The translations under genes and the position numbers were made by a program. From Christiangramia sabulilitoris (GTDB lineage: Bacteria > Bacteroidota > Bacteroidia > Flavobacteriales > Flavobacteriaceae): 64,000 nucleotides of DNA. Numbering within the stretch: position 1 is the stretch's first letter; every line of letters starts with the position of its first letter. The notes beneath the pieces were generated by a model. The model worked only from the letters and a program-made list of their open reading frames with translations, was not told the origin of the DNA and did not search any database. The DNA lies in assembly GCF_007050985.1 (NCBI RefSeq), contig NZ_VHSF01000002.1, positions 496,001-560,000 of the forward strand. The letters run 5' to 3'. Of this stretch, positions 1 to 64,000 are shown piece after piece.

Positions 1-2
1 AC

Positions 3-821
3 CTTACCTCAACTGATGCAGACCTCATCAAATATGCTTCGTTCTTATCTGAGCAACTGAAGCCGGAAAAGATATATTTTGTACATAATATCAAAAAGTA
101 TGAGATATCTGATCTGTTCCAGGAACATATGAAAGAGGTGGATCTGGAAAAACTGATTAGCGATGAACTGGACGAAAAGGTTGCCGACAATTTTACAGCA
201 GATACTCCTTCTGAAGTCCTTATTTCTGAAGATCCCTATACTGAATCCCTGATCAATTATGTGGTACATAAATACGGGATCGACCTGGTGGTAGTGGGAA
301 ATAAATCTGCCAGTGAAGGTGCGGGAATAGTTTCAGATAAACTGATGAGATTATTAAAATGCGATATAGTATCGGTTCCACGTAAGGCACGTATGAGCAT
401 GGAAAATATATGGACCGGTACAGATTTTTCAAAAGAATCTGCCAAGGCTTTGCAAATGGCAAAATATCTCTCTGATTCTACGGGTGCAAAAATTACCATA
501 GCCAATATTTTTAACGTCCCGGTGCAATTCGCACCCTATTTAAATAAAGATGAACTGGTACCTAAAATTGAAAAGCATACCCGGGAGAAATTCGATAAGT
601 TCCTCAAAAAACATAAAATCACCGATGTCGAGACTAAGGTAATTCGTGGAAGAGACACCAGCATTGCAGAAAAACTAAACCTGGAAGCAGAGAAAGCTGA
701 TGCAGATCTTTTAGTCGTAGCCGATAAGGGAGGGAACGTTTTTTCCTCTTTACTAGTTGGTAGTGTGACCGATGAACTATTTGATCGTAAACTTAGAATT
801 CCGCTATGGGTCGCCAAATAA
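3..821 (+). CDS. Universal stress protein, tandem UspA domains (5' end outside window)
   Basis: The reading frame is open from the first bases of the window, so the start codon lies upstream; the ATG at 129 is internal. The early residues (LTSTDADLIKYASFLSEQL) are the end of a first UspA alpha/beta unit. A second unit begins near base 400 (IWTGTDFSKESAKALQMAKYL) and ends with the usual glycine-rich nucleotide-loop region (VVADKGGNVFSSLLVGSVTDEL). Usp proteins of Bacteroidota are usually about 270-280 residues with two such units, which fits a small missing N-terminus. The family helps survival under starvation or stress and often binds ATP; the exact role here is inferred. It stands alone, with about 146 bases before the next gene. 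Confidence 0.9.
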   Translation, partial: LTSTDADLIKYASFLSEQLKPEKIYFVHNIKKYEISDLFQEHMKEVDLEKLISDELDEKVADNFTADTPSEVLISEDPYTESLINYVVHKYGIDLVVVGNKSASEGAGIVSDKLMRLLKCDIVSVPRKARMSMENIWTGTDFSKESAKALQMAKYLSDSTGAKITIANIFNVPVQFAPYLNKDELVPKIEKHTREKFDKFLKKHKITDVETKVIRGRDTSIAEKLNLEAEKADADLLVVADKGGNVFSSLLVGSVTDELFDRKLRIPLWVAK

Positions 822-967
822 CCCAAAAAATTTTTCTTTTAGATCAGGGCAAAATGAAGAATAACAGGGTAAATTCATTTTTCTAAAACTCTAAACAATT
901 GTTAATCAGTCGCATGCAGTTATAAATTCTCGTTAAATTGGTATAACTAACTATAAACTATACTAAA

Positions 968-2266
968 ATGAGAAATCAACTGGAACAATTTGCAGACCAG
1001 GTTGCTGCGTTTTTACCTGACCTCTTAGGAGCCTTATTAGTCCTGCTCGTTGGCTGGTTAATTGCCAAAGGAATAAAATCCCTTATCATTAGATTGCTGA
1101 AGAAAACGCAATGGGATGAGCGGGTTTTTGGCCGAAGTGATGTTGGCGATACCAATACCTTTCTGGGAAATATCTTCTATTATATCATTATGATCATAGT
1201 GATCCTGATCGTGCTCGAAATACTTGGAGTAGAACAAGTGCTGGAACCTCTGGAAAATATGGTCAATGAATTCCTGAGTTTTATCCCGAATCTAATTGCG
1301 GCTATTCTTATAGGATTTATAGGATACATTCTTGCCAAATTTGTTTCGAACCTAATCAGTATCAGCGGGAACTTCCTGGACAGATGGGTGGATAAAACAG
1401 GATTTAAGGACACTTCTAAAATTGTAGAGATCCTTAAAAAAGTAGTATTCCTGGTGATCTTTATCCCTTTCCTCATTCAGGCTTTTAATGCCCTGCAAAT
1501 GGATGCGATCTCCCAACCAGCGAATAACATCTTATATGATTTTACTGAAATGCTGGGGAGTATTATAATTGCAGGTATCATTCTGGCAGTTTTTATCTGG
1601 GGTGGTAAATACCTGGCAAATTTTCTAGAAGATCTATTCAGAAGCATGGGACTGGACAGAGCTGCAGAAAAGATCCAGATCCATAATATGATTGGCGCGA
1701 ATCAATCTCTATCAAAGATCGTGGCAAATCTTATTTACTTCTTCCTCGTATTTTTTGGAATTATCACGGCGGTACAACTTTTAGGCCTGGATCAATTAAC
1801 CCAAATCCTGGATGAAATTCTGGAAGTAACAGGACAGATCATTTTTGGACTAATTATACTGGCGGTAGGAAACTACATATCCCTGGTCATTTATAACACC
1901 ATGGCTCGATCCAGGAATAATACTTTTATTGCCAGTGTTGTAAGGTGGGCTTCCCTTGCTCTCTTCCTGGCAATTGCATTAAGAACTATGGGGATTGCAA
2001 ATGAGATCGTTGAACTGGCCTTTGGACTAATTCTGGGAGCGATCGCTGTAGCGGTTGCTTTAAGTTATGGACTTGGGGGTCGCGATGCCGCCGGCGAGCA
2101 TTTTAGGGAGATCATTCAAAGATTCCGGGATGATAAAGCTTTGCCTGGCACGAGTTCCAGCAGTCATACCAACCCGGTGAAACCAAAAAAGGATTTTCAG
2201 GATCCAGAACACCCGGGAAAACCTGAAAAGCCGAAAGATCCTGAAGACCCCAGAATGGATATATAG
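968..2266 (+). CDS. TM-helix-repeat mechanosensitive channel-type membrane protein
   Basis: This 432-residue integral membrane protein has repeated amphipathic or membrane segments of the conserved TM helix type seen beside MscS-like channels (FLPDLLGALLVLLVGWLIAKGIKSLI near residues 15-40, and again near 105-130, 190-215 and 275-300). Each repeat has the glycine-rich core followed by a K/R-containing turn. A further segment near residues 355-380 (LGAIAVAVALSYGLGGRDAAGEHF) resembles the channel-lining Gly/Ala helix. The last 45 residues are polar, Pro- and Lys-rich (KPEKPKDPEDPR), so probably a disordered cytoplasmic tail. By family it should respond to membrane tension. The ATG at 968 follows a plausible AT-rich leader and a terminator follows the stop. 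Confidence 0.82.
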   Translation: MRNQLEQFADQVAAFLPDLLGALLVLLVGWLIAKGIKSLIIRLLKKTQWDERVFGRSDVGDTNTFLGNIFYYIIMIIVILIVLEILGVEQVLEPLENMVNEFLSFIPNLIAAILIGFIGYILAKFVSNLISISGNFLDRWVDKTGFKDTSKIVEILKKVVFLVIFIPFLIQAFNALQMDAISQPANNILYDFTEMLGSIIIAGIILAVFIWGGKYLANFLEDLFRSMGLDRAAEKIQIHNMIGANQSLSKIVANLIYFFLVFFGIITAVQLLGLDQLTQILDEILEVTGQIIFGLIILAVGNYISLVIYNTMARSRNNTFIASVVRWASLALFLAIALRTMGIANEIVELAFGLILGAIAVAVALSYGLGGRDAAGEHFREIIQRFRDDKALPGTSSSSHTNPVKPKKDFQDPEHPGKPEKPKDPEDPRMDI

Positions 2267-2270
2267 ATTT

Positions 2271-2301
2271 AAAAGCCTCGCCACGCGAGGCTTATTTTTT
2301 T
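2271..2301 (+). terminator. Rho-independent terminator after the channel gene
   Basis: A perfect 9-bp stem (AAGCCTCGC at 2273-2281 with GCGAGGCTT at 2285-2293) closes a very short loop and runs into a T-rich tract. It lies five bases after the stop of the channel gene. Confidence 0.88.
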
Positions 2302-2387
2302 CCATTCCTTGTTAACCGGTTTTAAAACAACTATCTAAATGCAAAAAAAATAGAGGACATTAGTACAAAAAATAAAAAATATTAATT

Positions 2388-2406
2388 TACTTTGTATTTC
2401 AAAGTA
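2388..2406 (+). promoter_or_regulatory. Inverted-repeat operator TACTTTG-N5-CAAAGTA
   Basis: Perfect 7-bp arms (2388-2394 and 2400-2406) separated by TATTT lie only 7 bases before the ATG at 2414. The left arm overlaps a sequence close to a Bacteroidota -7 box. The downstream pair encodes a membrane protein and a winged-helix regulator, so this is most simply the regulator's autoregulatory site. That link is inference from position. Confidence 0.6.
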
Positions 2407-2413
2407 CTTTAAT

Positions 2414-3058
2414 ATGGAAAATCAAAAGTATATAAATGACCTTAGCGAAATCAAAAAAATGATGAACCGCTCTTCGCGGTTTATTTCTCTGAGTGGCCTC
2501 GCCGGCGTCTTCGCCGGTTGTTATGCGTTGCTGGGAGCATTTTTAGCAAAAATCATTCTGGTAAAAAATGATTTAAATCTTAGACTTTACCCTGAAGGGA
2601 ATATTTTTAAGTCCGGTATAGATGAGACAATGATCCAGCTTTTTTACCTGGCTTTGGCTATTCTAATTTTGGCAGTTGGTACTGCCGTTTTCTTAACTAC
2701 CCGAAAAGCCACTAAAAACGGTTTACAGGTTTGGGATGCCACCAGCAAAAGGTTACTTATCAATTTTTTTATACCTCTTATTTCTGGCGGTATCTTTTGC
2801 CTGGTATTTTGGCAATATGCACTTATTGGACTAATTGCACCGGCAATGCTCATCTTTTATGGTCTTGCCTTAATCCATGCCAGTAAATTCACCTTTAGTG
2901 ATCTCAAGGGCCTAGGCTATGCCAACCTGATATTGGGATTTGCCGCCACACAATTTATGAGTTTTGGTCTTTACTTCTGGGCTTTAGGCTTTGGTCTTTT
3001 TCATATTATCTATGGGGTATGGATGTATAATAAATATGATCGTAACCGCCCCGAATGA
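2414..3058 (+). CDS. Hypothetical membrane protein co-encoded with a winged-helix regulator
   Basis: This is a 214-residue protein. A short soluble N-terminus (MENQKYINDLSEIKKMMNRSSRF) precedes about six hydrophobic segments, including FISLSGLAGVFAGCYALLGAFLA, MIQLFYLALAILILAVGTAVFL and LINFFIPLISGGIFCLVFW. I recognise no enzyme motif. Its stop codon overlaps the ATG of the next gene by four bases (ATGA), so the two are translationally coupled. In Bacteroidota such membrane protein plus HTH_34 regulator pairs are common; the membrane protein may sense a signal, but that is inference. Confidence 0.8.
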   Translation: MENQKYINDLSEIKKMMNRSSRFISLSGLAGVFAGCYALLGAFLAKIILVKNDLNLRLYPEGNIFKSGIDETMIQLFYLALAILILAVGTAVFLTTRKATKNGLQVWDATSKRLLINFFIPLISGGIFCLVFWQYALIGLIAPAMLIFYGLALIHASKFTFSDLKGLGYANLILGFAATQFMSFGLYFWALGFGLFHIIYGVWMYNKYDRNRPE

Positions 3059-3384
3059 AGAATATTATAAGCAATATAAACAAAGCCTTTGATCACAGGA
3101 TTCGCTTAGGGATCATGAGCGTACTTATGGTGAACGATTTTGTAGATTTTAAAACAATCCGGGATCTTATGGGGGCTACAGACGGCAATATTGCCAGCCA
3201 CACCAAAGCCCTGGAAAAACATAATTACATCAAGGTTGAAAAATCATTTATTAATCGTAAACCAAACACTAAATATATCGTAACAGATACCGGCAAAAAG
3301 GCTTTCATCGAACACCTGGATGCACTCGAAAAATTACTAAAGGCCTCGAATGATTTTGACATTGGCCTTAAACATAAATTCTAA
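3055..3384 (+). CDS. Winged-helix transcriptional regulator (HTH_34/MarR-like)
   Basis: This 109-residue protein is a single winged-helix domain: FDHRIRLGIMSVLMVNDFVDFKTIRDLM gives helices 1 and 2, DGNIASHTKALEKHNYIKVEKSF the recognition helix and start of the wing, and NTKYIVTDTGKKAFIEHLDALEKLL the wing and C-terminal dimerisation helix. This matches the DNA-binding domain family PF13601. It overlaps the preceding membrane-protein gene by 4 bp. The inverted repeat at 2388-2406 is its likely operator. Confidence 0.87.
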   Translation: MKNIISNINKAFDHRIRLGIMSVLMVNDFVDFKTIRDLMGATDGNIASHTKALEKHNYIKVEKSFINRKPNTKYIVTDTGKKAFIEHLDALEKLLKASNDFDIGLKHKF

Positions 3385-3450
3385 ATCATTTTTTTGAAAT
3401 TCTACTTTGAATTCCAGGAAAAATTTCAACCAACCTAAATATTTAAAATT

Positions 3451-3735
3451 ATGATCATCAAAAGACTTTTAATCGTACTACTGACCGTTGGAGCCATCTT
3501 GCTTATCCCCTTCTTCGCCATGCAATTTAGCGCAGAAGTTTTCTGGACAGCTACAGATTTCGTCATTGCAGGAATATTGTTATTCATTACAGGAATCACC
3601 ATTGAGGTGATCCTGAGAAAAGTACCTAAAAAACGAAACCGACTTATCCTCTGCGGAATTGTCCTTGGCGTCTTTTTAATCGTTTGGGCAGAACTGGCAG
3701 TTGGAATATTAGGCACTCCCATGGCCGGGTCCTGA
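3451..3735 (+). CDS. Small three-helix membrane protein, function unknown
   Basis: This is a 94-residue protein with three predicted membrane segments: LLIVLLTVGAILLIPFFAMQF (about 5-25), FVIAGILLFITGITIEVIL (about 34-52) and LILCGIVLGVFLIVWAELAVGILG (about 62-87). A basic stretch, RKVPKKRNR, separates the second and third. It follows the winged-helix regulator after 66 bases and could be part of the same transcript. No catalytic motif is seen; the hydropathy pattern and codon use support a real gene. Confidence 0.75.
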   Translation: MIIKRLLIVLLTVGAILLIPFFAMQFSAEVFWTATDFVIAGILLFITGITIEVILRKVPKKRNRLILCGIVLGVFLIVWAELAVGILGTPMAGS

Positions 3736-3764
3736 TAATACCAGCGAAATGATAAAACAATATT

Positions 3765-4529
3765 ATGGCCTATTTCGTAGCTAAAAATTCAATCGTCCAC
3801 CAGATATGGGGGAAATCTGATACGGTTCTGGTTATTTTTGCCGGGGCGGCAGCAGAATTTGCTCTGAATAAATCTGTAGACTGGTTATTCTATACCGGCC
3901 AAATTCCCTCTGATCCGTTAAAAAGATTATTTTCAACCGTAAGCTACGCCCGCAGAATTGTCTTTTCAGAAGAAAAAGCAGCTTTGAATGCAATTAAAAA
4001 GATCAATGCGATACACAGGAATGTGGAAAATAACAGAAATTCAAGCATTCCTGCCCGGGCTTACAGGGACGTTCTCTTTATGCTCATCGATTATTCCATC
4101 TGCGCATTCGAATTGCTGGAACGACGGCTAACTTATTCTGAAAAGGAAGATATCTATAAAGTATTTCAAAAGGTTGGTCTTGGAATGGAAATACCAAATC
4201 TTCCGGGAAACCTAGGGGACTGGCAAATTGCGAGAAAAACACACCTGAAAAATAACCAGGTGTACAGTTCTTTTTCCAGGGCTCTTTTTAAAAGCTATCG
4301 CCGGGATCTAGGTCCTTTCCGATATTTTATCCTAACAGAAACGCAGAAAATGGTTTTACCTAGCCATGTGAAAAAACTGCTGGGATATAGAAGATCATTC
4401 ATAATGCCTTCGCTAATCCATGCCTACAAAATTGGAAAAAAGTTGCGGATGGAACGTATATTTAAACAAATGATCTTACCAGGGGAATATAAAGAGGACA
4501 TACTGCAACTGGATATTTCCAGTAAATAA
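3765..4529 (+). CDS. MpaB-like (DUF2236) oxygenase-family protein
   Basis: The 254-residue sequence has the layout of DUF2236, the ER-bound oxygenase MpaB / rubber oxygenase catalytic domain. It starts with W-G-K-S and an Ala-rich helix (VIFAGAAAEFALNKSVDW). DPLKRLFSTVSYARRIVFSEEKAALNAIKKINAIHRNV then corresponds to the family's conserved region, followed by RAYRDVLFMLIDYSICAFELLERRLTYSEKEDIY. Characterised relatives bind haem b, with a conserved Arg in the H/R-rich helix; the substrate here cannot be read from sequence. The family's usual HP dipeptide after the first helix is not obvious, so haem binding is uncertain. The gene lies 29 bases after the small membrane protein. Confidence 0.72.
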   Translation: MAYFVAKNSIVHQIWGKSDTVLVIFAGAAAEFALNKSVDWLFYTGQIPSDPLKRLFSTVSYARRIVFSEEKAALNAIKKINAIHRNVENNRNSSIPARAYRDVLFMLIDYSICAFELLERRLTYSEKEDIYKVFQKVGLGMEIPNLPGNLGDWQIARKTHLKNNQVYSSFSRALFKSYRRDLGPFRYFILTETQKMVLPSHVKKLLGYRRSFIMPSLIHAYKIGKKLRMERIFKQMILPGEYKEDILQLDISSK

Positions 4530-4572
4530 TGACAGTAGATTAATTAATGAACATCAAGCAAAAAACCTGAAC

Positions 4573-4971
4573 TTGAAAATTGCCAGGAACAAAAGAAAAT
4601 ATTACCTATTAGGTTTTGCCGGTCTTTTAATCGTGGAGATCCTCATCGCAGCCTATGTTCAGGATGACTTCATTAGACCTTACCTGGGAGACTTCCTGGT
4701 GGTAATCCTGCTCTATTGTCTCTTGATGTCTATTTCAAATATTTCTGTGATAAAGGCTTTATTGATGGTATTGACCTTCACGTTCGCTTTAGAATTCTTT
4801 CAAATGATCAATATTGTAAAGGTATTCCAGTATCAACCACCTGAGTTCGTCATGATCGCTATAGGCAGTAGTTTTTCTACCTGGGACCTGCTCGCTTATT
4901 TCCTCGGAATCTGCTGCACCGGCTTATTAGAATTCTACCTGAATCCAGGATTCATAAGGATCAGGAATTAA
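4573..4971 (+). CDS. DUF2809-family membrane protein (TTG start)
   Basis: This is a 132-residue protein with four membrane segments. It resembles DUF2809 proteins in the combination of YLGDFLVVILLYCLLMS, a middle helix with FALEFFQMINIV, and a final WDLLAYFLGICCTGLLEF. These motifs (GDFLVV, E-F-x-Q, D-L-LAY) are the family hallmarks as I know them. The start is TTG at 4573; no in-frame ATG lies before the first membrane segment, and an earlier ATG at 4548 is in another frame and stops at once. Function is unknown. Confidence 0.75.
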   Translation: MKIARNKRKYYLLGFAGLLIVEILIAAYVQDDFIRPYLGDFLVVILLYCLLMSISNISVIKALLMVLTFTFALEFFQMINIVKVFQYQPPEFVMIAIGSSFSTWDLLAYFLGICCTGLLEFYLNPGFIRIRN

Positions 4972-4998
4972 CAGGTAGGTATCCTCATTATTACCTGA

Positions 4999-6210
4999 CT
5001 ATATGTCTTCACCGTTCACAAAATCCTGCAAATAGGAATATAAAGGGGTAAGCCTACCGTTTTCGGTCATTTTTGCTCTTCCCAAAACGCCATCTTTATC
5101 ATTATTGAAAAAAGCCGGGATCACGTTCTTTAGAAACATTTCACCAAATCCTTCACTGGCATCTTTAGGCAATTCACAGGGTAAATTATCTACGGCCATG
5201 ATCGTGATCGCTTTAGGATCTCGGAAATCTGTTTCCCCTCCGGTCTCAGGATCATAGCCATAAAATGGTTCGGCAATGGTAGAAGGTCGAATCGTACTGG
5301 CCACAGGACCTGCTATATCGCAGGATATATCTCCCACATATTTTATGCGGAAATCTTTATGCTGAATATCCTCTTTAGTATAAAACACCGGGGCGCCCTG
5401 CCCGTAAAAATGGCCGGCAATAAATACATCACTGGTTTTCGCGAATTTCATGAAATCTGATTCATAATTTTCGGGTACCTTATAGAATTCCTTCCGACTT
5501 CCTGTAGCTTCATCCTTTCTCCTGGCATAATCCAGCACATCGATATGGCAATATACCGGCTCATTAAATTCATTCGCCAGATATTGCTCAATTTCTACTT
5601 TTTTAATATTAAGGTGATCCAGGATCTCTTTGGCTCCATGCGCAACCTTACCACTACCCGTTAAAACGAATTTATAAGCAGGCAGCTTGATCTTATCAAG
5701 TTCTGCCAGCATTGATTTAAGATCTGGCAAGGTCTCGGCTTTAGGAAGTTCAAAACTGTTTTCCTTGATTCCTATCGCCCTGATCCCATTATAAGCGCCC
5801 ACCAGGCCGGCATAACGTCCAAACCCAATTAAACGCGCCTTGTTCTTATTGGTGATCACCTCGTGATCGTATAATTCGATATTTCGTTTCAGGATCTCGC
5901 GAAGCAGATCTCGATTATATGGCTGTTTTTTGATGGTATGAGAAAAGAAAAAGTACTTTTTGTCAGGTATCAGATTCGGGATGGGCACTTCTTTTACTCC
6001 CAGAAGTACATCGCAATCGCTGATATCTTCGGAAACTTCAAAACCTGCCTCTCGATATTCATCATCGCTAAATATCCTGACGTCAGAACTTTCCACTTTA
6101 AAAGAAGCTTCCGGAAACTGGGAAACCACTTTTTTTAGCATCTGTGGTGAAAAAACCACTCTTCTATCTGGTGGAGTTTTTCGTTCTTTGATCAGGGCGA
6201 ATTTTATCAT
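4999..6210 (-). CDS. Alanine/saccharopine dehydrogenase-like NAD(P)-dependent oxidoreductase
   Basis: The N-terminal part (MIKFALIKERKTPPDRRVVFSP ... DCDVLLGVKEVPIPNLIPDKKYFFFSHTIKKQPYN) is the AlaDh/PNT N-terminal fold, with the KE-x-K-x-P-x-D-x-R substrate motif and FFFSHT. The C-terminal half has a nucleotide-binding core (FVLTGSGKVAHGAKEIL, about 184-200) and the ISCDIAGPVASTIRPSTIAEPFYGYDP stretch typical of the LYS1-like saccharopine dehydrogenase group. It probably interconverts an amino acid and a keto acid with NAD(P); the substrate is not certain. I chose ATG 6210 (403 residues) over the TTG seven codons upstream because of the family N-terminus. Confidence 0.85.
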   Translation of the reverse strand: MIKFALIKERKTPPDRRVVFSPQMLKKVVSQFPEASFKVESSDVRIFSDDEYREAGFEVSEDISDCDVLLGVKEVPIPNLIPDKKYFFFSHTIKKQPYNRDLLREILKRNIELYDHEVITNKNKARLIGFGRYAGLVGAYNGIRAIGIKENSFELPKAETLPDLKSMLAELDKIKLPAYKFVLTGSGKVAHGAKEILDHLNIKKVEIEQYLANEFNEPVYCHIDVLDYARRKDEATGSRKEFYKVPENYESDFMKFAKTSDVFIAGHFYGQGAPVFYTKEDIQHKDFRIKYVGDISCDIAGPVASTIRPSTIAEPFYGYDPETGGETDFRDPKAITIMAVDNLPCELPKDASEGFGEMFLKNVIPAFFNNDKDGVLGRAKMTENGRLTPLYSYLQDFVNGEDI

Positions 6211-6244
6211 TCTGGTATGGGTTTTGTCCAATTTTGAAGTGTTC

Positions 6245-6252
6245 CAAAGATA
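6245..6252 (-). promoter_or_regulatory. -7 box TATCTTTG of the dehydrogenase promoter
   Basis: On the minus strand TATCTTTG matches the Bacteroidota -7 consensus TAnnTTTG exactly and lies about 35 bases before the ATG at 6210. I do not see a clear TTTG -33 element at the usual distance. Confidence 0.55.
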
Positions 6253-6266
6253 TAAATTTAATTGAG

Positions 6267-6300
6267 TATCTTTGCTGGCCCGATTGTAAACTACAATCGG
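6267..6300 (+). promoter_or_regulatory. TATCTTTG box followed by a 9-bp inverted repeat
   Basis: A second exact TAnnTTTG box lies on the plus strand (6267-6274), back to back with the dehydrogenase promoter. It is followed at once by a perfect inverted repeat, CCGATTGTA (6280-6288) and TACAATCGG (6292-6300), with a 3-base loop. If the box is a promoter, the repeat would cover the transcript start. It may instead be an operator or the dehydrogenase control site. Confidence 0.4.
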
Positions 6301-6337
6301 ATTTCTTTGAAATTTGACGACTGGAATTATTTATGAT

Positions 6338-6412
6338 TCGTCAACCTGAACTCGTTTCAGGTTCTTTATGATGAGATTCTGAACCTCCCGAAGGATCGGG
6401 ACATAATGACGG
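6338..6412 (+). repeat. REP-like interspersed palindromic repeat (copy 1)
   Basis: The segment has a hairpin CCTGAA-CTCG-TTTCAGG beginning with TCGTCA and a second hairpin TCCCGA-AGGA-TCGGGA (6386-6401), and ends in AATGACGG, which pairs loosely with the opening CGTCA. A related unit lies in opposite orientation at 23693-23722 (TTCGTCACCCTGAA ... TTCAGGGTCT when reversed). The shared core TCGTCA-x-CCTGAA-N4-5-TTCAGG marks a small interspersed repeat family. Confidence 0.6.
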
Positions 6413-6425
6413 TAATTAAAGTTCT

Positions 6426-6560
6426 CATTCGCGTTAGGGATAGCAGCGGAAATCCTTTTTTGAAGTGCTGAGCCCAGAGCCTGTCGAAGGGTCGAAGCAC
6501 AATAAAAAAGATTGCAGCGAATAGCCCGACCGCCAAGCGAAAGCGAGGTGGAAACGCCCA
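6426..6560 (+). ncRNA. Candidate structured RNA (possibly the Flavo-1 class) upstream of tmRNA
   Basis: No good gene lies here, but the stretch folds well by eye. GCGTT at 6431 pairs with AACGC at 6553. GGG of TTAGGGATAGCAGCGG can pair with CCC of ATAGCCCG. An arm starting AATCCTTTTTTGAAGTGC pairs with GCACAATAAAAAAGATT. A final hairpin CCGCC...GGTGG encloses a GCGAAAGC tetraloop hairpin. The words AGGGATAGCAGCGG and GATTGCAGCGAATAGCCCG resemble a conserved RNA motif I associate with Flavobacteria; the Rfam name Flavo-1 is from memory and unverified. The loop of the long arm contains a GAGCCTGTCGAAGGGTCGAAG repeat-like word. Confidence 0.5.
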
Positions 6561-6592
6561 GATAATCACAAAGAAAATGTTCATTATTTAAT

Positions 6593-6989
6593 GGGGTCGA
6601 CTTGGTTTTGACAGCGAGTCTAATTGAGTTGTAAGCACGTAGAGCGCTGGGATATAGCTCTTAAATCTCATATTTCACACTTTTTTAAACGGCGAGAATA
6701 ACTACGCCTTGGCTGCGTAACCGAATCACAGTAGGTTATACTTAGTCCCTGCAAGGCAGGGAGCCGAGATGTCTCGTGGAAGCCCTGATTTACGGCGTCC
6801 ACACCAGAGGCACCGATAAAGTAAATATAGGGAGCTCAGGGCCTTGATGAGTTTCCGAAACTTAAGCGAGGATACGTGGAAAGTTGGTGGTTTTCGGCCG
6901 GCTTTGCATCGACAATCAAGTGAAAACTAAACGTGTAGAAAGCATCTGAATTGCTTGTTTGGACGAGGGTTCGAACCCCTCCGACTCCA
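6593..6989 (+). ncRNA. ssrA: Transfer-messenger RNA (tmRNA)
   Basis: The 5' end GGGGTCG pairs over 7 bp with CGACTCC at 6982-6988 (one G-U), leaving discriminator A at 6989; CCA is presumably added after transcription. GGGTTCGAACCCC is the T arm. The internal tag frame (6691-6720) ends in ALAA. The length of about 397 nt is normal. tmRNA with SmpB rescues stalled ribosomes, adding a degradation tag. Its last bases form the left attachment site of an integrated element, so the natural downstream sequence now lies at 14148. Confidence 0.96.
6691..6720 (+). other. tmRNA proteolysis-tag reading frame
   Basis: GGC GAG AAT AAC TAC GCC TTG GCT GCG TAA encodes GENNYALAA; with the alanine carried by tmRNA itself the tag is A-GENNYALAA. 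The ALAA end is the usual ClpXP-type degron and the tag sequence fits Bacteroidota. Confidence 0.93.
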
Positions 6990-6990
6990 C
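6977..6990 (+). repeat. Left attachment site in the tmRNA 3' end
   Basis: CCCTCCGACTCCAC, the 3' strand of the T arm and acceptor stem, is repeated exactly at 14134-14147. The element carries a tyrosine integrase just inside the right copy. Integration therefore preserved the tmRNA 3' end. Confidence 0.85.
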
Positions 6991-6993
6991 AAT

Positions 6994-7037
6994 AAAAAAC
7001 CGTAATCCTATACTTTATAAGGGTTACGGTTTTTTTA
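6994..7037 (+). terminator. Element-borne terminator for tmRNA
   Basis: CCGTAATCC (7000-7008) pairs with GGGTTACGG (7021-7029, one G-U) and is followed by seven T residues; the A-rich left side makes it bidirectional. It lies directly after the left attachment site, so it ends tmRNA transcription in place of the displaced terminator at 14152. Confidence 0.85.
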
Positions 7038-7047
7038 TACCTCAAAT

Positions 7048-7066
7048 TGTACGATTAATGTACGGT
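7048..7066 (+). promoter_or_regulatory. Putative integrase arm-type site, left
   Basis: Two direct GTACG words start at 7049 and 7060, 11 bases apart (TGTACGATTAATGTACGG). The same arrangement occurs inside the right end at 13977-13995. Repeats near both ends of an integrated element are typical of arm-type binding sites for tyrosine recombinases. Confidence 0.5.
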
Positions 7067-7071
7067 ATGCT

Positions 7072-7500
7072 CTAATCAATCAAGAACCGGACTTCTTTCG
7101 GAGATCCTTCCGGAATAAGATGGTGAAATTTTATTGGAACTTCGAAAGTTATTATTTCAACTTTTTTATCCGAATTTTCTATTAGAGTGAATATTGCAGG
7201 AAACTCCCTTTCTTCAGCGGAGGATAAATAAGTATAATAAATCGTTTCCAAAGAACTTGAATTACTAAGTTGCTTTTCGTTTTGAATAGTCCATTTTTGA
7301 ATTTCTACAACTTCATTACCATAGCTAACAATAGTAATGTAGCCCTCATTAATAGTAATATCTCTCTTTATCCATTCAATCGTGATATCTGAATCTTCGA
7401 ATATTCCTAAATATTCACTTGCCAAACTTTGATAAGATTTTGACTGTGTATATCCTAAAGCAGAAAGAAATAAGAATAATAAAAACAAGGATCTTTGCAT
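7072..7500 (-). CDS. Exported hypothetical protein, element cargo
   Basis: The 142-residue product starts with a clear signal peptide (MQRSLFLLFLFLSALGYTQS, probable cleavage after TQS). The mature part is mixed alpha/beta, with alternating hydrophobic strands (YITIVSYGNEVVEIQKWTIQ, KVEIITFEVPIKFHHLI) and no Cys, so it is not a lipoprotein. I do not recognise a family. It sits at the outermost left of the element, convergent toward the att site, 12 bases after the next gene, with which it probably forms a transcript. AT-rich codon use matches the rest of the element. Confidence 0.65.
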   Translation of the reverse strand: MQRSLFLLFLFLSALGYTQSKSYQSLASEYLGIFEDSDITIEWIKRDITINEGYITIVSYGNEVVEIQKWTIQNEKQLSNSSSLETIYYTYLSSAEEREFPAIFTLIENSDKKVEIITFEVPIKFHHLIPEGSPKEVRFLID

Positions 7501-7512
7501 ATTGTAAGATAA

Positions 7513-7938
7513 TCATTTCAAATATGTAAATTTTGATCTTCTAATGTACACCTCATCACTCCCATCAATTCCAATTCTATCTCCTCCGCACCTAATATCT
7601 TTAGGTATAATATGACCTTCTTTTTTAATTTCGATATCACGAATCAATCTTTTTATAATTAAACTATCAATTCCAATTTTTACTAAATGGTCTTTTATCC
7701 TATTTTTTATAACCTCTTTCCAAGTAGAAAAATGACCAATATGTATAGTTTTCATGCAATAAATAAAACCATCACAATCTACCAGGACTGTCCAGAGATT
7801 TAAGGAAATTTCAGTTTGGCTACCACCGAATTTTGAAGCCATAAAATAGTAATCTATCTCAATACCGCCTAAAGTATTAGCTGGCTGAGATCTTTGATTT
7901 TTGATCAAAGTGTTTCCGATATAATGATTAAGAGACAT
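7513..7938 (-). CDS. Hypothetical protein, element cargo
   Basis: This is a 141-residue soluble protein. The middle alternates strand-like segments (GIEIDYYFMASKFGGSQTEISLNLWTVLVDCDGFIYCMKTIHIGHF) with a basic helix (STWKEVIKNRIKDHLVKIGIDSLIIKRLIRDIEIKK). It has two cysteines in DCDGFIYC and a glycine-rich RCGGDRIGIDGSDEVYIRR near the end. No family is recognised. It is probably co-transcribed with the exported protein at 7072 and is divergent from the lipoprotein at 8108. Confidence 0.6.
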   Translation of the reverse strand: MSLNHYIGNTLIKNQRSQPANTLGGIEIDYYFMASKFGGSQTEISLNLWTVLVDCDGFIYCMKTIHIGHFSTWKEVIKNRIKDHLVKIGIDSLIIKRLIRDIEIKKEGHIIPKDIRCGGDRIGIDGSDEVYIRRSKFTYLK

Positions 7939-8107
7939 ACATTCATTTTAGGATTATTTCCCAAATTTAGGATTATTTCCTATTTATTTTTTGAGTCTGT
8001 ACTATTTTTTATCTTATTATTTTTTTTATATTTAACCGTACTATTTCCCTACCGAGTACAAGTATGGAGAATCCTCCATTTTATTTAATTAACCAAATTA
8101 CTTAAGA

Positions 8108-8755
8108 ATGAAAAAGTATTTTTATTTAGTCCTCGGACTTATTATGATTTCCTGCTCATCTCCTTTGGACAAGAATTACAATAAGGAAACAATGCAAGAA
8201 GATTTAAAGCAAATAGGTGAATCTGGTAATGTTGATGATGATGAGAAAAAGTTAATTGCAGGATGGATTTTTAAATCAGGTCTAACTGGTGAAAGTTTAG
8301 AAGGTAAGTCTTATTCTGATATTTTAGAAGAAGCCAAAAATTATAAAAAAGAGCAGGAAGAATTAGCAGCTCGGGCACAAAAAGAAGAAGAGGAAAGAAG
8401 ATCCAAATTAGGTGCGGCTCTTACCGTTGCTATGTATGATAAGGGTTATGAAGAATTTAGATACCAGGAGTATTTGACTTATGGATTAGCTTTCAAGAAT
8501 AAAAGCGATAAAAATATAAGAGCATTTAAGGGTTCGCTTTCAATTAAGGATTTATTTGATACAGAAATAAAATCTATAAATCTTACTATTGATGATCCAA
8601 TCAAGGCAGGTGAAACTCATAAAGCCACTTACACTACTGACTACAACCAGTTCATGGATAGCGATTCCAGGTTAAAGAATAAAGATTTGGACGATTTAGT
8701 AATAGTTTGGAATCCTGAAAAAATCATTTTTGATGATGGGACTACTCTAGAATAA
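8108..8755 (+). CDS. Lipoprotein with acidic helical N-domain, element cargo
   Basis: The lipobox is clear (LGLIMISC, Cys about residue 17), so the protein is lipid-anchored. Residues 30-100 are highly charged and helical (KKEQEELAARAQKEEEERRSKLG), likely a coiled coil. The C-terminal half (LTYGLAFKNKSDKNIRAFKGSLSIKDLFDTEIKSINLTID ... AGETHKATY) looks like an immunoglobulin-like or FxLYD-type beta domain. This is the only plus-strand gene of the element and it has its own terminator. Function is unknown; surface-exposure or exclusion roles are possible but unproven. Confidence 0.75.
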   Translation: MKKYFYLVLGLIMISCSSPLDKNYNKETMQEDLKQIGESGNVDDDEKKLIAGWIFKSGLTGESLEGKSYSDILEEAKNYKKEQEELAARAQKEEEERRSKLGAALTVAMYDKGYEEFRYQEYLTYGLAFKNKSDKNIRAFKGSLSIKDLFDTEIKSINLTIDDPIKAGETHKATYTTDYNQFMDSDSRLKNKDLDDLVIVWNPEKIIFDDGTTLE

Positions 8756-8773
8756 ACTAGTTATAATTAGTTA

Positions 8774-8813
8774 AAATTACCTCCTTACTAATTTAATAGA
8801 AGGAGGTATTTTA
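8774..8813 (+). terminator. Bidirectional terminator between convergent genes
   Basis: TACCTCCTT (8778-8786) and AAGGAGGTA (8800-8808) form a perfect 9-bp stem flanked by A-rich and T-rich tracts. It separates the lipoprotein gene from the minus-strand genes that end at 8841. Confidence 0.8.
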
Positions 8814-8840
8814 ATTTGATATAAATCTGTTTTTATGGGG

Positions 8841-9218
8841 TTATTCAAACTGGCATACAACTTCACCGAGAAGAAAAATTTTGTTATCATGCATACCGGT
8901 ATTATTGTATAAAGAGGCTATTTTAGCCGCCTTTAGATTATAATAAACTGCCATAAACCCCACCCTTTCCTGCTCTGTCTGGCTTTTTAAATATTCCTCT
9001 ATATCCTGATTTATATCTAACAGAAGAGGCCTCTCAGATGCGTTTGAATATTTACTCCAGTATTCTCTTAATTGTTCTTTAAGTTGATCCGGATCTAAAT
9101 TTTCATCGCCAAATATTTTAAAGCCTTTTTCTAGTACGGTGCAAATTTTATGACTGGATAAATCATGCGCTTCCAGTAGATTAATAAACTCAGGTATTGT
9201 TTTAAATGAGGCCTTCAT
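8841..9218 (-). CDS. Hypothetical phage-like protein
   Basis: The 125-residue soluble, mostly helical protein (FKTIPEFINLLEAHDLSSHKICTVLEKGFKIFGDENL; DQLKEQLREYWSKYSN) has no motif I can name. Its ATG overlaps the stop of the upstream gene (TAATG), so the two are translationally coupled. It is the last gene of the element's long minus-strand block. Confidence 0.65.
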   Translation of the reverse strand: MKASFKTIPEFINLLEAHDLSSHKICTVLEKGFKIFGDENLDPDQLKEQLREYWSKYSNASERPLLLDINQDIEEYLKSQTEQERVGFMAVYYNLKAAKIASLYNNTGMHDNKIFLLGEVVCQFE

Positions 9219-9478
9219 TATTCTGTAAAATCTATAGTAATTACTGGTTGGTCTTTATCTTGTTTTATCTCAGTACTTTTTAATTTTGGCACTACATACT
9301 GTGCCAAATCTAAAAAGGCCTTAATGCGATCTTTAGGCTCTAACTCATCAAAATCCTGATGCAGTCTATCCATGTTATCCTCTAGTAAATACTTAAAGCG
9401 TTCGCGTATTTCGGTAGTAGCTTTATTTTTACTGCCTTTTTTTCGACCTCCAAGATTATTACCTTCTTTAAATGGCAT
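9218..9478 (-). CDS. Small phage-type DNA-binding-like protein (GGRKKGSKNK N-terminus)
   Basis: The 86 residues begin MPFKEGNNLGGRKKGSKNKATTEIRERFKYLL. This GxxxGGRxKGSxNK basic arm followed by a helical segment recurs in small proteins of Bacteroidota prophages and islands (terminase-small-subunit-like or DUF5681-like). The middle (LEPKDRIKAFLDLAQYVVPKLKSTEI) is also typical of that group. A nucleic-acid-binding role is inferred from the basic arm. It is coupled to the downstream gene by a TAATG overlap. Confidence 0.72.
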   Translation of the reverse strand: MPFKEGNNLGGRKKGSKNKATTEIRERFKYLLEDNMDRLHQDFDELEPKDRIKAFLDLAQYVVPKLKSTEIKQDKDQPVITIDFTE

Positions 9479-9567
9479 GATACATTGTGTTAGTTAATCA
9501 TTAATAAAAGAACGCACCGCCAGAAGTTAAATAAAGAGGGTTAACGATGCGCTCAATTACTTAGTCC

Positions 9568-10110
9568 TTAGGCTTTGAATAAATTCGGATTTATTTCAAG
9601 TCTGTTATTCTTTAAAAGAAATTTTCCCTGTATGCCCCGTTGTAATTGAGCATAAGTAACGTTTGTAAATTCTTCCAGTTCTGAGGCACATTGTAAAAAC
9701 CTTTCCAGGGTTTCATGTTCCTTTTCCATCCCTTCGGCTAAATACCAATTATAATCCTCCTGATCCAGAGTTAAAGCGGTGCTTTTCTTAGTAACCTTCA
9801 AGCCCTTACAAGTACCTTTAAGCCTGTTATATTCTCCGAATAATTTACTTACCATACTTTGATCAAACTCAGTATTTTTAATTGCTTTCTCCTTCTGAAC
9901 GCCTTTAGGAAAAAACTGCTTGTTTTCTTCCCAGTATTGATCCAAGATATATTCAACAGGGTTATCTATAAATGCCTTGTAATCGTGTATTTCAACTTCG
10001 GCTTTTTCCGCCTCCATCAGCATATCATTAAATAGATCCTGCATTTTAGTTTGCTTGGATAGTTCCGTTAAATATCCAGATTCGTTAAAGTGAATGACTT
10101 TTTTACTCAT
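9568..10110 (-). CDS. Hypothetical element protein (helical)
   Basis: I chose the ATG at 10110 (MSKKVIHFNESGYLTEL, 180 residues) rather than the upstream start, because the extra 21 residues read like non-coding leader and overlap the previous gene. The product is acidic and helical (MQDLFNDMLMEAEKAEVEIHDYKAFIDNPVEYILDQYWEENKQFF). The ending LLKNNRLEINPNLFKA is conserved-looking in similar island proteins I have seen, but I cannot name the family. Confidence 0.62.
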   Translation of the reverse strand: MSKKVIHFNESGYLTELSKQTKMQDLFNDMLMEAEKAEVEIHDYKAFIDNPVEYILDQYWEENKQFFPKGVQKEKAIKNTEFDQSMVSKLFGEYNRLKGTCKGLKVTKKSTALTLDQEDYNWYLAEGMEKEHETLERFLQCASELEEFTNVTYAQLQRGIQGKFLLKNNRLEINPNLFKA

Positions 10111-10114
10111 ATTA

Positions 10115-10297
10115 TTATTGATTTGTGGATTTACTATGTTTGAGAAGGGTGTATTTACGATCAGAAGAAACACCTTGCCCTAAATCTTTTTTATCTGGAT
10201 AGTTTTCTAACATCCAATTTTTTAATGCCTGGATCCTTTGTGCGTTATTCACTTTCGAGGCTGTTAAGTGATACGTATCTAACATAGGTTGAAACAT
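10115..10297 (-). CDS. Small basic hypothetical protein
   Basis: The 60-residue frame (TASKVNNAQRIQALKNWMLENYPDKKDLGQGVSSDRKYTLLKH) sits between the ribbon-helix-helix gene and the 180-residue gene. It overlaps the former by 53 bases in another frame if the first ATG is used; a start at the fifth codon reduces the overlap. Composition looks coding but no family is recognised. Confidence 0.42.
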   Translation of the reverse strand: MFQPMLDTYHLTASKVNNAQRIQALKNWMLENYPDKKDLGQGVSSDRKYTLLKHSKSTNQ

Positions 10298-10397
10298 CCA
10301 GACCTACTTTTTCGGCTTTGCTTTTAAGCCTTGTCACATCCTCTGACTTATATCGAACGCCCATTATAGAGCTTCTTTTATTTATATTATTATCCAT
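10245..10397 (-). CDS. Ribbon-helix-helix (CopG/MobC-like) DNA-binding protein, 50 aa
   Basis: This short frame starts at ATG 10397 and ends with TAA at 10245. Its sequence includes SSIMGVRYKSEDVTRLKSKA and then EKVGLDVSTYVRYVSL: a beta strand (GVRYK), then two helices with the xxVSxYVRxxxL pattern of MobC/RHH proteins. In mobilisable elements MobC-like proteins help a relaxase at oriT; others are repressors. No relaxase is present here, so a regulatory or accessory mobilisation role are both possible. Confidence 0.6.
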   Translation of the reverse strand: MDNNINKRSSIMGVRYKSEDVTRLKSKAEKVGLDVSTYVRYVSLNSLESE

Positions 10398-10481
10398 GAT
10401 TTAGAGTATTTTATACGCTTGTACAACTGAATAACAAGAAAGAGTTGATTTTGTGACATTCATTTTCAAGATTTTTGCAAT

Positions 10482-10514
10482 AAAAAAACCGCCAATTTTG
10501 CAACTAGCGGTTTT
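10482..10514 (-). terminator. Terminator after the Lin1244/Lin1753-domain gene
   Basis: Read on the minus strand, AAACCGC and GCGGTTT close a loop of about 13 bases and are followed by a run of T. It lies 20 bases after the stop of the gene at 10535-11326 and splits the element into an integrase-replication unit and a downstream unit. Confidence 0.75.
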
Positions 10515-10534
10515 ATCTAAAACTTTCCTTCTAA

Positions 10535-11326
10535 CTATAATACTCCAGTCAAATAATGATCTTTCTTTTGCTTACTGCCGTATAATTTTGAGTCCTTAGC
10601 AAGAAAGGCTTCAACATAAGTATCTACTCTTTCAAGAAAATGAGTAGGATGAGTAATCATCGTGTTATACTTTATATTCTCCTGCTGAAATAAGCCTTTT
10701 AAAGCCATTCTAAATTCCTCTCGAGTATAATCTTCCCTAAACTTTTTAAAGTTCGCTAGATCCTCTGGTTTAAGTCTTTTAAGATTAGAATCTGCATTCT
10801 TATAAGTTTTTCTGCATTTAGCCCAATCTTCCAAAAAATCATTCTCTGTAAAAGCAGAAAGAGAGATTTCTTTTTCTTTCTTTTCTTTTACTTTCTTTTC
10901 ATTTAATGCTTTGCCTTCGCTATGCGTTCGCATTAAAGTAGAATCATTCTTTTCCTTCTTATTCCAACGCTTATTGGCAGCCTCTCGAGCCTTATCAGAT
11001 TTCTCATGCATTTTCATCATTCTTTCTAGAAGGCTCTTCGAATAAAATTTAGTTCCACATTCTGTAAATTCAAATAAATTAAAATCTTCCACTATTTCTT
11101 GGATGGTTTCCGGATCAACCCTAAGATCATAGCCTATTAACTTATAATCTTTCGAGCAGCAATAGTCTTTATTTTCTCTCATTTTTTCGATGATGCTCCA
11201 ATACACCCCGTATCCTTCCATACCAAATTCCATCCGTAACGCTAAAATTTTCTCATCATTCCTGGCGTTACTATCGTGAGAGAAATAGTAAGCTTCTTTC
11301 CTATTATTTAAACTTTCCTTTTTCAT
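10535..11326 (-). CDS. Lin1244/Lin1753-domain (DUF4373) replication-type protein
   Basis: The N-terminal half (AYYFSHDSNARNDEKILALRMEFGMEGYGVYWSIIEKMREN ... LIGYDLRVDPETIQEIVEDFNLFE) is the Lin1244/Lin1753 N-terminal domain found in phage and plasmid replication-initiation or DnaD-like proteins. A basic linker (DKAREAANKRWNKKEK) and a C-terminal helical part follow (FKKFREDYTREEFRMALKGLFQQENIKYNTMITHPTHFLERVDTYVEAFL), resembling DnaD-type ends. It probably starts element replication or loads helicase; that is inference. It is tightly packed behind the 92-residue gene (2 bases apart). Confidence 0.78.
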   Translation of the reverse strand: MKKESLNNRKEAYYFSHDSNARNDEKILALRMEFGMEGYGVYWSIIEKMRENKDYCCSKDYKLIGYDLRVDPETIQEIVEDFNLFEFTECGTKFYSKSLLERMMKMHEKSDKAREAANKRWNKKEKNDSTLMRTHSEGKALNEKKVKEKKEKEISLSAFTENDFLEDWAKCRKTYKNADSNLKRLKPEDLANFKKFREDYTREEFRMALKGLFQQENIKYNTMITHPTHFLERVDTYVEAFLAKDSKLYGSKQKKDHYLTGVL

Positions 11327-11328
11327 CT

Positions 11329-11607
11329 TTAAAATAGTTTTAGTTGGTTTGACTTAGGAAATAATTCGGGATCTGCGGTATATTCATTTACAGAAGGATA
11401 TCCGGTTATCGAGCACCTTCTTTTTTTCAATATCGCAAGACGTTCCTCCTTAAGTAAAGTATTAACATATCTACAAATGTTTTCCCTCATTACACCCGTA
11501 TAAACATCTGCCTCTTTCATAGTCATAGGTTGTTCTTTAAACGCTAAATAGATTAATCGTAATTGATCAAAATATTTTTTATCTCCGTGTATATCATTCA
11601 ATTCCAT
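11329..11607 (-). CDS. Winged-helix-like small protein of mobile elements
   Basis: The 92-residue protein has a likely winged-helix core: KYFDQLRLIYLAFKEQPMTMKEADVYTGVMRENICRYVNTLLKEERLAILKKRRC, with a helix-turn-helix around MTMKEADVYTG / RENICRYVNTLLKE. Such proteins are common in Bacteroidota islands, next to DUF4373 proteins. It lies 4 bases after the excisionase-like gene and 2 bases before the replication gene, indicating one operon. Confidence 0.7.
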   Translation of the reverse strand: MELNDIHGDKKYFDQLRLIYLAFKEQPMTMKEADVYTGVMRENICRYVNTLLKEERLAILKKRRCSITGYPSVNEYTADPELFPKSNQLKLF

Positions 11608-11611
11608 AACC

Positions 11612-11896
11612 CTACTTCTTTAATTCAGTTAGAGATTCCATTAACTCACTTCTCTTATAGTATCTTCTATTAGCAATACCATAGGCTTTTACTTTGCCCT
11701 TATTAGTCCATGCCCACAGCGTACTGGAATTAATTTTAAGAAGTTTACAGGTTTCTTCTCTTGTAAGAAGTTCGTCTTCAGCTTCGTGTTTTCTGAAGGT
11801 TTTTTGAAAAGTTTCAAGCTGACTTTTTACGCTTTCCTGAATTAGTCTTGTTAACTTTTCAGGAGTAACGCTTTGTAATAAAACTGAATGTTCCAT
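11612..11896 (-). CDS. Helix-turn-helix protein of the excisionase (HTH_17) type
   Basis: The C-terminal 50 residues are a MerR-like HTH_17 domain: DELLTREETCKLLKINSSTLWAWTNKGKVKAYGIANRRYYKRSEL. This is the standard pattern of small excisionases and element regulators in Bacteroidota. The N-terminus (LTRLIQESVKSQLETFQKTFRKHE) is a helical extension. It is well placed to control excision or transcription of the operon it heads. Confidence 0.84.
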   Translation of the reverse strand: MEHSVLLQSVTPEKLTRLIQESVKSQLETFQKTFRKHEAEDELLTREETCKLLKINSSTLWAWTNKGKVKAYGIANRRYYKRSELMESLTELKK

Positions 11897-11987
11897 TGAT
11901 TCTTATATTAAAATTATAAGCGCAATGAAGTACTGGAATCACGACTAAAAAGACCGCAGTTTGCAACTTTTTCGCCGCCAGTGATTA

Positions 11988-12674
11988 TTATAGTTTATAA
12001 GCTTGTTTCAAATTGGAATAGGTACTAAGTCTATGCCTATTGTTACTTTGTTTAATGTTCGTAAATTCAATTTTCTTCAGTGATATTTCGTAGGTTTCGT
12101 TTATCCAATCTCGAAAATTAACCTTACTTACGGTTGGATGTATTAAACGATCACGCCGCATTGCTTCAAAAATGAAACTAACATCGGCTCTACTATTTTC
12201 GTTAATCTTCCATTCTTCAAAAAGAACTTCCCATAATTGAAAAGCACCAGGCGCAAAGATTGATAAATGACCACCTTCCATAGGAAGTTTCTCATCATCT
12301 CTCAGCTTAGAATGAAGAAGATTAATATATTTTTTAACCTGCTTTTTATAGCTAGGTTTCTTCAAAAGGCTTAAATCCAATTTTGCTATGTGACTAAGTT
12401 CATTTTCGATAAAATCTTTTTCCGTCAACTCAAGGCCATCTTGATATTTAGAAAAATTCAATTTACCTATATCTTTTGCAACACCATTCACCGGCACAAA
12501 TTCATCACTTTCTACAGATCTTTCATCACTATTATTAAAGTACCAAACACATAAGTTATTATTATAAATTTCTTCTACGTTTTGAAATGAATTTTCTGTC
12601 CTCTTTAATATGTTACTTAGCAGAATTGATGAATCAAGTTGATTTAAAAAATTGTAAAATTTTGATTTATCCAT
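11988..12674 (-). CDS. Hypothetical protein coupled to the integrase
   Basis: This is a 228-residue protein with no motif I recognise. It has an acidic middle (VESDEFVPVNGVAKDIGKLNFSKYQDGLELTEKDFIENEL) and a C-terminal region with FIFEAMRRDRLIHPTVSKVNFRDWINETYEISLKKIEF, resembling the small C-terminal helical domains of phage-island proteins. Its ATG overlaps the integrase stop (TAATG), so it is translated with the integrase and may assist recombination. Confidence 0.68.
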   Translation of the reverse strand: MDKSKFYNFLNQLDSSILLSNILKRTENSFQNVEEIYNNNLCVWYFNNSDERSVESDEFVPVNGVAKDIGKLNFSKYQDGLELTEKDFIENELSHIAKLDLSLLKKPSYKKQVKKYINLLHSKLRDDEKLPMEGGHLSIFAPGAFQLWEVLFEEWKINENSRADVSFIFEAMRRDRLIHPTVSKVNFRDWINETYEISLKKIEFTNIKQSNNRHRLSTYSNLKQAYKL

Positions 12675-13939
12675 TATTCAAAGTAGTTGTAAGCATCCAA
12701 GGCTAAATCCTTGTTGCTCTTCTTAATATAATTTAGAAAGGCCTTTTCTGAAGTATGCCCTGTTATTGTTCTTAAATAGGTTGTAGGCACTCTACCATAG
12801 TGATTAGTAGCAAATGAGCGCCTTCCAATATGAGAAGTAACCAGTTCCCATTTTTTAAAGGTATCTAAAATATCTCTATAATCGTTTTTAGTCGGCGTTA
12901 CTCCATCCGGGGCAATACTTACCCTCCTTTTTCCCTGGACTTCTTCATTTATCTGCGCCTTTTTACAAACTATCTTAATATAGTCATTGTATTTCTGAGC
13001 GCTAATAGCTCTGGGAAAGTTACCATTATATTTTTCGGTTACTTCCCTGGCTTTTTTGGTGAAAGGAATAGACATTAACTTTTTAGTTTTTTTCTGGCGA
13101 AACTCTAGTAAAAATTTACCATCCTCCCTCCGGATCATATCTTTGGTAAACCTCATGAAGTCCGAAACCCTTTGTCCCGTAAAATAGCTTATTAAAAGCC
13201 AATCTCTAGCATTATTCAAATAGTCCTCTTTCAATTTAAGCTTCTCAACTTTTTCTATTTCCTCCGGCGTTAAATAAATATGCTTAACCTCTTCCCTTTG
13301 TAGTTTAAGTCCGTCTAATTGATGATGGATATCTAATCCTAGGTGCTTAGCATGAAAGCAGATTGTTTTAATCAATACTAACTCCCGTTGTTGTGTATTT
13401 TGGGAGTAATTGTGCTTATTACTGAAATCAACATAAGCCTTTTTAAAGCCCTCATTTATATCTTTAATATAAATAGTCCTTCTTAATTCTTTTTGCAGTC
13501 TAAGCATCTTATTTTTAGCAATGTTCACCTTCTTTACATTGCTTTTAGATATTTCGTTTTTTCTATAATCGAGATAATATTCAATATACCCTATTAGATC
13601 CTTAGGAATCTCTTTTCCAGTCTGATTAGGATTATAGAAATTAGAAATAACTGATTCTAACCAGGGTTTATCAATTCGGCTTGGATCGCTTTTATAATAT
13701 TCATCTAGGATAAAACTTTCTAATTTACTCAGCTGTTGATTAACCTCTGTTTGAAGGTTTCTCATTTCAATATCCTTAATTCTTTTTTTATCGTGAAAGT
13801 TCTGCCAGTAGTCTTTTGAGATTATTTCCTGAGTCTTTCCTCCTATTACATTATCCTTTTCATTATAACGAAACAATAAACGGAGATTAACAGGTGCTTT
13901 TTCCTTTTTAGAACGGTATAAAAAATTGACTGTAGCCAT
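12674..13939 (-). CDS. Tyrosine recombinase (integrase) of the ssrA element
   Basis: This 421-residue integrase has an N-terminal arm-binding region (MATVNFLYRSKKEKAPVNLRLLF), a SAM-like core-binding domain (about 110-220) and a catalytic domain with TGQRVSDF (Arg about residue 257), SHIGRRSFATNHYG (H-x-x-R about 371-374) and ITGHTSEKAFLNYI (second His and the nucleophilic Tyr about 403). All catalytic residues are present, so it should be active. It is read away from the right end of the element and lies close to the 14134 attachment site, as is usual. The target is the tmRNA 3' end. Confidence 0.93.
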   Translation of the reverse strand: MATVNFLYRSKKEKAPVNLRLLFRYNEKDNVIGGKTQEIISKDYWQNFHDKKRIKDIEMRNLQTEVNQQLSKLESFILDEYYKSDPSRIDKPWLESVISNFYNPNQTGKEIPKDLIGYIEYYLDYRKNEISKSNVKKVNIAKNKMLRLQKELRRTIYIKDINEGFKKAYVDFSNKHNYSQNTQQRELVLIKTICFHAKHLGLDIHHQLDGLKLQREEVKHIYLTPEEIEKVEKLKLKEDYLNNARDWLLISYFTGQRVSDFMRFTKDMIRREDGKFLLEFRQKKTKKLMSIPFTKKAREVTEKYNGNFPRAISAQKYNDYIKIVCKKAQINEEVQGKRRVSIAPDGVTPTKNDYRDILDTFKKWELVTSHIGRRSFATNHYGRVPTTYLRTITGHTSEKAFLNYIKKSNKDLALDAYNYFE

Positions 13940-13976
13940 AACCCTTAGTATTAGTACAATACAAAATTACCAAAAA

Positions 13977-13996
13977 TGTACGGCTATTGTACGGTA
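13977..13996 (+). promoter_or_regulatory. Putative integrase arm-type site, right
   Basis: Two GTACGG words start at 13978 and 13989, 11 bases apart (TGTACGGCTATTGTACGG), matching the left-end pair at 7049/7060. They lie in the integrase leader, so the protein may also repress its own gene here. Confidence 0.5.
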
Positions 13997-14133
13997 ATAC
14001 ACAAATAAATACAAATTAAATAAAACCATTGCAATTAAAAAAAGCTTTTAAAACCCCTTTATTTATTGTTTTTATGAATCTACACTAGGTTATTAGGTTA
14101 TTACAATAATATCTCATTTTGTGTATTAGTGCT

Positions 14134-14147
14134 CCCTCCGACTCCAC
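14134..14147 (+). repeat. Right attachment site
   Basis: This is an exact 14-bp copy of the tmRNA 3' end (CCCTCCGACTCCAC). Everything to the right is expected to be the original sequence downstream of ssrA. Confidence 0.85.
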
Positions 14148-14151
14148 CTTC

Positions 14152-14193
14152 GCTCGCCGAAGCTCATTTTTAGAGCGAAGGCGAGCTTTTTTT
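14152..14193 (+). terminator. Displaced original tmRNA terminator
   Basis: GCTCGCC (14152-14158) pairs with GGCGAGC (14180-14186), with an inner GCTC/GAGC pairing across a 3x3 internal loop. Seven T follow. In the uninterrupted chromosome it would lie a few bases after tmRNA. Confidence 0.7.
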
Positions 14194-14274
14194 ATTTTAG
14201 ACCATTTCCATAATTTTAGTTTAATCTGGCGAGCTTCGGTGGACAAAGTCCACCCTGATTTAATTTGTCTAATT

Positions 14275-14517
14275 ATGGATGCATGGACCGTTTATTTAGT
14301 AAGGTGTAGTGACGATTCAATTTACGTGGGTTGTACTTCTGATTTTGTTCGTAGAAAGAAAGAACATAATACGGGAAAAGTAAAGTCTACACAATCTAGA
14401 TTACCGGTTGTTTTGGTGACGCAAATTGTCTTTCATGATAAATACAAGGCTTATGCTTTCGAAAAATATCTAAAAACAGGTTCTGGCAGAGCTTTCTTAA
14501 ATAAACGCTTAGTCTAG
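14275..14517 (+). CDS. Single-domain GIY-YIG nuclease-family protein
   Basis: I place the start at ATG 14275 (80 residues), because the in-frame stretch upstream is the terminator hairpin and palindromes. The protein is one GIY-YIG domain: WTVYLVRCSDDSIYVGCTSDFVRRKKEHN holds the two signature strands and the catalytic-type Arg, and AFEKYLKTGSGRAFLNKRL holds the Glu and the conserved C-terminus of UPF0213-like proteins. It is a stand-alone nuclease of unknown target. In Flavobacteriaceae, as I recall, such genes often sit right behind stable RNA genes with palindromic repeats, as here. Confidence 0.87.
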   Translation: MDAWTVYLVRCSDDSIYVGCTSDFVRRKKEHNTGKVKSTQSRLPVVLVTQIVFHDKYKAYAFEKYLKTGSGRAFLNKRLV

Positions 14518-14797
14518 ATAATTTTTGCGGTTGAATGTGTAGATGAATCGACAAATTGAACGAAAAATTATTTCTATGTCCACTATATGGTAAAAAGACC
14601 CCTTCCGGAGTCTTTCATTTATTATCTAAGGATTCAATTAGTTAATCCAGCTCATGACACACTTTTTCACTGAAGTTATTCCATTTAAAATATCCCTGTC
14701 AGGTTGTTAATCCCACAGGTTCTTATCACCTGGTTGGTACACGGGTTAAGCCTGCTAAGTAGCAGGTTTTATAAAGCCGGTTTTTCCTCTGACACCC
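14518..14797. other. Intergenic stretch with hairpins
   Basis: There is a weak terminator-like hairpin AAAGAC...GTCTTT (14594-14615) after the GIY-YIG gene and a perfect CCTGCT-AAGT-AGCAGG hairpin (14751-14766) followed by TTTT, plus a CAGGT...ACCTG hairpin at 14716-14732. No gene is seen. Confidence 0.5.
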
Positions 14798-15337
14798 TTA
14801 CTCTTCTGCTGGTGGCGATAAGGTATAACCCCAGGGTTCCAGAAAACTAAGTGGATCCATATAGGTCTCTTCTTTCGTATTCAGGCCCTCATCGTTGTAA
14901 GTTCCAACTGTAAATCCATGTACCGTGGTTTTAATATTGCTGGGAGGTAAATCACCAAATTTTCCGGTCTGGGTTCCAGTAGCCGTCCATTGCGTATAGG
15001 TTTTATTCCCTATGACCTCGATGGAATCGTAGCTAAAGTTCATATCTGGCATCGCGGTGAGGAACTGATTCATAAGATCTTTATAAGCCTGCCTGCCTTC
15101 CCCGGTCTTCTCTCCATTTTGGTATCTTACAAAGTCCTCTGCCATATGTTGATCAATAAGATTCATATCCTGATCATTCCAGGCTTGAAATAGCGCTTTA
15201 TTGGAATCAAGGATCCTGGATTCCATTTGCGCCTTGGATTCATCCTTTTCTGAAGGTTCAGATTCTTTTTTCTCAGCACAGGAGAAAAACATCAATAGGG
15301 TAAAGAGAACTACCCAAAGGTTTAATCGAGTTTTCAT
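14798..15337 (-). CDS. SnoaL-like lipoprotein
   Basis: I chose the ATG at 15337 (MKTRLNLWVVLFTLLMFFSC), which gives a clean lipoprotein signal with Cys about residue 20; the upstream ATG adds seven residues before it. After a charged linker (AEKKESEPSEKDESKAQ) comes a SnoaL-like NTF2 fold: LFQAWNDQDMNLIDQHMAEDFVRYQNGEKTGEGRQAYKDLMNQFLTAMPDMNFSYDSI and QWTATGTQTGKF. SnoaL-like proteins include polyketide cyclases and many ester-cyclase homologues of unknown function. It stands alone between two repeat-rich intergenic regions. Confidence 0.85.
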   Translation of the reverse strand: MKTRLNLWVVLFTLLMFFSCAEKKESEPSEKDESKAQMESRILDSNKALFQAWNDQDMNLIDQHMAEDFVRYQNGEKTGEGRQAYKDLMNQFLTAMPDMNFSYDSIEVIGNKTYTQWTATGTQTGKFGDLPPSNIKTTVHGFTVGTYNDEGLNTKEETYMDPLSFLEPWGYTLSPPAEE

Positions 15338-15508
15338 ATTACAACGTGGTTGGTTCAACCTAAAGGTAATATATTTCTTCTTAAATATATATTCATAAAC
15401 GACTGTTTTTGAACAACTTAGTTGCTAAAAATTTAAAACACCCCAATTTCATTCATGACCCGGAATCTTCAATCTGACATAACGGGAAGTTTCACGCTCA
15501 CGTTGAAG

Positions 15509-15690
15509 GTTCATCGCCGGGATCGATAATAATTGCTTCTCCTTTTTGAACAAAAAGCTGAAAGGTAGAGCCGATATATCCACACCGATATTCTTTTAAA
15601 GCTCGTTTTCTGCATAAATTCTACTATAAAAACCGGAACGAGCGCTCTGGAAATTGTATACAAAAGGTAAACCTGGTCCCGCTCTCGTGA
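15509..15690 (-). pseudogene. Decayed copy of the downstream methyltransferase gene
   Basis: Bases 15509-15597 are nearly the same as 18008-18097, the end of the methyltransferase gene on the same strand; the first 31 bases are identical. Translated, KNIGVDISALPFSFLFKKEK matches KNSGVDISAPPFSFKFKEKK of the intact protein. Upstream in the same frame, after a stop, a weaker stretch VYNFQSARSGFYSR may be what is left of VYSKNLWGGSRSAFYSG near the intact N-terminus. That would imply an internal deletion of about 400 bases. The first part is direct observation, the second is tentative. Confidence 0.7.
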
Positions 15691-16151
15691 CAGAATTACC
15701 TCCAAATCCATATGCCTTACAATTTAAAGATTCTAATACTATTAATGTTCTGACCTTAGATGAATAGAATTATAAGAAATATGAAATTAAATTTTGGTTT
15801 AAAACCCAATTGACTAATAATTAATATATTAGATCACCCCTGCTTTTCAAAGCAACAATTTATAATGGGCTTTTCACAATTCCTATTTGTCACAATTAGA
15901 TGTTGAAAAAGTATATCTGGATTGGAATAGTACGGTGAGAAATTCTGTAAAATTAATCTCAATTAGATGCTGAGATATTTAGAAGTCAACCGTACTGTAT
16001 TATAAAATCCTGATGCCTCGGAGGGGATGGAGATTTATAAAATTATCCTGAAAGAACACAGGAATAATTTACCTGAGGATATCTCAGCCAGGCTGGAATC
16101 GTCTATCTAGATTAGAAATTTTATTATTAATTATTTTTTATAAGCTAAATC
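15691..16151. other. Gene-poor stretch with repeats
   Basis: No convincing gene. A 14-base word CAATTAGATGYTGA occurs at 15893 and 15960. AGTACGGT (15929-15936) and ACCGTACT (15989-15996) form an inverted repeat around the second copy, and ATCTCA/TGAGAT make a small hairpin inside. A 27-codon frame at 16027-16110 (MEIYKIILKEHRNNLPEDIS) may be a gene remnant. The region lies beside the decayed methyltransferase copy and may be the scar of a lost insertion. Confidence 0.45.
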
Positions 16152-17189
16152 ATGAAAAAAAGTATTTTACTATCCGCCTTTTGTCTTTTTACTTTGATCC
16201 TGGTTGCCTGTAAAAATGAAAGTACCGAGCAAGAACAGGCAACAAAAAAATTGGAAACAGGAAAAAGTGAAAATCCAATTACTCCGCAATTCACGCTTAC
16301 CAAAGATCAGACCCATAATAAATTTAGTAGTGCTATAGAACCAATTCTGAAGGTTAAATCGGGTGCTATAATTGAAGTCTTTACAGAGGATGCTTTTGAC
16401 GAGCAATTAAATCCGAATTCTACAGTAGAAGATTTAAAGAATCTAAATTTTGAACCTATACATCCTTTAACCGGGCCGGTTTATGTTGAAGGTGCCGCTC
16501 CCGGGGATATATTAAAGGTTACACTGCTTAAAATTGAGCTTGGTGCATGGGGTTTTAATGCGATTTACCCGGGCTTTAGTTTTGTCGCAGACTCCATAAA
16601 AGGAGAATATTTGAGAATTTATGAACTGGGTAAAGACAGGACTCATGTAAGTTTTAATGATAAGATCAAGATCCCATTAAAACCGTTTTTAGGTGTTATG
16701 GGAGTTGCCCCGCCAACAGAAGAGATGCTATCTACCATTCCTCCGCGAGCAAATGGAGGAAATATGGACGATCCAAATCTTACAGAAGGTGTTACCGTTT
16801 ATTTCCCTGTATTCGTCGAAGGCGCATTATTTTCGGTTGGGGATGGACACGCAGCTCAAGGCCTTGGTGAGGTATGTGGCACAGCCATTGAAGCTCCATT
16901 AAGAGTAATTTATCAATTAGAGGTTATAAAAAACAAAACCATGAAAGAACCTCAATATGAAACCGAAGATTACTATGCGACTACAGGTTTTGCAACTACT
17001 ATAGATGACGCTGCTAAGAAGGCAACATTATACATGATCGATTATTTAATGCAGGAGCATAATTTGAGTGAAAATGAGGCCTATGCTTTATGCTCTCTGG
17101 CTGGAGATCTAAAAATTGCAGAAGCCGTAGATGTCCCTCATATGCTCGTAGTGATGCATATGCCCAAAGAAGTTCTGGGAATAAATTAA
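16152..17189 (+). CDS. Acetamidase/formamidase-family lipoprotein
   Basis: The lipobox (FTLILVAC, Cys about residue 20) gives a lipid anchor. The remaining sequence follows the FmdA/AmdA fold: IEPILKVKSGAIIEVFTEDAF, HPLTGPVYVEGAAPGDILKVTLLKIELG, the PFLGVMGVAPP segment, PPRANGGNMDDPNLTEGVTVYFPVFVEGALFSVGDGHAAQGLGEVCGTAIE with the metal-site His and Asp residues, and a C-terminal SLAGDLKIAEAVDVPHMLVVMHMP. Family members hydrolyse formamide or acetamide to the acid plus ammonia; export is unusual but seen in Bacteroidota. The true substrate is unknown. Confidence 0.88.
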   Translation: MKKSILLSAFCLFTLILVACKNESTEQEQATKKLETGKSENPITPQFTLTKDQTHNKFSSAIEPILKVKSGAIIEVFTEDAFDEQLNPNSTVEDLKNLNFEPIHPLTGPVYVEGAAPGDILKVTLLKIELGAWGFNAIYPGFSFVADSIKGEYLRIYELGKDRTHVSFNDKIKIPLKPFLGVMGVAPPTEEMLSTIPPRANGGNMDDPNLTEGVTVYFPVFVEGALFSVGDGHAAQGLGEVCGTAIEAPLRVIYQLEVIKNKTMKEPQYETEDYYATTGFATTIDDAAKKATLYMIDYLMQEHNLSENEAYALCSLAGDLKIAEAVDVPHMLVVMHMPKEVLGIN

Positions 17190-17420
17190 ATCTACAATTT
17201 AGGTTTAGCTTTCAACACTATTAAGCTTGTTCTTTAGATCTGATTACAATTTCTTATTTGTCAGTGATGTCATCATCTTTTTATACCAATTTCCTCCAGT
17301 TTCAGATATTCCTTTTAAGTCAAAAAAGTGGCTTGAACAGATATACTTAGGCTAATATGCCGTATTTTTAAGTATCGAATAATGATTTGATGAATGATCA
17401 CCTCCTGAAATACATAGATT

Positions 17421-17840
17421 ATGGATAAGCAAGTTCCTGTTTCCGAAATAATGACGAAAAACCTCATAAAGCTTCATCTGCAGGATGAGCTTTCCCAGGC
17501 CGAAGCACTGTTTAAAAAACACCGTATAAGACATTTACCCGTTGTAGAAGGAGAGCATATAGTAGGTATGCTAAGTTATAATGATCTGTTGAGAATTTCT
17601 TTCGCAGATGCGGTTGAAGATGATGAAGAAGAGATCGAGACTACCGTTTACGACATGTTCTCTATAGAACACGTAATGACAAAAAAAGTAGTGAGCGTTT
17701 CCCCTGAAACCAGTATCAGGGAAGTCGCTACCATATTTACTCAAAATGATTTTCATGCTTTACCTATAGTATCGCATGATAACCTGATAGGCATTGTAAC
17801 TACTACTGATGTAATTAGATATTTTTTGACCCAGTACTAA
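17421..17840 (+). CDS. CBS-domain pair protein
   Basis: The 139 residues are two CBS units and little else: VSEIMTKNLIKLHLQDELSQAEALFKKHRIRHLPVVEGEHIVGMLSYNDLLR (about 5-57) and IEHVMTKKVVSVSPETSIREVATIFTQNDFHALPIVSHDNLIGIVTTTDVIRYFL (about 78-137), separated by an acidic linker. Stand-alone CBS pairs bind adenine nucleotides and act as energy sensors on partner proteins; no partner is obvious among the neighbours. Confidence 0.92.
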   Translation: MDKQVPVSEIMTKNLIKLHLQDELSQAEALFKKHRIRHLPVVEGEHIVGMLSYNDLLRISFADAVEDDEEEIETTVYDMFSIEHVMTKKVVSVSPETSIREVATIFTQNDFHALPIVSHDNLIGIVTTTDVIRYFLTQY

Positions 17841-17966
17841 CCTACACTGGATCTTTTATTTATTCAGAATACCTCTCTTGCTGAAACTCTTTTTTAAGTG
17901 AATCCGGCCTCCTTCATTTTAGACCATTACTATCTTCAAATAATCTTTAATTAAGCCTCAAGTCTT

Positions 17967-18632
17967 TTAGTGAATCCTATAAAGAAGAGTTTCAATAATA
18001 CCTTTATGGTTCATCGCCGGGATCGATAATAATTGCTTCTTTTCCTTGAATTTAAAGCTGAATGGTGGAGCCGATATATCCACACCGCTATTCTTTTTCA
18101 GCCTGGTGCCCTGTCCGGAAATGATCCCGATATTAGGTTTAAAATTTCCTTCCGGAAGGTGTTCCGTCAGGATTAGATAATCGAAGTTTACCAACTTCCT
18201 TAAAATAGCGTGAATTTCATCATTTGATAAGTGTTGCAACACCTGTCTTAAGATAACGATGTTTCCAGATGGCAGATCATCTGTCGCTATATCGAGACAA
18301 TAAAACTCCAGGTTCTTCTGTATAAATTTTTCAGAATTATACCTGATTAATGGCTCTACAATATCTACGGCTTTATATTGTCCCGCGAAATTCACTAACT
18401 CCTTACCAACATTAAAATCTCCACAACCAAGATCACAAACCACCGGCGGGCTTTTAAATGACTTTAAAAAGGAAGCCACCGTTGCGATATACGGATCTAT
18501 GATTTCCGAATGATGAGAGCCGGCTCCGGAATAGAAAGCAGACCTACTCCCACCCCAGAGATTTTTACTATAGACCTGCTCCATGGCATCTCTCGTGGGC
18601 CAGGGCTTTTTAGGTTTTCCGGACACTTTCAT
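17967..18632 (-). CDS. Class I SAM-dependent methyltransferase
   Basis: The 221 residues include motif I PPVVCDLGCGDFNVGKELV (about 85-103), an acidic end of strand 2 (YKAVDIVEPLI) and the post-motif GNIVILRQVLQHLSNDEIHAILRKLV, the Methyltransf_25 layout. The N-terminus KPKKPWPTRDAMEQVYSKNLWGGSRSAFYSGAGSHH is typical of a flavobacterial group whose substrate is unknown. A broken second copy of its 3' end lies 2.4 kb away at 15509. It lies 51 bases after the RamB-like regulator gene on the same strand and may be read with it. Confidence 0.85.
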   Translation of the reverse strand: MKVSGKPKKPWPTRDAMEQVYSKNLWGGSRSAFYSGAGSHHSEIIDPYIATVASFLKSFKSPPVVCDLGCGDFNVGKELVNFAGQYKAVDIVEPLIRYNSEKFIQKNLEFYCLDIATDDLPSGNIVILRQVLQHLSNDEIHAILRKLVNFDYLILTEHLPEGNFKPNIGIISGQGTRLKKNSGVDISAPPFSFKFKEKKQLLSIPAMNHKGIIETLLYRIH

Positions 18633-18683
18633 TTTATGCCAATTTTATCAGGGAGGTTTAGCTTAGTTTCTTTTTTTAAAGTT

Positions 18684-20162
18684 CTAAGCCTGAAATTTCT
18701 CGGTTAACTCGTCCACAATGGATTCGATCTTGCTATTTCTTGCCCGCTTTTCCAGCACGATAGCCGGAGCCTGGCGTACCTCACAATTTTGGATAGCACA
18801 GCGTTCACAGGTCACCCCAACATCTTTGCGGATGATATTTTCATCCTCAAGAAATTTCACCTTACGCTCCAGCTGTTTATTTAAAAGCAGCCCAATACTA
18901 ATGCTTCTGTATTGATTCTCCCGGAAAGGATCCTGGGTGGCCGACGAAAAGATCAGATACTGGTTCTCATGACTGGGATAGTTGGAGATCTGAATTCCAA
19001 ATTCATGGGAATTCCCAGAATCGGCTATGCCTTCCAGAACTTTCAGAGACATCCAGCGCCTGCAGTAATGCTCATTGGTTTCGTTTGCCCTGGGGGAATG
19101 ATGGTGGGTTAAATGCAGCTCCTTATTCAGATAATATTTACCACTATTTGCCCGATGCGTAATTCTTAAAAAGAACAGGTTCTTTATATTAAATGCCTTT
19201 GGAAGGATGTTGGTTAAACGTTGATAAAAGGTTTCCGGCGAAGCATTGAATCCGTTAAGCATTTTCGTGAACAACTCGGCATCGAAAGTTTCCTTTTCAA
19301 ATAGTTCCTCCAGTTTTAAGGTCAGTTCTTCTTTAGGGATGACCAGGGCTCCTGCAAAATAGGAAGCATAAAAATTATTCAACACCTGGTCGAATCTTTC
19401 GAATTTTATCCATGGAAATGAATGCAGCCTATCTGATATCTCCAGGAAATTATAGGCGATCTCCTTGGCATAAATAAAAGTTCGCTGAGCTTCATCAATT
19501 CCATCGGCCAGTAATAAGGTATTGGTCTTCGGTATAAAAACAGACCTCAGGCTTTCCAGGTCTTCATATTTAGCCAGTTCACTTTCATTGATCTTATAAC
19601 CATATTCCTCGATAAGAATCTCCTCCAGTTCTTTTGAAGTGGGAGATTTAGTGAGGTCTACCTGGTAAGCTTTGGCAAACTTGAGCACCTGCTGCTCCAG
19701 GTCATCAAAATAATTATTGTTCGCTTCCTGGAAGGATCGCACTGAAGCCAGGAAAAAACTTTCTCTGCTGAAGTTATAATGCTTGGCGATTTCAATGATC
19801 GTACTTATAAAAGCATTCACCTTCGCCGGGGCATTAGAGACTATATCTATCAGGTTACTTTCCTTGATCCCGAAAAGGTCCAGCGGAATTTCCTTTAGAA
19901 TTTTCGACTGAAGCAACTCCCCTATCGGAGCAAGATTTTTGTCCAGCTTTAAGGACACCATTTGATCATATGGCACCTCTAATTTGTCTGAAAGCAGAGC
20001 AATTTTATCTGGTTTGGGATATTTTTTTCCATTTTCTATTTCATTCAAATAAGACTTCGATAATCCTGAAAGTTTGGATAATCCGAACAGGGATAAATTC
20101 TTCTCGGTCCTTATCTGCTTTAGCTTCAAGCCAAAGATCAATTTGATATAATCTTCTTCCAT
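18684..20162 (-). CDS. RamB/ScfR-type XRE regulator of the glyoxylate genes
   Basis: This is a 492-residue regulator. Residues 8-70 are a XRE helix-turn-helix (LKQIRTEKNLSLFGLSKLSGLSKSYLNEIENGKKYPKPDKIALLSDKL). A long middle domain resembles the IrrE/ImmA-like DUF955 region without a clear HExxH motif. The C-terminus has the cysteine cluster CERCAIQNCEVRQAP of the short-chain acyl-CoA regulator family (DUF2083). RamB of Corynebacterium, of the same architecture, controls aceA and aceB. Here the gene is divergent from malate synthase and isocitrate lyase. It probably senses an acetate-related metabolite. Confidence 0.9.
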   Translation of the reverse strand: MEEDYIKLIFGLKLKQIRTEKNLSLFGLSKLSGLSKSYLNEIENGKKYPKPDKIALLSDKLEVPYDQMVSLKLDKNLAPIGELLQSKILKEIPLDLFGIKESNLIDIVSNAPAKVNAFISTIIEIAKHYNFSRESFFLASVRSFQEANNNYFDDLEQQVLKFAKAYQVDLTKSPTSKELEEILIEEYGYKINESELAKYEDLESLRSVFIPKTNTLLLADGIDEAQRTFIYAKEIAYNFLEISDRLHSFPWIKFERFDQVLNNFYASYFAGALVIPKEELTLKLEELFEKETFDAELFTKMLNGFNASPETFYQRLTNILPKAFNIKNLFFLRITHRANSGKYYLNKELHLTHHHSPRANETNEHYCRRWMSLKVLEGIADSGNSHEFGIQISNYPSHENQYLIFSSATQDPFRENQYRSISIGLLLNKQLERKVKFLEDENIIRKDVGVTCERCAIQNCEVRQAPAIVLEKRARNSKIESIVDELTEKFQA

Positions 20163-20183
20163 AAATCAAATATATACAATTCC

Positions 20184-20230
20184 GCGAAACACCTCAAATC
20201 GCGAATTTATTCATTTAGCGAACGTTCGCT
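20184..20230 (+). promoter_or_regulatory. Phased operator between regulator and malate synthase
   Basis: GCGAA occurs at 20184, 20201 and 20218, exactly 17 bases apart, and the last copy is part of the perfect 14-bp palindrome AGCGAACGTTCGCT (20217-20230). The block overlaps the likely -33 region of the malate synthase promoter and precedes the regulator start by about 20 bases. It is therefore well placed to control both genes. Assignment to the XRE regulator is inference. Confidence 0.65.
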
Positions 20231-20260
20231 TGTTTTATTAAATTCTTTGTTTTAATATTG
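20230..20260 (+). promoter_or_regulatory. Probable malate synthase promoter
   Basis: TTG at 20230-20232 and TAATATTG at 20253-20260 (one mismatch to TAnnTTTG) are 20 bases apart, close to the Bacteroidota -33/-7 layout. The ATG follows 20 bases later. Confidence 0.45.
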
Positions 20261-20280
20261 TCCTATAAAACATTAAAATC

Positions 20281-21882
20281 ATGGAAACCACATCATTAAA
20301 AATTGCCTCTCTAAACTTTTCAAAAGAAGTTACCAATTACTACCCTGAGATCTTAACCGATGAAGCCCTCGATTTTATCGTCGCGCTTCATGAGAAATTT
20401 AATGCTCAGCGTTTATCCCTTCTGGAAAAAAGAAAGGAACAGCAAAATTATTTTGATGAAGGTAATTTGCCGGAGTTTCCATCTGAAACCAAAGCCATTC
20501 GCGAAGGAGACTGGAAAGCAGGAGAGATACCAGAGGATCTTAAAGACAGGCGGGTTGAAATTACCGGACCTGTGGACAGGAAGATGATCATTAACGCTTT
20601 GAATTCAGGAGCAAGAACCTTTATGGCCGACCTGGAAGACAGTACTGCTCCTACCTGGAAAAATGTAATGGAAGGTCAGCGTAACCTCATCGATGCCAAT
20701 AAAAAGACCATTTCGTTGACAGATGCCAAACGTGGGAAATCATATCAATTAAACGAAGAAACCGCGGTTCTTTTGGTTCGTCCAAGAGGTCTGCATCTAA
20801 ATGAAAAACACCTATTAGTTGAGGATAAAGAAATGTCTGGCAGCCTGGTAGATTTTGGATTGTACGTTTTCCATAATACTAAGACCATGCTGGAAAATGA
20901 TACGGCTCCGTATTTCTACCTTCCAAAACTGGAACACTACCTGGAAGCGCGCTGGTGGAATGAGGTATTCAATTTTGCCCAGGAATATTTAGAGGTGCCA
21001 AAAGGAACTTTTAAAGCTACCGTTTTGGTTGAAACGATCACTGCGAGTTTTCAATTAGACGAGATCATTTATGAATTAAAAGATCATATCGTAGGATTGA
21101 ATTGCGGTCGCTGGGATTATATTTTCTCCTACATCAAGAAATTCAGGAACCATAAAGATTTTGTGGTGCCTAACCGTGACCAGGTGACCATGACCTCCCC
21201 GTTCATGGACGCTTATTCCAAACTGGTGATCCAGCGTTGCCATAAACGCGGAATCCTGGCGATTGGCGGGATGGCCGCACAAATTCCGATCAAAAATAAC
21301 GATCGCGCTAATGCTGCTGCCATCGAAAAAGTTCGAAAAGATAAAGAGCGGGAAGTAAAGAATGGTCATGATGGTACCTGGGTAGCGCATCCTGCGCTCA
21401 TAGAAGTTGCCATGACCGAATTCAATAAGCATATGCCTGAGGCAAATCAGCTGCACGTTATGCGAGATGATGTTCAGATAACAGAAAAAGACCTGGTCGA
21501 AATCCCGCAGGGAACCGTTACTGAAGCCGGCATCAGGAAAAATATCAATGTCGGAATCCTTTATATGGAGGCCTGGCTGCGCGGATATGGTGCGGTGGCA
21601 CTTTACAATTTAATGGAAGATGCTGCCACAGCCGAGATTTCAAGAACCCAGTTATGGCAATGGTTGAAAAACGAAGTGGTCCTGGAAGACGGAAGAAAAT
21701 TCAACATGGAGCTGTATATCGATATTTTCGACGATGAAGTTGAAAAGATACTTACCGAATATGGAGAGTCAAATATTAAAAAGAACACCAGGTTTGAATT
21801 AGCCTTCAAACTCTTCGACAAACTGGCAATTTCAGAAAGGTTCGAAGAATTCTTAACGCTTCCGGCGTATAAATACCTATAA
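20281..21882 (+). CDS. aceB: Malate synthase (A type)
   Basis: The 533-residue enzyme condenses glyoxylate with acetyl-CoA to malate, the second step of the glyoxylate shunt. The signature KDHIVGLNCGRWDYIFSYIKK (from about residue 267) fits the malate synthase pattern. Also visible are ARTFMADLEDSTAPTWKN, LLVRPRGLHLNEKHLLV with the active-site Arg, APYFYLPKLEHYLEARWWNEVF and the C-terminal EAWLRGYGAVALYNLMEDAATAEISRTQLWQW. Length equals that of the A isoform. It heads the cluster with isocitrate lyase 84 bases downstream. The symbol follows E. coli use. Confidence 0.97.
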   Translation: METTSLKIASLNFSKEVTNYYPEILTDEALDFIVALHEKFNAQRLSLLEKRKEQQNYFDEGNLPEFPSETKAIREGDWKAGEIPEDLKDRRVEITGPVDRKMIINALNSGARTFMADLEDSTAPTWKNVMEGQRNLIDANKKTISLTDAKRGKSYQLNEETAVLLVRPRGLHLNEKHLLVEDKEMSGSLVDFGLYVFHNTKTMLENDTAPYFYLPKLEHYLEARWWNEVFNFAQEYLEVPKGTFKATVLVETITASFQLDEIIYELKDHIVGLNCGRWDYIFSYIKKFRNHKDFVVPNRDQVTMTSPFMDAYSKLVIQRCHKRGILAIGGMAAQIPIKNNDRANAAAIEKVRKDKEREVKNGHDGTWVAHPALIEVAMTEFNKHMPEANQLHVMRDDVQITEKDLVEIPQGTVTEAGIRKNINVGILYMEAWLRGYGAVALYNLMEDAATAEISRTQLWQWLKNEVVLEDGRKFNMELYIDIFDDEVEKILTEYGESNIKKNTRFELAFKLFDKLAISERFEEFLTLPAYKYL

Positions 21883-21888
21883 AAAAAT

Positions 21889-21919
21889 GTCTCGCAACTA
21901 CTGCCATAGATTGCGAGAC
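21889..21919 (+). promoter_or_regulatory. Intercistronic hairpin between malate synthase and isocitrate lyase
   Basis: GTCTCGCAA (21889-21897) and TTGCGAGAC (21911-21919) form a perfect 9-bp stem with a 13-base loop, seven bases after the malate synthase stop. No T run follows, so it is more likely an RNA-stability or processing element than a full terminator. Confidence 0.55.
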
Positions 21920-21965
21920 CTAATTATCAAAATTTCAGAAAAATTCAATAATCAAACACAAAATT

Positions 21966-23591
21966 ATGAAAAATTTATCGCAAACTAAGTATCAATCTGC
22001 CCTGGAAAAGGTTCAAAACCTGAAACAGAAATACGGGGAAAGCTGGAATTCCATCAACCCGGAAAATGCCGCCAGAATGATCACCCAGAATCGTTTTAGA
22101 ACCGGTTTGGATATTGCGAAATACACTGCCGCTATCATGAGAAAGGATATGGCCGAATACGACCAGGATCATTCTCAATACACCCAATCTCTTGGTAGCT
22201 GGCATGGTTTTGTGGCGCAACAGAATATGATCGCCATAAAGAAACATCATAAAACAACGAATAAAAAGTATTTATACCTGTCTGGATGGATGGTTGCCGC
22301 TTTGCGTTCAGAATTCGGACCGCTGCCAGATCAATCCATGCACGAAAAAACGGCGGTTCCGGCCCTTATCAAGGAGATCTATGATTTCCTGCGCCAGGCC
22401 GATGCTGTGGAGCTGAACGACCTTTTTAAAAGGCTGGAAAAGGGTGAAGATGTACAGGATGAGATCGATAATTTCGAAACTCATATTGTACCTATAATTG
22501 CCGATATCGATGCCGGTTTTGGAAACGAGGAGGCTACTTACCTTCTGGCCAAGCAAATGATCGAAGCCGGGGCCTGTGCCATCCAGATAGAGAACCAGGT
22601 TTCAGATGCCAAGCAATGCGGGCACCAGGACGGGAAAGTTACCGTTCCTCACGAAGATTTTATCGCCAAGCTGAATGCGGTTAGATATGCCTTCCTGGAA
22701 TTAGGAGTTGAAGAAGGAGTTATCGTAGCGAGGACAGATTCTGAAGGCGCCGGCTTAACCCAGAAGTTACCGGTAAGTCAGCAGGAAGGTGACCTGGCTT
22801 CAAAATACCTGGCATTTGTAGAGGCTGAAACTATAGCCATTGAAGATGCCCGTGAAGACGATGTGCTTTTAAAAAGAGACGGTAAACTGGTGCGCCCGGT
22901 TCGACTGCCTAACGGACTCTATAAATTCAAAGATGGTTCTAATATAGACCGTGTGGTTTTAGACTGTATCACCAGCCTGCAAAACGGGGCAGACCTGTTA
23001 TGGATAGAAACTCCCACGCCGAATGTTAAACAGATCGCGCATATGGTGAACCGCGTAAAAGAAGTAGTTCCAAACGCTAAACTGGTTTATAACAACTCCC
23101 CTTCTTTTAACTGGACGCTCAACTTCCGTAACCAGGCTTACGAAGAAATGCTTGCTGAAGGTGAGAATATGACGGCTTATGACAGAAATAACCTGATGGA
23201 TGCTGAATATGACGGATCTGAACTTTGCCATCGTGCAGATGAAAAGATCAAAACCTTTCAGAAAGATGCAGCCAGGGAAGCCGGAGTTTTCCACCACCTC
23301 ATCACCCTGCCCACTTATCACACTACCGCATTGCATATGAATGATCTTACCAAAGGTTATTTTTCTGAAGATGGGATGCTGGCTTATGTGGAAGGTGTGC
23401 AAAGACAGGAGATCCGTAAAGGGGTTTCCTGTGTGAAACACCAGCGCATGGCAGGTTCAGACCTGGGAGATGATCATAAGACCTTCTTCGCAGGTGAAAA
23501 AGCGCTTAAAGCCGGTGGAGAGAAAAACACCAGCAACCAGTTTGCTGAAAAGAAAAAAACCGCAAAGCGCGAACTGGTGATGGATAAATAA
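21966..23591 (+). CDS. aceA: Isocitrate lyase
   Basis: The 541-residue enzyme cleaves isocitrate to succinate and glyoxylate. The catalytic signature K-x-C-G-H is present as KQCGH (residues 216-220), preceded by the metal-binding region IVPIIADIDAGFGNEEATYLLAKQMIEAGACAIQIENQ. VVPNAKLVYNNSPSFNWTLNF and the C-terminal SCVKHQRMAGSDLGDDHKTFF are also typical. It is longer than the 434-residue E. coli form and fits the long flavobacterial type. Together with malate synthase it allows growth on acetate or fatty acids. Confidence 0.97.
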   Translation: MKNLSQTKYQSALEKVQNLKQKYGESWNSINPENAARMITQNRFRTGLDIAKYTAAIMRKDMAEYDQDHSQYTQSLGSWHGFVAQQNMIAIKKHHKTTNKKYLYLSGWMVAALRSEFGPLPDQSMHEKTAVPALIKEIYDFLRQADAVELNDLFKRLEKGEDVQDEIDNFETHIVPIIADIDAGFGNEEATYLLAKQMIEAGACAIQIENQVSDAKQCGHQDGKVTVPHEDFIAKLNAVRYAFLELGVEEGVIVARTDSEGAGLTQKLPVSQQEGDLASKYLAFVEAETIAIEDAREDDVLLKRDGKLVRPVRLPNGLYKFKDGSNIDRVVLDCITSLQNGADLLWIETPTPNVKQIAHMVNRVKEVVPNAKLVYNNSPSFNWTLNFRNQAYEEMLAEGENMTAYDRNNLMDAEYDGSELCHRADEKIKTFQKDAAREAGVFHHLITLPTYHTTALHMNDLTKGYFSEDGMLAYVEGVQRQEIRKGVSCVKHQRMAGSDLGDDHKTFFAGEKALKAGGEKNTSNQFAEKKKTAKRELVMDK

Positions 23592-23692
23592 ATCTTATGG
23601 AAAGCTCAGGACGTTCAATTTCACGCCTTGGGCTTTTCTGCTTTCGTTTGTTAACCAAAAAACTCCATCTAATGAAAGTTAACCTGAAAGTG

Positions 23693-23722
23693 AGACCCTG
23701 AAATAAATTCAGGGTGACGAAT
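23693..23722 (-). repeat. REP-like interspersed palindromic repeat (copy 2)
   Basis: ACCCTGAA-ATAAA-TTCAGGGT makes an 8-bp hairpin flanked by AG and GACGAAT. On the minus strand it starts TTCGTCACCCTGAA, as does the copy at 6336. It lies between isocitrate lyase and the aminotransferase, where it could cap the 3' end of the first mRNA. Confidence 0.6.
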
Positions 23723-23755
23723 AATTTGAAGTAAGAATACAGAATAACTAAAATT

Positions 23756-24952
23756 ATGAAAGGCAGAAAATTATTAATGATCCCCGGCCCCATAGAATTC
23801 GAACCGGAGGTACTGCACGCCATGGGCAGAGCTACCACCAGTCATGTGGCGCCAGACTTTATAGAAACCTTCGGAACATGTATCGAGCTGATGAGAGAAG
23901 TCTGGAGATCGCCACTGGGACAGCCATGCATCGTTGCCGGAACCGGAACTTTAGCCATGGATATGGCAGCCGCCAACCTGGTTGAAAAAGATGATCGGGT
24001 TCTGGTCATCTCGACCGGGTATTTTGGCAAACGCTATAAGGATATCATGGATAGATATGGTGCGAAAACTACTATTTTTGAAGCACCTATCGGAGAAACA
24101 GTAGATCTTGACGCCATTGAAAATGAATTGAAAACCAACACATACAAGGCTTTAACGCTGACTCATGTAGATACCTCAACCGGTGTTCGGGTAGATCCTG
24201 AACCCATTGCTAAACTGGCTCAAAAATATAATTGCCTGAGTATTTTAGACGGCGTCTGTTCTGTCGCCGGTGAAGAGATTAACCAGGATGATTGGGGAAT
24301 CGATGTGATATTAACCGGATCTCAAAAAGCTATAGGGGTTCCCCCCGGCCTGGCCTTATTGGTCGCTTCTGAAAAAGCCATGCAAGTCTGGGAAAATAGA
24401 AAGACATCCGTAGGAAGTTATTATTCCGACTGGAATAACTGGCTACCGATTATGAAAGCTTATGAAGAAAGAAGACCTTCTTACTTTGGTACACCACCTG
24501 TAAATTTGATTGTTGCCCTTGAAATAAGCCTGAAAATTATTCAAAAAGAAGGCATGGAAACCAGGGTGAGAAGACATCGCGAACTGGCGAGAGCTTTCAG
24601 GGCCGGGTTAGCTGCGCTAAAATTCGATTTTCTACCAAAATCAAATGAAATTTCGGCGAATACACTTACGGCAGCTTATTACCCTGAAGGAGTCGATGGT
24701 TCTGCTTTACTCGCAAAGTTATCAAAAGACGGGGTGATCCTCGCCGGAGGGTTACTTCCGGAACTTAAAAAATCTTATTTTAGAATTGGCCATATGGGAT
24801 CGGTCTCTTCGAACGATCTCATTGCCGTGCTAAGTTCCCTGGAACGATCTTTAATAGAACTTGGCCATCCCGTCAAACCGGGAGAAGGATTACAGGCTTT
24901 TCAGAAGGATTTATTAAAACTTTCCGTTACCCACTCTAAAATAACAGGGTAA
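23756..24952 (+). CDS. Class V aminotransferase, alanine-glyoxylate/serine-pyruvate type
   Basis: The 398-residue enzyme begins LLMIPGPIEFEPEVLHAMGRATTSHVAPDF, the standard N-terminus of the AGT/SPT group. The PLP lysine is in VILTGSQKAIGVPPGLA (Lys 191). THVDTSTGVRVDPEPIAKLA and SILDGVCSVAGEEINQDDWGIDV hold the PLP-binding Asp. By family it transfers an amino group to glyoxylate or pyruvate. Its place behind isocitrate lyase suggests it draws glyoxylate into glycine; this is inferred from context. Confidence 0.9.
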   Translation: MKGRKLLMIPGPIEFEPEVLHAMGRATTSHVAPDFIETFGTCIELMREVWRSPLGQPCIVAGTGTLAMDMAAANLVEKDDRVLVISTGYFGKRYKDIMDRYGAKTTIFEAPIGETVDLDAIENELKTNTYKALTLTHVDTSTGVRVDPEPIAKLAQKYNCLSILDGVCSVAGEEINQDDWGIDVILTGSQKAIGVPPGLALLVASEKAMQVWENRKTSVGSYYSDWNNWLPIMKAYEERRPSYFGTPPVNLIVALEISLKIIQKEGMETRVRRHRELARAFRAGLAALKFDFLPKSNEISANTLTAAYYPEGVDGSALLAKLSKDGVILAGGLLPELKKSYFRIGHMGSVSSNDLIAVLSSLERSLIELGHPVKPGEGLQAFQKDLLKLSVTHSKITG

Positions 24953-25115
24953 AAACAGATAATTAAGCTCCTTACATTGATAAGGGATTTGAATTTTTGG
25001 AAATTGAACTCTTCAGGATCCAATCCAGAGTTCAAACAATATATATTCAGTATAGATTAGGAACAAAAGAATATATTTGAATATCACAATTTCAAATTCT
25101 TTAATTCCTACATAA

Positions 25116-25679
25116 GTGCCTGTTATTAAAAAAAATGTCTTCACGAAATTCCGTTTAGTATATTATATTCTTTTTACTGCCTTGATTTTATCGTGTTCTT
25201 CCCGAAAAGATGGGACTTTGGAAGAAAGTCATAAAAAAAATCAGAAAGCCGTTACTGGAGAATTAAGTGACGAAGAATATAAAACCTTAAGAAATTCGAT
25301 AGAAAAAAACTTAAAAACCAGGATCCCAGAGAAAATGTCCATTCTCATCAATTACGAAAATTCTTCTCCAGAATGCTATTTTTATAAGGGTGATGCCTTT
25401 GTATCTAAAATAATAGATAACAAAATAAGGATTTCAAAAAGAGTCTCTGAGAAATATAAAGCAATTGATTTTTTTCTATATCCTGAAAATACTAATTATG
25501 ACAGGCTGTTTCAGAATAAAGAAAAGTATATTCAGGAAAATGGCTATTTTAAAGATTCTATTTTTAAAGATAATTTCAAGTGCAGTGCTTTCCTTATACT
25601 AAAACCAAATGGAAAGTTCATGCGATATTACGGCAGCGATTATTATACTGAAGTGGGTAAATTCCTGGCAGAAAAATAG
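25116..25679 (+). CDS. Hypothetical lipoprotein (GTG start)
   Basis: The frame starts at GTG 25116, since no ATG precedes the signal region. LVYYILFTALILSC is a lipobox with Cys about residue 27, after a basic n-region (VIKKNVFTKFR). The 187-residue product has a polar linker and a compact domain (KMSILINYENSSPECYFYKGDAFVSKIIDNKIRISKRVS), ending LILKPNGKFMRYYGSDYYTEVGKFLAEK. I know no family. It precedes the amidohydrolase by 58 bases. Confidence 0.68.
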   Translation: MPVIKKNVFTKFRLVYYILFTALILSCSSRKDGTLEESHKKNQKAVTGELSDEEYKTLRNSIEKNLKTRIPEKMSILINYENSSPECYFYKGDAFVSKIIDNKIRISKRVSEKYKAIDFFLYPENTNYDRLFQNKEKYIQENGYFKDSIFKDNFKCSAFLILKPNGKFMRYYGSDYYTEVGKFLAEK

Positions 25680-25737
25680 CCCAAAGCACTTTAGGAAATT
25701 GAATAAATAAAATTACATACACTGAAATAATATTTAA

Positions 25738-26616
25738 TTGAGAAAAATAATTCTGAGTCTTATAATTCTCTGTATCGCGGCTCACAGTTCGTCAGGCCAG
25801 GTGATAGATATGCATATGCATAGTTATACAGAAACGGACTTTTGGGCTGGTACCGCCAGAAATGGTCTGGAATCGAGTAAGACCGCCCGGGAGACTCTGG
25901 AACAGACCATACAGAAAATGGACCGGCATAAAATTGAATATGCAGTAGTTTGTGGATCTATAGAAAGTCTGGAGCGATATACTAAGCGTGATGACAGATT
26001 TATTCCCGGATATCAGGATAGTGGGGCGCTTATTCCCGTGAGTCAATTTGAGGAATATATCAAATCAGGAAAAATAAAGGTCTTTGGAGAAATAATGGCA
26101 GTATACAAGGGGAAAACCCTCGCAGATCCTATATATCAGCCATATTTAGCTCTTTGTGAAAAATATGGAATACCCGTTGCTTACCATTCTGGAGGTAGTT
26201 TTCCGAATGCCCAGCAATTAGGCTGGCCAGATTACAGGATTAGCCTCGGGGACCCTTTTTTGATCGAAGATGTTCTGGTTAAATATCCTAAACTAAAGAT
26301 CTATCTCATGCACGCGGGGGAAAACTTCTATGAAAACACCTTGCGAATGATGGATGGATACCCGACTCTCCACGCCGATCTGGGAGTAGAAATGTGGTTA
26401 CACCCCATGACTAAAGATTTTGCCGTAAAGTTTTTAAAATCGGCTCAAAATTATGGTTTTCTAGACAGGGTCATGTTTGGATCAGACCAGATGGTCTGGC
26501 CAGAGGCGATCACGAATTCTATTGATTTTTTAAACGATCTGGACTTCCTTACTTCTGAGGAAAAGGACATGATATTTTACAAGAACGCCCGGAAGTTTTT
26601 AGAAATCGGTGAATAA
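25738..26616 (+). CDS. Exported amidohydrolase-family protein (TTG start)
   Basis: TTG at 25738 opens a signal peptide (RKIILSLIILCIAAHSSSG) that an internal ATG would lose. The mature protein has VIDMHMHSYTE (the metal-binding HxH of amidohydrolase family 2), YGIPVAYHSGGSFPNAQQLG (His), KLKIYLMHAGENFYENTLRMM (His) and RVMFGSDQMVWPEAIT with the conserved Asp. All core metal ligands are visible. Family 2 members include decarboxylases and lactonases; the substrate is unknown. Confidence 0.87.
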   Translation: MRKIILSLIILCIAAHSSSGQVIDMHMHSYTETDFWAGTARNGLESSKTARETLEQTIQKMDRHKIEYAVVCGSIESLERYTKRDDRFIPGYQDSGALIPVSQFEEYIKSGKIKVFGEIMAVYKGKTLADPIYQPYLALCEKYGIPVAYHSGGSFPNAQQLGWPDYRISLGDPFLIEDVLVKYPKLKIYLMHAGENFYENTLRMMDGYPTLHADLGVEMWLHPMTKDFAVKFLKSAQNYGFLDRVMFGSDQMVWPEAITNSIDFLNDLDFLTSEEKDMIFYKNARKFLEIGE

Positions 26617-26740
26617 ATGGCCAGCCTTAATTCAGAAAATATAAATCTCAATAAGGTAGCTATTTGCAATCAATGGGATTTTGATTTCCATGTGTGTTTT
26701 GCATTAACCGAATCTAAGCTGAAATAAATTAGAGCATTAC

Positions 26741-27514
26741 ATGGAAATTATAATTATTTCAATCGCTGCCTTTCTGGTCGCCATCCTAACTTTTTTTTCC
26801 GGTTTTGGATTAGGTACTATTCTCACTCCTCTTTTCATGATTTTCTTTCCGGTTGAAGTTGCTATTGCATTGACCGGCGTGGTTCATTTCTTTAATAACA
26901 TTTATAAATTAGGTCTTGTAGGAGGTAATGCAGACAAAGATGTTTTAATTAGATTTGGGATTCCAGCGGTCATTGCGGCCATTTTAGGCTCATGGATCTT
27001 AGTGAACATACCGGCCTCCCAGCCATTATTTTCTTACAACGCCTTCGGATCCAATTTCAAGGTTTATCCAACAAAATTCCTGATCTCCATTTTGCTGATC
27101 ATTTTCGCAAGTATGGATCTATTCCCCTATTTCAGTAAATTAAAATTTGGGAGAAGTAAATTACCATTAGGAGGTGCACTGAGCGGATTTTTTGGCGGAC
27201 TTTCCGGAAACCAGGGAGCCTTGAGGAGCGCCTTTCTCATAAAGGCTGGTCTTACGAAAGAAGCCTTCATAGGAACTGCGGTGGTAGTTTCAACCTTCGT
27301 TGATTTTACCAGGTTAAGCGTATATGCCACCCGGTTTTCCAAATCGGGATTGACAGACAATATGACTTTATTGTTCTGCGCAACACTATCAGGTATTGCC
27401 GGTTCTTATTTTGGCAACAGGTTATTGAAGAAAGTAACTCTAAAATTCCTTCAGGTGACTGTAGCCATTTTATTGATTCTTGTTTCGCTAGACTTAGGCG
27501 CGGGAATTATTTAA
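26741..27514 (+). CDS. TauE/SafE-family membrane exporter
   Basis: This is a 257-residue protein with about eight membrane helices and the family hallmarks in both halves: FFSGFGLGTILTPLFMIFFPVEVAIALTGVVHFFNNIYKL near the start, and LPLGGALSGFFGGLSGNQGALRSAFLIKAGL in the middle (the GFFGGLxGxxG loop). TauE/SafE proteins are proposed exporters of sulfite or sulfonates. No sulfur-metabolism genes are adjacent, so the substrate is open. Confidence 0.9.
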   Translation: MEIIIISIAAFLVAILTFFSGFGLGTILTPLFMIFFPVEVAIALTGVVHFFNNIYKLGLVGGNADKDVLIRFGIPAVIAAILGSWILVNIPASQPLFSYNAFGSNFKVYPTKFLISILLIIFASMDLFPYFSKLKFGRSKLPLGGALSGFFGGLSGNQGALRSAFLIKAGLTKEAFIGTAVVVSTFVDFTRLSVYATRFSKSGLTDNMTLLFCATLSGIAGSYFGNRLLKKVTLKFLQVTVAILLILVSLDLGAGII

Positions 27515-27776
27515 GGAAGATCGAAATAATTTAAGAGGTAGCGAAAAAATTCATTTGAAACAGAATCCAATTCCTAATCCTGCGTTCTGAATTAAATAAT
27601 TTACAATGATTTTTTTTGATGAAATCGGGTTTTACAAACCTCACTTTCTCGAACAAAAATACCTGAATTAAATTGTAAATCAACTACTTATACCCACACA
27701 AAAACTATATATCTAAGGAAATTCTGTATCTTTAAGATTATGAGATCATTTCCCTGCACCCTCTATTTCAATAAGC

Positions 27777-29666
27777 ATGCGTAGAATAATTTTTACAATT
27801 TTTCTGGGTTGCTTTTTTACTTTTTTTTGTTTTTCACAATCTCAAGTGCTGAATGAAAAAAATCTGCATAAGCAACCGATAGACTCAGTGTTATCCTGGT
27901 TGCGTACGAATACAACTTCCGAAGAAAATTTAGATAAATACCAGATTATTGCTCTTAAAGCTTTAAAAATAAGTTTAAAATCGCAGCATGACAGCACCAT
28001 AGCACAAATCCATGAATCGCTCGCCAGCTGGCACGCGTATAACGGACTTTTCCCACCCGATTCTGTAGTTTACCACGCTGAAAAAGCTCTGGATTATCAC
28101 TTAAAGGGTGATGATCTTAAAAAAGTAGCAGACACCTACAGGTCTTTATCCATAGATTATTTAAATACCGGAAACCTGGATAAAGCCCAGGAGGTTTTGT
28201 TTAAAGCTATAGAAATTTATGAAGATCTAAACGATGAAGCCGGCCTGGGAAGTGCCTATCGTACCCTGGGGGTTAAATACCGGGTAACGCAGGATTGGGA
28301 AAAATCCGTTTCCTACACCTTGAAGGCAGAGCCTCTTTTAAAGAAGACCGGAAATTATAGTGAACTGGCTATTGCCCAGTTTAATCTGATTATTAGCTAT
28401 GGTGAACTTGGTCAATTTCAGAAAGCTTACAATGCTACAGAATATTGCCTTGAAATAATCAGAACAAAGGCACCAGAGGAAATTTTTGTTCCCATCAGGG
28501 CTTATTCTTACCGTGGTGATGTATATGTAAAAGCGAAAGATTATGACAATGCTTTAAAAGATTTCCTGGCAGCCTGGGAGCTCTGTAAAAAAAATATTGG
28601 AGAAGAACGCTGTATCACCTACAGGACCGAAATAGGAAATATCTACCTGTTGCAGGAAAATTATGAACTGGCTTTAGATCATTTACTCGCAGGTATAAAA
28701 GCTTATGAAAACAAGGGTCTATCCGGGCTTATTGACCCTTATTTTAACCTGGCAGAAGTATATTATCAATTAGGTGATTACAAGAACGCCCTGCTCTATA
28801 AAGACAAAGCATATACCAATTCTCAAAATATGCTGGAAGGAAAGATCGATAATATCGAATCTGAAATGGCTATAAAGTATGAAACCGAAAAAAAAGATGA
28901 AACTCTGGCCGCCCAGGCAGCTCTAATCGCACAAAAAAGCAAGACCAAGAATCTGTTTATTGCCATCGCTTCCCTACTATTCATTTTCCTGCTTTTCCTG
29001 TTCTATTTCTTCTATAAGAATAAAAAGGCCACCAGGATCATCAGGGCCAAAAATGCCGAAAACGAATTGTTGCTAAAGGAAATACATCACCGGGTAAAGA
29101 ATAACCTCGAAATGGTAAAGAGTCTCATCGCCCTCCAATCTGCCCAGATCGAAGACCCGGCCACAAAAGAGGCAATGATCGCCAGCCAGAACCGTGTACA
29201 GTCTATGGGGATTATTCATCAGAAATTATATCAGGGGACAAACCTGGGAAGCATTGAAATGAAGGATTACTTTTTAAACCTCAGCGAAGGCATTTTAGAT
29301 ACTTTTAATGCGGAAGACAGGGTGAAAATAGAATGTGCCATGGATAATTTAGATCTGGATGTGGATACGGCGGTGCCGATTGGACTCATCGTAAACGAAT
29401 TGCTTACAAATGCCTTGAAATATGCTTTTCCCAGAGAACAAACCGGTGTGATAAATATCAGCCTGGAAAAAGATAGTGAGGAAAATTTAAAATTACTCGT
29501 AAGAGACAATGGCGTTGGAAAAACAGACGGGCTGGCTCCAGAAGGTACCGGCTTTGGCTCTCAGCTGGTAAAATTACTTACCCGGCAACTCAACGGTAAA
29601 ATGATAGAACGAAATGAGGAAGGGACTCACATTGAATTTGACTTCCAATTAAGAAAAAGCGCTTAA
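27777..29666 (+). CDS. TPR-domain sensor histidine kinase
   Basis: After a signal sequence (IIFTIFLGCFFTFFCFS) residues 60-360 hold about six TPR units (DTYRSLSIDYLNTGNLDKAQEVLFKAIEIYEDL is one), probably periplasmic. One membrane helix follows (LFIAIASLLFIFLLFLFYFFY, about 393-414), then a HisKA_2 domain with ENELLLKEIHHRVKNNLEMVKSLIALQ (phospho-His about residue 436) and an HATPase_c domain with NELLTNALKYAFP, VRDNGVG and GTGFGSQLVKLL. The stop overlaps the next ATG (TAATG), so kinase and LytTR regulator are made together. Confidence 0.93.
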   Translation: MRRIIFTIFLGCFFTFFCFSQSQVLNEKNLHKQPIDSVLSWLRTNTTSEENLDKYQIIALKALKISLKSQHDSTIAQIHESLASWHAYNGLFPPDSVVYHAEKALDYHLKGDDLKKVADTYRSLSIDYLNTGNLDKAQEVLFKAIEIYEDLNDEAGLGSAYRTLGVKYRVTQDWEKSVSYTLKAEPLLKKTGNYSELAIAQFNLIISYGELGQFQKAYNATEYCLEIIRTKAPEEIFVPIRAYSYRGDVYVKAKDYDNALKDFLAAWELCKKNIGEERCITYRTEIGNIYLLQENYELALDHLLAGIKAYENKGLSGLIDPYFNLAEVYYQLGDYKNALLYKDKAYTNSQNMLEGKIDNIESEMAIKYETEKKDETLAAQAALIAQKSKTKNLFIAIASLLFIFLLFLFYFFYKNKKATRIIRAKNAENELLLKEIHHRVKNNLEMVKSLIALQSAQIEDPATKEAMIASQNRVQSMGIIHQKLYQGTNLGSIEMKDYFLNLSEGILDTFNAEDRVKIECAMDNLDLDVDTAVPIGLIVNELLTNALKYAFPREQTGVINISLEKDSEENLKLLVRDNGVGKTDGLAPEGTGFGSQLVKLLTRQLNGKMIERNEEGTHIEFDFQLRKSA

Positions 29667-30406
29667 TGGACAGGAAAACAAAAATATTGATCGTAGAAGA
29701 CGAGATGATCATTGCAGCCAATATTTCGCTGCAATTGAATGAATTGGGCTATGAAGTTACAGGGATAGTTCCGAGGGGAGAAGAGGCACTAATGCACATC
29801 AAATCTGAATTACCAGATATCTTATTACTCGATATCAATCTTAAAGGTACCCTGGATGGAATTGAGACAGCCCGGGAAATGCAAAAGACCTATGATATTC
29901 CTGTGATCTATTTAACCGCCAATGCCGATGAAGCTCACTTTAACAGGGCCAGAGAAACTCATCCCTATGGATTTATTACTAAACCTTTCAAAAAATTAGA
30001 TCTCCAGCGGGCAATAGAACTTACTATCACTCAAATAGATCTAAAGGTTAAGAATATCAACGGGACAGATCCTAACGAGGAAGGTCTAATTTTGAGTGAT
30101 TGCATATTCGTGCGCCACTTGAATTCAATGGTAAAAGTGAATATTAAAGATATTCTCTACATAGAGGCAGAGCGTAATTATTGCCGGATCTTTACGAAAA
30201 GAAAGGAATATTTACTTGTCCTAACCTTGAAGGAAATGGATAAAAAATTACCTTCTAAACATTTTCATAGGATTCACAGATCCTTTATAGTCAATCTTTC
30301 TCAAATAGAAGAAATAGCTACCAGCCACATTGTGATTGGCCGGAAACCTATTCCTATAAGTAAATCTATAAAAAAGGAATTGCTGCAGAGATTGCAGACC
30401 ATTTAA
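29666..30406 (+). CDS. LytTR-family response regulator
   Basis: This 246-residue protein has a receiver domain (ILIVEDEMIIAANISLQL; phospho-acceptor Asp56 in LLLDINLKG; VIYLTANADE; GFITKPFKKLDL) and a C-terminal LytTR DNA-binding domain (DCIFVRHLNSMVKVNIKDILYIEAERNYCRIFTKRKEYLLVLTLKEMDKKL...FHRIHRSFIVNLSQI). It is the partner of the kinase it overlaps by one base. Targets are unknown; the secreted protein at 30537 is the nearest candidate. Confidence 0.94.
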   Translation: MDRKTKILIVEDEMIIAANISLQLNELGYEVTGIVPRGEEALMHIKSELPDILLLDINLKGTLDGIETAREMQKTYDIPVIYLTANADEAHFNRARETHPYGFITKPFKKLDLQRAIELTITQIDLKVKNINGTDPNEEGLILSDCIFVRHLNSMVKVNIKDILYIEAERNYCRIFTKRKEYLLVLTLKEMDKKLPSKHFHRIHRSFIVNLSQIEEIATSHIVIGRKPIPISKSIKKELLQRLQTI

Positions 30407-30536
30407 TTCCCCGTTAAAGAATTTTGGCTTCCCGGACAGATTTATAGTCTTTTCGTCCCTTATCGTTTATTTCAAAGCTTGATTATCAGTTATTTAGAGT
30501 TGTTTTAAGATATTAATCAACCAAAAAAAATAATTT

Positions 30537-31274
30537 ATGAAAACGATAAAACTTAGCATTTTCACTTTCATATTATCTTTCTTCTGTGTGAGTCTGCTTA
30601 ATGCGCAGATGGCAGAGAAGGAAATTTTAACTTCTACAGAAATTACGGTAAAACCGGGACAAAATGCCCAATTCATAGAAGGTGTAAAAAAGTGGAAATC
30701 CTGTTATCTCGAAAATAATGGTCAGGCAAAATGGAATATGTGGCACCGGCAACAAGGAGAAGGCAATTTATACGTAATGGCCGGTATGGATCCAAACTGG
30801 GCTTCTATGGACAAAGAAGACAACGCAGAGTCGGCTTGTTATGTAATATTATTAAATCTTATTTTACCTCATATTGAAAATGTAAACTCCCGCATTGCGC
30901 AAAGTATGCCAGAATTCAGCAGAAGTTTTACGGAAAACGCCAATTATATCCGGGTAAAATATTTCGATGTACATAAAGGCTATGCTTTTGAACAGGTCAT
31001 AAGAGAGGTTTCTAAAGCAATAAAGGAAAAGGAAGGTGATTTCAGGGGATTATGGTTTGAATTTGAACTCGGCGGCCCGAATACTCCAGACTTTATGCTG
31101 GCAGAACCTTATGAAAAATATGCCGATATGGACCTTGTTCGCGATAGCCCTGCAACGATCTATACCAATAAGGTTGGAGAGGAAAAAGCTGCTGAACTTT
31201 GGGAGGTATGGTTTGATACATTAGAGAACAGCTGGGCTTATACTTACAAACTAAACCAGGAAATAAGCAACTAA
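30537..31274 (+). CDS. Secreted hypothetical protein
   Basis: A 23-residue signal peptide (LSIFTFILSFFCVSLLNAQ) precedes a 220-residue soluble part with two similar-looking halves: EILTSTEITVKPGQNAQFIEGVKKWKSCYLENN ... NLYVMAGMDPNW, and NYIRVKYFDVHKGYAFEQVIREVSKAIKEKEGDF. This hints at a tandem dimeric alpha/beta barrel (ABM-like) fold, but no motif proves it. It lies 130 bases after the LytTR regulator and is followed by a strong RNA fold. Confidence 0.72.
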   Translation: MKTIKLSIFTFILSFFCVSLLNAQMAEKEILTSTEITVKPGQNAQFIEGVKKWKSCYLENNGQAKWNMWHRQQGEGNLYVMAGMDPNWASMDKEDNAESACYVILLNLILPHIENVNSRIAQSMPEFSRSFTENANYIRVKYFDVHKGYAFEQVIREVSKAIKEKEGDFRGLWFEFELGGPNTPDFMLAEPYEKYADMDLVRDSPATIYTNKVGEEKAAELWEVWFDTLENSWAYTYKLNQEISN

Positions 31275-31352
31275 TTAACCATTCAAATAAGCCTGTGAAA
31301 GCAGTCTTATCATAACTTTTATCGCTCATAGAGCATTTACAATAAACAACAC

Positions 31353-31412
31353 AAGAAGCGGAGCCTGTGGCTTTACTTTCATCACTAAAGCCTTAATCGG
31401 GCTCAGCTTCTT
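31353..31412 (+). ncRNA. Strong nested hairpin, candidate structured RNA
   Basis: Three stems stack: AAGAAGC (31353-31359) with GCTTCTT (31406-31412); GAGCC (31361-31365) with GGCTC (31400-31404); and an inner hairpin GGCTTTA (31369-31375) with TAAAGCC (31386-31392). No T run follows, so it is not an ordinary terminator. It lies in a 305-base gap between the secreted protein and the MFS gene, with no other feature seen there. Confidence 0.5.
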
Positions 31413-31579
31413 GCATATCTTCTTAACCACTCATCATGGTTAGAAAAAAATTGCAAGGGGTCATTCAACATCAATCTTTAATTTTAAAAACCTAGCGAAG
31501 GGCAAACAGTTGTTTTTCCAGGTGAACCCAAATTTTAACCTGCCGCAGCTTTGGAGCTACTAATCTTAAAGTTGAATAA

Positions 31580-32983
31580 ATGAAAGAGAAGAAACTCAAC
31601 ATTAGCAAAAGACTGGGTAAAAATTTAAGTGATAATGCCTTTACCAGGTATGTTACATTTTCAGCACTTTACGCTGCACAGGGAATACCTGAAGGGATCA
31701 CCTATTTTGCATTGCCTGCATGGCTGGCAATGAACGGGAAATCGGCCATGGAGATCGCTGCCCTGGTAAGTGTTATGCTCATTCCCTGGAGTTTTAAGGT
31801 TTTAATTGCACCGGTAATGGACCGTTTTACCCTTTTAGCTATGGGTAGAAAACGGCCCTGGGTGATCTTTGGTCAGGTTGGATTGATCTTTAGTTTCCTG
31901 TATTTGGGAATGGTACCAGATCCCCTAAACAATCTCAGCGGATTAATGATTGCGGGCTTTTTTGTTAATTTTTTCGGGGCTTTTCAGGATGTGGCTACAG
32001 ATGGAATGGCCGTAGAAGTGATCCCTGCCAATGAACAGGCAAGAGCCAACGGCTTGATGTGGGGATCAAAAACTATTGGTGTTTCTGCCTCTTTGATCTT
32101 AGGAACCTGGCTAATCAATAACCTGGGGTTCTCTCTGGCGGTATCATTACTATCCTTAGCGATCGTAATTATTATGATCTTTCCAATATATTTTAGGGAA
32201 CGGCCGGGCGAAAAACTTATGCCCTGGACCAGCGGAAAAGCTTCCATGGATTCCAAACGAACTCAGTTGAGAAGCTGGACCCATATCTTTAAAAGTTTGT
32301 ATCGCGTTGTGAGTTTGAGGGCTAGCGTAATTCTTTGTATTGGTGTCTTTATTTTAGGCATCATGTATGGGATGGTAGATACATTACTGCCTATTTTCAG
32401 CATACAGGAACTTGGCTGGACCAACACCTATTTTTCCAACGTATTATCCTTAACCGCAGTTATAGGTGGTTTCCTGGGAATGTTCATTGGCGGTTACCTC
32501 GTGGATTACTTCGGAAAGATCAAAATGCTTACCATATATCTGGTCATTATAACCAGCGTTATTGCAAGTTTTGCCTTTATGGCGAATCTATGGGATATCC
32601 TGTTTATTAGTATTGCATTTATTTTATGTTATACTACCCTTTATACTTTTCTATGCATAGCGGTATTTGCTTCTGCCATGCATTTATGCTGGAAAACCGT
32701 AGCAGCAACGCAGTTTACCCTGTACATGGCTCTTTCCAACACAGGGCGCTCAGTAGGTGCAGGTGTTCTTGGTATAGTAAAGACCAATTTTGACTGGGAA
32801 ACAGTTTTTCTCATCATCGCCGTGATCCCCTTTTTACTCATTATACTTATACAATTTATCAATTTGAAAAGGCATCGTATTGTTGTGAAAAGCTTTGATG
32901 TGATCGCGCAGAAGATTACTGTAAAAACGGTCTTAAATGGTAAGGACATGAAACCCAGGATCGCTGAAAAGCAAAAATTATAA
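31580..32983 (+). CDS. AmpG-like MFS transporter
   Basis: The 467-residue protein has 12 predicted membrane helices. The first loop and helices (LYAAQGIPEGITYFALPAWLAMNGKSAMEIAALVSVMLIPWSFKVLIAPVMDRF) and the GRKRPWVIFGQ loop with FFGAFQDVATDGMAVEVIP are typical of the AmpG/PAT-type group of MFS proteins. AmpG imports muropeptides for wall recycling; members in Bacteroidota are diverse, so the substrate is uncertain. It has a long 5' untranslated region (305 bases from the previous gene). Confidence 0.87.
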   Translation: MKEKKLNISKRLGKNLSDNAFTRYVTFSALYAAQGIPEGITYFALPAWLAMNGKSAMEIAALVSVMLIPWSFKVLIAPVMDRFTLLAMGRKRPWVIFGQVGLIFSFLYLGMVPDPLNNLSGLMIAGFFVNFFGAFQDVATDGMAVEVIPANEQARANGLMWGSKTIGVSASLILGTWLINNLGFSLAVSLLSLAIVIIMIFPIYFRERPGEKLMPWTSGKASMDSKRTQLRSWTHIFKSLYRVVSLRASVILCIGVFILGIMYGMVDTLLPIFSIQELGWTNTYFSNVLSLTAVIGGFLGMFIGGYLVDYFGKIKMLTIYLVIITSVIASFAFMANLWDILFISIAFILCYTTLYTFLCIAVFASAMHLCWKTVAATQFTLYMALSNTGRSVGAGVLGIVKTNFDWETVFLIIAVIPFLLIILIQFINLKRHRIVVKSFDVIAQKITVKTVLNGKDMKPRIAEKQKL

Positions 32984-33079
32984 TCAATTACACTTTATTG
33001 ATTAATACAGAGGAACCTATATAAATAAGGCGTCTGGAAAATATTAAATACCTTTAGATAGATCAGTTACTTCTCAGTT

Positions 33080-33607
33080 ATGATTTACTATTGGATTCAT
33101 ATCATTTATATTTATTTAGGTTCCCGGTTCTTCTGGAAAAAGGTGGAGCTGGCTCAAGATCTTAGCCGTAACCGGACAGTTAGTATCTGGGATTGTGATT
33201 TCAGGTTTATGGCTAATTCCAAATACTTTTACTATATGGATTTTATAAGACTGGAAATTTTATTCCGGTCTAAACTTTATGATCACACCATTGCAAAGGG
33301 CATGTTCCCGGTGCTAGGCTCTCAAAAGATCATATATAAGAAACCCTTGAGAATATGGACAAAATTCAAAATTAGTCTTGTCCTGGAAGGATGGGATGAC
33401 AAGTGGATTTATCATAAGCAAATCTTCAGAAGAAATGATGAGATTTACGCCATTGGAATAACCAAAGTAGCTTTCTGGAAGAATAAGAAGACCCAGAATA
33501 CAAGGGAGATCATTGGTAAGAGCGGAGTGGATTTCCCGGAGATGTCACCTTCGCCTGAAATTCTCAGAATGTTTGAAAACGATTACCAGATCATACAACA
33601 GAATTAA
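33080..33607 (+). CDS. THEM6-like acyl-CoA thioesterase-family protein
   Basis: The 175-residue protein has a hydrophobic N-terminal helix (IYYWIHIIYIYLG) and then a hotdog-fold pattern with WDCDFRFMANSKYFYYMDFIRLEILFRS (the D-x-x-x-N-x-x-Y region), GSQKIIYKKPLRIWTKFKISLVLEGWDDKWIYHKQIF and GITKVAFWK. This matches the 4HBT_2/THEM6 type. Activity on acyl-CoA is inferred from the family. Confidence 0.82.
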   Translation: MIYYWIHIIYIYLGSRFFWKKVELAQDLSRNRTVSIWDCDFRFMANSKYFYYMDFIRLEILFRSKLYDHTIAKGMFPVLGSQKIIYKKPLRIWTKFKISLVLEGWDDKWIYHKQIFRRNDEIYAIGITKVAFWKNKKTQNTREIIGKSGVDFPEMSPSPEILRMFENDYQIIQQN

Positions 33608-33668
33608 TTTGCAATTGTTTGATAGTAAAAAATTTTCAGTTCCAGTTCTGTTACTCCTTTGAAATCAG

Positions 33669-33686
33669 TTAACAATTAATTGTTAA
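33669..33686. promoter_or_regulatory. Perfect 18-bp palindrome
   Basis: TTAACAATTAATTGTTAA is a perfect palindrome, 80 bases before the 45-codon gene at 33767. A site for a dimeric regulator is plausible; none is identified. Confidence 0.45.
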
Positions 33687-33766
33687 ACAGTGTTAGAAGA
33701 CTTCTGGATATACGGTAAAAATCCTATTCTGTATATAGTTAATTTAATCATCTAAAAATTTTAAAT

Positions 33767-33904
33767 ATGAAAACTCCTAATTACGACGATAAGAAAGGTA
33801 AACATCCAATTCCGCACGCTGAAGGAATAGCGAAAGATGAGAATAGCGAAAAAATGAAAGAGAAAGATAAATCTTCAGATAAAAAAGAGAAGAAGAAAGA
33901 TTAA
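33767..33904 (+). CDS. Small highly charged protein, 45 aa
   Basis: ATG 33767 opens MKTPNYDDKKGKHPIPHAEG and the frame ends at TAA 33902-33904. The second half is almost only Lys, Glu, Asp and Ser (EKDKSSDKKEKKKD), so intrinsically disordered. It has a leader of about 160 bases with an 18-bp palindrome and its own strong terminator, which argues for a real, separately expressed gene. Small Lys-rich proteins of this kind are often abundant stress proteins; the function is unknown. Confidence 0.68.
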   Translation: MKTPNYDDKKGKHPIPHAEGIAKDENSEKMKEKDKSSDKKEKKKD

Positions 33905-33920
33905 CCTATAATCTCAAATA

Positions 33921-33957
33921 AAAATCCCGCTCAATTTACATTGGCGGGATTTTTTTA
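33921..33957 (+). terminator. Strong bidirectional terminator
   Basis: AAAATCCCGC and GCGGGATTTT form a 10-bp stem with a loop of about 13 bases and T runs on both strands. It ends the 45-codon gene and, on the other strand, the ABC-2 permease operon. Confidence 0.9.
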
Positions 33958-33975
33958 TTCTGCTTTTTTCTTTCT

Positions 33976-35151
33976 CTACGATACAATTTCAACTTCTCCA
34001 GATGATCGTATCTTTTTGATCTTGAAATGAAGAATTATGCTCATTGCCATAAAACTTACCGCAATGATGATCGATAACAATCCTAATTCATGACTTATGG
34101 AAGAAAGGTCTCCACCATAAAAAGCGATCTTTCTGAATCCATTCAGAAAATGGGTGAGCGGTATTATCTGTGCGAAATTCTGAATTGCTGCCGGGATCGC
34201 CAGCGAAGGCCAGGTAAAACCACTCAGTACAAAGGCCGGGGTAGAGATCACCATCAATAATTCGGTTGCCTTTAGCTGGCTTGGGAAAATGATGGAGAAT
34301 AACATCCCTATCCCCATAGAAGCCAGACTCAGCAAAATCGTAAGCAGTAACATGGGCAGGTTGAAAATATCTGCATCTATCCTGAAGTAAGGAATAAAAC
34401 CACTTACCAGGAACCACATTACCGGGATCAGTATAAAGAAAGGAACCGCTTTTAGTCCAATGTGATAAACAGACCGCTTGTTGGTATTGGCCAGAATTTG
34501 AAAATAATTATCTTCAAAATCTCTCGCAAAAACCAATGCCAGGGCCAGGAAAATCACCTGCTGCATGATCGCGGCCAGCAAGCCGGGAAGCATAAAAGTT
34601 AAATAGTTCCCCGTTGAATTATACAGTTTATTGAAATTGATCTTGAAGCTTTCATAAGAGTCCCTGGCCTGTTCCGGTGAAAAACCCTGCTTCTTTAAGC
34701 CTTCAATTTCTATTCCGGCGTTCATGGTCATTAGAACCGATTGAATGTTTTTGCTTGCAATATTCGCGTTCAGAATATTCGCCATGTTCAAATCTACCCT
34801 TACCTCCGGATGTCTCTTCTGAAGAATTTCAGCTTCAAAGTCCTGCGGAATGGTCACCACCGCGGCATATTCCCTATAAGGCATTTCTGCGGCTATATCT
34901 CCCGAAGTGTATCTCACCTCACTAACCTCCAGACCTTCATTATCCTGAAAGGCATCTATAAGTTTATCTGAAAGCGGACTATGATCTTCATCTACGATAA
35001 GCATTGGAAGATCCACCACCTTAGCCTGCTGATATACATAGCCGAAAAGGAAACCATAAAGTAAGGGAGCTCCAAAGAAGATCGCCAGTAGCACCTTATT
35101 CGAAAAGATTCTATGAAATTCTATTTTTAATAAGCTCTTGAAATCCTTCAT
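33976..35151 (-). CDS. ABC-2 type transporter permease
   Basis: This 391-residue protein has the PF12698 layout. A first membrane helix (VLLAIFFGAPLLYGFLFGYVY) is followed by a large extracytoplasmic domain of about 150 residues (VVDLPMLIVDEDHSPLSDKLIDAF ... AAVVTIPQDFEAEIL), then five C-terminal helices including QLKATELLMVISTPAFVLSGFTWPS. It ends the TolC-HlyD-permease operon, with its ATG one base from the HlyD stop. No ATPase gene is in the operon, which such permeases need. Confidence 0.9.
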   Translation of the reverse strand: MKDFKSLLKIEFHRIFSNKVLLAIFFGAPLLYGFLFGYVYQQAKVVDLPMLIVDEDHSPLSDKLIDAFQDNEGLEVSEVRYTSGDIAAEMPYREYAAVVTIPQDFEAEILQKRHPEVRVDLNMANILNANIASKNIQSVLMTMNAGIEIEGLKKQGFSPEQARDSYESFKINFNKLYNSTGNYLTFMLPGLLAAIMQQVIFLALALVFARDFEDNYFQILANTNKRSVYHIGLKAVPFFILIPVMWFLVSGFIPYFRIDADIFNLPMLLLTILLSLASMGIGMLFSIIFPSQLKATELLMVISTPAFVLSGFTWPSLAIPAAIQNFAQIIPLTHFLNGFRKIAFYGGDLSSISHELGLLSIIIAVSFMAMSIILHFKIKKIRSSGEVEIVS

Positions 35152-35152
35152 T

Positions 35153-36115
35153 TTATTGTTTTATAAGAATGCTGCTATTCATAAAAAATTTATCTGCTGA
35201 AGTTTTTGCTTCTGGCACCACTTTTAATTCATAAATAGCTTCGGAAAGGTCATATAATGGTGCGGTACTGGTAATATCTGCATACTGCGCCAGCTGCTTA
35301 ATAGCCACAATTTCCCCCGAAGTTTCTTCTTCGGTATATGGATTTTGAACGGTTATTGTATTTCCAACCTTAAAATCATAGATCTCAGATTCCGGAATGG
35401 TGAACCTGAAATAGACACTGTCTTTTTCATAACCATTGATGAGTACATAACCCGGGGTAAGTAATTCGCCTTCGCTCAAACTTATGGTCTCAACAGACAT
35501 ATTCGCCGGGGCGATCAGGTATTGCTCGTTAGAGGCACTTTGAACTTCTTCTTTAGAACCTAAAGCACGGTTCAATTGTCCTTTTGCCTGGTCTATCTGT
35601 TCTCTTCTGGCTCCCATTTTCACCTCATCACGTTTTGCTTCCAGGGCTGCAACCTGGGACCTCGCCATTTCCAACTTCATCTTTACCTCATCGTATTGCT
35701 GCCTGCTCACCAAAGAATCTTTATACATATTGCTGATCCTTTTAAAAGACTCTTCTGCAAAATCTAGCTGAGCTTTCCCCGCATTTAGCTTTCCTGCGAT
35801 CTGGTTTAACTGTTCTGTAGTGGCACCATTATATGCCATATCCAGCTGACCTTTAGCTGCCGCTACCGCTCCTTCTGCCTGCATCATCTTGGCATTGACC
35901 TCTGGAATATCAAGCTTCGCCAGGGTATCTCCTTTTTTCACCTCCTGCCCTTCTTCCACATAAATCTTACTGATCCTTCCCGGCACCTTTCCGCTTACCG
36001 AAACAGTTTCAAATTTCACTTTTCCCCTTTGAGAGGTGATCTTTTCTTCGTCGCTGCAGGAAGTCATCGCTAAAACTGCCAATCCACCCCACATTATATT
36101 TTTAATCATTTTCAT
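35153..36115 (-). CDS. HlyD-family periplasmic adaptor, lipoprotein
   Basis: The 320-residue adaptor has a lipobox (LAVLAMTSC, Cys about residue 20). A lipoyl-like half (GKVPGRISKIYVEEGQEVKKGDTLAKLDIPEV), a long coiled-coil hairpin (about 75-190), the second lipoyl half (QYLIAPANMSVETISLSEGELLTPG) and a beta-barrel follow. It bridges the inner-membrane permease and the TolC channel encoded on either side. Confidence 0.92.
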   Translation of the reverse strand: MKMIKNIMWGGLAVLAMTSCSDEEKITSQRGKVKFETVSVSGKVPGRISKIYVEEGQEVKKGDTLAKLDIPEVNAKMMQAEGAVAAAKGQLDMAYNGATTEQLNQIAGKLNAGKAQLDFAEESFKRISNMYKDSLVSRQQYDEVKMKLEMARSQVAALEAKRDEVKMGARREQIDQAKGQLNRALGSKEEVQSASNEQYLIAPANMSVETISLSEGELLTPGYVLINGYEKDSVYFRFTIPESEIYDFKVGNTITVQNPYTEEETSGEIVAIKQLAQYADITSTAPLYDLSEAIYELKVVPEAKTSADKFFMNSSILIKQ

Positions 36116-36131
36116 TTTTCTGAATTTTCTG

Positions 36132-37505
36132 TTAGTATTTTAATTGTCCCTGAGCATGCAATAGATCTACGGTTGCTCGTCTTTGCTGGTAATATGATTT
36201 TTGAAGTTTGAATCCGGCCTGTTCAAGATCCCTTAAGGCATCCAATACATCGGTTATTGAAGCCAGATCGTTCCTGTATTGCTTATCTACCATTTCATAG
36301 GTTTCATCGGCCAGTTCGATCTCTTTTTGTACAATCAGGATATTTTGCCTTGCAGAAGCCAGGCTTTGTTCGGCCTTGGTTATACTCAGGTTGATCATCT
36401 CTTCAGCTTCTTCACGCTGTTCCCGGTATTTTTCGGCTTCATATTTAGTTTTCTGGCTCTCGAGTCTGGATTTATTCCCATCAAAAAGATTCCACTTCAC
36501 ACCCACACCTACATACCATCTTGGATCAAGCAGGGAAAGGTCATCTTCAAGCAATTCATAATGCCCCTTCAAGGCCACCTTCGGAATAAAATTATTCCTC
36601 TCCATTTTTGCCTTGTAAAGACTTGCTTCCTCTGCCTCTTCCAGAGCTTTGATCTCGTCGCGTTTTTCAGCATTCCCAAAACCTGATGATGCAAAAGGAT
36701 CTAATTGCGGCGCCATTAATTCTAAGGTTTCCCTGGATTCCCCGGAGAGCTTATTCAGCATTTCGATAAGGATCGCCTTATTATGATCGAATTCAAGCTG
36801 GCGCGCAATGAGTTGCTGCCTGGCTAATTCGATCTTCTTTCGCTCTATAGGAGTAGCCAGGCCATTTTCTATAGCTTTTTTCACATAAAATTCCTGTTGA
36901 TCGAGAAATTCTTCTGTACTCTCCAAAACTTTCTTTGAAGCATTGACAAGAGCTAACCTGTCATAATTTTCGATGATCTCTAAAGCTACGCGGTCCTGCA
37001 AGGCAGCAGCAGCGTAGTTTAGAGAAGCTTCTTTATGTTTACTGGCCTTGAGTGCATTTCTGGCTTCAAAGCCACTGAAAAGAACCCAGTCGAGATCTAC
37101 AGATGATTTCAGAATATTCTTCTCCTGGATCGCCGGGATCGATTGCACGGGAACTCCTTCCGGAAATTCGGCGTTGAAAGGTACTCCGGCGGCTTCCTTG
37201 ATTAGTAATTTCTGAGTCCCTAGTAAAAGATTCTGGGTATCTTCATCAAAATTGATATTATCATTTAACCTGGTATAGTTTCCGTTTACGGTGATCTTCG
37301 GAAGAAAGACCGATTTAGCAAGTTTTTGATCCAGAATTGCCTGCTGTGCTTCGAATTCCTTTTCATTCAGTTTATGACTCTTTTCTATACCCTTCCCTAT
37401 GAGTTCCTGCAGCCTGGGATCAAGATCCTGGGCATTCGAAACAGAAGGAATCAATCCTAGAAAGATCAAAAGAACTGTACTTACACCTATCCTTTTTATA
37501 TGCAT
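36132..37505 (-). CDS. TolC-family outer-membrane efflux protein
   Basis: I chose the ATG at 37505 (MHIKRIGVSTVLLIFLGLIPSVSNAQ), which begins with a proper signal peptide; the earlier start adds nine residues. The 457 residues show two helical-hairpin repeats with long amphipathic helices (LARQQLIARQLEFDHNKAILIEML; EMINLSITKAEQSLASARQNILIVQKEIELAD) and the beta-strand NGNYTRLND / VGVGVKWNLFDG elements. It heads the efflux operon. A Crp/Fnr-type regulator gene lies upstream. Confidence 0.93.
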   Translation of the reverse strand: MHIKRIGVSTVLLIFLGLIPSVSNAQDLDPRLQELIGKGIEKSHKLNEKEFEAQQAILDQKLAKSVFLPKITVNGNYTRLNDNINFDEDTQNLLLGTQKLLIKEAAGVPFNAEFPEGVPVQSIPAIQEKNILKSSVDLDWVLFSGFEARNALKASKHKEASLNYAAAALQDRVALEIIENYDRLALVNASKKVLESTEEFLDQQEFYVKKAIENGLATPIERKKIELARQQLIARQLEFDHNKAILIEMLNKLSGESRETLELMAPQLDPFASSGFGNAEKRDEIKALEEAEEASLYKAKMERNNFIPKVALKGHYELLEDDLSLLDPRWYVGVGVKWNLFDGNKSRLESQKTKYEAEKYREQREEAEEMINLSITKAEQSLASARQNILIVQKEIELADETYEMVDKQYRNDLASITDVLDALRDLEQAGFKLQKSYYQQRRATVDLLHAQGQLKY

Positions 37506-37589
37506 TTCCACTGTATTTATTTTACAATGCAAAGGTCTGGCTGAAAAGAGAGGATTCTTTTGACCTATATCAAAAAACGATCTGTGGTG

Positions 37590-38162
37590 CTAATCTCTTA
37601 TTTTCTTTTTCCTGATGCGGCTAAGGGTTTCCTGGGACATTCCAAGGTAAGAAGCGATCATTCCCAGCGGAACGCGGTAAATGATATCGGGATATTCGGT
37701 GAGCATATATTCATAACGTTCCTTCGCGGTCTGGAACTGGATCGCATTTAGCTTATGCACAACTTTAGTAAGCATTTCTGTAGAAAGAAGCCTGCCCAGT
37801 CTTTCCATTTTGTGGTACTTTTCGAAAAGCAGTTCCAGTTCATTTTTGGAAATTGAATGTATCTCTGCGTCCTCAAGCATTTCTACATTGTAAAGGCTCG
37901 GACTTTCCTCGAAAAAACTTTCCAGGCTGGTCATGAACCTGCCTTCTCCAAAAAACAGCTGGGTGATCTCCTTGCCATCACTATTCAGATAATAATTCCG
38001 GCCAATCCCTTTTTCTACATAGTAAAGTTTACGACATACCTGCCCCTGCTTCACCAGCGGCTGACTTTTAGAGACTATTTCCTTCTGAAAATGAGACAGA
38101 ATATCTTCCAGTTCTGCTTCAGAAAAATCTACCAAATCTTTTAAAAAATCAGTAATCGTCAT
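37590..38162 (-). CDS. Crp/Fnr-family transcriptional regulator
   Basis: The 190-residue protein has an N-terminal cyclic-nucleotide-binding-like beta-roll (KSQPLVKQGQVCRKLYYVEKGIGRNYYLNSDGKEITQLFFGEGRFMTSLESFFEESPS) and a C-terminal HTH (YRVPLGMIASYLGMSQETLSRIRKKK). It lacks the cysteine cluster of Fnr and the usual cAMP-binding RxE motif, as in most Bacteroidota members. It is 84 bases upstream of the TolC gene on the same strand and likely regulates that efflux operon. Confidence 0.9.
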   Translation of the reverse strand: MTITDFLKDLVDFSEAELEDILSHFQKEIVSKSQPLVKQGQVCRKLYYVEKGIGRNYYLNSDGKEITQLFFGEGRFMTSLESFFEESPSLYNVEMLEDAEIHSISKNELELLFEKYHKMERLGRLLSTEMLTKVVHKLNAIQFQTAKERYEYMLTEYPDIIYRVPLGMIASYLGMSQETLSRIRKKKIRD

Positions 38163-38455
38163 AGCCCTTTTAATCTATTGATGCATTGGAATTTTGATAC
38201 TTTCAGCTTCTTCAATAAAACTGAAATGAAGAAAAAACAAAAATACTATTTCAGATTGAAGTAATTCTCAAAATACAGTTAAGGCTGACCGGGATTATAA
38301 CTTTCAGCTAGAAAACCCTGGCCTGAATGCTGAAATTTTTAATAAGGGAAGAATTTACCAAAATAATACACTAGATTTATAATCAACTACTTACGATCAA
38401 TCCTTTAATTTTGATTTTGCCTTTTTTCGGATCTATCGTTACAAAAAGTCAAAAA
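38163..38455. other. Intergenic stretch without a gene
   Basis: About 290 bases between two divergent genes. I see no ORF, RNA or strong repeat; it presumably holds the two promoters. Confidence 0.5.
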
Positions 38456-39604
38456 ATGAGAATTACCTATTATTCCCTGCTAATACTATTTTTCATTCTG
38501 GGTTGTAAAACAACAGAGACCACTGAAACCATTTTTAAGGAAGGAAAGACCTTTGAAAATTTCAGGGGATTTAAACCTGTTGACCCTACAGAATTTAACG
38601 ATAACATCCAATTGGTTTCAGATGGAGAACTGGGCATGAAAGATCTTCGGCTTTTAAATTCCGAAGAAATTTTAGGCTTTTTAAATAATGAAACTGTACT
38701 GGTATCTATTGGCCAGTTATCCTCGGAAGGTAGAATATCTTATATTCCCTTTGCCATCTCTCAGAAGAACACCAGTTATAAGGTCACTATGGATTATATG
38801 AAATATGCGACTTTAGGACAGGAAGACAACCGGAATAACTTCATTGGCTACAAGCGTGTAGGTGTTGGCTTAAGACTTATTTCTCTTATCACAACTGCTG
38901 AGGCAGGTATTAATATCAGTGATCTTTATTCCATTGGGCTTGCTGCAAAAGCGGGGAAATTAAGCGGAACCCTGATGATAGAGATAATTGGTATTAAATC
39001 TAAAGACGTTACTACCCTGCTGCCGCTGCCATCAGAAATTAACCAGACCACTATTCAAAATGCTATGCAGGCCCTGGCTACTATCAAATCTAAGATCTAT
39101 GATGAGGATACCAGATTATACCCGCAGGTAATGGCGATTAAATTAGATGAAAATGCTCGCAGTAGAAGTATTCCGGTGGTGAGTATGAACAGTGAAGATG
39201 ATGAGCCATTTGTAGAAATGGTTCAAGGCCAGGGACCTGGTTCTATAGATATCCTTCAGGCAGAAGAAGAGGTTGATAAAAGCATACAACTCCAATTTCA
39301 AAATAACAAGGTAGGATCTTCCGGGGTGGCACAAAGGGCGGCGCAATTAGAAAAACAGGCCCTGGAATCTCTAATGAACAAGGAGGTAGAAGAAGCCATA
39401 GAATACCTTAGAGAATGTGAAATAATATATCCACAATATCACAGTGTTTATGAAGTGTTACAACTGCTAAAGCAGAACAGGCGAGAACTGGCAGAAAAGA
39501 ATTCTCCCAAATGGCAGGAGCTCTATAGTGAAATATTAAAGAATTTTTCATGGAGACTACCCGAATCCATTAGGGCTGAGTTGAAGGCTTTAGCAGATCA
39601 ATAA
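38456..39604 (+). CDS. Hypothetical lipoprotein with TPR-like C-terminus
   Basis: I set the start at ATG 38456 (MRITYYSLLILFFILGC), giving a lipobox with Cys about residue 17; the longer frame adds 15 improbable residues. The 382-residue product has a beta-rich first part (VLVSIGQLSSEGRISYIPFAISQKNTSYKVTMDYM), and its last 90 residues (AAQLEKQALESLMNKEVEEAIEYLRECEIIYPQYHSVYEVLQLL) look like a TPR pair. No known family is recognised. Confidence 0.75.
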   Translation: MRITYYSLLILFFILGCKTTETTETIFKEGKTFENFRGFKPVDPTEFNDNIQLVSDGELGMKDLRLLNSEEILGFLNNETVLVSIGQLSSEGRISYIPFAISQKNTSYKVTMDYMKYATLGQEDNRNNFIGYKRVGVGLRLISLITTAEAGINISDLYSIGLAAKAGKLSGTLMIEIIGIKSKDVTTLLPLPSEINQTTIQNAMQALATIKSKIYDEDTRLYPQVMAIKLDENARSRSIPVVSMNSEDDEPFVEMVQGQGPGSIDILQAEEEVDKSIQLQFQNNKVGSSGVAQRAAQLEKQALESLMNKEVEEAIEYLRECEIIYPQYHSVYEVLQLLKQNRRELAEKNSPKWQELYSEILKNFSWRLPESIRAELKALADQ

Positions 39605-39622
39605 TGCTTTAATATTCAGGAT

Positions 39623-40075
39623 CTAAATTTTTGGAAAGAAACGGCCGGTTCTTTTCTTATAAGACTCATATTCCTTATAACGCTGCATTAGCAGCTTCTC
39701 CTCATATTCAGACTTCACCATAAAAAGTATATAAAGTAAAATTGAGATCAATATCCTGAAAACAGAAGCTGTAGCCAGGGCAAGACTAAAAGAACTAATC
39801 ACTATCCCGGTGTAAATTGGATGTCTTACATATTTATACAGGCCCGATTGTACTAATTCTGAATTAGTTTTAGGTGAAGGAAAAGGAGACAGGTTCTTAC
39901 TTAATTGCAGCATCGCCAGAATTAAAACGGCACCTCCCAAAACCGCTATAATAAGGGCACCTGTTCTTATAATAGCTGGAAACGCAAGTGACAGAATATT
40001 TGGATCAAAAACATAAAGAATGAACAGCAGCATCTGCAGGCCAACCAGCTTGTAATCCTTTGATCTTAGATTCAT
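39623..40075 (-). CDS. Isoprenylcysteine carboxylmethyltransferase-family membrane protein
   Basis: The 150 residues have four membrane helices and the SAM-binding signature GLYKYVRHPIYTGIVISS plus the C-terminal EYEEKLLMQRYKEYESYKKRTGRFFP, the shared core of ICMT/PEMT-like integral-membrane methyltransferases. Bacterial members act on lipids or remain uncharacterised; the substrate is unknown here. Confidence 0.88.
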   Translation of the reverse strand: MNLRSKDYKLVGLQMLLFILYVFDPNILSLAFPAIIRTGALIIAVLGGAVLILAMLQLSKNLSPFPSPKTNSELVQSGLYKYVRHPIYTGIVISSFSLALATASVFRILISILLYILFMVKSEYEEKLLMQRYKEYESYKKRTGRFFPKI

Positions 40076-40158
40076 TAGTTTCTAAATTTCTGTGGTGGAA
40101 ATTTATTCACGTATGAATTTACATTATTAAATAATGTATATAATAATTTGAAAGCTGC

Positions 40159-43100
40159 CTATTTCTGAAATCCATTCAAAAGAGCTTTTCGAATACCTTC
40201 CAGATTATCTGAAAATTGCATCATCTGGGATAAAACCTGGGCCATTTCATTTTTATCGCCAAAACCTTTAAGTTTATTATTCTTCTGGAAAGTTTCACGA
40301 ATATTTTGCCATCGCTCTTTTTCTTCTTCCGTCAATTGGTTTACAAGCTCCTTATACTTCAATAAATTCGCTTCTGCCGAAGAAGTCAGGGTCTGAGATT
40401 CGCTCTCATAATGAGAAAGTACAAGCGTTCTCAATTCCTTATCGTTCATCACAGGAACCACCTTCGCTACCAGTTTATTCATATCTCTATAAGATCCCTG
40501 CAGTTTAAATGACGGTTCTGTTCTGTACTCATCCTCCATCGCGGCGCTTTTAATATAGGCTGCGTTCACCTTCAAAACAGTATCCCTTATCTTAATGATC
40601 TTTTCAAGCACCGATATATATTCCTGAATCTCCTGGTTCGAATAATTTCCGGTTAGCTGAATTTCCTGATTCTCATTTTCAATTCGATCCAGCAACCTGT
40701 AAACATCATCGAAATTCTTACTGCTTAACTGGTGCATTACCGGGTTAGAGGTAAGTGAGTTTTCAATAAGACTTAATCTGAACAAATGCGCAGTATCCCC
40801 AATGATATCTCCCAGATTATAAATATCTGCACGGTTGGCAAGCATATCTGGAATCCTGAATTTTTCTCCGCTTTCAGTATATGGGTTTCCAGCCATGATC
40901 ACACAGAATTTCTTTCCACGCATATCATACGTCCTGGATTTACCATTATAGATCCCTTCAATTTTCCTGGTTCCGTCAGAAAGTGAAATGAACTTTTGTA
41001 AAAACTCCGGATTGCAATGCTGGATATCGTCCAGGTATAACATCACATTATTCCCCATCTCAAAGGCTAGATTCAGCTTTTTCAATTCTTCTCTGGCTGC
41101 GGAATTTTTTGCAGAAGATGGATCTACCGAAGTAATATCATGGCCAATCGCGGGTCCGTTTATTTTCATAAAAACAAGACCAAGTCGGTTGGCGATATAT
41201 TCCATAAGCGTGGTTTTCCCGTAGCCCGGTGGAGAAATCAGCAATAAAAGTCCCATCCTGTCGGTTCTTTTTTGATCTCCTATAGTCCCTAGTTGTTTGG
41301 CCAGGTTATCTCCAAATAATGGAAAGTACACCTGATCTATCAGCTTATTTCTAACGAAAGAACTTAGAATACCTGGCTTGAACTCCTCCAGTTTCAAATC
41401 CTCCTTCAGTTCTACTGTAACCTGATGTTTTGCTTTTCTGAATTCCTTAAAAGCAGGAACCTTTATTTTGAAATATCCTTCATGGATTGCTACAAAATCA
41501 TGATAATTAAATTCGTAAGTCCCATTTTGGATCAAGTGATGTTCTCCCCTTAAGCCGCTGATCTTTTCTGAAGGAGACGTGAATTTTGTATTCAGCACCG
41601 CTTCGTCTTCAAACATAATAAGACATACAACTTCGTTTACATATTTTAAATTCAGGTTTATATCTTCACCGGCCTGAGTATTCAAAAATGCTTTTACCCA
41701 TTGGCGAATCAAGGAAACCTGTGCTTCTTTCGATTGCAGGTTATCCAGGGTTTTACGGAATTTGAGATCGGCTTTTTGTTCTTTCAGTTTGCTTAAAAAA
41801 TCTTCTTTGATTTGAATCGCAATTCCGCTTTTCTGAAAATCATTGTCATTTTGAAGTTCTTCGAAAAGATATTTTGCGGCCTCTTCCGCAAATGCAGCTT
41901 CGTAAATTCCAGACTGCTCCCCAAAATCAAATATTGCCGTACTCAGTTTTTTAAGGAGAAATTCATATTCCCGGGAATCGGGGAAATATTGCAATACATC
42001 TCCCGATGCTTTTATGGTTTCATTCAGATATTTCTGATTTTTAGCATCTGTGAAATTCCAGAAATACTGGGCACAAGCCCTAATTTCGGGATGAAAACGC
42101 AAAAGATCCAGCGCCTTGTATTTTTGAATAAATACAGAAAGTATATTCGCCGCATCCAGATCATGTACTCCCTTTACATAACCTTCAGAATAATCCTTGC
42201 TACTTTCCTCCTGTATTAGTTTTAGCAACTCCTCCTCCGTTCTACTGGTTATTGCATCCTGATATTTCTGAAAAATCTTGAAAGCCAGGTATGCTCCCCT
42301 GTAGATATATTTATTTTCGGAGATATAATCCTGATCCCAGAATTCCTCTGATTCCAGCAAAATTTCATTTTCTATTTTCTGATAGAAATCGGTTCCCGTA
42401 AGATGATACTTCAATCCTCCATCAGCATAAACAATGGTAAGATCCAGCTCCTGGTTGTTCACACCGAACTTATGCTTTCCAAGTTTAATGATATTCTCAC
42501 CATCTTCATAAAGTTCCTTCTTATCCTTTAGTTTTCTCAAAGAATCTTCACGGGCAGATTTCAGTAAAGACTGTATTTCCTCAGCTTTCCCGCTATCATC
42601 CATTTCCTGAAGCTGTTTGGCGATATCACGGGCCTTGTTCACCAATATATCTGAAGCGAAATAGGCGTTGATATCAGAAATTTCAGAGAATGACTCCGCT
42701 TTTTTCCGAACTCCCTTTAAGATCCTTTCCGCAGAATTCTGTAACGCGATCGCCTTTTTATTTCGTTTTTCAACCAGGCTGTTTTTACGGGCTTCAAAGG
42801 CATTGTAAACCTCTTCCCTTTTTTCAATAATCAGGCTGATGAATTCCTCAAAATCGGCAAATTTACCTTCCAGTTCTTCCAGCTGAATGGAAATCCTGGT
42901 TTGGAAATCATCACATTTTTCAGGAGTATCTGCGATATCGAGGTAATTAATAATGCTCTGGTCTATCAATTTTAACTGCGCGGCAAAATCGGCCTGCGCC
43001 TCTTCACTACCCAGAGATTTTCTTTTTTTCCGGATCTCTGCCTTTAACTGATTTATCGTTGCAAAGATCAGGGAGATATTATTGATTATACTGGTGGAAT

Positions 43101-45036
43101 GAGAGGTGTCCTCGATCTCAAGATTTGATACGATCTCGATTAAAAGTTCTAGATCCTGGGAAATTTTATAAACCTCTTCTTCCAGTTTTCTCGCATCGAT
43201 CACTTTCTTGATCTTTCCTAATTCCTTTTCTTTTTCTGAAACTGCCGCTTCATAAGGTTTTAAAGCTTTATCATCAAGAAGGAAAGTGACACAACGTTCA
43301 GAAATTTTTGCGGTTTGTTCTGAAATTTGTTCTTCAAGACTATCAATATATTTCTTATCTACATATCGAATATCTTTCAGGCTTATCGCTTCTCCACGCA
43401 AGGAACGTAGCTGAGTTAGCGCATTAACAAAGTCATTGATACTTCTAAAACCAGTGCTTTTAATTTTACTAAAAAGCTGATCTGCTTTTTTCGCGATCTC
43501 AACGGTTTTCTGGCGCGCATTCTTTTTTAATTGCAACACCTTCTGAAATTCATCCATCGCCGCATTCGCCGCCTGGTTGATCTCTTTTAAAGGTTCATTT
43601 AATTGCTGCGTTTCAGCTTCTTTTATCCAGTAGTATGCATCCAGAATATCCTTAGACTGCTTGGCAAGATCTGCGTACAAACCGTCGTAATTATCTTCTT
43701 TATTCAAGAGATTTATAAGGCCATTAACCTCAGCCATCGCCTTTACGATATCCTTATTCCCGATTTTATAAAGCAAACTGTCCTCATGTTTAGAAGGCAT
43801 AAAGTCACCTTTTAAATATGGTGTTTGCCATATCTGGATCACATGATGGCGAGTTTGTTCATTTTCATTTCTGAAATAGCATAATTCCCCATTTTCAAGA
43901 ACAGTAAAGCCATTACAAATTATGGGAGTTTGAATTTCCTGGGAGATCACATTGTAACTCATCAGGTTGTATAGCCCGGTATTTGGCGAGTAAAAAACGT
44001 ACAGATAATCCTCGCCGTTTGGAGAACTTACCTTTTCCTGAAATTTTACATTCGGGATGCTATTATCAAAAATGTGATATTCACCGGTCTGCAAATAATA
44101 TCCGGTAGGGAAAATAATCCCGTGATCATCTGGCAACAAAACACAGGAATCCTTGATACTTTCAATCTTCTGAACTTCTTTCAGCTTATGATTGTAAACA
44201 AAATATCTTGGTTCTTCCTGAAAGGGTTTAACTTCTAAAATGATTAGGTTACCAAGGTTGGCAAATCTATACTGACCATCATCAAGGGTTTGATCGCGAT
44301 GTTCAACCTCTTCAGAATAGATCCCCTTCCCATCATCGGTATTATCTTCAACCTTTATGGTTAGATCACCTCTAATGGTTTCTACAAAAACACGATCCAG
44401 AATAGAAACATGAGCATAAACTCCCTGGCGATGCATATCGCGAGAAACTTCCTGCCAGTTAAATTCATACTGTTTTGGAAGTTTATATTCGTGATCACTC
44501 CGATTATCTATGTATTGAAGTGTACCGTCTTTAATAAGCCATTTAAAAGTCTTAATATCGGTTACACTTTCACTCAGCTGAAAAACCATGTACAGGTAAT
44601 TCCCGATCACGGCAAATTTGGAAAAGATGGTGTTTCGGTAATACCTATAAAGGTTCTTAAAATCAGCTTCAAAAACCTCATCTTTCAGAAGGTCTGCTGA
44701 TACAGCTTCAAAACTATAATCTCTGAACTCATATACGCTCATTACATCGCTAAGCGTAATTTCAGTTCTTAATCCAAAATGTACATTATAACCAAAAAGA
44801 CAGGTATTTCCCAGAGACACGATATCCCTGGCTATACAGTTATTTTCAGTATTAATGCGGTCATTGGCGATGAGTTTAGTTTCCAGTGACCCAAAGACTT
44901 CCTTTCGGCTTTCATTTAATTTCTTAAGGCGTTGCTGAAGTTCTGTCTTTTGTTTTTGAAGCCGGTTCTGGATGACCTCATATGTACCAACATCCAGTTT
45001 TTGCGCATTATCTTCCTTTATAGGTTCCTTTGCCAT
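40159..45036 (-). CDS. Giant DUF3686-type AAA ATPase (annotated elsewhere as DNA repair ATPase)
   Basis: This 1625-residue protein has a beta-rich N-terminal third (about 60-430: FGYNVHFGLRTEITLSDVMSVYEF, then propeller-like strands), a long coiled-coil middle (about 440-860), a helical region, and a C-terminal AAA module. The AAA part has Walker A SPPGYGKTTLME (about 1269-1280), Walker B NVMLYLDDIQH (about 1332), sensor KKFCVIMAGNP and RIPDMLANRADIYNLGD. The family is DUF3686 plus AAA. A DNA repair role is an old label; the flotillin/PspA neighbourhood points to membranes instead. A clear GGAGAT precedes the ATG. Confidence 0.87.
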   Translation of the reverse strand: MAKEPIKEDNAQKLDVGTYEVIQNRLQKQKTELQQRLKKLNESRKEVFGSLETKLIANDRINTENNCIARDIVSLGNTCLFGYNVHFGLRTEITLSDVMSVYEFRDYSFEAVSADLLKDEVFEADFKNLYRYYRNTIFSKFAVIGNYLYMVFQLSESVTDIKTFKWLIKDGTLQYIDNRSDHEYKLPKQYEFNWQEVSRDMHRQGVYAHVSILDRVFVETIRGDLTIKVEDNTDDGKGIYSEEVEHRDQTLDDGQYRFANLGNLIILEVKPFQEEPRYFVYNHKLKEVQKIESIKDSCVLLPDDHGIIFPTGYYLQTGEYHIFDNSIPNVKFQEKVSSPNGEDYLYVFYSPNTGLYNLMSYNVISQEIQTPIICNGFTVLENGELCYFRNENEQTRHHVIQIWQTPYLKGDFMPSKHEDSLLYKIGNKDIVKAMAEVNGLINLLNKEDNYDGLYADLAKQSKDILDAYYWIKEAETQQLNEPLKEINQAANAAMDEFQKVLQLKKNARQKTVEIAKKADQLFSKIKSTGFRSINDFVNALTQLRSLRGEAISLKDIRYVDKKYIDSLEEQISEQTAKISERCVTFLLDDKALKPYEAAVSEKEKELGKIKKVIDARKLEEEVYKISQDLELLIEIVSNLEIEDTSHSTSIINNISLIFATINQLKAEIRKKRKSLGSEEAQADFAAQLKLIDQSIINYLDIADTPEKCDDFQTRISIQLEELEGKFADFEEFISLIIEKREEVYNAFEARKNSLVEKRNKKAIALQNSAERILKGVRKKAESFSEISDINAYFASDILVNKARDIAKQLQEMDDSGKAEEIQSLLKSAREDSLRKLKDKKELYEDGENIIKLGKHKFGVNNQELDLTIVYADGGLKYHLTGTDFYQKIENEILLESEEFWDQDYISENKYIYRGAYLAFKIFQKYQDAITSRTEEELLKLIQEESSKDYSEGYVKGVHDLDAANILSVFIQKYKALDLLRFHPEIRACAQYFWNFTDAKNQKYLNETIKASGDVLQYFPDSREYEFLLKKLSTAIFDFGEQSGIYEAAFAEEAAKYLFEELQNDNDFQKSGIAIQIKEDFLSKLKEQKADLKFRKTLDNLQSKEAQVSLIRQWVKAFLNTQAGEDINLNLKYVNEVVCLIMFEDEAVLNTKFTSPSEKISGLRGEHHLIQNGTYEFNYHDFVAIHEGYFKIKVPAFKEFRKAKHQVTVELKEDLKLEEFKPGILSSFVRNKLIDQVYFPLFGDNLAKQLGTIGDQKRTDRMGLLLLISPPGYGKTTLMEYIANRLGLVFMKINGPAIGHDITSVDPSSAKNSAAREELKKLNLAFEMGNNVMLYLDDIQHCNPEFLQKFISLSDGTRKIEGIYNGKSRTYDMRGKKFCVIMAGNPYTESGEKFRIPDMLANRADIYNLGDIIGDTAHLFRLSLIENSLTSNPVMHQLSSKNFDDVYRLLDRIENENQEIQLTGNYSNQEIQEYISVLEKIIKIRDTVLKVNAAYIKSAAMEDEYRTEPSFKLQGSYRDMNKLVAKVVPVMNDKELRTLVLSHYESESQTLTSSAEANLLKYKELVNQLTEEEKERWQNIRETFQKNNKLKGFGDKNEMAQVLSQMMQFSDNLEGIRKALLNGFQK

Positions 45037-45092
45037 TATCTCCTATCCTGATTTTTTAGATTAATTTGATGAAAAAGTGATTGATGAAGCTT

Positions 45093-45122
45093 AAAAAGAG
45101 CCGGCGATAAACGCCGGCTTTT
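45093..45122 (-). terminator. Terminator between flotillin and the AAA ATPase
   Basis: On the minus strand AGCCGGCG pairs over 8 bp with CGCCGGCT and is followed by CTTTTTAA. It starts three bases after the flotillin stop. The ATPase is then expressed by read-through or from its own promoter in the 56 bases before its start. Confidence 0.8.
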
Positions 45123-45124
45123 GT

Positions 45125-47203
45125 CTATTTAGTAAGCCTTGGAATAGTACTGTCTGAAATTCCCAGTCCTTTGGCCAGATTCAAAAGATTACCAAGCATA
45201 GTTTGCTCTTCCTTACTGTCTGATTTCATTTTAAGATCTGTGATCAAACTCGCGATACTAATATTCTTGAGATCTTCGGTAGAAATACCATATCTAGAAG
45301 CAAAGTCACTTACTTTCTCCAGTAGATTTCCTTTAACATCTTCACTGCCTAAAATAGCACTTTTCACTTCCTGGATATTGGTACTGTTCTGTACCAGCCT
45401 GTCGTATCCTTTACCTCTAGTGATCTGTCCAACGATCTGGTCGAAGAACATGGTTTCGCCACCTACAATATCGATCTTCGCTGCTCTTAAGGCATCTCCA
45501 ATTACCTGAGCCTGTGCATCTGCGATCTCCTTCTGAATATTAATATTGGCAAGATCTATTTGCAGATCTTTATTTAAACGCAATTTGAATTCTTCGTGGT
45601 CTTTTCCAACGCCATCAAGTTTCTTCATCGCCGCAGCTTTTTCTTCTATTCCTGAAGCGTCCGCAATAGCTTTTTCCTTAATAATATCTGCTTCTGCCAG
45701 GCCATCTTTACGCTTGGCATCTGCTTTAGCTTCGATTCCGGCAGCTTCGGCTTTCGCTTTCTTCTCGATGATATTCGCTTCAACAAGTCCCTGGCGCTCA
45801 TTAGCGTCAGCTTTGGCATGCATTACCTGAGCTTCAGACATTCCAACGGTAGCTTCTTCCTTCGCCTGGGCTTCCGCCAGAATCTTACGTGCTTCTGCCT
45901 GTTTCTGGCTGGCTTCCTTATGAGCAAGAGCCTCAATATTGATCTCTTCTGCTTTTTGTTTTGCGGCTTCTTTCTGAGCCTCAGCAGCTTTGGTAGTTTT
46001 AATAAGATCTTCTTCGGCAAGAGCTTCGGCTGTAGTGATCTTAACCTGCTTTTCCCTGTCGGCAGTTTTGAAGGCCTGTATATCTTTCATGTTCTCCTGC
46101 TCTTCTACCACCCCTTTTTCCAGCATCACTCTATCGCGAATCACATCCTGGATATTTTTCTTCTCAACTTCAACAACTTTCTCTTTTTCGATTTGTGCAA
46201 GTGTCACCACTCTTTCTCTTTCGGTTGCTTCGAGCAATCTGTCTTTTTCTACTCTTTCAGATTCAACAGCATCTGTACGCTCTTTATTCTTCAGTGCGAC
46301 GATGATCTGGCGCTGCATATTTTCTTCAGCAACCTTCACTTTTTCTTCCGTAGCAATTCTGGCGCTTTCAGATTTAAGCCTTTCTTCTTCATTTACTTTA
46401 AGAGTTTCAGCTTCCTCACGAGCCTTGATGTTCGAGATCTCACGTTTTTGCTGCTCTTCTTTCTCAGCTAGTTGCTTATCCAGTTCCAGGATAGCTTCTC
46501 TCGCTTCTACATCCTGCTTTCTGATCGTTTTTTCCTCATCTCGTTTGATAAGGTTAGCTTTCATATTCTGAACTGCGGTAAGCTCAGTTATCTTCTTGAT
46601 ACCTTCGGCATCCAGGATATTATCTGGCTTTAATTCTTTTACTGAGGTCTGCTCCAGAAAGTCGATCGCACAATCTTCCAGGGTATAACCGTTTAGATCT
46701 GTCCCTATAATATTTACGATCTCATCACGAAATTCCCTTCTGGCTTCATATAATTCAATGAAATCGAATTTTTTTCCTACGGTTTTAAGTGCTTCAGAAA
46801 ATTTCGCCTCAAAAAGATCTTCCAGGGTGGCAATTTTGGAAGCCCGGTCTACCCCGATAGTCTGAGCTACCTTTTTGATATATTCAATATCATTATTTAC
46901 CCGAACAAAAAAGGCCACTTTAATGTCTGCTCTCATATTGTCCTTGCAAATAAGGCCTTCATGAGCAAGCCTTTCGATCTGGATCTTCTTTACCGAAATA
47001 TCCATGATCTCGGTCTTGTGAAAAACCGGAACCGTATAAAGTCCTTTATCTGTAGCTACTTTGGTGCCACCAAAACCAGTCCTGATAAGGGCCTGTCCCT
47101 GAGGTATTTTTTTGTAAAACATCGCGATGATCGCGAAGTAGACGATGATAAGGAATAGTAATACGCCTATTCCAATTCCAATGATTGGTAAAATTGATTG
47201 CAT
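45125..47203 (-). CDS. Flotillin-family (YqiK-like) SPFH protein
   Basis: The 692-residue protein has one N-terminal membrane helix (LPIIGIGIGVLLFLIIVYFAIIAMFY), an SPFH/band-7 domain (PQGQALIRTGFGGTKVATDKGLYTVPVF ... RREFRDEIVNIIGTDLNGYTLEDCAIDFLEQT, about 30-200), a very long Glu-Ala/Lys-rich coiled coil (about 210-560, with EA-K repeats) and a compact C-terminal domain (GGETMFFDQIVGQITRGKGYDRL). This is the flotillin architecture, and the length matches YqiK. Flotillins scaffold membrane domains. It follows the YqiJ/NfeD-like gene, its standard partner. Confidence 0.94.
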   Translation of the reverse strand: MQSILPIIGIGIGVLLFLIIVYFAIIAMFYKKIPQGQALIRTGFGGTKVATDKGLYTVPVFHKTEIMDISVKKIQIERLAHEGLICKDNMRADIKVAFFVRVNNDIEYIKKVAQTIGVDRASKIATLEDLFEAKFSEALKTVGKKFDFIELYEARREFRDEIVNIIGTDLNGYTLEDCAIDFLEQTSVKELKPDNILDAEGIKKITELTAVQNMKANLIKRDEEKTIRKQDVEAREAILELDKQLAEKEEQQKREISNIKAREEAETLKVNEEERLKSESARIATEEKVKVAEENMQRQIIVALKNKERTDAVESERVEKDRLLEATERERVVTLAQIEKEKVVEVEKKNIQDVIRDRVMLEKGVVEEQENMKDIQAFKTADREKQVKITTAEALAEEDLIKTTKAAEAQKEAAKQKAEEINIEALAHKEASQKQAEARKILAEAQAKEEATVGMSEAQVMHAKADANERQGLVEANIIEKKAKAEAAGIEAKADAKRKDGLAEADIIKEKAIADASGIEEKAAAMKKLDGVGKDHEEFKLRLNKDLQIDLANINIQKEIADAQAQVIGDALRAAKIDIVGGETMFFDQIVGQITRGKGYDRLVQNSTNIQEVKSAILGSEDVKGNLLEKVSDFASRYGISTEDLKNISIASLITDLKMKSDSKEEQTMLGNLLNLAKGLGISDSTIPRLTK

Positions 47204-47218
47204 TTTTGATTAGATTAA

Positions 47219-47929
47219 TTAGTCGTTATAAGATTGTACTAGGTAATAATTGCGGTCTGCAGATCTCTTGATGATCAATATACTGGCACCGTAGTTTAAA
47301 GGTTCGCCATTGAGCGATTTCACGTAAATAGACATAGAATCTCCATTAACGCTCACCTCGGCATTTCCCATTTTTTCTGCAGAAATAGACGATAGTAAAG
47401 TTGCCTTTCTTCCCAGGTAGTCTATTGGAGCATTACCATCTTTATTTAAATTTTTGAAAAATCCCTTGAACGGAGTGGTAAGGATCTTAGTAAAAAATAA
47501 AGCAGGAAAGATAGCCAGAATCATGATGCCAAAACCTATAAAATTATCATAGGTGTAGGTCATGGCCGTAGTGATCGCAGTAATGAACCACCAGATAAAG
47601 ATCCAGAATGTGAATGTGAACATAAAAGGCAGACCAACAAAGTTGAAATAGATGAGGAAGATCTGCCACCATTTTAGTGGTTTTCTCCTTTTTCCTACTA
47701 CATCCTCCTGGTTGATCTCGGTATTTGAAATATCTTCAAAATCCATATTCCCTCCTTCGATCCCAGAATCAACATCAACATCTGCATCTACATCGATATC
47801 TACGTCAAAGTCTGGTTCGAAATCAAGACCACCAATCATGGTTATGATCCAGTAAATAATAAGGATAATAAGTAAAACACTCAAAATCAAGTTTACTTCT
47901 GAAAAAAGTATATTGGTTAGTTCACCCAA
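47219..47929 (-). CDS. YqiJ/NfeD-like membrane protein with Asp-Val repeat
   Basis: This is a 236-residue protein. An N-terminal membrane helix (LILSVLLIILIIYWIITMIGG) is followed by an acidic repeat DFEPDFDVDIDVDADVDVD (about residues 35-53), two or three further helices (WWQIFLIYFNFVGLPFMFTFTFWIFIWWF; FIGFGIMILAIFPALFF) and a C-terminal OB-fold-like region (IDYLGRKATLLSSISAEKMGNAEVSVNGDSMSIYVKS). The layout is that of YqiJ/NfeD-type flotillin partners. The Asp-Val ladder could bind cations, but that is inference. Confidence 0.82.
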   Translation of the reverse strand: MGELTNILFSEVNLILSVLLIILIIYWIITMIGGLDFEPDFDVDIDVDADVDVDSGIEGGNMDFEDISNTEINQEDVVGKRRKPLKWWQIFLIYFNFVGLPFMFTFTFWIFIWWFITAITTAMTYTYDNFIGFGIMILAIFPALFFTKILTTPFKGFFKNLNKDGNAPIDYLGRKATLLSSISAEKMGNAEVSVNGDSMSIYVKSLNGEPLNYGASILIIKRSADRNYYLVQSYND

Positions 47930-47931
47930 GG

Positions 47932-48648
47932 TTATTCGTCTTTAGAATTTTTCATCCCTAATTGTTCCTTTAGCTTTTCCAATTCATCGTCTGCTTTAGC
48001 TTTAGAAGTATCGGCTGCTTTATCAATTTCTTCATCTATAGATTTTGAAGCATCGGCGATATCTCCATAAGCTTCAGCAAGCGCCTCTTCCTGAGCCACC
48101 TTTTCTTTCATACGCTCCAGCATGGAAACGGTCCCGGTACTGTCTAGCTCTGCCATCTGTTTGTTCAGATTCTTGGTAGCATTACTCACCTTTACGCGTG
48201 CTTTTAGTGTTTTAAGTTCATTCTCCCAATTGCCTATATTGGCTTTGATGGTTTGAATGTTCTTTTGAAGCTGGGCCACGTTATTATCAAATTTCACCGA
48301 TTCTTCCCTGGCTCTTAAAACCTGCTGTTCTGCAGACTCCTTTTGAACAAGCGCCTGTTTCGCAAGCCTGTCTGCTTCAGAAGCATCCATTTCTTTTGAA
48401 TTTGCTTTTTTCAAAATAATGATAGCTTTATTCTGATATTCGTCTACTTTATTTTGAAACTCCTCCTGGTCATTTCTGGCTCTTATTGCCAGAGCTTTAA
48501 CCTGTGCCAGGGCTTCTAAACTTTTATCAAGATCCAACTTCATATCTCTAATACCCTGTTCGGTCATTTTGATGGGATCTTCCATTTTATCTATGGCAGA
48601 ATTTGTCTCTGCCTCTCCTATTTTAAATAATCTTCTAAAGATGTTCAT
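47932..48648 (-). CDS. PspA/IM30-family membrane-stress protein
   Basis: The 238 residues start MNIFRRLFKIGEAETNSAIDKMEDPIKMTEQGIRDMKLDLDKSLEALAQVKALAIR: the short amphipathic helix alpha-0 followed by the alpha-1 region with the conserved EDP motif. A long coiled-coil hairpin and the C-terminal SMLERMKEKVAQEEALAEAYGDIADASKSIDEEIDKA complete the family. PspA forms ESCRT-III-like polymers that mend membranes. Its stop lies two bases before the ATG of the YqiJ-like gene. Confidence 0.94.
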   Translation of the reverse strand: MNIFRRLFKIGEAETNSAIDKMEDPIKMTEQGIRDMKLDLDKSLEALAQVKALAIRARNDQEEFQNKVDEYQNKAIIILKKANSKEMDASEADRLAKQALVQKESAEQQVLRAREESVKFDNNVAQLQKNIQTIKANIGNWENELKTLKARVKVSNATKNLNKQMAELDSTGTVSMLERMKEKVAQEEALAEAYGDIADASKSIDEEIDKAADTSKAKADDELEKLKEQLGMKNSKDE

Positions 48649-48659
48649 AACGGTTAGTT

Positions 48660-49055
48660 TTAATATTTTGAAAATTCAATGATATGGTCTGAGTATTCAC
48701 TCATGAGCAGACTTAAGGAATTTAAGCTTCCCTCTAGTTCGTTTAAATCTAAATTCTCTATTTGAAGAGTGTCCCTGTAAATCACCTTTTCGCCAGAGTC
48801 GTCCAGCACAAAAGCTCCATGAACAATGTCACGGTTCTTTTGCAGCAAGCTTTTAAAGATCTTTTCAGACTGGTTGTTGATCTTAAAAATATATTGCTCC
48901 ATGATTAATATTGGCGGGGCTACCCCGACGATAAGATTTCTAATTCCGGAATTTTCTTTCTGAATTACAAAGAGTCCATTATCTGGGTTCTCTCTGGTAA
49001 TATTAAAATTTAATTCCAGTAAAAAATCTCTCGTGATATTGAAATGATTTTTCAT
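48660..49055 (-). CDS. YbjN/Tir-chaperone-like protein heading the PspA operon
   Basis: The 131-residue protein (NITRDFLLELNFNITRENPDNGLFVIQKENSGIRNLIVGVAPPILIMEQYIFKI ... DIVHGAFVLDDSGEKVIYRDTLQIENLDLNELEGSLNSL) has the alternating beta-beta-alpha pattern of YbjN / type III chaperone-like domains, which occur next to PspA in several phyla. A role as an adaptor is inferred. It begins the minus-strand operon, divergent from the XRE regulator at 49331. Confidence 0.78.
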   Translation of the reverse strand: MKNHFNITRDFLLELNFNITRENPDNGLFVIQKENSGIRNLIVGVAPPILIMEQYIFKINNQSEKIFKSLLQKNRDIVHGAFVLDDSGEKVIYRDTLQIENLDLNELEGSLNSLSLLMSEYSDHIIEFSKY

Positions 49056-49244
49056 AGGTGATGGTTACGGTTAGTACTAAAAATTTGAGAGCCTAATAAT
49101 ACAAAAAAGTATTAAGACTTTGTTAAAGAATATTGACAAGCTCTGTCACAACATTAATAACAATAGCGATCATAAGGTCGTTTTTAATTCTTAATAAATT
49201 TTATACTTAAGATTAAACCGTTCGAACAAGATTTAAACTAAAAA

Positions 49245-49329
49245 TATTAGCGATTGATGGTGTTATTTGCTAATATTGTTAGACCAATATACACTAAAAC
49301 TTTATTTCTGCAAATTTTATTAGCAAATA
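49245..49329. promoter_or_regulatory. Operator region with three TATTAGC half-sites
   Basis: TATTTGCTAATA (49264-49275) and TATTAGCAAATA (49318-49329) are exact 12-base inverted copies 42 bases apart. A further half-site TATTAGC lies at 49245. The last copy ends at the regulator start codon. It very likely binds the XRE protein at 49331, giving autoregulation and possibly control of the divergent PspA operon by looping. Confidence 0.65.
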
Positions 49330-49330
49330 A

Positions 49331-50095
49331 ATGTCATTATTCGGAAACAATATCAAAAAAATTAGAAGCATAAAATCGCTTAGTCAACAGGCTTTTGCTG
49401 AAATATTCGATTTAAAACGCGGTACCTTAGGCGCTTACGAGGAAGGCCGAAGCGAACCTAAAATTGAAACCATTATCAAAATTGCTAATTATTTTAGCAT
49501 CCCAATTGGAGACCTGCTCACAAAAGAACTTACGGTAAATCAATTGCTAAAGTTTAAAGTAGATTTTGAATCCAGTATACTGGAAGAGAAAAACGATTTC
49601 TTTATAAAAATCCCTTGTATCACTCCGCAGCTTCACACTGACTATCTCAGGCATCGTGACAATCCGAATTTTATTGATGACCTGCCTTATCTAAATCTTC
49701 CTGTAACCAATGAAAATGAGCTAAGAGCATATGTAGTGGATAACCTTGAAATGAGCTCAGATAATGACGGTCTTTATCCTAAAGATATAATCATTGGAGA
49801 AAGAGTAGCTCGGAAGAGATTCCCCGATCTTCAAAGTTCCTGTATATACCTGATAATCCTGAAAGACAGGATCTTATTAAGAAGAGTATTCCAGGCCAGT
49901 AAAAGATTCATTTTAAAAGCAGATCATCGTGGCATAGATGAGCTTAAAATAAACCATGCCGATGTAAAGGAATTGTGGGAACTAAAATACGTCTTCTATC
50001 ACCGGGTTCCGGAAAAAAGAAATATAGATATTAAGGAGAAACTTTCATTTTTAGAAAAAGAGTTCCTCAAATTGAGATCTTCATTAGACAGCTAA
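49331..50095 (+). CDS. XRE-family regulator with C-terminal S24-like domain
   Basis: The 254-residue regulator has an HTH in residues 5-60 (IKKIRSIKSLSQQAFAEIFDLKRGTLGAYEEGRSEPKIETIIKIANYFSIPIGDLL). The C-terminal part (YVVDNLEMSSDNDGLYPKDIIIGERV ... LIILKDRILLRRVFQ) resembles LexA/CI S24 peptidase domains but without an obvious Ser-Lys pair, and a coiled coil ends it. The gene is divergent from the PspA-flotillin operon, with operator-like repeats between them. Confidence 0.87.
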   Translation: MSLFGNNIKKIRSIKSLSQQAFAEIFDLKRGTLGAYEEGRSEPKIETIIKIANYFSIPIGDLLTKELTVNQLLKFKVDFESSILEEKNDFFIKIPCITPQLHTDYLRHRDNPNFIDDLPYLNLPVTNENELRAYVVDNLEMSSDNDGLYPKDIIIGERVARKRFPDLQSSCIYLIILKDRILLRRVFQASKRFILKADHRGIDELKINHADVKELWELKYVFYHRVPEKRNIDIKEKLSFLEKEFLKLRSSLDS

Positions 50096-50106
50096 CAAGA
50101 GGGTTT

Positions 50107-50943
50107 TTAGACATTTTCTCCAACTGGAACCTCTCTGTTAATTGAATATTTTGGAATAGGTATTGTCACGCCTTCGGCATCCAGTTCTTTTTTTACAGCC
50201 TCCAGCTGTTCCCAGTAAGCCGGCCAGTATTCTACAGATTCTATCCAGCACCTTGCCTTGATCTTCATCTGGTACTCCCCTATTTCATCAAGCCAGACAT
50301 CTACCGGCAAATGGAGGGCGAGTTTAGGATGCCTGTTCATTCCCCTTATTATTATTGCACGAACTTCATCCAAATCGGTTTCAAACGAAAACTTAAGATC
50401 AAGATCAATTCGTCGGTATTTTTCCATAGTGCGATTATCCACATCGCTATTGGAAACATTCCCATTAGGCATGGTAATAATTCTACCGTCAAAGGTTTTG
50501 ATCCTCGTATAAAGTATATCGATTTTTTCTACAAATCCCAGATTATCGTTTACATAAATAAGATCCCCGGCTTTAAAAGGTTTAAATACGAGTATAAGCA
50601 CTCCTCCGGCAAAATTGGATAGACTCCCCTGTAAGGCGAGACCTATTGCAATACCCGCTGCTCCAAAAACCGCCAGGAACGAGGTGGTTTTAATACCCAG
50701 AATAGAACCTATTACAAAAAATAAAAATCCATAGAGCAGGAAAACACTTAGGCTTTCCACAAAGGTTTTTAAGGAAAGTTCAGTCCTGGACCTTTTTAGC
50801 GCTCCTTTGAGCAGACGCATTACAAATTTTATTACGAAAATTCCTGCGATCAGCGCAACCAATGCATAAACCAGCTCCGGGCCAATTTCAAACAGAAATT
50901 CAAGAAGTTGTGATTTTAATTGGGTCCAAAAGTCTTTGTTCAT
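50107..50943 (-). CDS. mscS: Small-conductance mechanosensitive channel, MscS family
   Basis: Start set at ATG 50943 (MNKDFWTQLKSQLLEF); the frame upstream adds 13 residues of leader. The 278 residues have three N-terminal helices, with the pore-lining TM3 AVFGAAGIAIGLALQGSLSNFAGGVLILVFKPFKAGD, which carries the Gly/Ala packing pattern of E. coli MscS, and then the beta domain (GFVEKIDILYTRIKTFDGRIITMPNGNVSNSDVDN). Length matches MscS. It opens under hypo-osmotic shock. Confidence 0.94.
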   Translation of the reverse strand: MNKDFWTQLKSQLLEFLFEIGPELVYALVALIAGIFVIKFVMRLLKGALKRSRTELSLKTFVESLSVFLLYGFLFFVIGSILGIKTTSFLAVFGAAGIAIGLALQGSLSNFAGGVLILVFKPFKAGDLIYVNDNLGFVEKIDILYTRIKTFDGRIITMPNGNVSNSDVDNRTMEKYRRIDLDLKFSFETDLDEVRAIIIRGMNRHPKLALHLPVDVWLDEIGEYQMKIKARCWIESVEYWPAYWEQLEAVKKELDAEGVTIPIPKYSINREVPVGENV

Positions 50944-51110
50944 AGTTGGTAATGGGTTCAAAATGAGAGACCAAATATACACAGGTATATTTTAAACGAA
51001 TATTTATAAAAAATATCCCGTCACCAGGGACAGGATCTTTCTTATTAAAAATGCAGGTTAGCCGAACTAAACCCCTATCAACTTTCCTATTTTTCCTTTT
51101 TGGAAAATTT

Positions 51111-51998
51111 TTATTCTGTGGATTTACTGAAAATCTTTTTCCAGATTTTTTTCAGCAAATTCACCACCGGAAGAGTCAACAAACCTACCACAATACCTAC
51201 AAGGGCTTCGCCCAGTATCGCAGGAATGCCATGTACCAGGTCATGAATAAAATGTATGTTATGAACAAAGATCCCACCGGAAACAAGAATTAAAGCGATG
51301 GTCCCGATCACCGATAAACTTTTGATCACAATAGGTAGAGCCTTCACCAGGAATCTTCCCATAATATCTGAAAAACTGTCGTCCCTATCGTTTAGATTTA
51401 TAAGCTTCGCACCAAATTCATCCATACGAACTATTAAGGCAACAATACCGTATACGCCTACGGTTGCGACTAAAGCAATGAGTGAAACTATGATAATTTG
51501 ATTTAGTAATGGCTCTCCGGTCACGGCGCCCAGGGCTATGATCACGATCTCTACAGACAGGATAAAATCGGTGATAATCGCTGATTTTATTTTTTCCTTC
51601 TCCTGTTCTAAAGCCTGTTCCCTGGTTAATTTTTCCAATACCGGTTTCTTTGCGGGATGGGCATGTGGAAAGAAATATTCATAAATTTTTTCAGCACCCT
51701 CATAAGCGAGGTAAAAACCTCCAATCAACAATATGATGGTAACAGCTGCCGGTAAAAACGCACTTAGTAAAAAGGCCACCGGCAGGATGATCACTTTATT
51801 TAAAAAAGAGCCTTTGGTAATTGCCCAGAGCACGGGAATCTCCCGGGATGACACAAAGCCAGATGCCTTTTCTGCATTTACGGCAAGGTCATCCCCAAGC
51901 AATCCGGCGGTTTTTTTACCGGCTACTTTTCCCATGACCGCCACATCATCCATAAGCGCCGCGATATCATCTAATAATGCAAAAAATCCTGATGCCAT
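51111..51998 (-). CDS. DUF808-family membrane protein
   Basis: The 295-residue protein begins MASGFFALLDDIAALMDDVAVMGKVAGKKTAGLLGDDLAVNAEKASGF, the hallmark of DUF808 (YedI-like) proteins. Multiple membrane helices follow (VIILPVAFLLSAFLPAAVTIILLIGGFYLAYEGAEKIYEYFFP; LVKALPIVIKSLSVIGTIALILVSGGIFVHNI). Function is unknown; it neighbours the MscS channel gene on the same strand. Confidence 0.9.
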   Translation of the reverse strand: MASGFFALLDDIAALMDDVAVMGKVAGKKTAGLLGDDLAVNAEKASGFVSSREIPVLWAITKGSFLNKVIILPVAFLLSAFLPAAVTIILLIGGFYLAYEGAEKIYEYFFPHAHPAKKPVLEKLTREQALEQEKEKIKSAIITDFILSVEIVIIALGAVTGEPLLNQIIIVSLIALVATVGVYGIVALIVRMDEFGAKLINLNDRDDSFSDIMGRFLVKALPIVIKSLSVIGTIALILVSGGIFVHNIHFIHDLVHGIPAILGEALVGIVVGLLTLPVVNLLKKIWKKIFSKSTE

Positions 51999-52145
51999 AA
52001 CTCTTCATAGTTTAAAAGCTAAGCAAGTTCAGTCTTTTTGATGAATGGAAAAAATTATTTTCACCTTCTTAACTATAAGACCAGATAGCTTCTATTTTCA
52101 AGACTCCCTAAATTAGCTTACATTAAAAGATCTATTAAAAAAGAT

Positions 52146-53204
52146 ATGGTCGAAATTAATAAAAATAAACCCGTGTTAGTTACTGGTGCAACCGGATATG
52201 TTGCCGGGTGGCTGGTAAAGAAATTACTTGAAGAAGGCTTCACCGTTCATGCCGCAGTAAGGAACCCCAATAATAAAGATAAGGTACATCACCTGGATGG
52301 TATCGCCGGAAATACTTCCGGAAACATCAAATATTTTCAATCAGATCTCCTGGATGACGGCTCCTATGCTGAAGCCATGGAAGGCTGTGAACTCGTCTTC
52401 CATACCGCCTCGCCATTTACTTCAGAATTTGATGACCCACAAAAAGAACTTATTGAACCGGCGGTTAAGGGAACGGCTAATGTTTTAAACCAGGCAAATA
52501 AAACAGAAAGCGTTAAGAGAATAGTGCTTACGAGTAGTTGTGCGGCTATTTATTCAGATGCTACAGATGTGCAGAAAACTGCTAACGGTAGCTTAACCGA
52601 GGAGGATTGGAACACCACTTCTTCTCTGGATTATCAGCCTTACTCCTTTTCGAAAACTCTGGCTGAAAAAAAAGCCTGGGAGATCCACAAAAAACAATCT
52701 CGATGGGAACTGGTAACTATTAATCCTTCTCTGGTTATGGGACCGCCTTTGAATCCTAAGGCAACTACTTCAGAAAGTTTCAGCCTGCTGAAGCAATTAG
52801 GTGACGGTACCTTTAAAATGGGAGCACCTAAGTTAGGCATTGGTCTGGTAGACGTCCGCGATGTCGCAGACGCGCATTACAAGGCAGGCTTTACTCCTAA
52901 AGCCCATGGAAGATATATTACTTCTGCTCACAATACTAATTTTGTAGAATTAGGGCATGCGCTTCAACCAAAATACGGAGATTCCTACCCCGTGCCCACC
53001 AAAGCATTGCCGAAATGGATTTTAATGTTAATTGGGCCTTATGTAAATAAAAATCTTACGAGAAGATTTATTAAAAACAATGTCAACGTAAAATGGAAAG
53101 CCGATAATTCTAAGATTAAAAACGATCTGGATATAAAATTCAGGCCACTCCGTGAAACTATGGAAGACTCCTTCCAGGTACTTATAGACAATGGAATAAT
53201 ATGA
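52146..53204 (+). CDS. Extended SDR reductase, dihydroflavonol-reductase-like
   Basis: The 352-residue protein has the Rossmann motif VLVTGATGYVAGWLVKKLLEEG (residues 11-32), an NADP-type loop (AAVRNPNN), a downstream active site with VLTSSCAAIY and the catalytic YSFSKTLAEKKAWE (YxxxK), and NPSLVMGPPL. This is the DFR-like aldehyde/ketone reductase type of extended SDRs. It stands alone; the substrate is unknown. Confidence 0.9.
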   Translation: MVEINKNKPVLVTGATGYVAGWLVKKLLEEGFTVHAAVRNPNNKDKVHHLDGIAGNTSGNIKYFQSDLLDDGSYAEAMEGCELVFHTASPFTSEFDDPQKELIEPAVKGTANVLNQANKTESVKRIVLTSSCAAIYSDATDVQKTANGSLTEEDWNTTSSLDYQPYSFSKTLAEKKAWEIHKKQSRWELVTINPSLVMGPPLNPKATTSESFSLLKQLGDGTFKMGAPKLGIGLVDVRDVADAHYKAGFTPKAHGRYITSAHNTNFVELGHALQPKYGDSYPVPTKALPKWILMLIGPYVNKNLTRRFIKNNVNVKWKADNSKIKNDLDIKFRPLRETMEDSFQVLIDNGII

Positions 53205-53346
53205 TTTACAACTTAGCACACCTAATACTTTATTGTGTAAGTGGTAAGGCACGGTAATTCTTCCCGACTTTAACTTAACCGAAAGGTTTTTAATGGAAAT
53301 AATCCTTTGATTTGGATATATTCCAATTTAGAAGTAATTTTCGACC

Positions 53347-54774
53347 ATGAAAGACGCGAAGTTTGCCATCACCGATATTGAAACTACCGGAAGCGGGATC
53401 AAAGGAAATAAGATCACCGAAATTTGCGTAATGGTAGTGCAAAATGGAGAAATCATTAATGAATATTCCTCACTAGTAAATCCCAGCCAGTCCATCCCCC
53501 TTTACATTGAAAGCCTAACCGGTATTAATGATGACATGGTGTCTAATGCACCACAGTTTTCCGAAATTGCAGACAAGATAGAAGAAATAACCCGGGACTG
53601 TATTTTCGTGGCTCATAATGTAAGTTTCGATTATAATATTTTACGGGCTGAATTCACCAACATCGGCCGTGATTTTAAAAGAAAAAGGATTTGTACCGTA
53701 AGACTCACAAAAAAGCTGATACCGGGCTTATTTTCATATAGTCTTGGAAATATTTGCACTAGTATCAATATCCCGCATTATGACCGTCACCGTGCAGGAG
53801 GCGATTGTGAAGCCACCGTAACCCTATTTCAACGCTGCGTTTCGCTGGATCCTGAATATGAAGTGATCAACGAATTCTTGAACAGAAAAACCGGGGCATC
53901 TTTCCTACCACCAAATTTCAAAAATTCAGATTTTGAAAAATTACCTACTGAAACCGGTGTCTATTTCTTCAAAGATAAGGACGGGATTCCGCTTTATATT
54001 GGCAAGGCAAAAAATATTAAGAACAGGATAAAATCCCATTTCCAGGAGCGATCCAACCGAAAGTATAAATTGATGCAGGAAGTGCATAGTATCGATTATG
54101 AACTTACCGGAAATGAATTTCTGGCATTGTTAAGGGAATCTGATCTTATTCTGAAATATTATCCCAAATATAACAAGGCTCAGAAAAAATATGCCAAGCC
54201 CTATACCCTTACCTCCTATCATAACCAGAAAGGAATTGAAGTTTTCGCGTTGCATAAGAATAAAATTTCGCCGGTAAGCTGGATGAAATTTTACACCCGT
54301 GATGAAGCCGTGAGCTTCATGGAAAAAGTATGTGAAAAATTTGAGCTATGCCCCAAATATGCCGGATTGCAGCGTGGGGTAACTTCCTGCGACCATTATA
54401 AAATAAAAAGCTGCAGCGGTGTTTGCAGAGCAGAAATCGAAGTTGAAGAATACAATGACCGGGTTGCACAGGCAATTGATTTTATAAATCAATATGAGAA
54501 TTCCTGTCTCCTTATGGAAAAGGGAAGAACCAGGGATGAAAAATCCTTTATTTATCTTCAGAAAGGAAGATATGCCGGTTATGGTTTTATAGGGAATTCA
54601 GAAGATTTTTCACATCCTGAGGACTTCAGAAATTACTTGATCCCACAAAAAAATTCCAGTTACACAGACAGGCTGGTGAGTCGTTATTTGAATACCAAAA
54701 AGAATCTCATTAGGCAACCGCTGGAAAATACAGAGTCAATTGTAGAAACAGAAGCTGGTTCCTGGTTTGGATAA
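53347..54774 (+). CDS. DEDD exonuclease fused to a GIY-YIG (UvrC-N/Cho-like) nuclease
   Basis: Residues 1-165 are a DnaQ-type exonuclease: FAITDIETTGSGIKGNKITEICVM (Asp8, Glu10), FVAHNVSFDYNILRAEF and HRAGGDCEATVTLF. Residues 200-280 are a GIY-YIG domain (PTETGVYFFKDKDGIPLYIGKAKNIKNRIKSHFQ). The rest resembles the UvrC middle (CSGVCRAEIEVEEYNDRVAQAIDFI). This fusion is a known proteobacterial/Bacteroidota architecture thought to act in DNA repair. Confidence 0.92.
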   Translation: MKDAKFAITDIETTGSGIKGNKITEICVMVVQNGEIINEYSSLVNPSQSIPLYIESLTGINDDMVSNAPQFSEIADKIEEITRDCIFVAHNVSFDYNILRAEFTNIGRDFKRKRICTVRLTKKLIPGLFSYSLGNICTSINIPHYDRHRAGGDCEATVTLFQRCVSLDPEYEVINEFLNRKTGASFLPPNFKNSDFEKLPTETGVYFFKDKDGIPLYIGKAKNIKNRIKSHFQERSNRKYKLMQEVHSIDYELTGNEFLALLRESDLILKYYPKYNKAQKKYAKPYTLTSYHNQKGIEVFALHKNKISPVSWMKFYTRDEAVSFMEKVCEKFELCPKYAGLQRGVTSCDHYKIKSCSGVCRAEIEVEEYNDRVAQAIDFINQYENSCLLMEKGRTRDEKSFIYLQKGRYAGYGFIGNSEDFSHPEDFRNYLIPQKNSSYTDRLVSRYLNTKKNLIRQPLENTESIVETEAGSWFG

Positions 54775-54808
54775 CTCACCTATTTTTTCCCGGTCGCTTC
54801 ATATTTAA

Positions 54809-56119
54809 TCATACCAATTTGATCCTTACTTTCTTCTTTTTCAATCGTGAGTTATTCAGGGTTTGAATTAGTTCATCTGCTTTTGAAGCCGGGATTGAAA
54901 CAAAGCTACAATCCTGTTTTAATTCGATAGTACCTAATTCATCTGTCGAAAGGTTGCCCTGCTTGAAAAATAATCCTGCTATATCCCCCTTGGATATTTT
55001 ATCTTTCCGGCCTCCGGAGATAAAAAGGGTTTTCCATTCGGTATCCTTTTTAACCTGATTAGATTCGAGCTTTTCTAACCTGGTATCTTTGATAAATTCT
55101 GGTAATATCTCCTTCTCCCATTTCAGAACATAGGCGGTACCGGTAGCTTCCATTCTGGCTGTACGCCCGTTACGGTGTGTAAATTCGGCCTCCTTAAGAG
55201 GAAGTTGATAGTGAATAATAAAATTCAGCTCTGGTATATCCAAACCTCTTGCGGCAAGATCTGTAGAGATGATAATCCGGTGGGTACCGTTCCTGAACTT
55301 TATCAAAGCACGCTCCCTATCCTGTTGCTCCATTCCACCATGAAATACACCATGGGAGATACTGTGTGCTGTAAGAAAATCGCTCACAAATTGAATAGAA
55401 TTTTTAAAATTGCAAAAGATAATTCCGGGTTTATTTCCAATATGAGCCAGAAGAGCAAGTAACCCCTGCAACTTATCCTTATCTAATGCATTTACAATTT
55501 TAACTTCGAGAAGATGGGTTTCTTCTGCCAGATAATTGATCACTGCAGGACTTTCTAAACCAACGAATTCAGGGACCTGAACGTTTTGTGTTGCCGAGGT
55601 CAGGATACGTTTTTCAATATTTGGTAACAGCCGGAAAATTTCAGACATTTCCTCTTCAAAGCCAATTTCCAGTGATTTATCAAATTCATCCAGGAGTATA
55701 GTTTTAATATTGTGCACAGGAAAATTATCTCTTCTTAAATGGTCTGCGATCCTGCCCGGGGTCCCAATAAGAATAGCCGGGGAATGTTTCAGATCCATTT
55801 TATCTTTTGCCGAAGATCTTCCACCATACACAGCATTAGCCTTAAAACCACTTCCCATTTCCCTTACTACCTGCTCAATCTGTATTGCCAATTCGCGCGA
55901 CGGAACAAGGATCAAAGCCTGTATTTCACTAATTTTCATGTCCAGCTCCTGGAGTAAAGGCAATAGAAAAGCAAGACTTTTACCCGTCCCTGTTGGCGAC
56001 AATAATATTGTATTCGGTGATGATTTAATAACCTCGCCAGCTTTCTTCTGCATGGCGTTTAGTTCAGAAATTTTCAGCTTACTAAGAATTTCCAACTGTG
56101 TTTTAATGTGATTACCCAT
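54809..56119 (-). CDS. DEAD-box RNA helicase (DbpA-like)
   Basis: I chose ATG 56119 (MGNHIKTQLEILSKL), five codons inside the longest frame. The 436 residues show ILLSPTGTGKSLAFLLPLL (motif I), PSRELAIQ (Ia), TPGRIADHL (Ib), LLDEFDKSLE (II, DEFD rather than DEAD), TSATQ (III, SAT), IIFCNFKNS (IV), IISTDLAARGLDIP (V) and HRNGRTAR (VI). The C-terminus (DIAGLFFKQGNLSTDELGTIELKQDCSFVSIPASKADELIQ) is a DbpA-type RNA-binding domain. It probably acts in ribosome assembly. Confidence 0.93.
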   Translation of the reverse strand: MGNHIKTQLEILSKLKISELNAMQKKAGEVIKSSPNTILLSPTGTGKSLAFLLPLLQELDMKISEIQALILVPSRELAIQIEQVVREMGSGFKANAVYGGRSSAKDKMDLKHSPAILIGTPGRIADHLRRDNFPVHNIKTILLDEFDKSLEIGFEEEMSEIFRLLPNIEKRILTSATQNVQVPEFVGLESPAVINYLAEETHLLEVKIVNALDKDKLQGLLALLAHIGNKPGIIFCNFKNSIQFVSDFLTAHSISHGVFHGGMEQQDRERALIKFRNGTHRIIISTDLAARGLDIPELNFIIHYQLPLKEAEFTHRNGRTARMEATGTAYVLKWEKEILPEFIKDTRLEKLESNQVKKDTEWKTLFISGGRKDKISKGDIAGLFFKQGNLSTDELGTIELKQDCSFVSIPASKADELIQTLNNSRLKKKKVRIKLV

Positions 56120-56205
56120 GGTCCAAAAGTACATCTAAATCCATAGTCTATTCTATCTAAGTCCAATAGAATTCTTTTAACTTTGAAACCGGTAAACTGA
56201 ACTAA

Positions 56206-57066
56206 ATGCATCCTGAAAACATACACCATAAGCCTTACAATTTTGATGTCCTTCAAAAAGTTAACCCGGCCTTAGCTCCTTATGTTTTCACCAACAAATA
56301 TGGGACTGAAACCATAGATTTTTCAATTCAGGATGCCGTTTTACAGCTAAACAAGGCGTTATTAAACCATCACTACCAGGTAGATCACTGGACTATTCCC
56401 AAGGATTATCTATGCCCGCCAATTCCTGGAAGAGCAGATTATATTTATCACCTCAATGATCTTTTGCAGGGGCAGAAATCAGGAGGAACGATCAAAGGAC
56501 TGGACATTGGTGTGGGTGCTAACACCATCTACCCTATTTTGGCAAACCGTATCTATGGTTGGAAAATGAGGGGTACAGATATTTCAAAAGATGCGGTCCT
56601 GGCCGCTAGAAAAAACATCATTGCCAATCCAATTTTATCAGATCAAATTGAAATATGCCAGCAGGACGATCGCGGCAGCATATTTAAAGGTATCATTAAA
56701 GAGAATGAATATTTCGATTTTAGTATGTGTAACCCACCTTTCCATGCTTCTGAAAAAGATGCAAGAAAAGCAGCCTTTCGCAAAATAAAAAATTTAGGAA
56801 ATCAGAAAGGACAAGGCCTTAATTTTGGCGGGCAGGCAAACGAACTATGGTGCAATGGTGGAGAGGCATTATTTATCAAAAGAATGATAAAGGAGAGCGT
56901 TCATTTTAAATCTCAGATAGGATGGTTCACCTGCCTGGTGTCCAAAAAAGAAAATCTGGCTAAGATCTATAAACAGCTGGAAAAAATAAATGCAATTTAC
57001 AAAACTATCGAAATGCAACAGGGGAATAAGAAAAGTAGAATTATTGCCTGGACCTTTAAGAATTAG
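56206..57066 (+). CDS. rlmF: 23S rRNA (adenine1618-N6)-methyltransferase
   Basis: The 286-residue enzyme has the family layout: MHPENIHHKPYNFDVLQKVNPALAPYV at the start, GLDIGVGANTIYPILAN (SAM motif I), DISKDAVLAARKNI, FDFSMCNPPFHASEKDA (the NPPF catalytic motif, then the family-specific FHAS) and NLGGQANELWC-type region (LNFGGQANELWCNGGEALFIKRMIKES). It methylates A1618 of 23S rRNA. It is divergent from the DEAD helicase gene. Confidence 0.95.
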   Translation: MHPENIHHKPYNFDVLQKVNPALAPYVFTNKYGTETIDFSIQDAVLQLNKALLNHHYQVDHWTIPKDYLCPPIPGRADYIYHLNDLLQGQKSGGTIKGLDIGVGANTIYPILANRIYGWKMRGTDISKDAVLAARKNIIANPILSDQIEICQQDDRGSIFKGIIKENEYFDFSMCNPPFHASEKDARKAAFRKIKNLGNQKGQGLNFGGQANELWCNGGEALFIKRMIKESVHFKSQIGWFTCLVSKKENLAKIYKQLEKINAIYKTIEMQQGNKKSRIIAWTFKN

Positions 57067-57298
57067 GTTTTTACGCTTCTTTTAGGTACAAATCGTGTGA
57101 TTAATTGAGAAAGATGTATATTAATAGTGTTTTAAATGAGAACATGTTAATAATCGCTGAAATTTTCGCAACATTGAATTGAAGTTTTCAGCTTTATTTC
57201 ATCTGTGCTGGCATTCAATTTTTCTTTAAGTTTTATTGCCTTGCCCACTCAAAAGAGGATATTTTATAATAAATTTCGTAATTAGTGTTAAATAAGTG
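57067..57298. other. Intergenic, nothing seen
   Basis: AT-rich stretch of about 230 bases without gene, repeat or clear promoter motif. Confidence 0.4.
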
Positions 57299-57913
57299 AT
57301 GGGAAATTTTTTAAGAAGAACCATACCCGACATGGATAGAACTCAGATTTTCGACAATTTGCATACCCGGTTGGAGAATGACCTTCCCTATTATTTATAC
57401 TATCATTGTCCTGCGCATACCAAAAGTGTAATAGACCGTTGCGAATTCCTGGCACAACTAGAGAAAATTTCAGAACAAGAAACTTACCTTGTAAAGATTG
57501 CCGGCCTTTACCACGATGCCGGTTTCCTGATTGGTCGTAAAGACCATGAAACCAAAAGCTGTGAATTGGCAACTGCAGAATTGCCGGAATATGGATTTAC
57601 TAAAGCAGAAATAAAATTGATCTGCGGAATGATCTCAGCAACAAGGATACCTCAGAAAACCCATAATATATATGAGAAAATTGTCGCTGATGCCGACCTT
57701 TTTTATCTTGGCACCGATGAGTATAATTTTTACTCCAACCAGTTATACCGTGAATTAAAGTATTTCAATCCCGAATTGAACGAAAACGAATGGTTTGAAA
57801 TTCAATTGAACTTTCTCAATGCACACCGTTTTCATACCGAGTACGGCAAAGAAACCCTTGAACCTATTAAACAAATAAATAAGCAAAAACTGATCGAATC
57901 TCATCGGAAATAA
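57299..57913 (+). CDS. HD-domain phosphohydrolase-family protein
   Basis: The ATG at 57299 is preferred to the GTG three bases earlier; a further ATG at codon 12 (MDRTQIFDNLHTRLEND) is also possible. HD-domain metal ligands are visible as YYHCPAHTKSVIDRCEFLA (H), AGLYHDAGFLIGRKDHETKSCELA (HD and a further H-E pair) and DADLFYLGTDEYN (D). Related proteins hydrolyse nucleotides or cyclic nucleotides; the substrate is unknown. Confidence 0.87.
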   Translation: MGNFLRRTIPDMDRTQIFDNLHTRLENDLPYYLYYHCPAHTKSVIDRCEFLAQLEKISEQETYLVKIAGLYHDAGFLIGRKDHETKSCELATAELPEYGFTKAEIKLICGMISATRIPQKTHNIYEKIVADADLFYLGTDEYNFYSNQLYRELKYFNPELNENEWFEIQLNFLNAHRFHTEYGKETLEPIKQINKQKLIESHRK

Positions 57914-58096
57914 TATTCCTAAAGATCTGCTTTATTTATCTCTAATTGCATAATTTTTAGTCCTCAAAAGATTGAAATATTAGTGTGTCTATAGGAAAAT
58001 TAAAAAATTAGCGATAATTTTAATTTATTATAAAAGTTATCGAGTAAGAACAGCATAGGTTATAATTTGAACCTTATTCTTTAACTAACCAACCGA

Positions 58097-58126
58097 GGAA
58101 AGGGATAACAATTGTTATCCCTTTCC
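58097..58126. promoter_or_regulatory. 30-bp perfect palindrome before the symporter gene
   Basis: Bases 58097-58126 read the same on both strands (arms GGAAAGGGATAAC, centre AATT). As RNA it makes a 13-bp stem with an AAUU loop. It lies 89 bases before the symporter ATG and about 180 after the HD gene. It could be the HD gene terminator, a 5'-UTR element or an operator. Confidence 0.6.
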
Positions 58127-58214
58127 TATTTATTAATTGAATTTTAAAAATGCATTTCGGGATATATCGATTAATTTTTCGTTCTTAGATATCTAATTTC
58201 TCCAGTTCTACAAA

Positions 58215-60038
58215 ATGATAGATTTAGCAACTATAGATTACATTTTAATATTCTCATTTTTTGCCATAACTCTTGGAGTTGGTTTTTATGTATCTAAAAA
58301 ATCAGGAAAGAGTAGTTCTGAATATTTTCTTTCAGGAAGGACCATGCCCTGGTGGTTACTGGGTGTTTCTATGGTAGCCACAACATTTTCTACAGATACT
58401 CCAAACCTGGTTACCGATATTGTTCGGAATAATGGAGTCTCTGGCAACTGGGTATGGTGGGCATTCCTTTTAACCGGTCTTCTTACCGTTTTTATTTATG
58501 CCAAATTATGGAGAAAATCTAATGTTAATACTGATATTGAATTTTATGAATTGCGATATGGTGGTAAACCGGCAAAATTTCTCCGCGCCTTCAGAGCTAT
58601 TTATCTGGGAGTAATTTTTAATGTACTGGCAATGGCTGCAGTTACCCTTGCGGCAATTAAAATTGGGCAGGTAATGCTAGGATTGTCTGCATTGGAAACA
58701 ATTGGCCTTGCCGGGGTTGTTACCGTAATATTTAGTACACTTGGTGGATTTAAGGGCGTAGTTTATACCGATTTTATTTTGTTCTTTACGGCCATAATTG
58801 GCGGAGTTGGAGCAGCATACTATTGCGTCAATTTACCTGAGGTTGGAGGTCTTGAAAATTTACTTACGCATAATAACGTTGCCGGAAAGCTCAGTATATT
58901 ACCCGATTTTAGCAATACTGAAACCCTGATTACTTTATTAATTATTCCACTGGCTGTACAATGGTGGAGCGCCTGGTATCCCGGAGCAGAGCCCGGCGGC
59001 GGAGGATATGTAGCGCAAAGGATGCTGGCTGCGAAAAATGAAAATCACGCCATAGGTGCAACATTCTTTTTCAATGTACTGCATTATGCCCTAAGACCAT
59101 GGCCATGGATTCTTGTTGCCCTGACTTCCCTGATCGTCTACCCCGATATTGCCAGTATTCAGGAGGCTTTTCCTAATGTGAGTGAAGATAAACTAGGTCA
59201 TGATCTCGCCTATTCAGCCATGCTAACGAAACTTCCGGCCGGATTGTTAGGCCTTGTTATCGCATCCCTGGTTGCGGCCTATATGTCTACAATTTCCACT
59301 CATCTCAACTGGGGATCTTCCTATATCGTTAATGACTTCTACGCCAGATACGTAAAGAAAAATGCATCAGAAAAAGAACAGGTAAATGTAGGCCGAATTA
59401 GCACTATTATATTGATGGTGGTGAGCGCCACCCTTGCACTCATACTTCAAAACGCACTACAGCTCTTCAATATTATCCTGATGTTCGGTGCAGGAACCGG
59501 TCTTATCTTTCTTCTCAGATGGTTCTGGTGGAGAATAAATGCCTGGAGTGAAATAACAGCTATGCTGGTCTCTGGTATTATTTCCATCCTCTTCAATTTT
59601 ACCGGCCTTGGAATTATAGTATTTGGTGGAGTTGATACTGTAACCAATCAGGAAATACCGGGAATACTCCCGGGTTGGGCAACTTATCCCGTAATCGTAT
59701 TAATCACTACTACCTCGTGGTTACTTGCTACCTTCCTTACAAAACCGGAGAGTAGGGCTACACTCATAAATTTTTACCAGAAAACCCAACCAGGAGGACC
59801 GGGATGGGAAAGAATTTTTAAAGAAAGTAACACTAAATTCGAAAAGAAAGACTGGAACGTACCTTCAGGTATTCTGGCTACTATTCTAGGTTGTTTTACT
59901 ATTTATGGAGCTTTATTCGGGACAGGATACTGGATCTATGGTAAATATTTGAAAGCTTCTATATTAACTATTGTAGTTATCATTTTATCATTTGTACTCC
60001 GGAAACTCTGGTTCAGGATCAAGTCTGATATATTCTAA
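58215..60038 (+). CDS. Sodium:solute symporter (SSS family)
   Basis: This is a 607-residue protein with about 14 membrane helices. LIFSFFAITLGVGFYVSKKSGKSSSEYFLSGRTMPWWLLGVSMVATTFSTDTPNLVTDIV is the SSS N-terminus (SGRxxPWW and the STDTP Na-site helix). Further signature parts are IFSTLGGFKGVVYTDFIL and the C-terminal family region VAAYMSTISTHLNWGSSYIVNDFYARYVKK. The group with W-W-S-A-W-Y-P-G-A-E is common next to sugar or sialic-acid genes, but none is here. Confidence 0.93.
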   Translation: MIDLATIDYILIFSFFAITLGVGFYVSKKSGKSSSEYFLSGRTMPWWLLGVSMVATTFSTDTPNLVTDIVRNNGVSGNWVWWAFLLTGLLTVFIYAKLWRKSNVNTDIEFYELRYGGKPAKFLRAFRAIYLGVIFNVLAMAAVTLAAIKIGQVMLGLSALETIGLAGVVTVIFSTLGGFKGVVYTDFILFFTAIIGGVGAAYYCVNLPEVGGLENLLTHNNVAGKLSILPDFSNTETLITLLIIPLAVQWWSAWYPGAEPGGGGYVAQRMLAAKNENHAIGATFFFNVLHYALRPWPWILVALTSLIVYPDIASIQEAFPNVSEDKLGHDLAYSAMLTKLPAGLLGLVIASLVAAYMSTISTHLNWGSSYIVNDFYARYVKKNASEKEQVNVGRISTIILMVVSATLALILQNALQLFNIILMFGAGTGLIFLLRWFWWRINAWSEITAMLVSGIISILFNFTGLGIIVFGGVDTVTNQEIPGILPGWATYPVIVLITTTSWLLATFLTKPESRATLINFYQKTQPGGPGWERIFKESNTKFEKKDWNVPSGILATILGCFTIYGALFGTGYWIYGKYLKASILTIVVIILSFVLRKLWFRIKSDIF

Positions 60039-60070
60039 AAAAAATGCTCCTAAATGGAGCATTTTTTTTT
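60037..60070 (+). terminator. Terminator after the symporter gene
   Basis: A stem ATGCTCC/GGAGCAT with loop TAAAT is flanked by A and T runs extending the pairing; it overlaps the symporter stop codon. Confidence 0.9.
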
Positions 60071-60084
60071 AGAAGTGGGGTTTA

Positions 60085-60764
60085 TTAAAAATAACAACCT
60101 CCCTTGCGTCTGCCCGGATTGGCAGCACTATCAAAGATTTTGAAACTTAAACTTAGCAGTATCTGATTTAATCTTGAATCGTCAAAATCTGCGGTATTAA
60201 TTCCGTAGCCATCACTACCTCCATTTACAATATTGATGATATATGGTTCCTTAGATGCTAAAGTTCTGTCATATCTCAGGTCCAGTTCAAACCTACCGAA
60301 AGCAGCTTTTATCCCTGCTTGAGCAGCCAGGGGACTGGTTGATCTGGCTCATTACCTTCTAAAGAAACCTCTAGAATATTTTGATATGCCGGTCCGGCAT
60401 AAATATCCACCGGTCCCCAGACATTATAGCCAATTAGTAAAGGAACACTTATTTTTTCAATAGCATAGGTTGAAGGCCGCGTGGGAAAGCCAAATTCAGT
60501 CTCCATGGCACTATAAATAAGTTCTGGTCTAAGCAGAAATTTCTTGTATCTCAATTCAAAGAATCCACCTACGTGATATTTAAACTGGGAATCGGCTTCC
60601 ACAGTACCTCCAAAGTCTGAACCGCCACCTACCCGACCGGTAATTTGACCTCCGGAAACATAACTGGGACCACCTTTGACACCGAAGCTAAATTCCTGAG
60701 CGTTAGTTGCTGAAAAGCATAGTAAACCAATAACAAAGAGATAAAGTGCTTTATTCATAATCAT
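60085..60764 (-). pseudogene. Outer-membrane beta-barrel protein gene with a frameshift
   Basis: The first frame (from 60764) has a signal peptide and beta-barrel strands (EFSFGVKGGPSYVSGG, KYHVGGFFELRYKKFLLRPELIYSA, ISVPLLIGYNVWGPVDIYAGPAY), then runs to a stop at 60309 after DQPVPWLLKQG. The sequence beyond continues the same kind of protein in another frame (SPLAAQAGIKAAFGRFELDLRYDRTL ... LNQILLSLSFKIFD) to a stop at 60085. One missing base near 60340 (AACCAGTCCCC) would restore a 226-residue porin-family (PF13568) barrel. It could be a true mutation or a sequencing error. Confidence 0.8.
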
Positions 60765-60871
60765 AGTATAATTCGCGGACTATCGGGGTTAAATATATCA
60801 ATTTAATAAACTAATCAAATAGTAGAACCCATGTTTTTAACGTAAAAAAATGAATTTCAGTATTGAGTAAA

Positions 60872-60901
60872 TAAAAAAAGCACCATGTTTAATGGTGCTC
60901 T
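60872..60901 (-). terminator. Terminator after the subtilisin gene
   Basis: On the minus strand AGCACCA pairs with TGGTGCT across a short loop and seven T follow; it lies just after the protease gene stop. Confidence 0.87.
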
Positions 60902-60923
60902 TAATATTATTTATCCATTGATA

Positions 60924-62132
60924 TTATCTCACGATAATCGTGTCTGGATTACCATCAGGATCTCCATTTACAGTTCCTCCGGAATTAAAATTACCCCAAA
61001 GAAGTATCCCGGCAGCATGCGGTGCAGCCATAGAAGTACCGCTTATGGTGTTATATCCACCATCTTTCCATGTAGATTGGATAGCTACACCAGGTGCAGC
61101 AAAATCTACCGGTGGATTACCGTAATTAGAAAAAGATGCAAGTCTGTCATTTGAATCCATGGCAGAAATAGTGTAAATATTGTTTCCATTTACTCTTGCA
61201 GGTGAGTGATTATTAGCGTCGTCGCCATCGTTTCCGGCAGCAAGCACGAATTTAACTCCCTTCTCAGAAGCAGCTAAAACGGCATCATCTAGTGCCTGAG
61301 AAACAGGTCCACCCAATGATAGATTGGCAACATCCCCGTTGGCAGCATTAGCACCAACGTAATCTACCCCAGCTACCACACCAGAATAGGAACCACTTCC
61401 CCTTGAATCAAGAACTTTTACAGGTATTACCGTCGCACCGGCGGCAACTCCAATGACACCCAGATTATTATCAATAGCTGCAATTGTACCAGCAACGTGA
61501 GAACCATGACCATTTCCATCATCTAAAGACCTTCCATCTTTTCCGGATGTAAAAGCGTTAAAACCACGGGATGCATCCACGTTTAGATCTTCGTGATTTA
61601 GATCAATCCCTGTATCTACAACCCATGCAGCATTACTGCCTGTATAGGTAGCTCCACCTCCAACTCGGGTAATTCCGTAAGGTGTGGATTGAGATGTAGA
61701 TCCGCCGCCACCACCTGGCTTACCTTTTCCACCCGGGGCTAAGGCCACGATTCTATCTTCTTCCACGTAGGCTACCTCTTTCCTTTTTCTTAAGGCATCA
61801 GCACCTTCCTCGCTTAATTTTATTGCAGCTCCATTTATGGTTTTACTGTAAACGTTAAAAACCTCTCCTTTAATTCCGGCATCAGCCATCAATTTCATGG
61901 TTTGAGATTTTGTATTTTCCTGTGCTTTCTGGTAGCTTAACTTACCGTTTTCCATACTTCTGGAAAAATCCTGATTGAATACCACGATATACTGACCAGG
62001 GATTACCTGAGAAGTTGATGGCGCAACCAATTCTATTTCCGGATTCTGTACTTCAGATTCCTGATTACAGGAGGTTAAAAAGGTAGCGGTTAACGCGGCT
62101 ACTCCTAATACTTTGAGCGTTCTTACTTTCAT
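60924..62132 (-). CDS. Subtilisin-like S8 serine protease, lipoprotein
   Basis: I moved the start to ATG 62132 (MKVRTLKVLGVAALTATFLTSC), a clear lipoprotein signal; the longer frame adds 28 implausible residues. An I9-type propeptide (QYIVVFNQDFSRSMENGK ... AYVEEDRIVAL) and a glycine-rich linker precede the catalytic domain with VVDTGIDLNHEDL (Asp), GNGHGSHVAGTIAA (His), LAAGNDG (oxyanion Asn) and ISGTSMAAPHAAG (Ser). All triad residues are present. It is probably exposed outside the cell and digests protein. Confidence 0.93.
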   Translation of the reverse strand: MKVRTLKVLGVAALTATFLTSCNQESEVQNPEIELVAPSTSQVIPGQYIVVFNQDFSRSMENGKLSYQKAQENTKSQTMKLMADAGIKGEVFNVYSKTINGAAIKLSEEGADALRKRKEVAYVEEDRIVALAPGGKGKPGGGGGSTSQSTPYGITRVGGGATYTGSNAAWVVDTGIDLNHEDLNVDASRGFNAFTSGKDGRSLDDGNGHGSHVAGTIAAIDNNLGVIGVAAGATVIPVKVLDSRGSGSYSGVVAGVDYVGANAANGDVANLSLGGPVSQALDDAVLAASEKGVKFVLAAGNDGDDANNHSPARVNGNNIYTISAMDSNDRLASFSNYGNPPVDFAAPGVAIQSTWKDGGYNTISGTSMAAPHAAGILLWGNFNSGGTVNGDPDGNPDTIIVR

Positions 62133-62233
62133 TAATTTTAAGTTTAGGGTTAAAATTTGGTTAATGTGAAGGATAAAAGTACATTTATCTAGACGAAACG
62201 CAAATTTAATTCCCATAATATTGTTAAAAGGGC

Positions 62234-62267
62234 AAAAAAAATAGCTATTGAAACAATAGCTATTTTT
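62234..62267. terminator. Bidirectional terminator
   Basis: AAAAATAGCTATTG and CAATAGCTATTTTT form a 14-bp stem with a 3-base loop, A- and T-rich ends serving both strands. It lies between the rhodanese stop and the protease start. Confidence 0.85.
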
Positions 62268-62286
62268 GGTTAAAAAGATAGGATGA

Positions 62287-62601
62287 TTAATTATGGGCTG
62301 TTTCCCCTTCCCATTCAGAAAAACCGCCTAACAAATTATAAGTTTCGCTAAAACCCATTTGATCCAGTAAGGTACAAGCCTGAGAACTTCTTTTTCCCGA
62401 CCTGCAATAAATGTAATAGTGTTTTGATTTATCGAGCTTTTCCACTTCGTTGATAAAACCCTGTCCTTTATAGATGTCGATATTTTTTGAATCTGGAATA
62501 TAACCTTCTTCTACTTCCTCCTCAGTACGAACATCCAGAATTACTGCATCATCGTCATTTTTGAGCTTTTCCTGCCAATCTTCCTGATTTAATTCTTTCA
62601 T
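62287..62601 (-). CDS. Rhodanese-like domain protein
   Basis: The 104 residues are one rhodanese domain: AVILDVRTEEEVEEGYIPDSKNIDI and the active-site loop IYCRSGKRSSQA (Cys66), ending GFSETYNLLGGFSEWEG. The CRSGxR loop is intact, so sulfurtransferase activity is likely. It stands alone. Confidence 0.94.
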   Translation of the reverse strand: MKELNQEDWQEKLKNDDDAVILDVRTEEEVEEGYIPDSKNIDIYKGQGFINEVEKLDKSKHYYIYCRSGKRSSQACTLLDQMGFSETYNLLGGFSEWEGETAHN

Positions 62602-62723
62602 AGTTTTTGCCTTAAAAGTTTATTGGTAGTGTAAATATAAGCGCAATTTTTTTTTTGAAGCACCAGGCTGAAAAGGAGTCGCAATTTTAACAGAACATTA
62701 ATGCTATCAACTTAAATAACGAT

Positions 62724-62755
62724 TATATTTGTATGTACAATTGTTGTTTATACAA
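62724..62755 (+). promoter_or_regulatory. Promoter with tandem MarR operators
   Basis: TATATTTG (62724-62731) is an exact TAnnTTTG -7 box. Overlapping and following it are two similar palindromes, TTGTATGTACAA (62729-62740) and TTGTTTATACAA (62744-62755), 15 bases apart, the second touching the ATG. MarR proteins of the YodB/OhrR type bind TTGTAT-N-ATACAA-like sites, so autoregulation is very likely. Confidence 0.72.
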
Positions 62756-63208
62756 ATGAAATTAGAAGATTTGCTTAAGACGAATGATAAACTACCAGAA
62801 TCAAGGAAATTGGTTCTTAATATGATCGTTACAGCCAATCATATAAGCGAAAAACTTTCTGAAGCTCTCAAACCTTTTGAAGTAAGTAATCAGCAATTTA
62901 ATGTACTCAGGATCTTAAGAGGACAAAAAGGTAAACCTGCGAATATGAGCACCATCCAGGAAAGGATGGTCAATAAAATGAGTAATACTACGAGACTGGT
63001 AGATAAACTGATAGAAAAAAACCTTTGTGAAAGAATTGTATGCCCCTCAAACCGGCGTAAGGTAGAGATACGGATAACAGAAAACGGTCTTGACTTACTT
63101 GAACAGATCGACCCTGAGATCGATAAAGTAGAACAGGATTTCGCCATGAAAATAAATGAAAAGGAATTATTATCACTAAATGAAAAATTAAATGAACTTA
63201 GAAGTTAG
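62756..63208 (+). CDS. MarR-family transcriptional regulator
   Basis: The start is ATG 62756 (MKLEDLLKTNDKLPES); the longer frame runs back from TTG through the promoter. The 150-residue protein has the MarR winged helix (FEVSNQQFNVLRILRGQKGKPANMSTIQERMVNKMSNTTRLVDKLIEKNLCERIVCPSNRRKVEIRITENGLDLL). Cysteines near the wing (LCERIVC) could sense oxidants or quinones. Its end overlaps the nitroreductase start by 17 bases. Confidence 0.92.
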   Translation: MKLEDLLKTNDKLPESRKLVLNMIVTANHISEKLSEALKPFEVSNQQFNVLRILRGQKGKPANMSTIQERMVNKMSNTTRLVDKLIEKNLCERIVCPSNRRKVEIRITENGLDLLEQIDPEIDKVEQDFAMKINEKELLSLNEKLNELRS

Positions 63209-63845
63209 CACAAAAAGCAGTTATATCGAAGATCTTAACTGGAGATATGCAACCAAGAAATTCGATAAAAATAAAGAACTAAACCAAGACGATTTAAATG
63301 TTTTACTGGAAAGTATTCAACTTTCGGCATCATCTTACGGCCTCCAGCCCTACGAAATAATCGTGATCAGGGATATGGAGACCAGAGAGAAATTAAAAGC
63401 CGCAGCCTGGAATCAAACGCAAATTACCGATGCTCCTTACCTAATCGTATTCTCGAATTTAAAATCGGTTTCTGAAGCTTACGTTGATTCGTATTTAGAT
63501 AATATTGCCGAAACCAGAAATTTATCTCGTGAAGCCTTAAAAGGCATGGAAGACATGATTAAGGGAACCACTCTGCAATTATCTGCGGATGCACAAAACA
63601 CCTGGGCTGCTAAGCAAGCCTATATCGCTTTGGGCAATTTACTTTCTGCCGCTGCCAGTTTAAAAGTGGATACCTGCCCTATGGAGGGTTTCGATGCTGC
63701 AAAGTTCGATGAAATTCTGGGTCTTGCAGATAAGAATCTTACCACCGCTGTAATTGCACCTGTGGGCTATAGAAGTGAGGAAGATTCATACCAGCATTTA
63801 ACGAAAGTTAGAAAATCTAAAAAAGACTTAATAGAAATTATTTAA
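63192..63845 (+). CDS. NAD(P)H-dependent nitroreductase-family flavoprotein
   Basis: The 217-residue protein starts with SYIEDLNWRYATKKFDKNKELNQDDLNVLLESIQLSASSYGLQPYEIIVI, the nitroreductase FMN-binding pattern (R-Y-A-x-K-x-F-D and S-S-x-G-x-Q-P). TWAAKQAYIALGNLLSAAASLKVDTCPMEGFDAAKFDEILGL and TTAVIAPVGYRSEED also fit NfsB-like enzymes. It reduces quinones or nitro compounds using FMN. It is co-expressed with the overlapping MarR regulator. Confidence 0.93.
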   Translation: MNLEVSTKSSYIEDLNWRYATKKFDKNKELNQDDLNVLLESIQLSASSYGLQPYEIIVIRDMETREKLKAAAWNQTQITDAPYLIVFSNLKSVSEAYVDSYLDNIAETRNLSREALKGMEDMIKGTTLQLSADAQNTWAAKQAYIALGNLLSAAASLKVDTCPMEGFDAAKFDEILGLADKNLTTAVIAPVGYRSEEDSYQHLTKVRKSKKDLIEII

Positions 63846-63864
63846 TATTTAAAAATTAAGAATT

Positions 63865-64000
63865 ATGAAAAATAGAATTTTAAAAGGTGGACTGGTTGCT
63901 ATTATTGTTTTAGCTACCGTAGCATTTACAAACACTAAAAAAGAAGTAAATGTCGAAGAAAGCACCGTAGAATGGAGAGGAGAAAAAGTTACCGGTTCTC
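63865..64000 (+). CDS. YceI-family exported protein (3' end outside window)
   Basis: The ATG at 63865, 19 bases after the nitroreductase stop, opens a signal peptide (KNRILKGGLVAIIVLATVAFT) followed by NVEESTVEWRGEKVTGS, the opening strand of the YceI lipocalin-like fold (S-x-V-x-W-x-G-x-K-V-T-G). Only 45 codons are inside the window. YceI proteins bind isoprenoid-type lipids; in this place it is probably the third gene of a MarR-controlled operon. Confidence 0.82.
   Translation, partial: MKNRILKGGLVAIIVLATVAFTNTKKEVNVEESTVEWRGEKVTGS

Follow-up and report, generated by a model that had tools for sequence, protein, structure and literature searches.

An integrative element in ssrA of Christiangramia sabulilitoris as a candidate phage satellite with a proposed TerS-like gene

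INTRODUCTION

Most of what is known about phage satellites comes from a small number of bacterial groups. Among the systems closest to the locus examined here are the PICMIs, Vibrionaceae satellites of ~6 kb in which int is followed by a gene that overlaps the integrase, by a regulator gene of AlpA type, and by a primase gene, and which have no capsid-remodeling genes (PMC10803314). PICI/SaPI elements have an integrase at one end, an HTH regulator, and a replication gene, and their described maps place terS among the encapsidation genes (PMC6092414). VEIMEs and tycheposons are named marine satellite families (PMC11389934). In Bacteroidota, lateral transduction has been reported in a paper from which the word "satellite" is absent (PMC12946183), and our full-text literature search, of partial coverage and judged by the titles and abstract starts of the papers listed, found no paper on a Bacteroidota phage satellite.

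Here, we examine a window of 64,000 nt from C. sabulilitoris (contig NZ_VHSF01000002.1, positions 496,001-560,000 of the forward strand); all coordinates below are window positions. An initial annotation, made from this sequence, had proposed an integrative element in the tmRNA gene that resembles a phage satellite or a minimal mobilizable element and hitchhikes on a helper. We delimit the element, compare its genes with those of relatives and phages, and arrive at a probable satellite reading.

RESULTS

The element occupies 7,157 bp and is bounded by identical 14-bp copies of the tmRNA 3' end, as the initial annotation had described. The target gene and the two repeats are as follows:

6593-6990, forward strand: tmRNA gene (ssrA), the integration target (ARAGORN; Rfam RF00023)
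6977-6990, forward strand: attachment repeat CCCTCCGACTCCAC, tmRNA side, the last 14 bp of ssrA (repeat search)
14134-14147, forward strand: attachment repeat CCCTCCGACTCCAC, distal copy, followed by sequence that matches the empty ssrA flank of genome G016

There was no third copy of CCCTCCGACTCCAC in the window at up to one mismatch, and the mean over 100 shuffles was 0.00; together with a natural empty site, this rules out a chance repeat. The empty site is found in the same-genus genome G016 (contig C23), where the sequence ending at 6990 runs directly into that beginning at 14148, the very join predicted for an empty site, and where the flank is the window's sequence beyond 14147. A further genome, G001, also has an uninterrupted site, with a flank similar but not identical to that of the window. 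The GC content of the element (32.2%) is below that of the whole window (38.3%). An assembly artifact is unlikely, because bounded elements with similar gene order exist in other genomes. With repeats at both ends, an integrase inside, and an empty site in a relative, the element is confirmed as a site-specific tyrosine-recombinase island in ssrA.

We then examined gene content, running Pfam on 13 element ORFs (including the integrase, g7, and g8) and PHROGs on 10. The genes are listed in window order:

7072-7500, reverse strand: g1, 142 aa, with a secretion-signal-like start (by eye), putative cargo
7513-7938, reverse strand: g2, 141 aa
8108-8755, forward strand: g3, 215 aa, with a lipoprotein-like start (by eye), putative cargo
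8841-9218, reverse strand: g4, 125 aa, its start overlapping the g5 stop
9218-9478, reverse strand: g5, 86-aa GGRKKGSKNK protein, proposed as TerS-like from the position of its relatives
9568-10110, reverse strand: g6, 180 aa, with a relative in element L085
10115-10297, reverse strand: g7, small ORF of 60 aa
10245-10397, reverse strand: g8, 50-aa ribbon-helix-helix ORF, NikA-like (Pfam 1.8e-7)
10535-11326, reverse strand: g9, replication initiator with a Lin1244_N domain (Pfam 5.9e-15; PHROG 2562, replication initiation, 4e-27)
11329-11607, reverse strand: g10, 92 aa, found in seven other delimited elements and in the circular relative L071
11612-11896, reverse strand: g11, HTH_17 excisionase-like protein (Pfam 3e-11), with relatives in 22 of 24 delimited elements
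11988-12674, reverse strand: g12, its start overlapping the integrase stop by one base, with relatives in 15 of 24 delimited elements
12674-13939, reverse strand: integrase, a tyrosine recombinase of 421 aa (Pfam Phage_integrase 1.8e-7, Phage_int_SAM_5 3.3e-6), 194 bp from the distal repeat

The complete recombinase beside the distal repeat, the excisionase-like HTH gene, and the Lin1244-domain replication gene named in the initial annotation were thus all recovered, though a regulator and an excisionase role for g11 are not separable by sequence. Its statement that relaxase, large terminase, and capsid genes are lacking also held, as none of these families reached the cut-off (Pfam on 13 ORFs, PHROGs on 10 ORFs). 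Pfam and PHROGs likewise gave no capsid or tail gene set within the element, a weak tail assembly chaperone match for g6 aside (PHROGs, E 0.0033, queried with the longer reading 9568-10173). A complete prophage was ruled out for the element, in whose ORFs Pfam and PHROGs gave no large terminase, portal, or capsid gene. A PADLOC defense search of 10 element ORFs (g5, g8, and g11 left out) gave no match.

Several of the remaining genes have relatives in other mobile loci. A relative of g2 lies in L092, ~4.6 kb from a second tmRNA copy of G016, and one of g3 adjoins an integrase in L089. The relative of g6 is a 184-aa gene of element L085, two genes before a g5 relative and a terminase; beyond this, g6 had no match in 299 family genomes and no relation to 203-236-aa genes of L071, L077, L084, and L112. 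Neither g7 nor g8 was related to the small genes of L085. Finally, g4 is weakly like an 84-aa gene that follows g5 in L133 (blastp 0.001-0.002 among 17 proteins; hhalign probability 28%).

The initial annotation had overlooked g8. Its NikA-like domain (10245-10397, E 1.8e-7) lies above the Pfam cut-off and spans 39 residues; the fold is a small DNA-binding one that phage and plasmid regulators use too. Because of this 50-aa ORF, we weigh an alternative in which the element is an integrative mobilizable element that carries an oriT and relies on a conjugative element for its relaxase and mating machinery, with the NikA-like protein as a relaxosome accessory; elements with an oriT but no relaxase (iOriT) are known (PMC11389934). 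We consider this fairly unlikely. No relaxase reached the Pfam cut-off in the element, where the nearest approach was a sub-threshold Relaxase_C match for g1 (7072-7500, E 0.049), and the genome lacks PF03432, the sole relaxase family tested and one that gave a match in just 1 of 14 control genomes. Such an account would also leave g5 and g6 unexplained.

Next, we placed the element among its relatives. The family consists of 24 delimited elements (the window's counted) of about 5-11 kb, each with the integrase at one end and delimited by a 13-17-bp repeat of a tmRNA or tRNA 3' end. Relatives of similar gene order in ssrA, which the initial annotation had suggested looking for, were found in L112 and L133, and also in L083, whose integrase is more distant. 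Near both ends, 17 of the 24 elements have a paired motif, TGTACG-N5-TGTACG, at fixed places, against 0 in a Markov control. We infer that these pairs are arm-type sites, of which the window has two:

7048-7064, forward strand: putative arm-type site TGTACGATTAATGTACG, ~88 bp from the tmRNA-side end, matched at this end in 20 of 24 elements
13977-13993, forward strand: putative arm-type site TGTACGGCTATTGTACG, ~155 bp from the distal end, matched at this end in 18 of 24 elements

One relative from IMG/VR, L071, was assembled as a 6.8-kb circle, its termini overlapping by 99 bp. Next to its int are two TGTACG pairs at a distance of 231 bp from each other, and it encodes a g5 relative together with a Pfam Terminase_2 TerS (2.4e-14). 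Scans of 133 proteins of the relative elements (integrase, g12, and g11 clusters, ORFs below 75 aa, and the window left out) list 25 of 55, 97, and 117 families and therefore cannot prove that relaxases or terminases are absent; the Terminase_2 gene of L071 is not among the 25 listed.

In L077, which resembles a prophage and comes from the same genus, the same int-g12-g11 module is followed further on by TerS and TerL. We count this region in favor of the satellite reading set out below. It would also fit a prophage remnant, immobile after losing its late genes, as would the resemblance of g6 and g5 to genes ahead of the terminase in L085. Against such decay, the integrase and initiator ORFs are intact, the element has attachment repeats and putative arm sites, and many genera have elements of similar size and with similar ends, with one relative found as a circle. 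We therefore judge a remnant very unlikely.

We then turned to g5, which had no match among the TerS families of Pfam and PHROGs; PHROGs labels its family "unknown function." Viral loci with the g5 motif were found by DNA pattern, whereas protein scans of viral contigs with g5 or its relative gave no confirmed relative. In these loci, the gene downstream of the g5-motif ORF was a large terminase (PHROG_2) in 62 of 70 cases, the 70 genes forming 49 clusters at 90% identity; the other 8 had no PHROG_2 match, and 7 of 77 loci had no suitable downstream ORF. The closest g5 relative among 80 viral loci had an E value of 3.6e-18 within that small set. In 7 of 11 annotated phage records that we inspected, an annotated terminase comes next or is separated from the g5 relative by a single tiny gene or tRNA. 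In 3 others, all Bacteroides phages, an integrase lies near the g5 relative, and the stretch shown has no annotated terminase. A terminase of element L085 is preceded by relatives of both g6 and g5. Because 62 of 70 downstream genes are large terminases, g5 relatives hold the usual position of TerS, and we propose from this gene order that g5 is a TerS-like packaging protein.

Profile and structure comparisons were also made. In the g5 alignment, 9 of the 40 members match DUF5681 (PF18932) at E values up to 0.01, and the window's own g5 does not reach it at E 0.1. Pfam assigns DUF5681 no function. The structural proteome of Salmonella phage STGO-35-1 included a DUF5681 protein. Its gene lies at 46,936-47,355 of the phage map, which is 47,483 bp long and was re-oriented so that the large terminase comes first (PMC8954984). 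Two AlphaFold models of g5 (pLDDT 74 and 72) have the same three-helix layout; the former had no match at E 0.001 in the PDB and viral structures. Against PDB sequences, the g5 profile gave 13 matches up to E 1, none of them a terminase and the best (0.0084) an ion-channel receptor.

Among the 24 delimited elements, 6 carry g5 and 18 lack it. Some relatives bear defense-like cargo (such as IetAS, AbiH, or a methylase). Both observations, and the g5 relatives that do not adjoin a terminase in three Bacteroides phages, would suit a self-excising, replicating integrative element or cargo island with no dedicated transfer, in which g5 is only a DNA-binding regulator and spread occurs by chance transduction. 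This explanation appears quite unlikely to us, as most tested g5 relatives in viral contigs adjoin a terminase and the circular relative has a Terminase_2 gene.

DISCUSSION

Our preferred explanation, which we hold to be probable, is that the element is a phage satellite that redirects the packaging of a helper through its own TerS. The label given in the initial annotation has gained from the frequent placement of the g5 family directly before the large terminase in phages and from a circular relative with a recognized TerS; hitchhiking on a helper is, as in the initial annotation, an inference. Counting against a satellite are the restriction of g5 to a minority of elements, the NikA-like ORF, which suggests conjugation, the failure of g5 to match a TerS family in Pfam or PHROGs, and the lack of any match for its predicted fold at E 0.001. 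The g5 relatives near an integrase in three Bacteroides phages, and the viral loci whose downstream gene is no PHROG_2 match or is missing, count in the same direction. In the window's own genome, an L085-type terminase, which would mark a helper candidate, was not found; two weak PHROG_2 matches were present (5.6e-6 and 2.0e-5).

In the cycle that we envisage for this satellite, excision at the 14-bp repeats would be the work of the integrase together with the HTH_17 protein. It would use the putative arm-type sites, which lie ~155 bp and ~88 bp from the element ends, and would restore ssrA; the Lin1244-type initiator g9 would replicate the resulting circle. With a helper phage multiplying in the same cell, g5 would steer the helper's large terminase onto satellite DNA, perhaps assisted by its neighbors g6 and g4. 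Helper particles would then take up the satellite DNA and deliver it to a new cell by injection.

For the wider family, we see an evenly balanced case that these are Flavobacteriia satellites, of which some, the window's included, steal packaging with an unrecognized, DUF5681-like type of TerS marked by GGRxKGxxNK. If true, this would provide a satellite family with clear ends and a testable packaging gene, a likely function for a terminase-adjacent protein family now labeled unknown, and a marker for discovering more satellites.

Compared with known systems, the element shares with PICI/SaPI the terminal integrase, a putative HTH regulator, and the replication gene (PMC6092414). It differs in belonging to another phylum, in its 7-kb size without a recognized Stl repressor, and in a proposed TerS-like protein from an uncharacterized family. 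VEIMEs and tycheposons are alike in being satellites proposed from marine bacteria (PMC11389934), and they may overlap with the family described here. The likeness to PICMIs extends to the small size, the gene overlapping the integrase, and the lack of capsid-remodeling genes. PICMIs, however, integrate beside fis in Vibrionaceae, whereas this family occupies ssrA or tRNA genes in Flavobacteriia, and the window's element has a Lin1244-type initiator and a TerS-like gene, the word "terminase" being absent from the PICMI main text (PMC10803314).

An element in ssrA and its empty site

The tmRNA gene (ssrA) was located at 6593-6990 using ARAGORN and Rfam, and a search of the window confirmed the report in the initial annotation that its 14-base 3′ end is repeated exactly at 14134-14147. 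Even allowing for one mismatch, the window has no third copy, and none was found in shuffled sequences. It had also been proposed that an empty site would join 6990 to the sequence at 14148, and this arrangement was found on contig C23 of a same-genus genome, G016. Here the ssrA site is uninterrupted, with CCCTCCGACTCCAC running directly into CTTCGCTCGCCGAAGCTCATTTTT, the sequence 3′ of 14147 in the window, and the tmRNA is flanked by relatives of the alanine-dehydrogenase-like and GIY-YIG genes in the same arrangement as in the window. The site is also uninterrupted in genome G001, with a flank similar, not identical, to that of the window. Integration of the 7,157-bp element at ssrA is well supported by these sequence comparisons.

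Further features were observed around ssrA. A Flavo-1 RNA (Rfam RF01705, 51 bits) lies at window 6426-6535, just upstream of the tmRNA gene. Five same-genus genomes carry a 161–169-bp insert between two CTCCGACTCCA copies at the ssrA 3′ end; judged by eye, these inserts are alike in sequence, and they could be relics or very small passive elements. G016 holds a second full-length tmRNA-like copy on contig C1 (L068 1501-1897, and L092), 94% to that of the window, which adjoins an int-HTH-D5-DUF6371 element; the copy on C23 is the normal, unoccupied site.

Gene content

From the distal end, the element encodes the integrase, g12 (whose start overlaps the integrase stop), g11 (HTH_17), g10, g9 (Lin1244_N), g8, g7, g6, g5, g4, and cargo genes g3–g1, with the integrase, g11, and g9 corresponding to the integrase, HTH, and Lin1244-domain genes first noted. 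The integrase has TGQR, HIGRR, GH, and Y, the catalytic residues of the family. Running Pfam on 13 element ORFs and PHROGs on 10 gave no relaxase, large terminase, or capsid family at the cut-off, in line with the initial annotation; g1 had a weak Relaxase_C match (0.049) and g6 a weak match to a tail assembly chaperone PHROG (0.0033). Mobilization of the element by conjugation was considered, for which the NikA-like ORF g8 is the best evidence, but this ORF has just 50 aa, the same scans found no relaxase, and conjugation leaves g5 and g6 without explanation.

A family of elements bounded by RNA-end repeats

Scanning a genome collection with the integrase yielded 80 loci, nearly all from Bacteroidota and mostly Flavobacteriia. 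RNA genes with repeated 3′ ends were examined in 56 of these, the window, and four others, giving 24 elements (window included, each counted once) bounded by 13–17-bp repeats; bounds were not found for the other 33 of the 56. The targets were tmRNA (8) and tRNA genes (16: Leu 7, Ala 3, Arg 3, and Phe, Met, and Gln). Lengths were 5.0–11.4 kb, a range limited by the 10-kb flank. The GC content of the window element is 32.2% versus 38.3% for the window, and GC below that of the flanks was also seen in the other 23.

The commonest order was int, g12, g11, replication genes, and cargo. Counted by blastp cluster, g11 was present in 22 of the 24 elements, g12 in 15, a D5-type helicase-primase in 11, a DUF6371 gene in 9, and g10 in 8. 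The Lin1244 initiator of the window element stands where related elements have paired D5 and DUF6371 genes. Relatives of this initiator are rare (2 of 198 genomes, counting that of the window), and one occurs on viral contig L072. Since g5 occurs in only six bounded elements (twice in one of them), the remaining ones must either be immobile or have another way of moving. Defense-like cargo in related elements included AbiH, IetAS, a methylase, and SocA/Panacea.

A paired motif, TGTACG-N5-TGTACG with up to two mismatches, lay 131–200 bp from the integrase-side end in 18 of the 24 elements, 60–115 bp from the other end in 20, and near both ends in 17, compared with 0.135, 0.135, and 0, respectively, per set in a Markov control. 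Element interiors gave eight matches in 175,752 bp. These pairs are putative integrase or excisionase arm sites. The window pairs are:

7048-7064, TGTACG pair
13977-13993, TGTACG pair

A relative in IMG/VR, L071 (6,925 bp), ends in a repeat of its first 99 bases that includes one ambiguous base, implying a 6,826-bp circle. It encodes int, g12, g11, g10, an AAA_25 ATPase, a DUF6371 gene, a g5 relative, a 203-aa gene, and Terminase_2, a small terminase (2.4e-14). A 231-bp interval separates two TGTACG pairs just before int, as expected if two element ends were joined between them. That the contig comes from a viral collection is no proof of packaging.

Many g5 relatives stand at the small-terminase position

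The g5 protein (86 aa) carries GGRKKGSKNK; it had no Pfam match, and its PHROGs matches were to families of unknown function. Its predicted fold, three helices (pLDDT 74), matched nothing at E 0.001 among PDB and viral structures. Small terminase genes usually stand upstream of the large terminase (TerL). Searching viral contigs with a DNA pattern from the g5 motif returned at least 80 loci. Among the 80 matches listed, 79 were inside an ORF, and two were dropped as the motif came late in the ORF; in 70 of the remaining 77, an ORF of 150 aa or longer began within 1 kb downstream on the same strand. Still among the matches listed, 62 of these 70 downstream ORFs matched PHROG_2, terminase large subunit (E up to 0.001), and clustering of the 70 genes gave 49 groups at 90% identity and 34 at 50%. 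With 13.4 ORFs per viral locus on average, chance adjacency to TerL would be uncommon. The best viral relative of the window g5 among the 80 loci listed had an E value of 3.6e-18 and 41% identity.

We also examined 11 of 25 annotated phage records from the first search. In seven, an annotated terminase (six labeled large subunit, one "phage terminase") came next after the g5 relative, directly or past a tiny gene or tRNA; one had an unnamed gene there, and in three, all Bacteroides phages, the g5 relative was near an integrase. In the one literature match for DUF5681, a Pfam family that some g5 relatives match, a protein of this family was recovered from the structural proteome of a headful-packaging Salmonella phage, and its gene comes last on a map opened at the large terminase; the portion of this source consulted gives DUF5681 no function (PMC8954984).

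Links to phage packaging regions

L085 5041-17408, a 12.35-kb tRNA-Leu element of genome G109, has 20-bp repeats at its bounds and an integrase. In it, a g6 relative stands two genes before a g5 relative whose end overlaps the large terminase start; gene sizes gave no sign of a portal or capsid, a minority of its ORFs having been scanned. In L077, from a same-genus genome, the int-g12-g11 module is followed at some distance by genes for TerS (Terminase_2) and a large terminase. Elements with and without a terminase thus share integration modules and packaging-region genes. A g5 relative and RNA-end repeats were also found together in L083 (8.06 kb, ssrA), L082 (7.37 kb, tRNA-Ala), and L084 (13.26 kb, tRNA-Leu).

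Separately, L084 (3227-8501) and L073 both hold relatives of two large proteins, of which the 758-aa L084 protein matches a "virion structural protein" PHROG (3.3e-60). The pair is accompanied by an integrase and a g5 relative (L084) or a TerS-cluster gene (L073), and these loci are possibly small phages or capsid-forming satellites.

On our reading, the window element would work like a phage satellite carrying a small terminase; a plain integrative island with cargo and a decayed prophage each fit less of the evidence. Excision would be expected from the element family and the circular relative, and replication by g9 from the family of that protein. g5 may then guide a helper's large terminase, such that element DNA is packaged. 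For an element of 7 kb that encodes no capsid, packaging would require small heads from the helper or else full heads filled with copies joined head to tail. No L085-type terminase was found in the window's own genome, which gave two weak PHROG_2 matches; the lack of this terminase type would fit a helper arriving from outside.

Comparison with known satellites

A literature search of partial coverage found no such satellite elements in Bacteroidota. We do not file the element as a PICI or PICMI, since it has neither the fis site nor the Vibrionaceae host and its induction by a helper is a prediction. Its core nevertheless resembles that of PICMI, for which head-to-tail copies in full heads are described in the part of the report consulted (PMC10803314).
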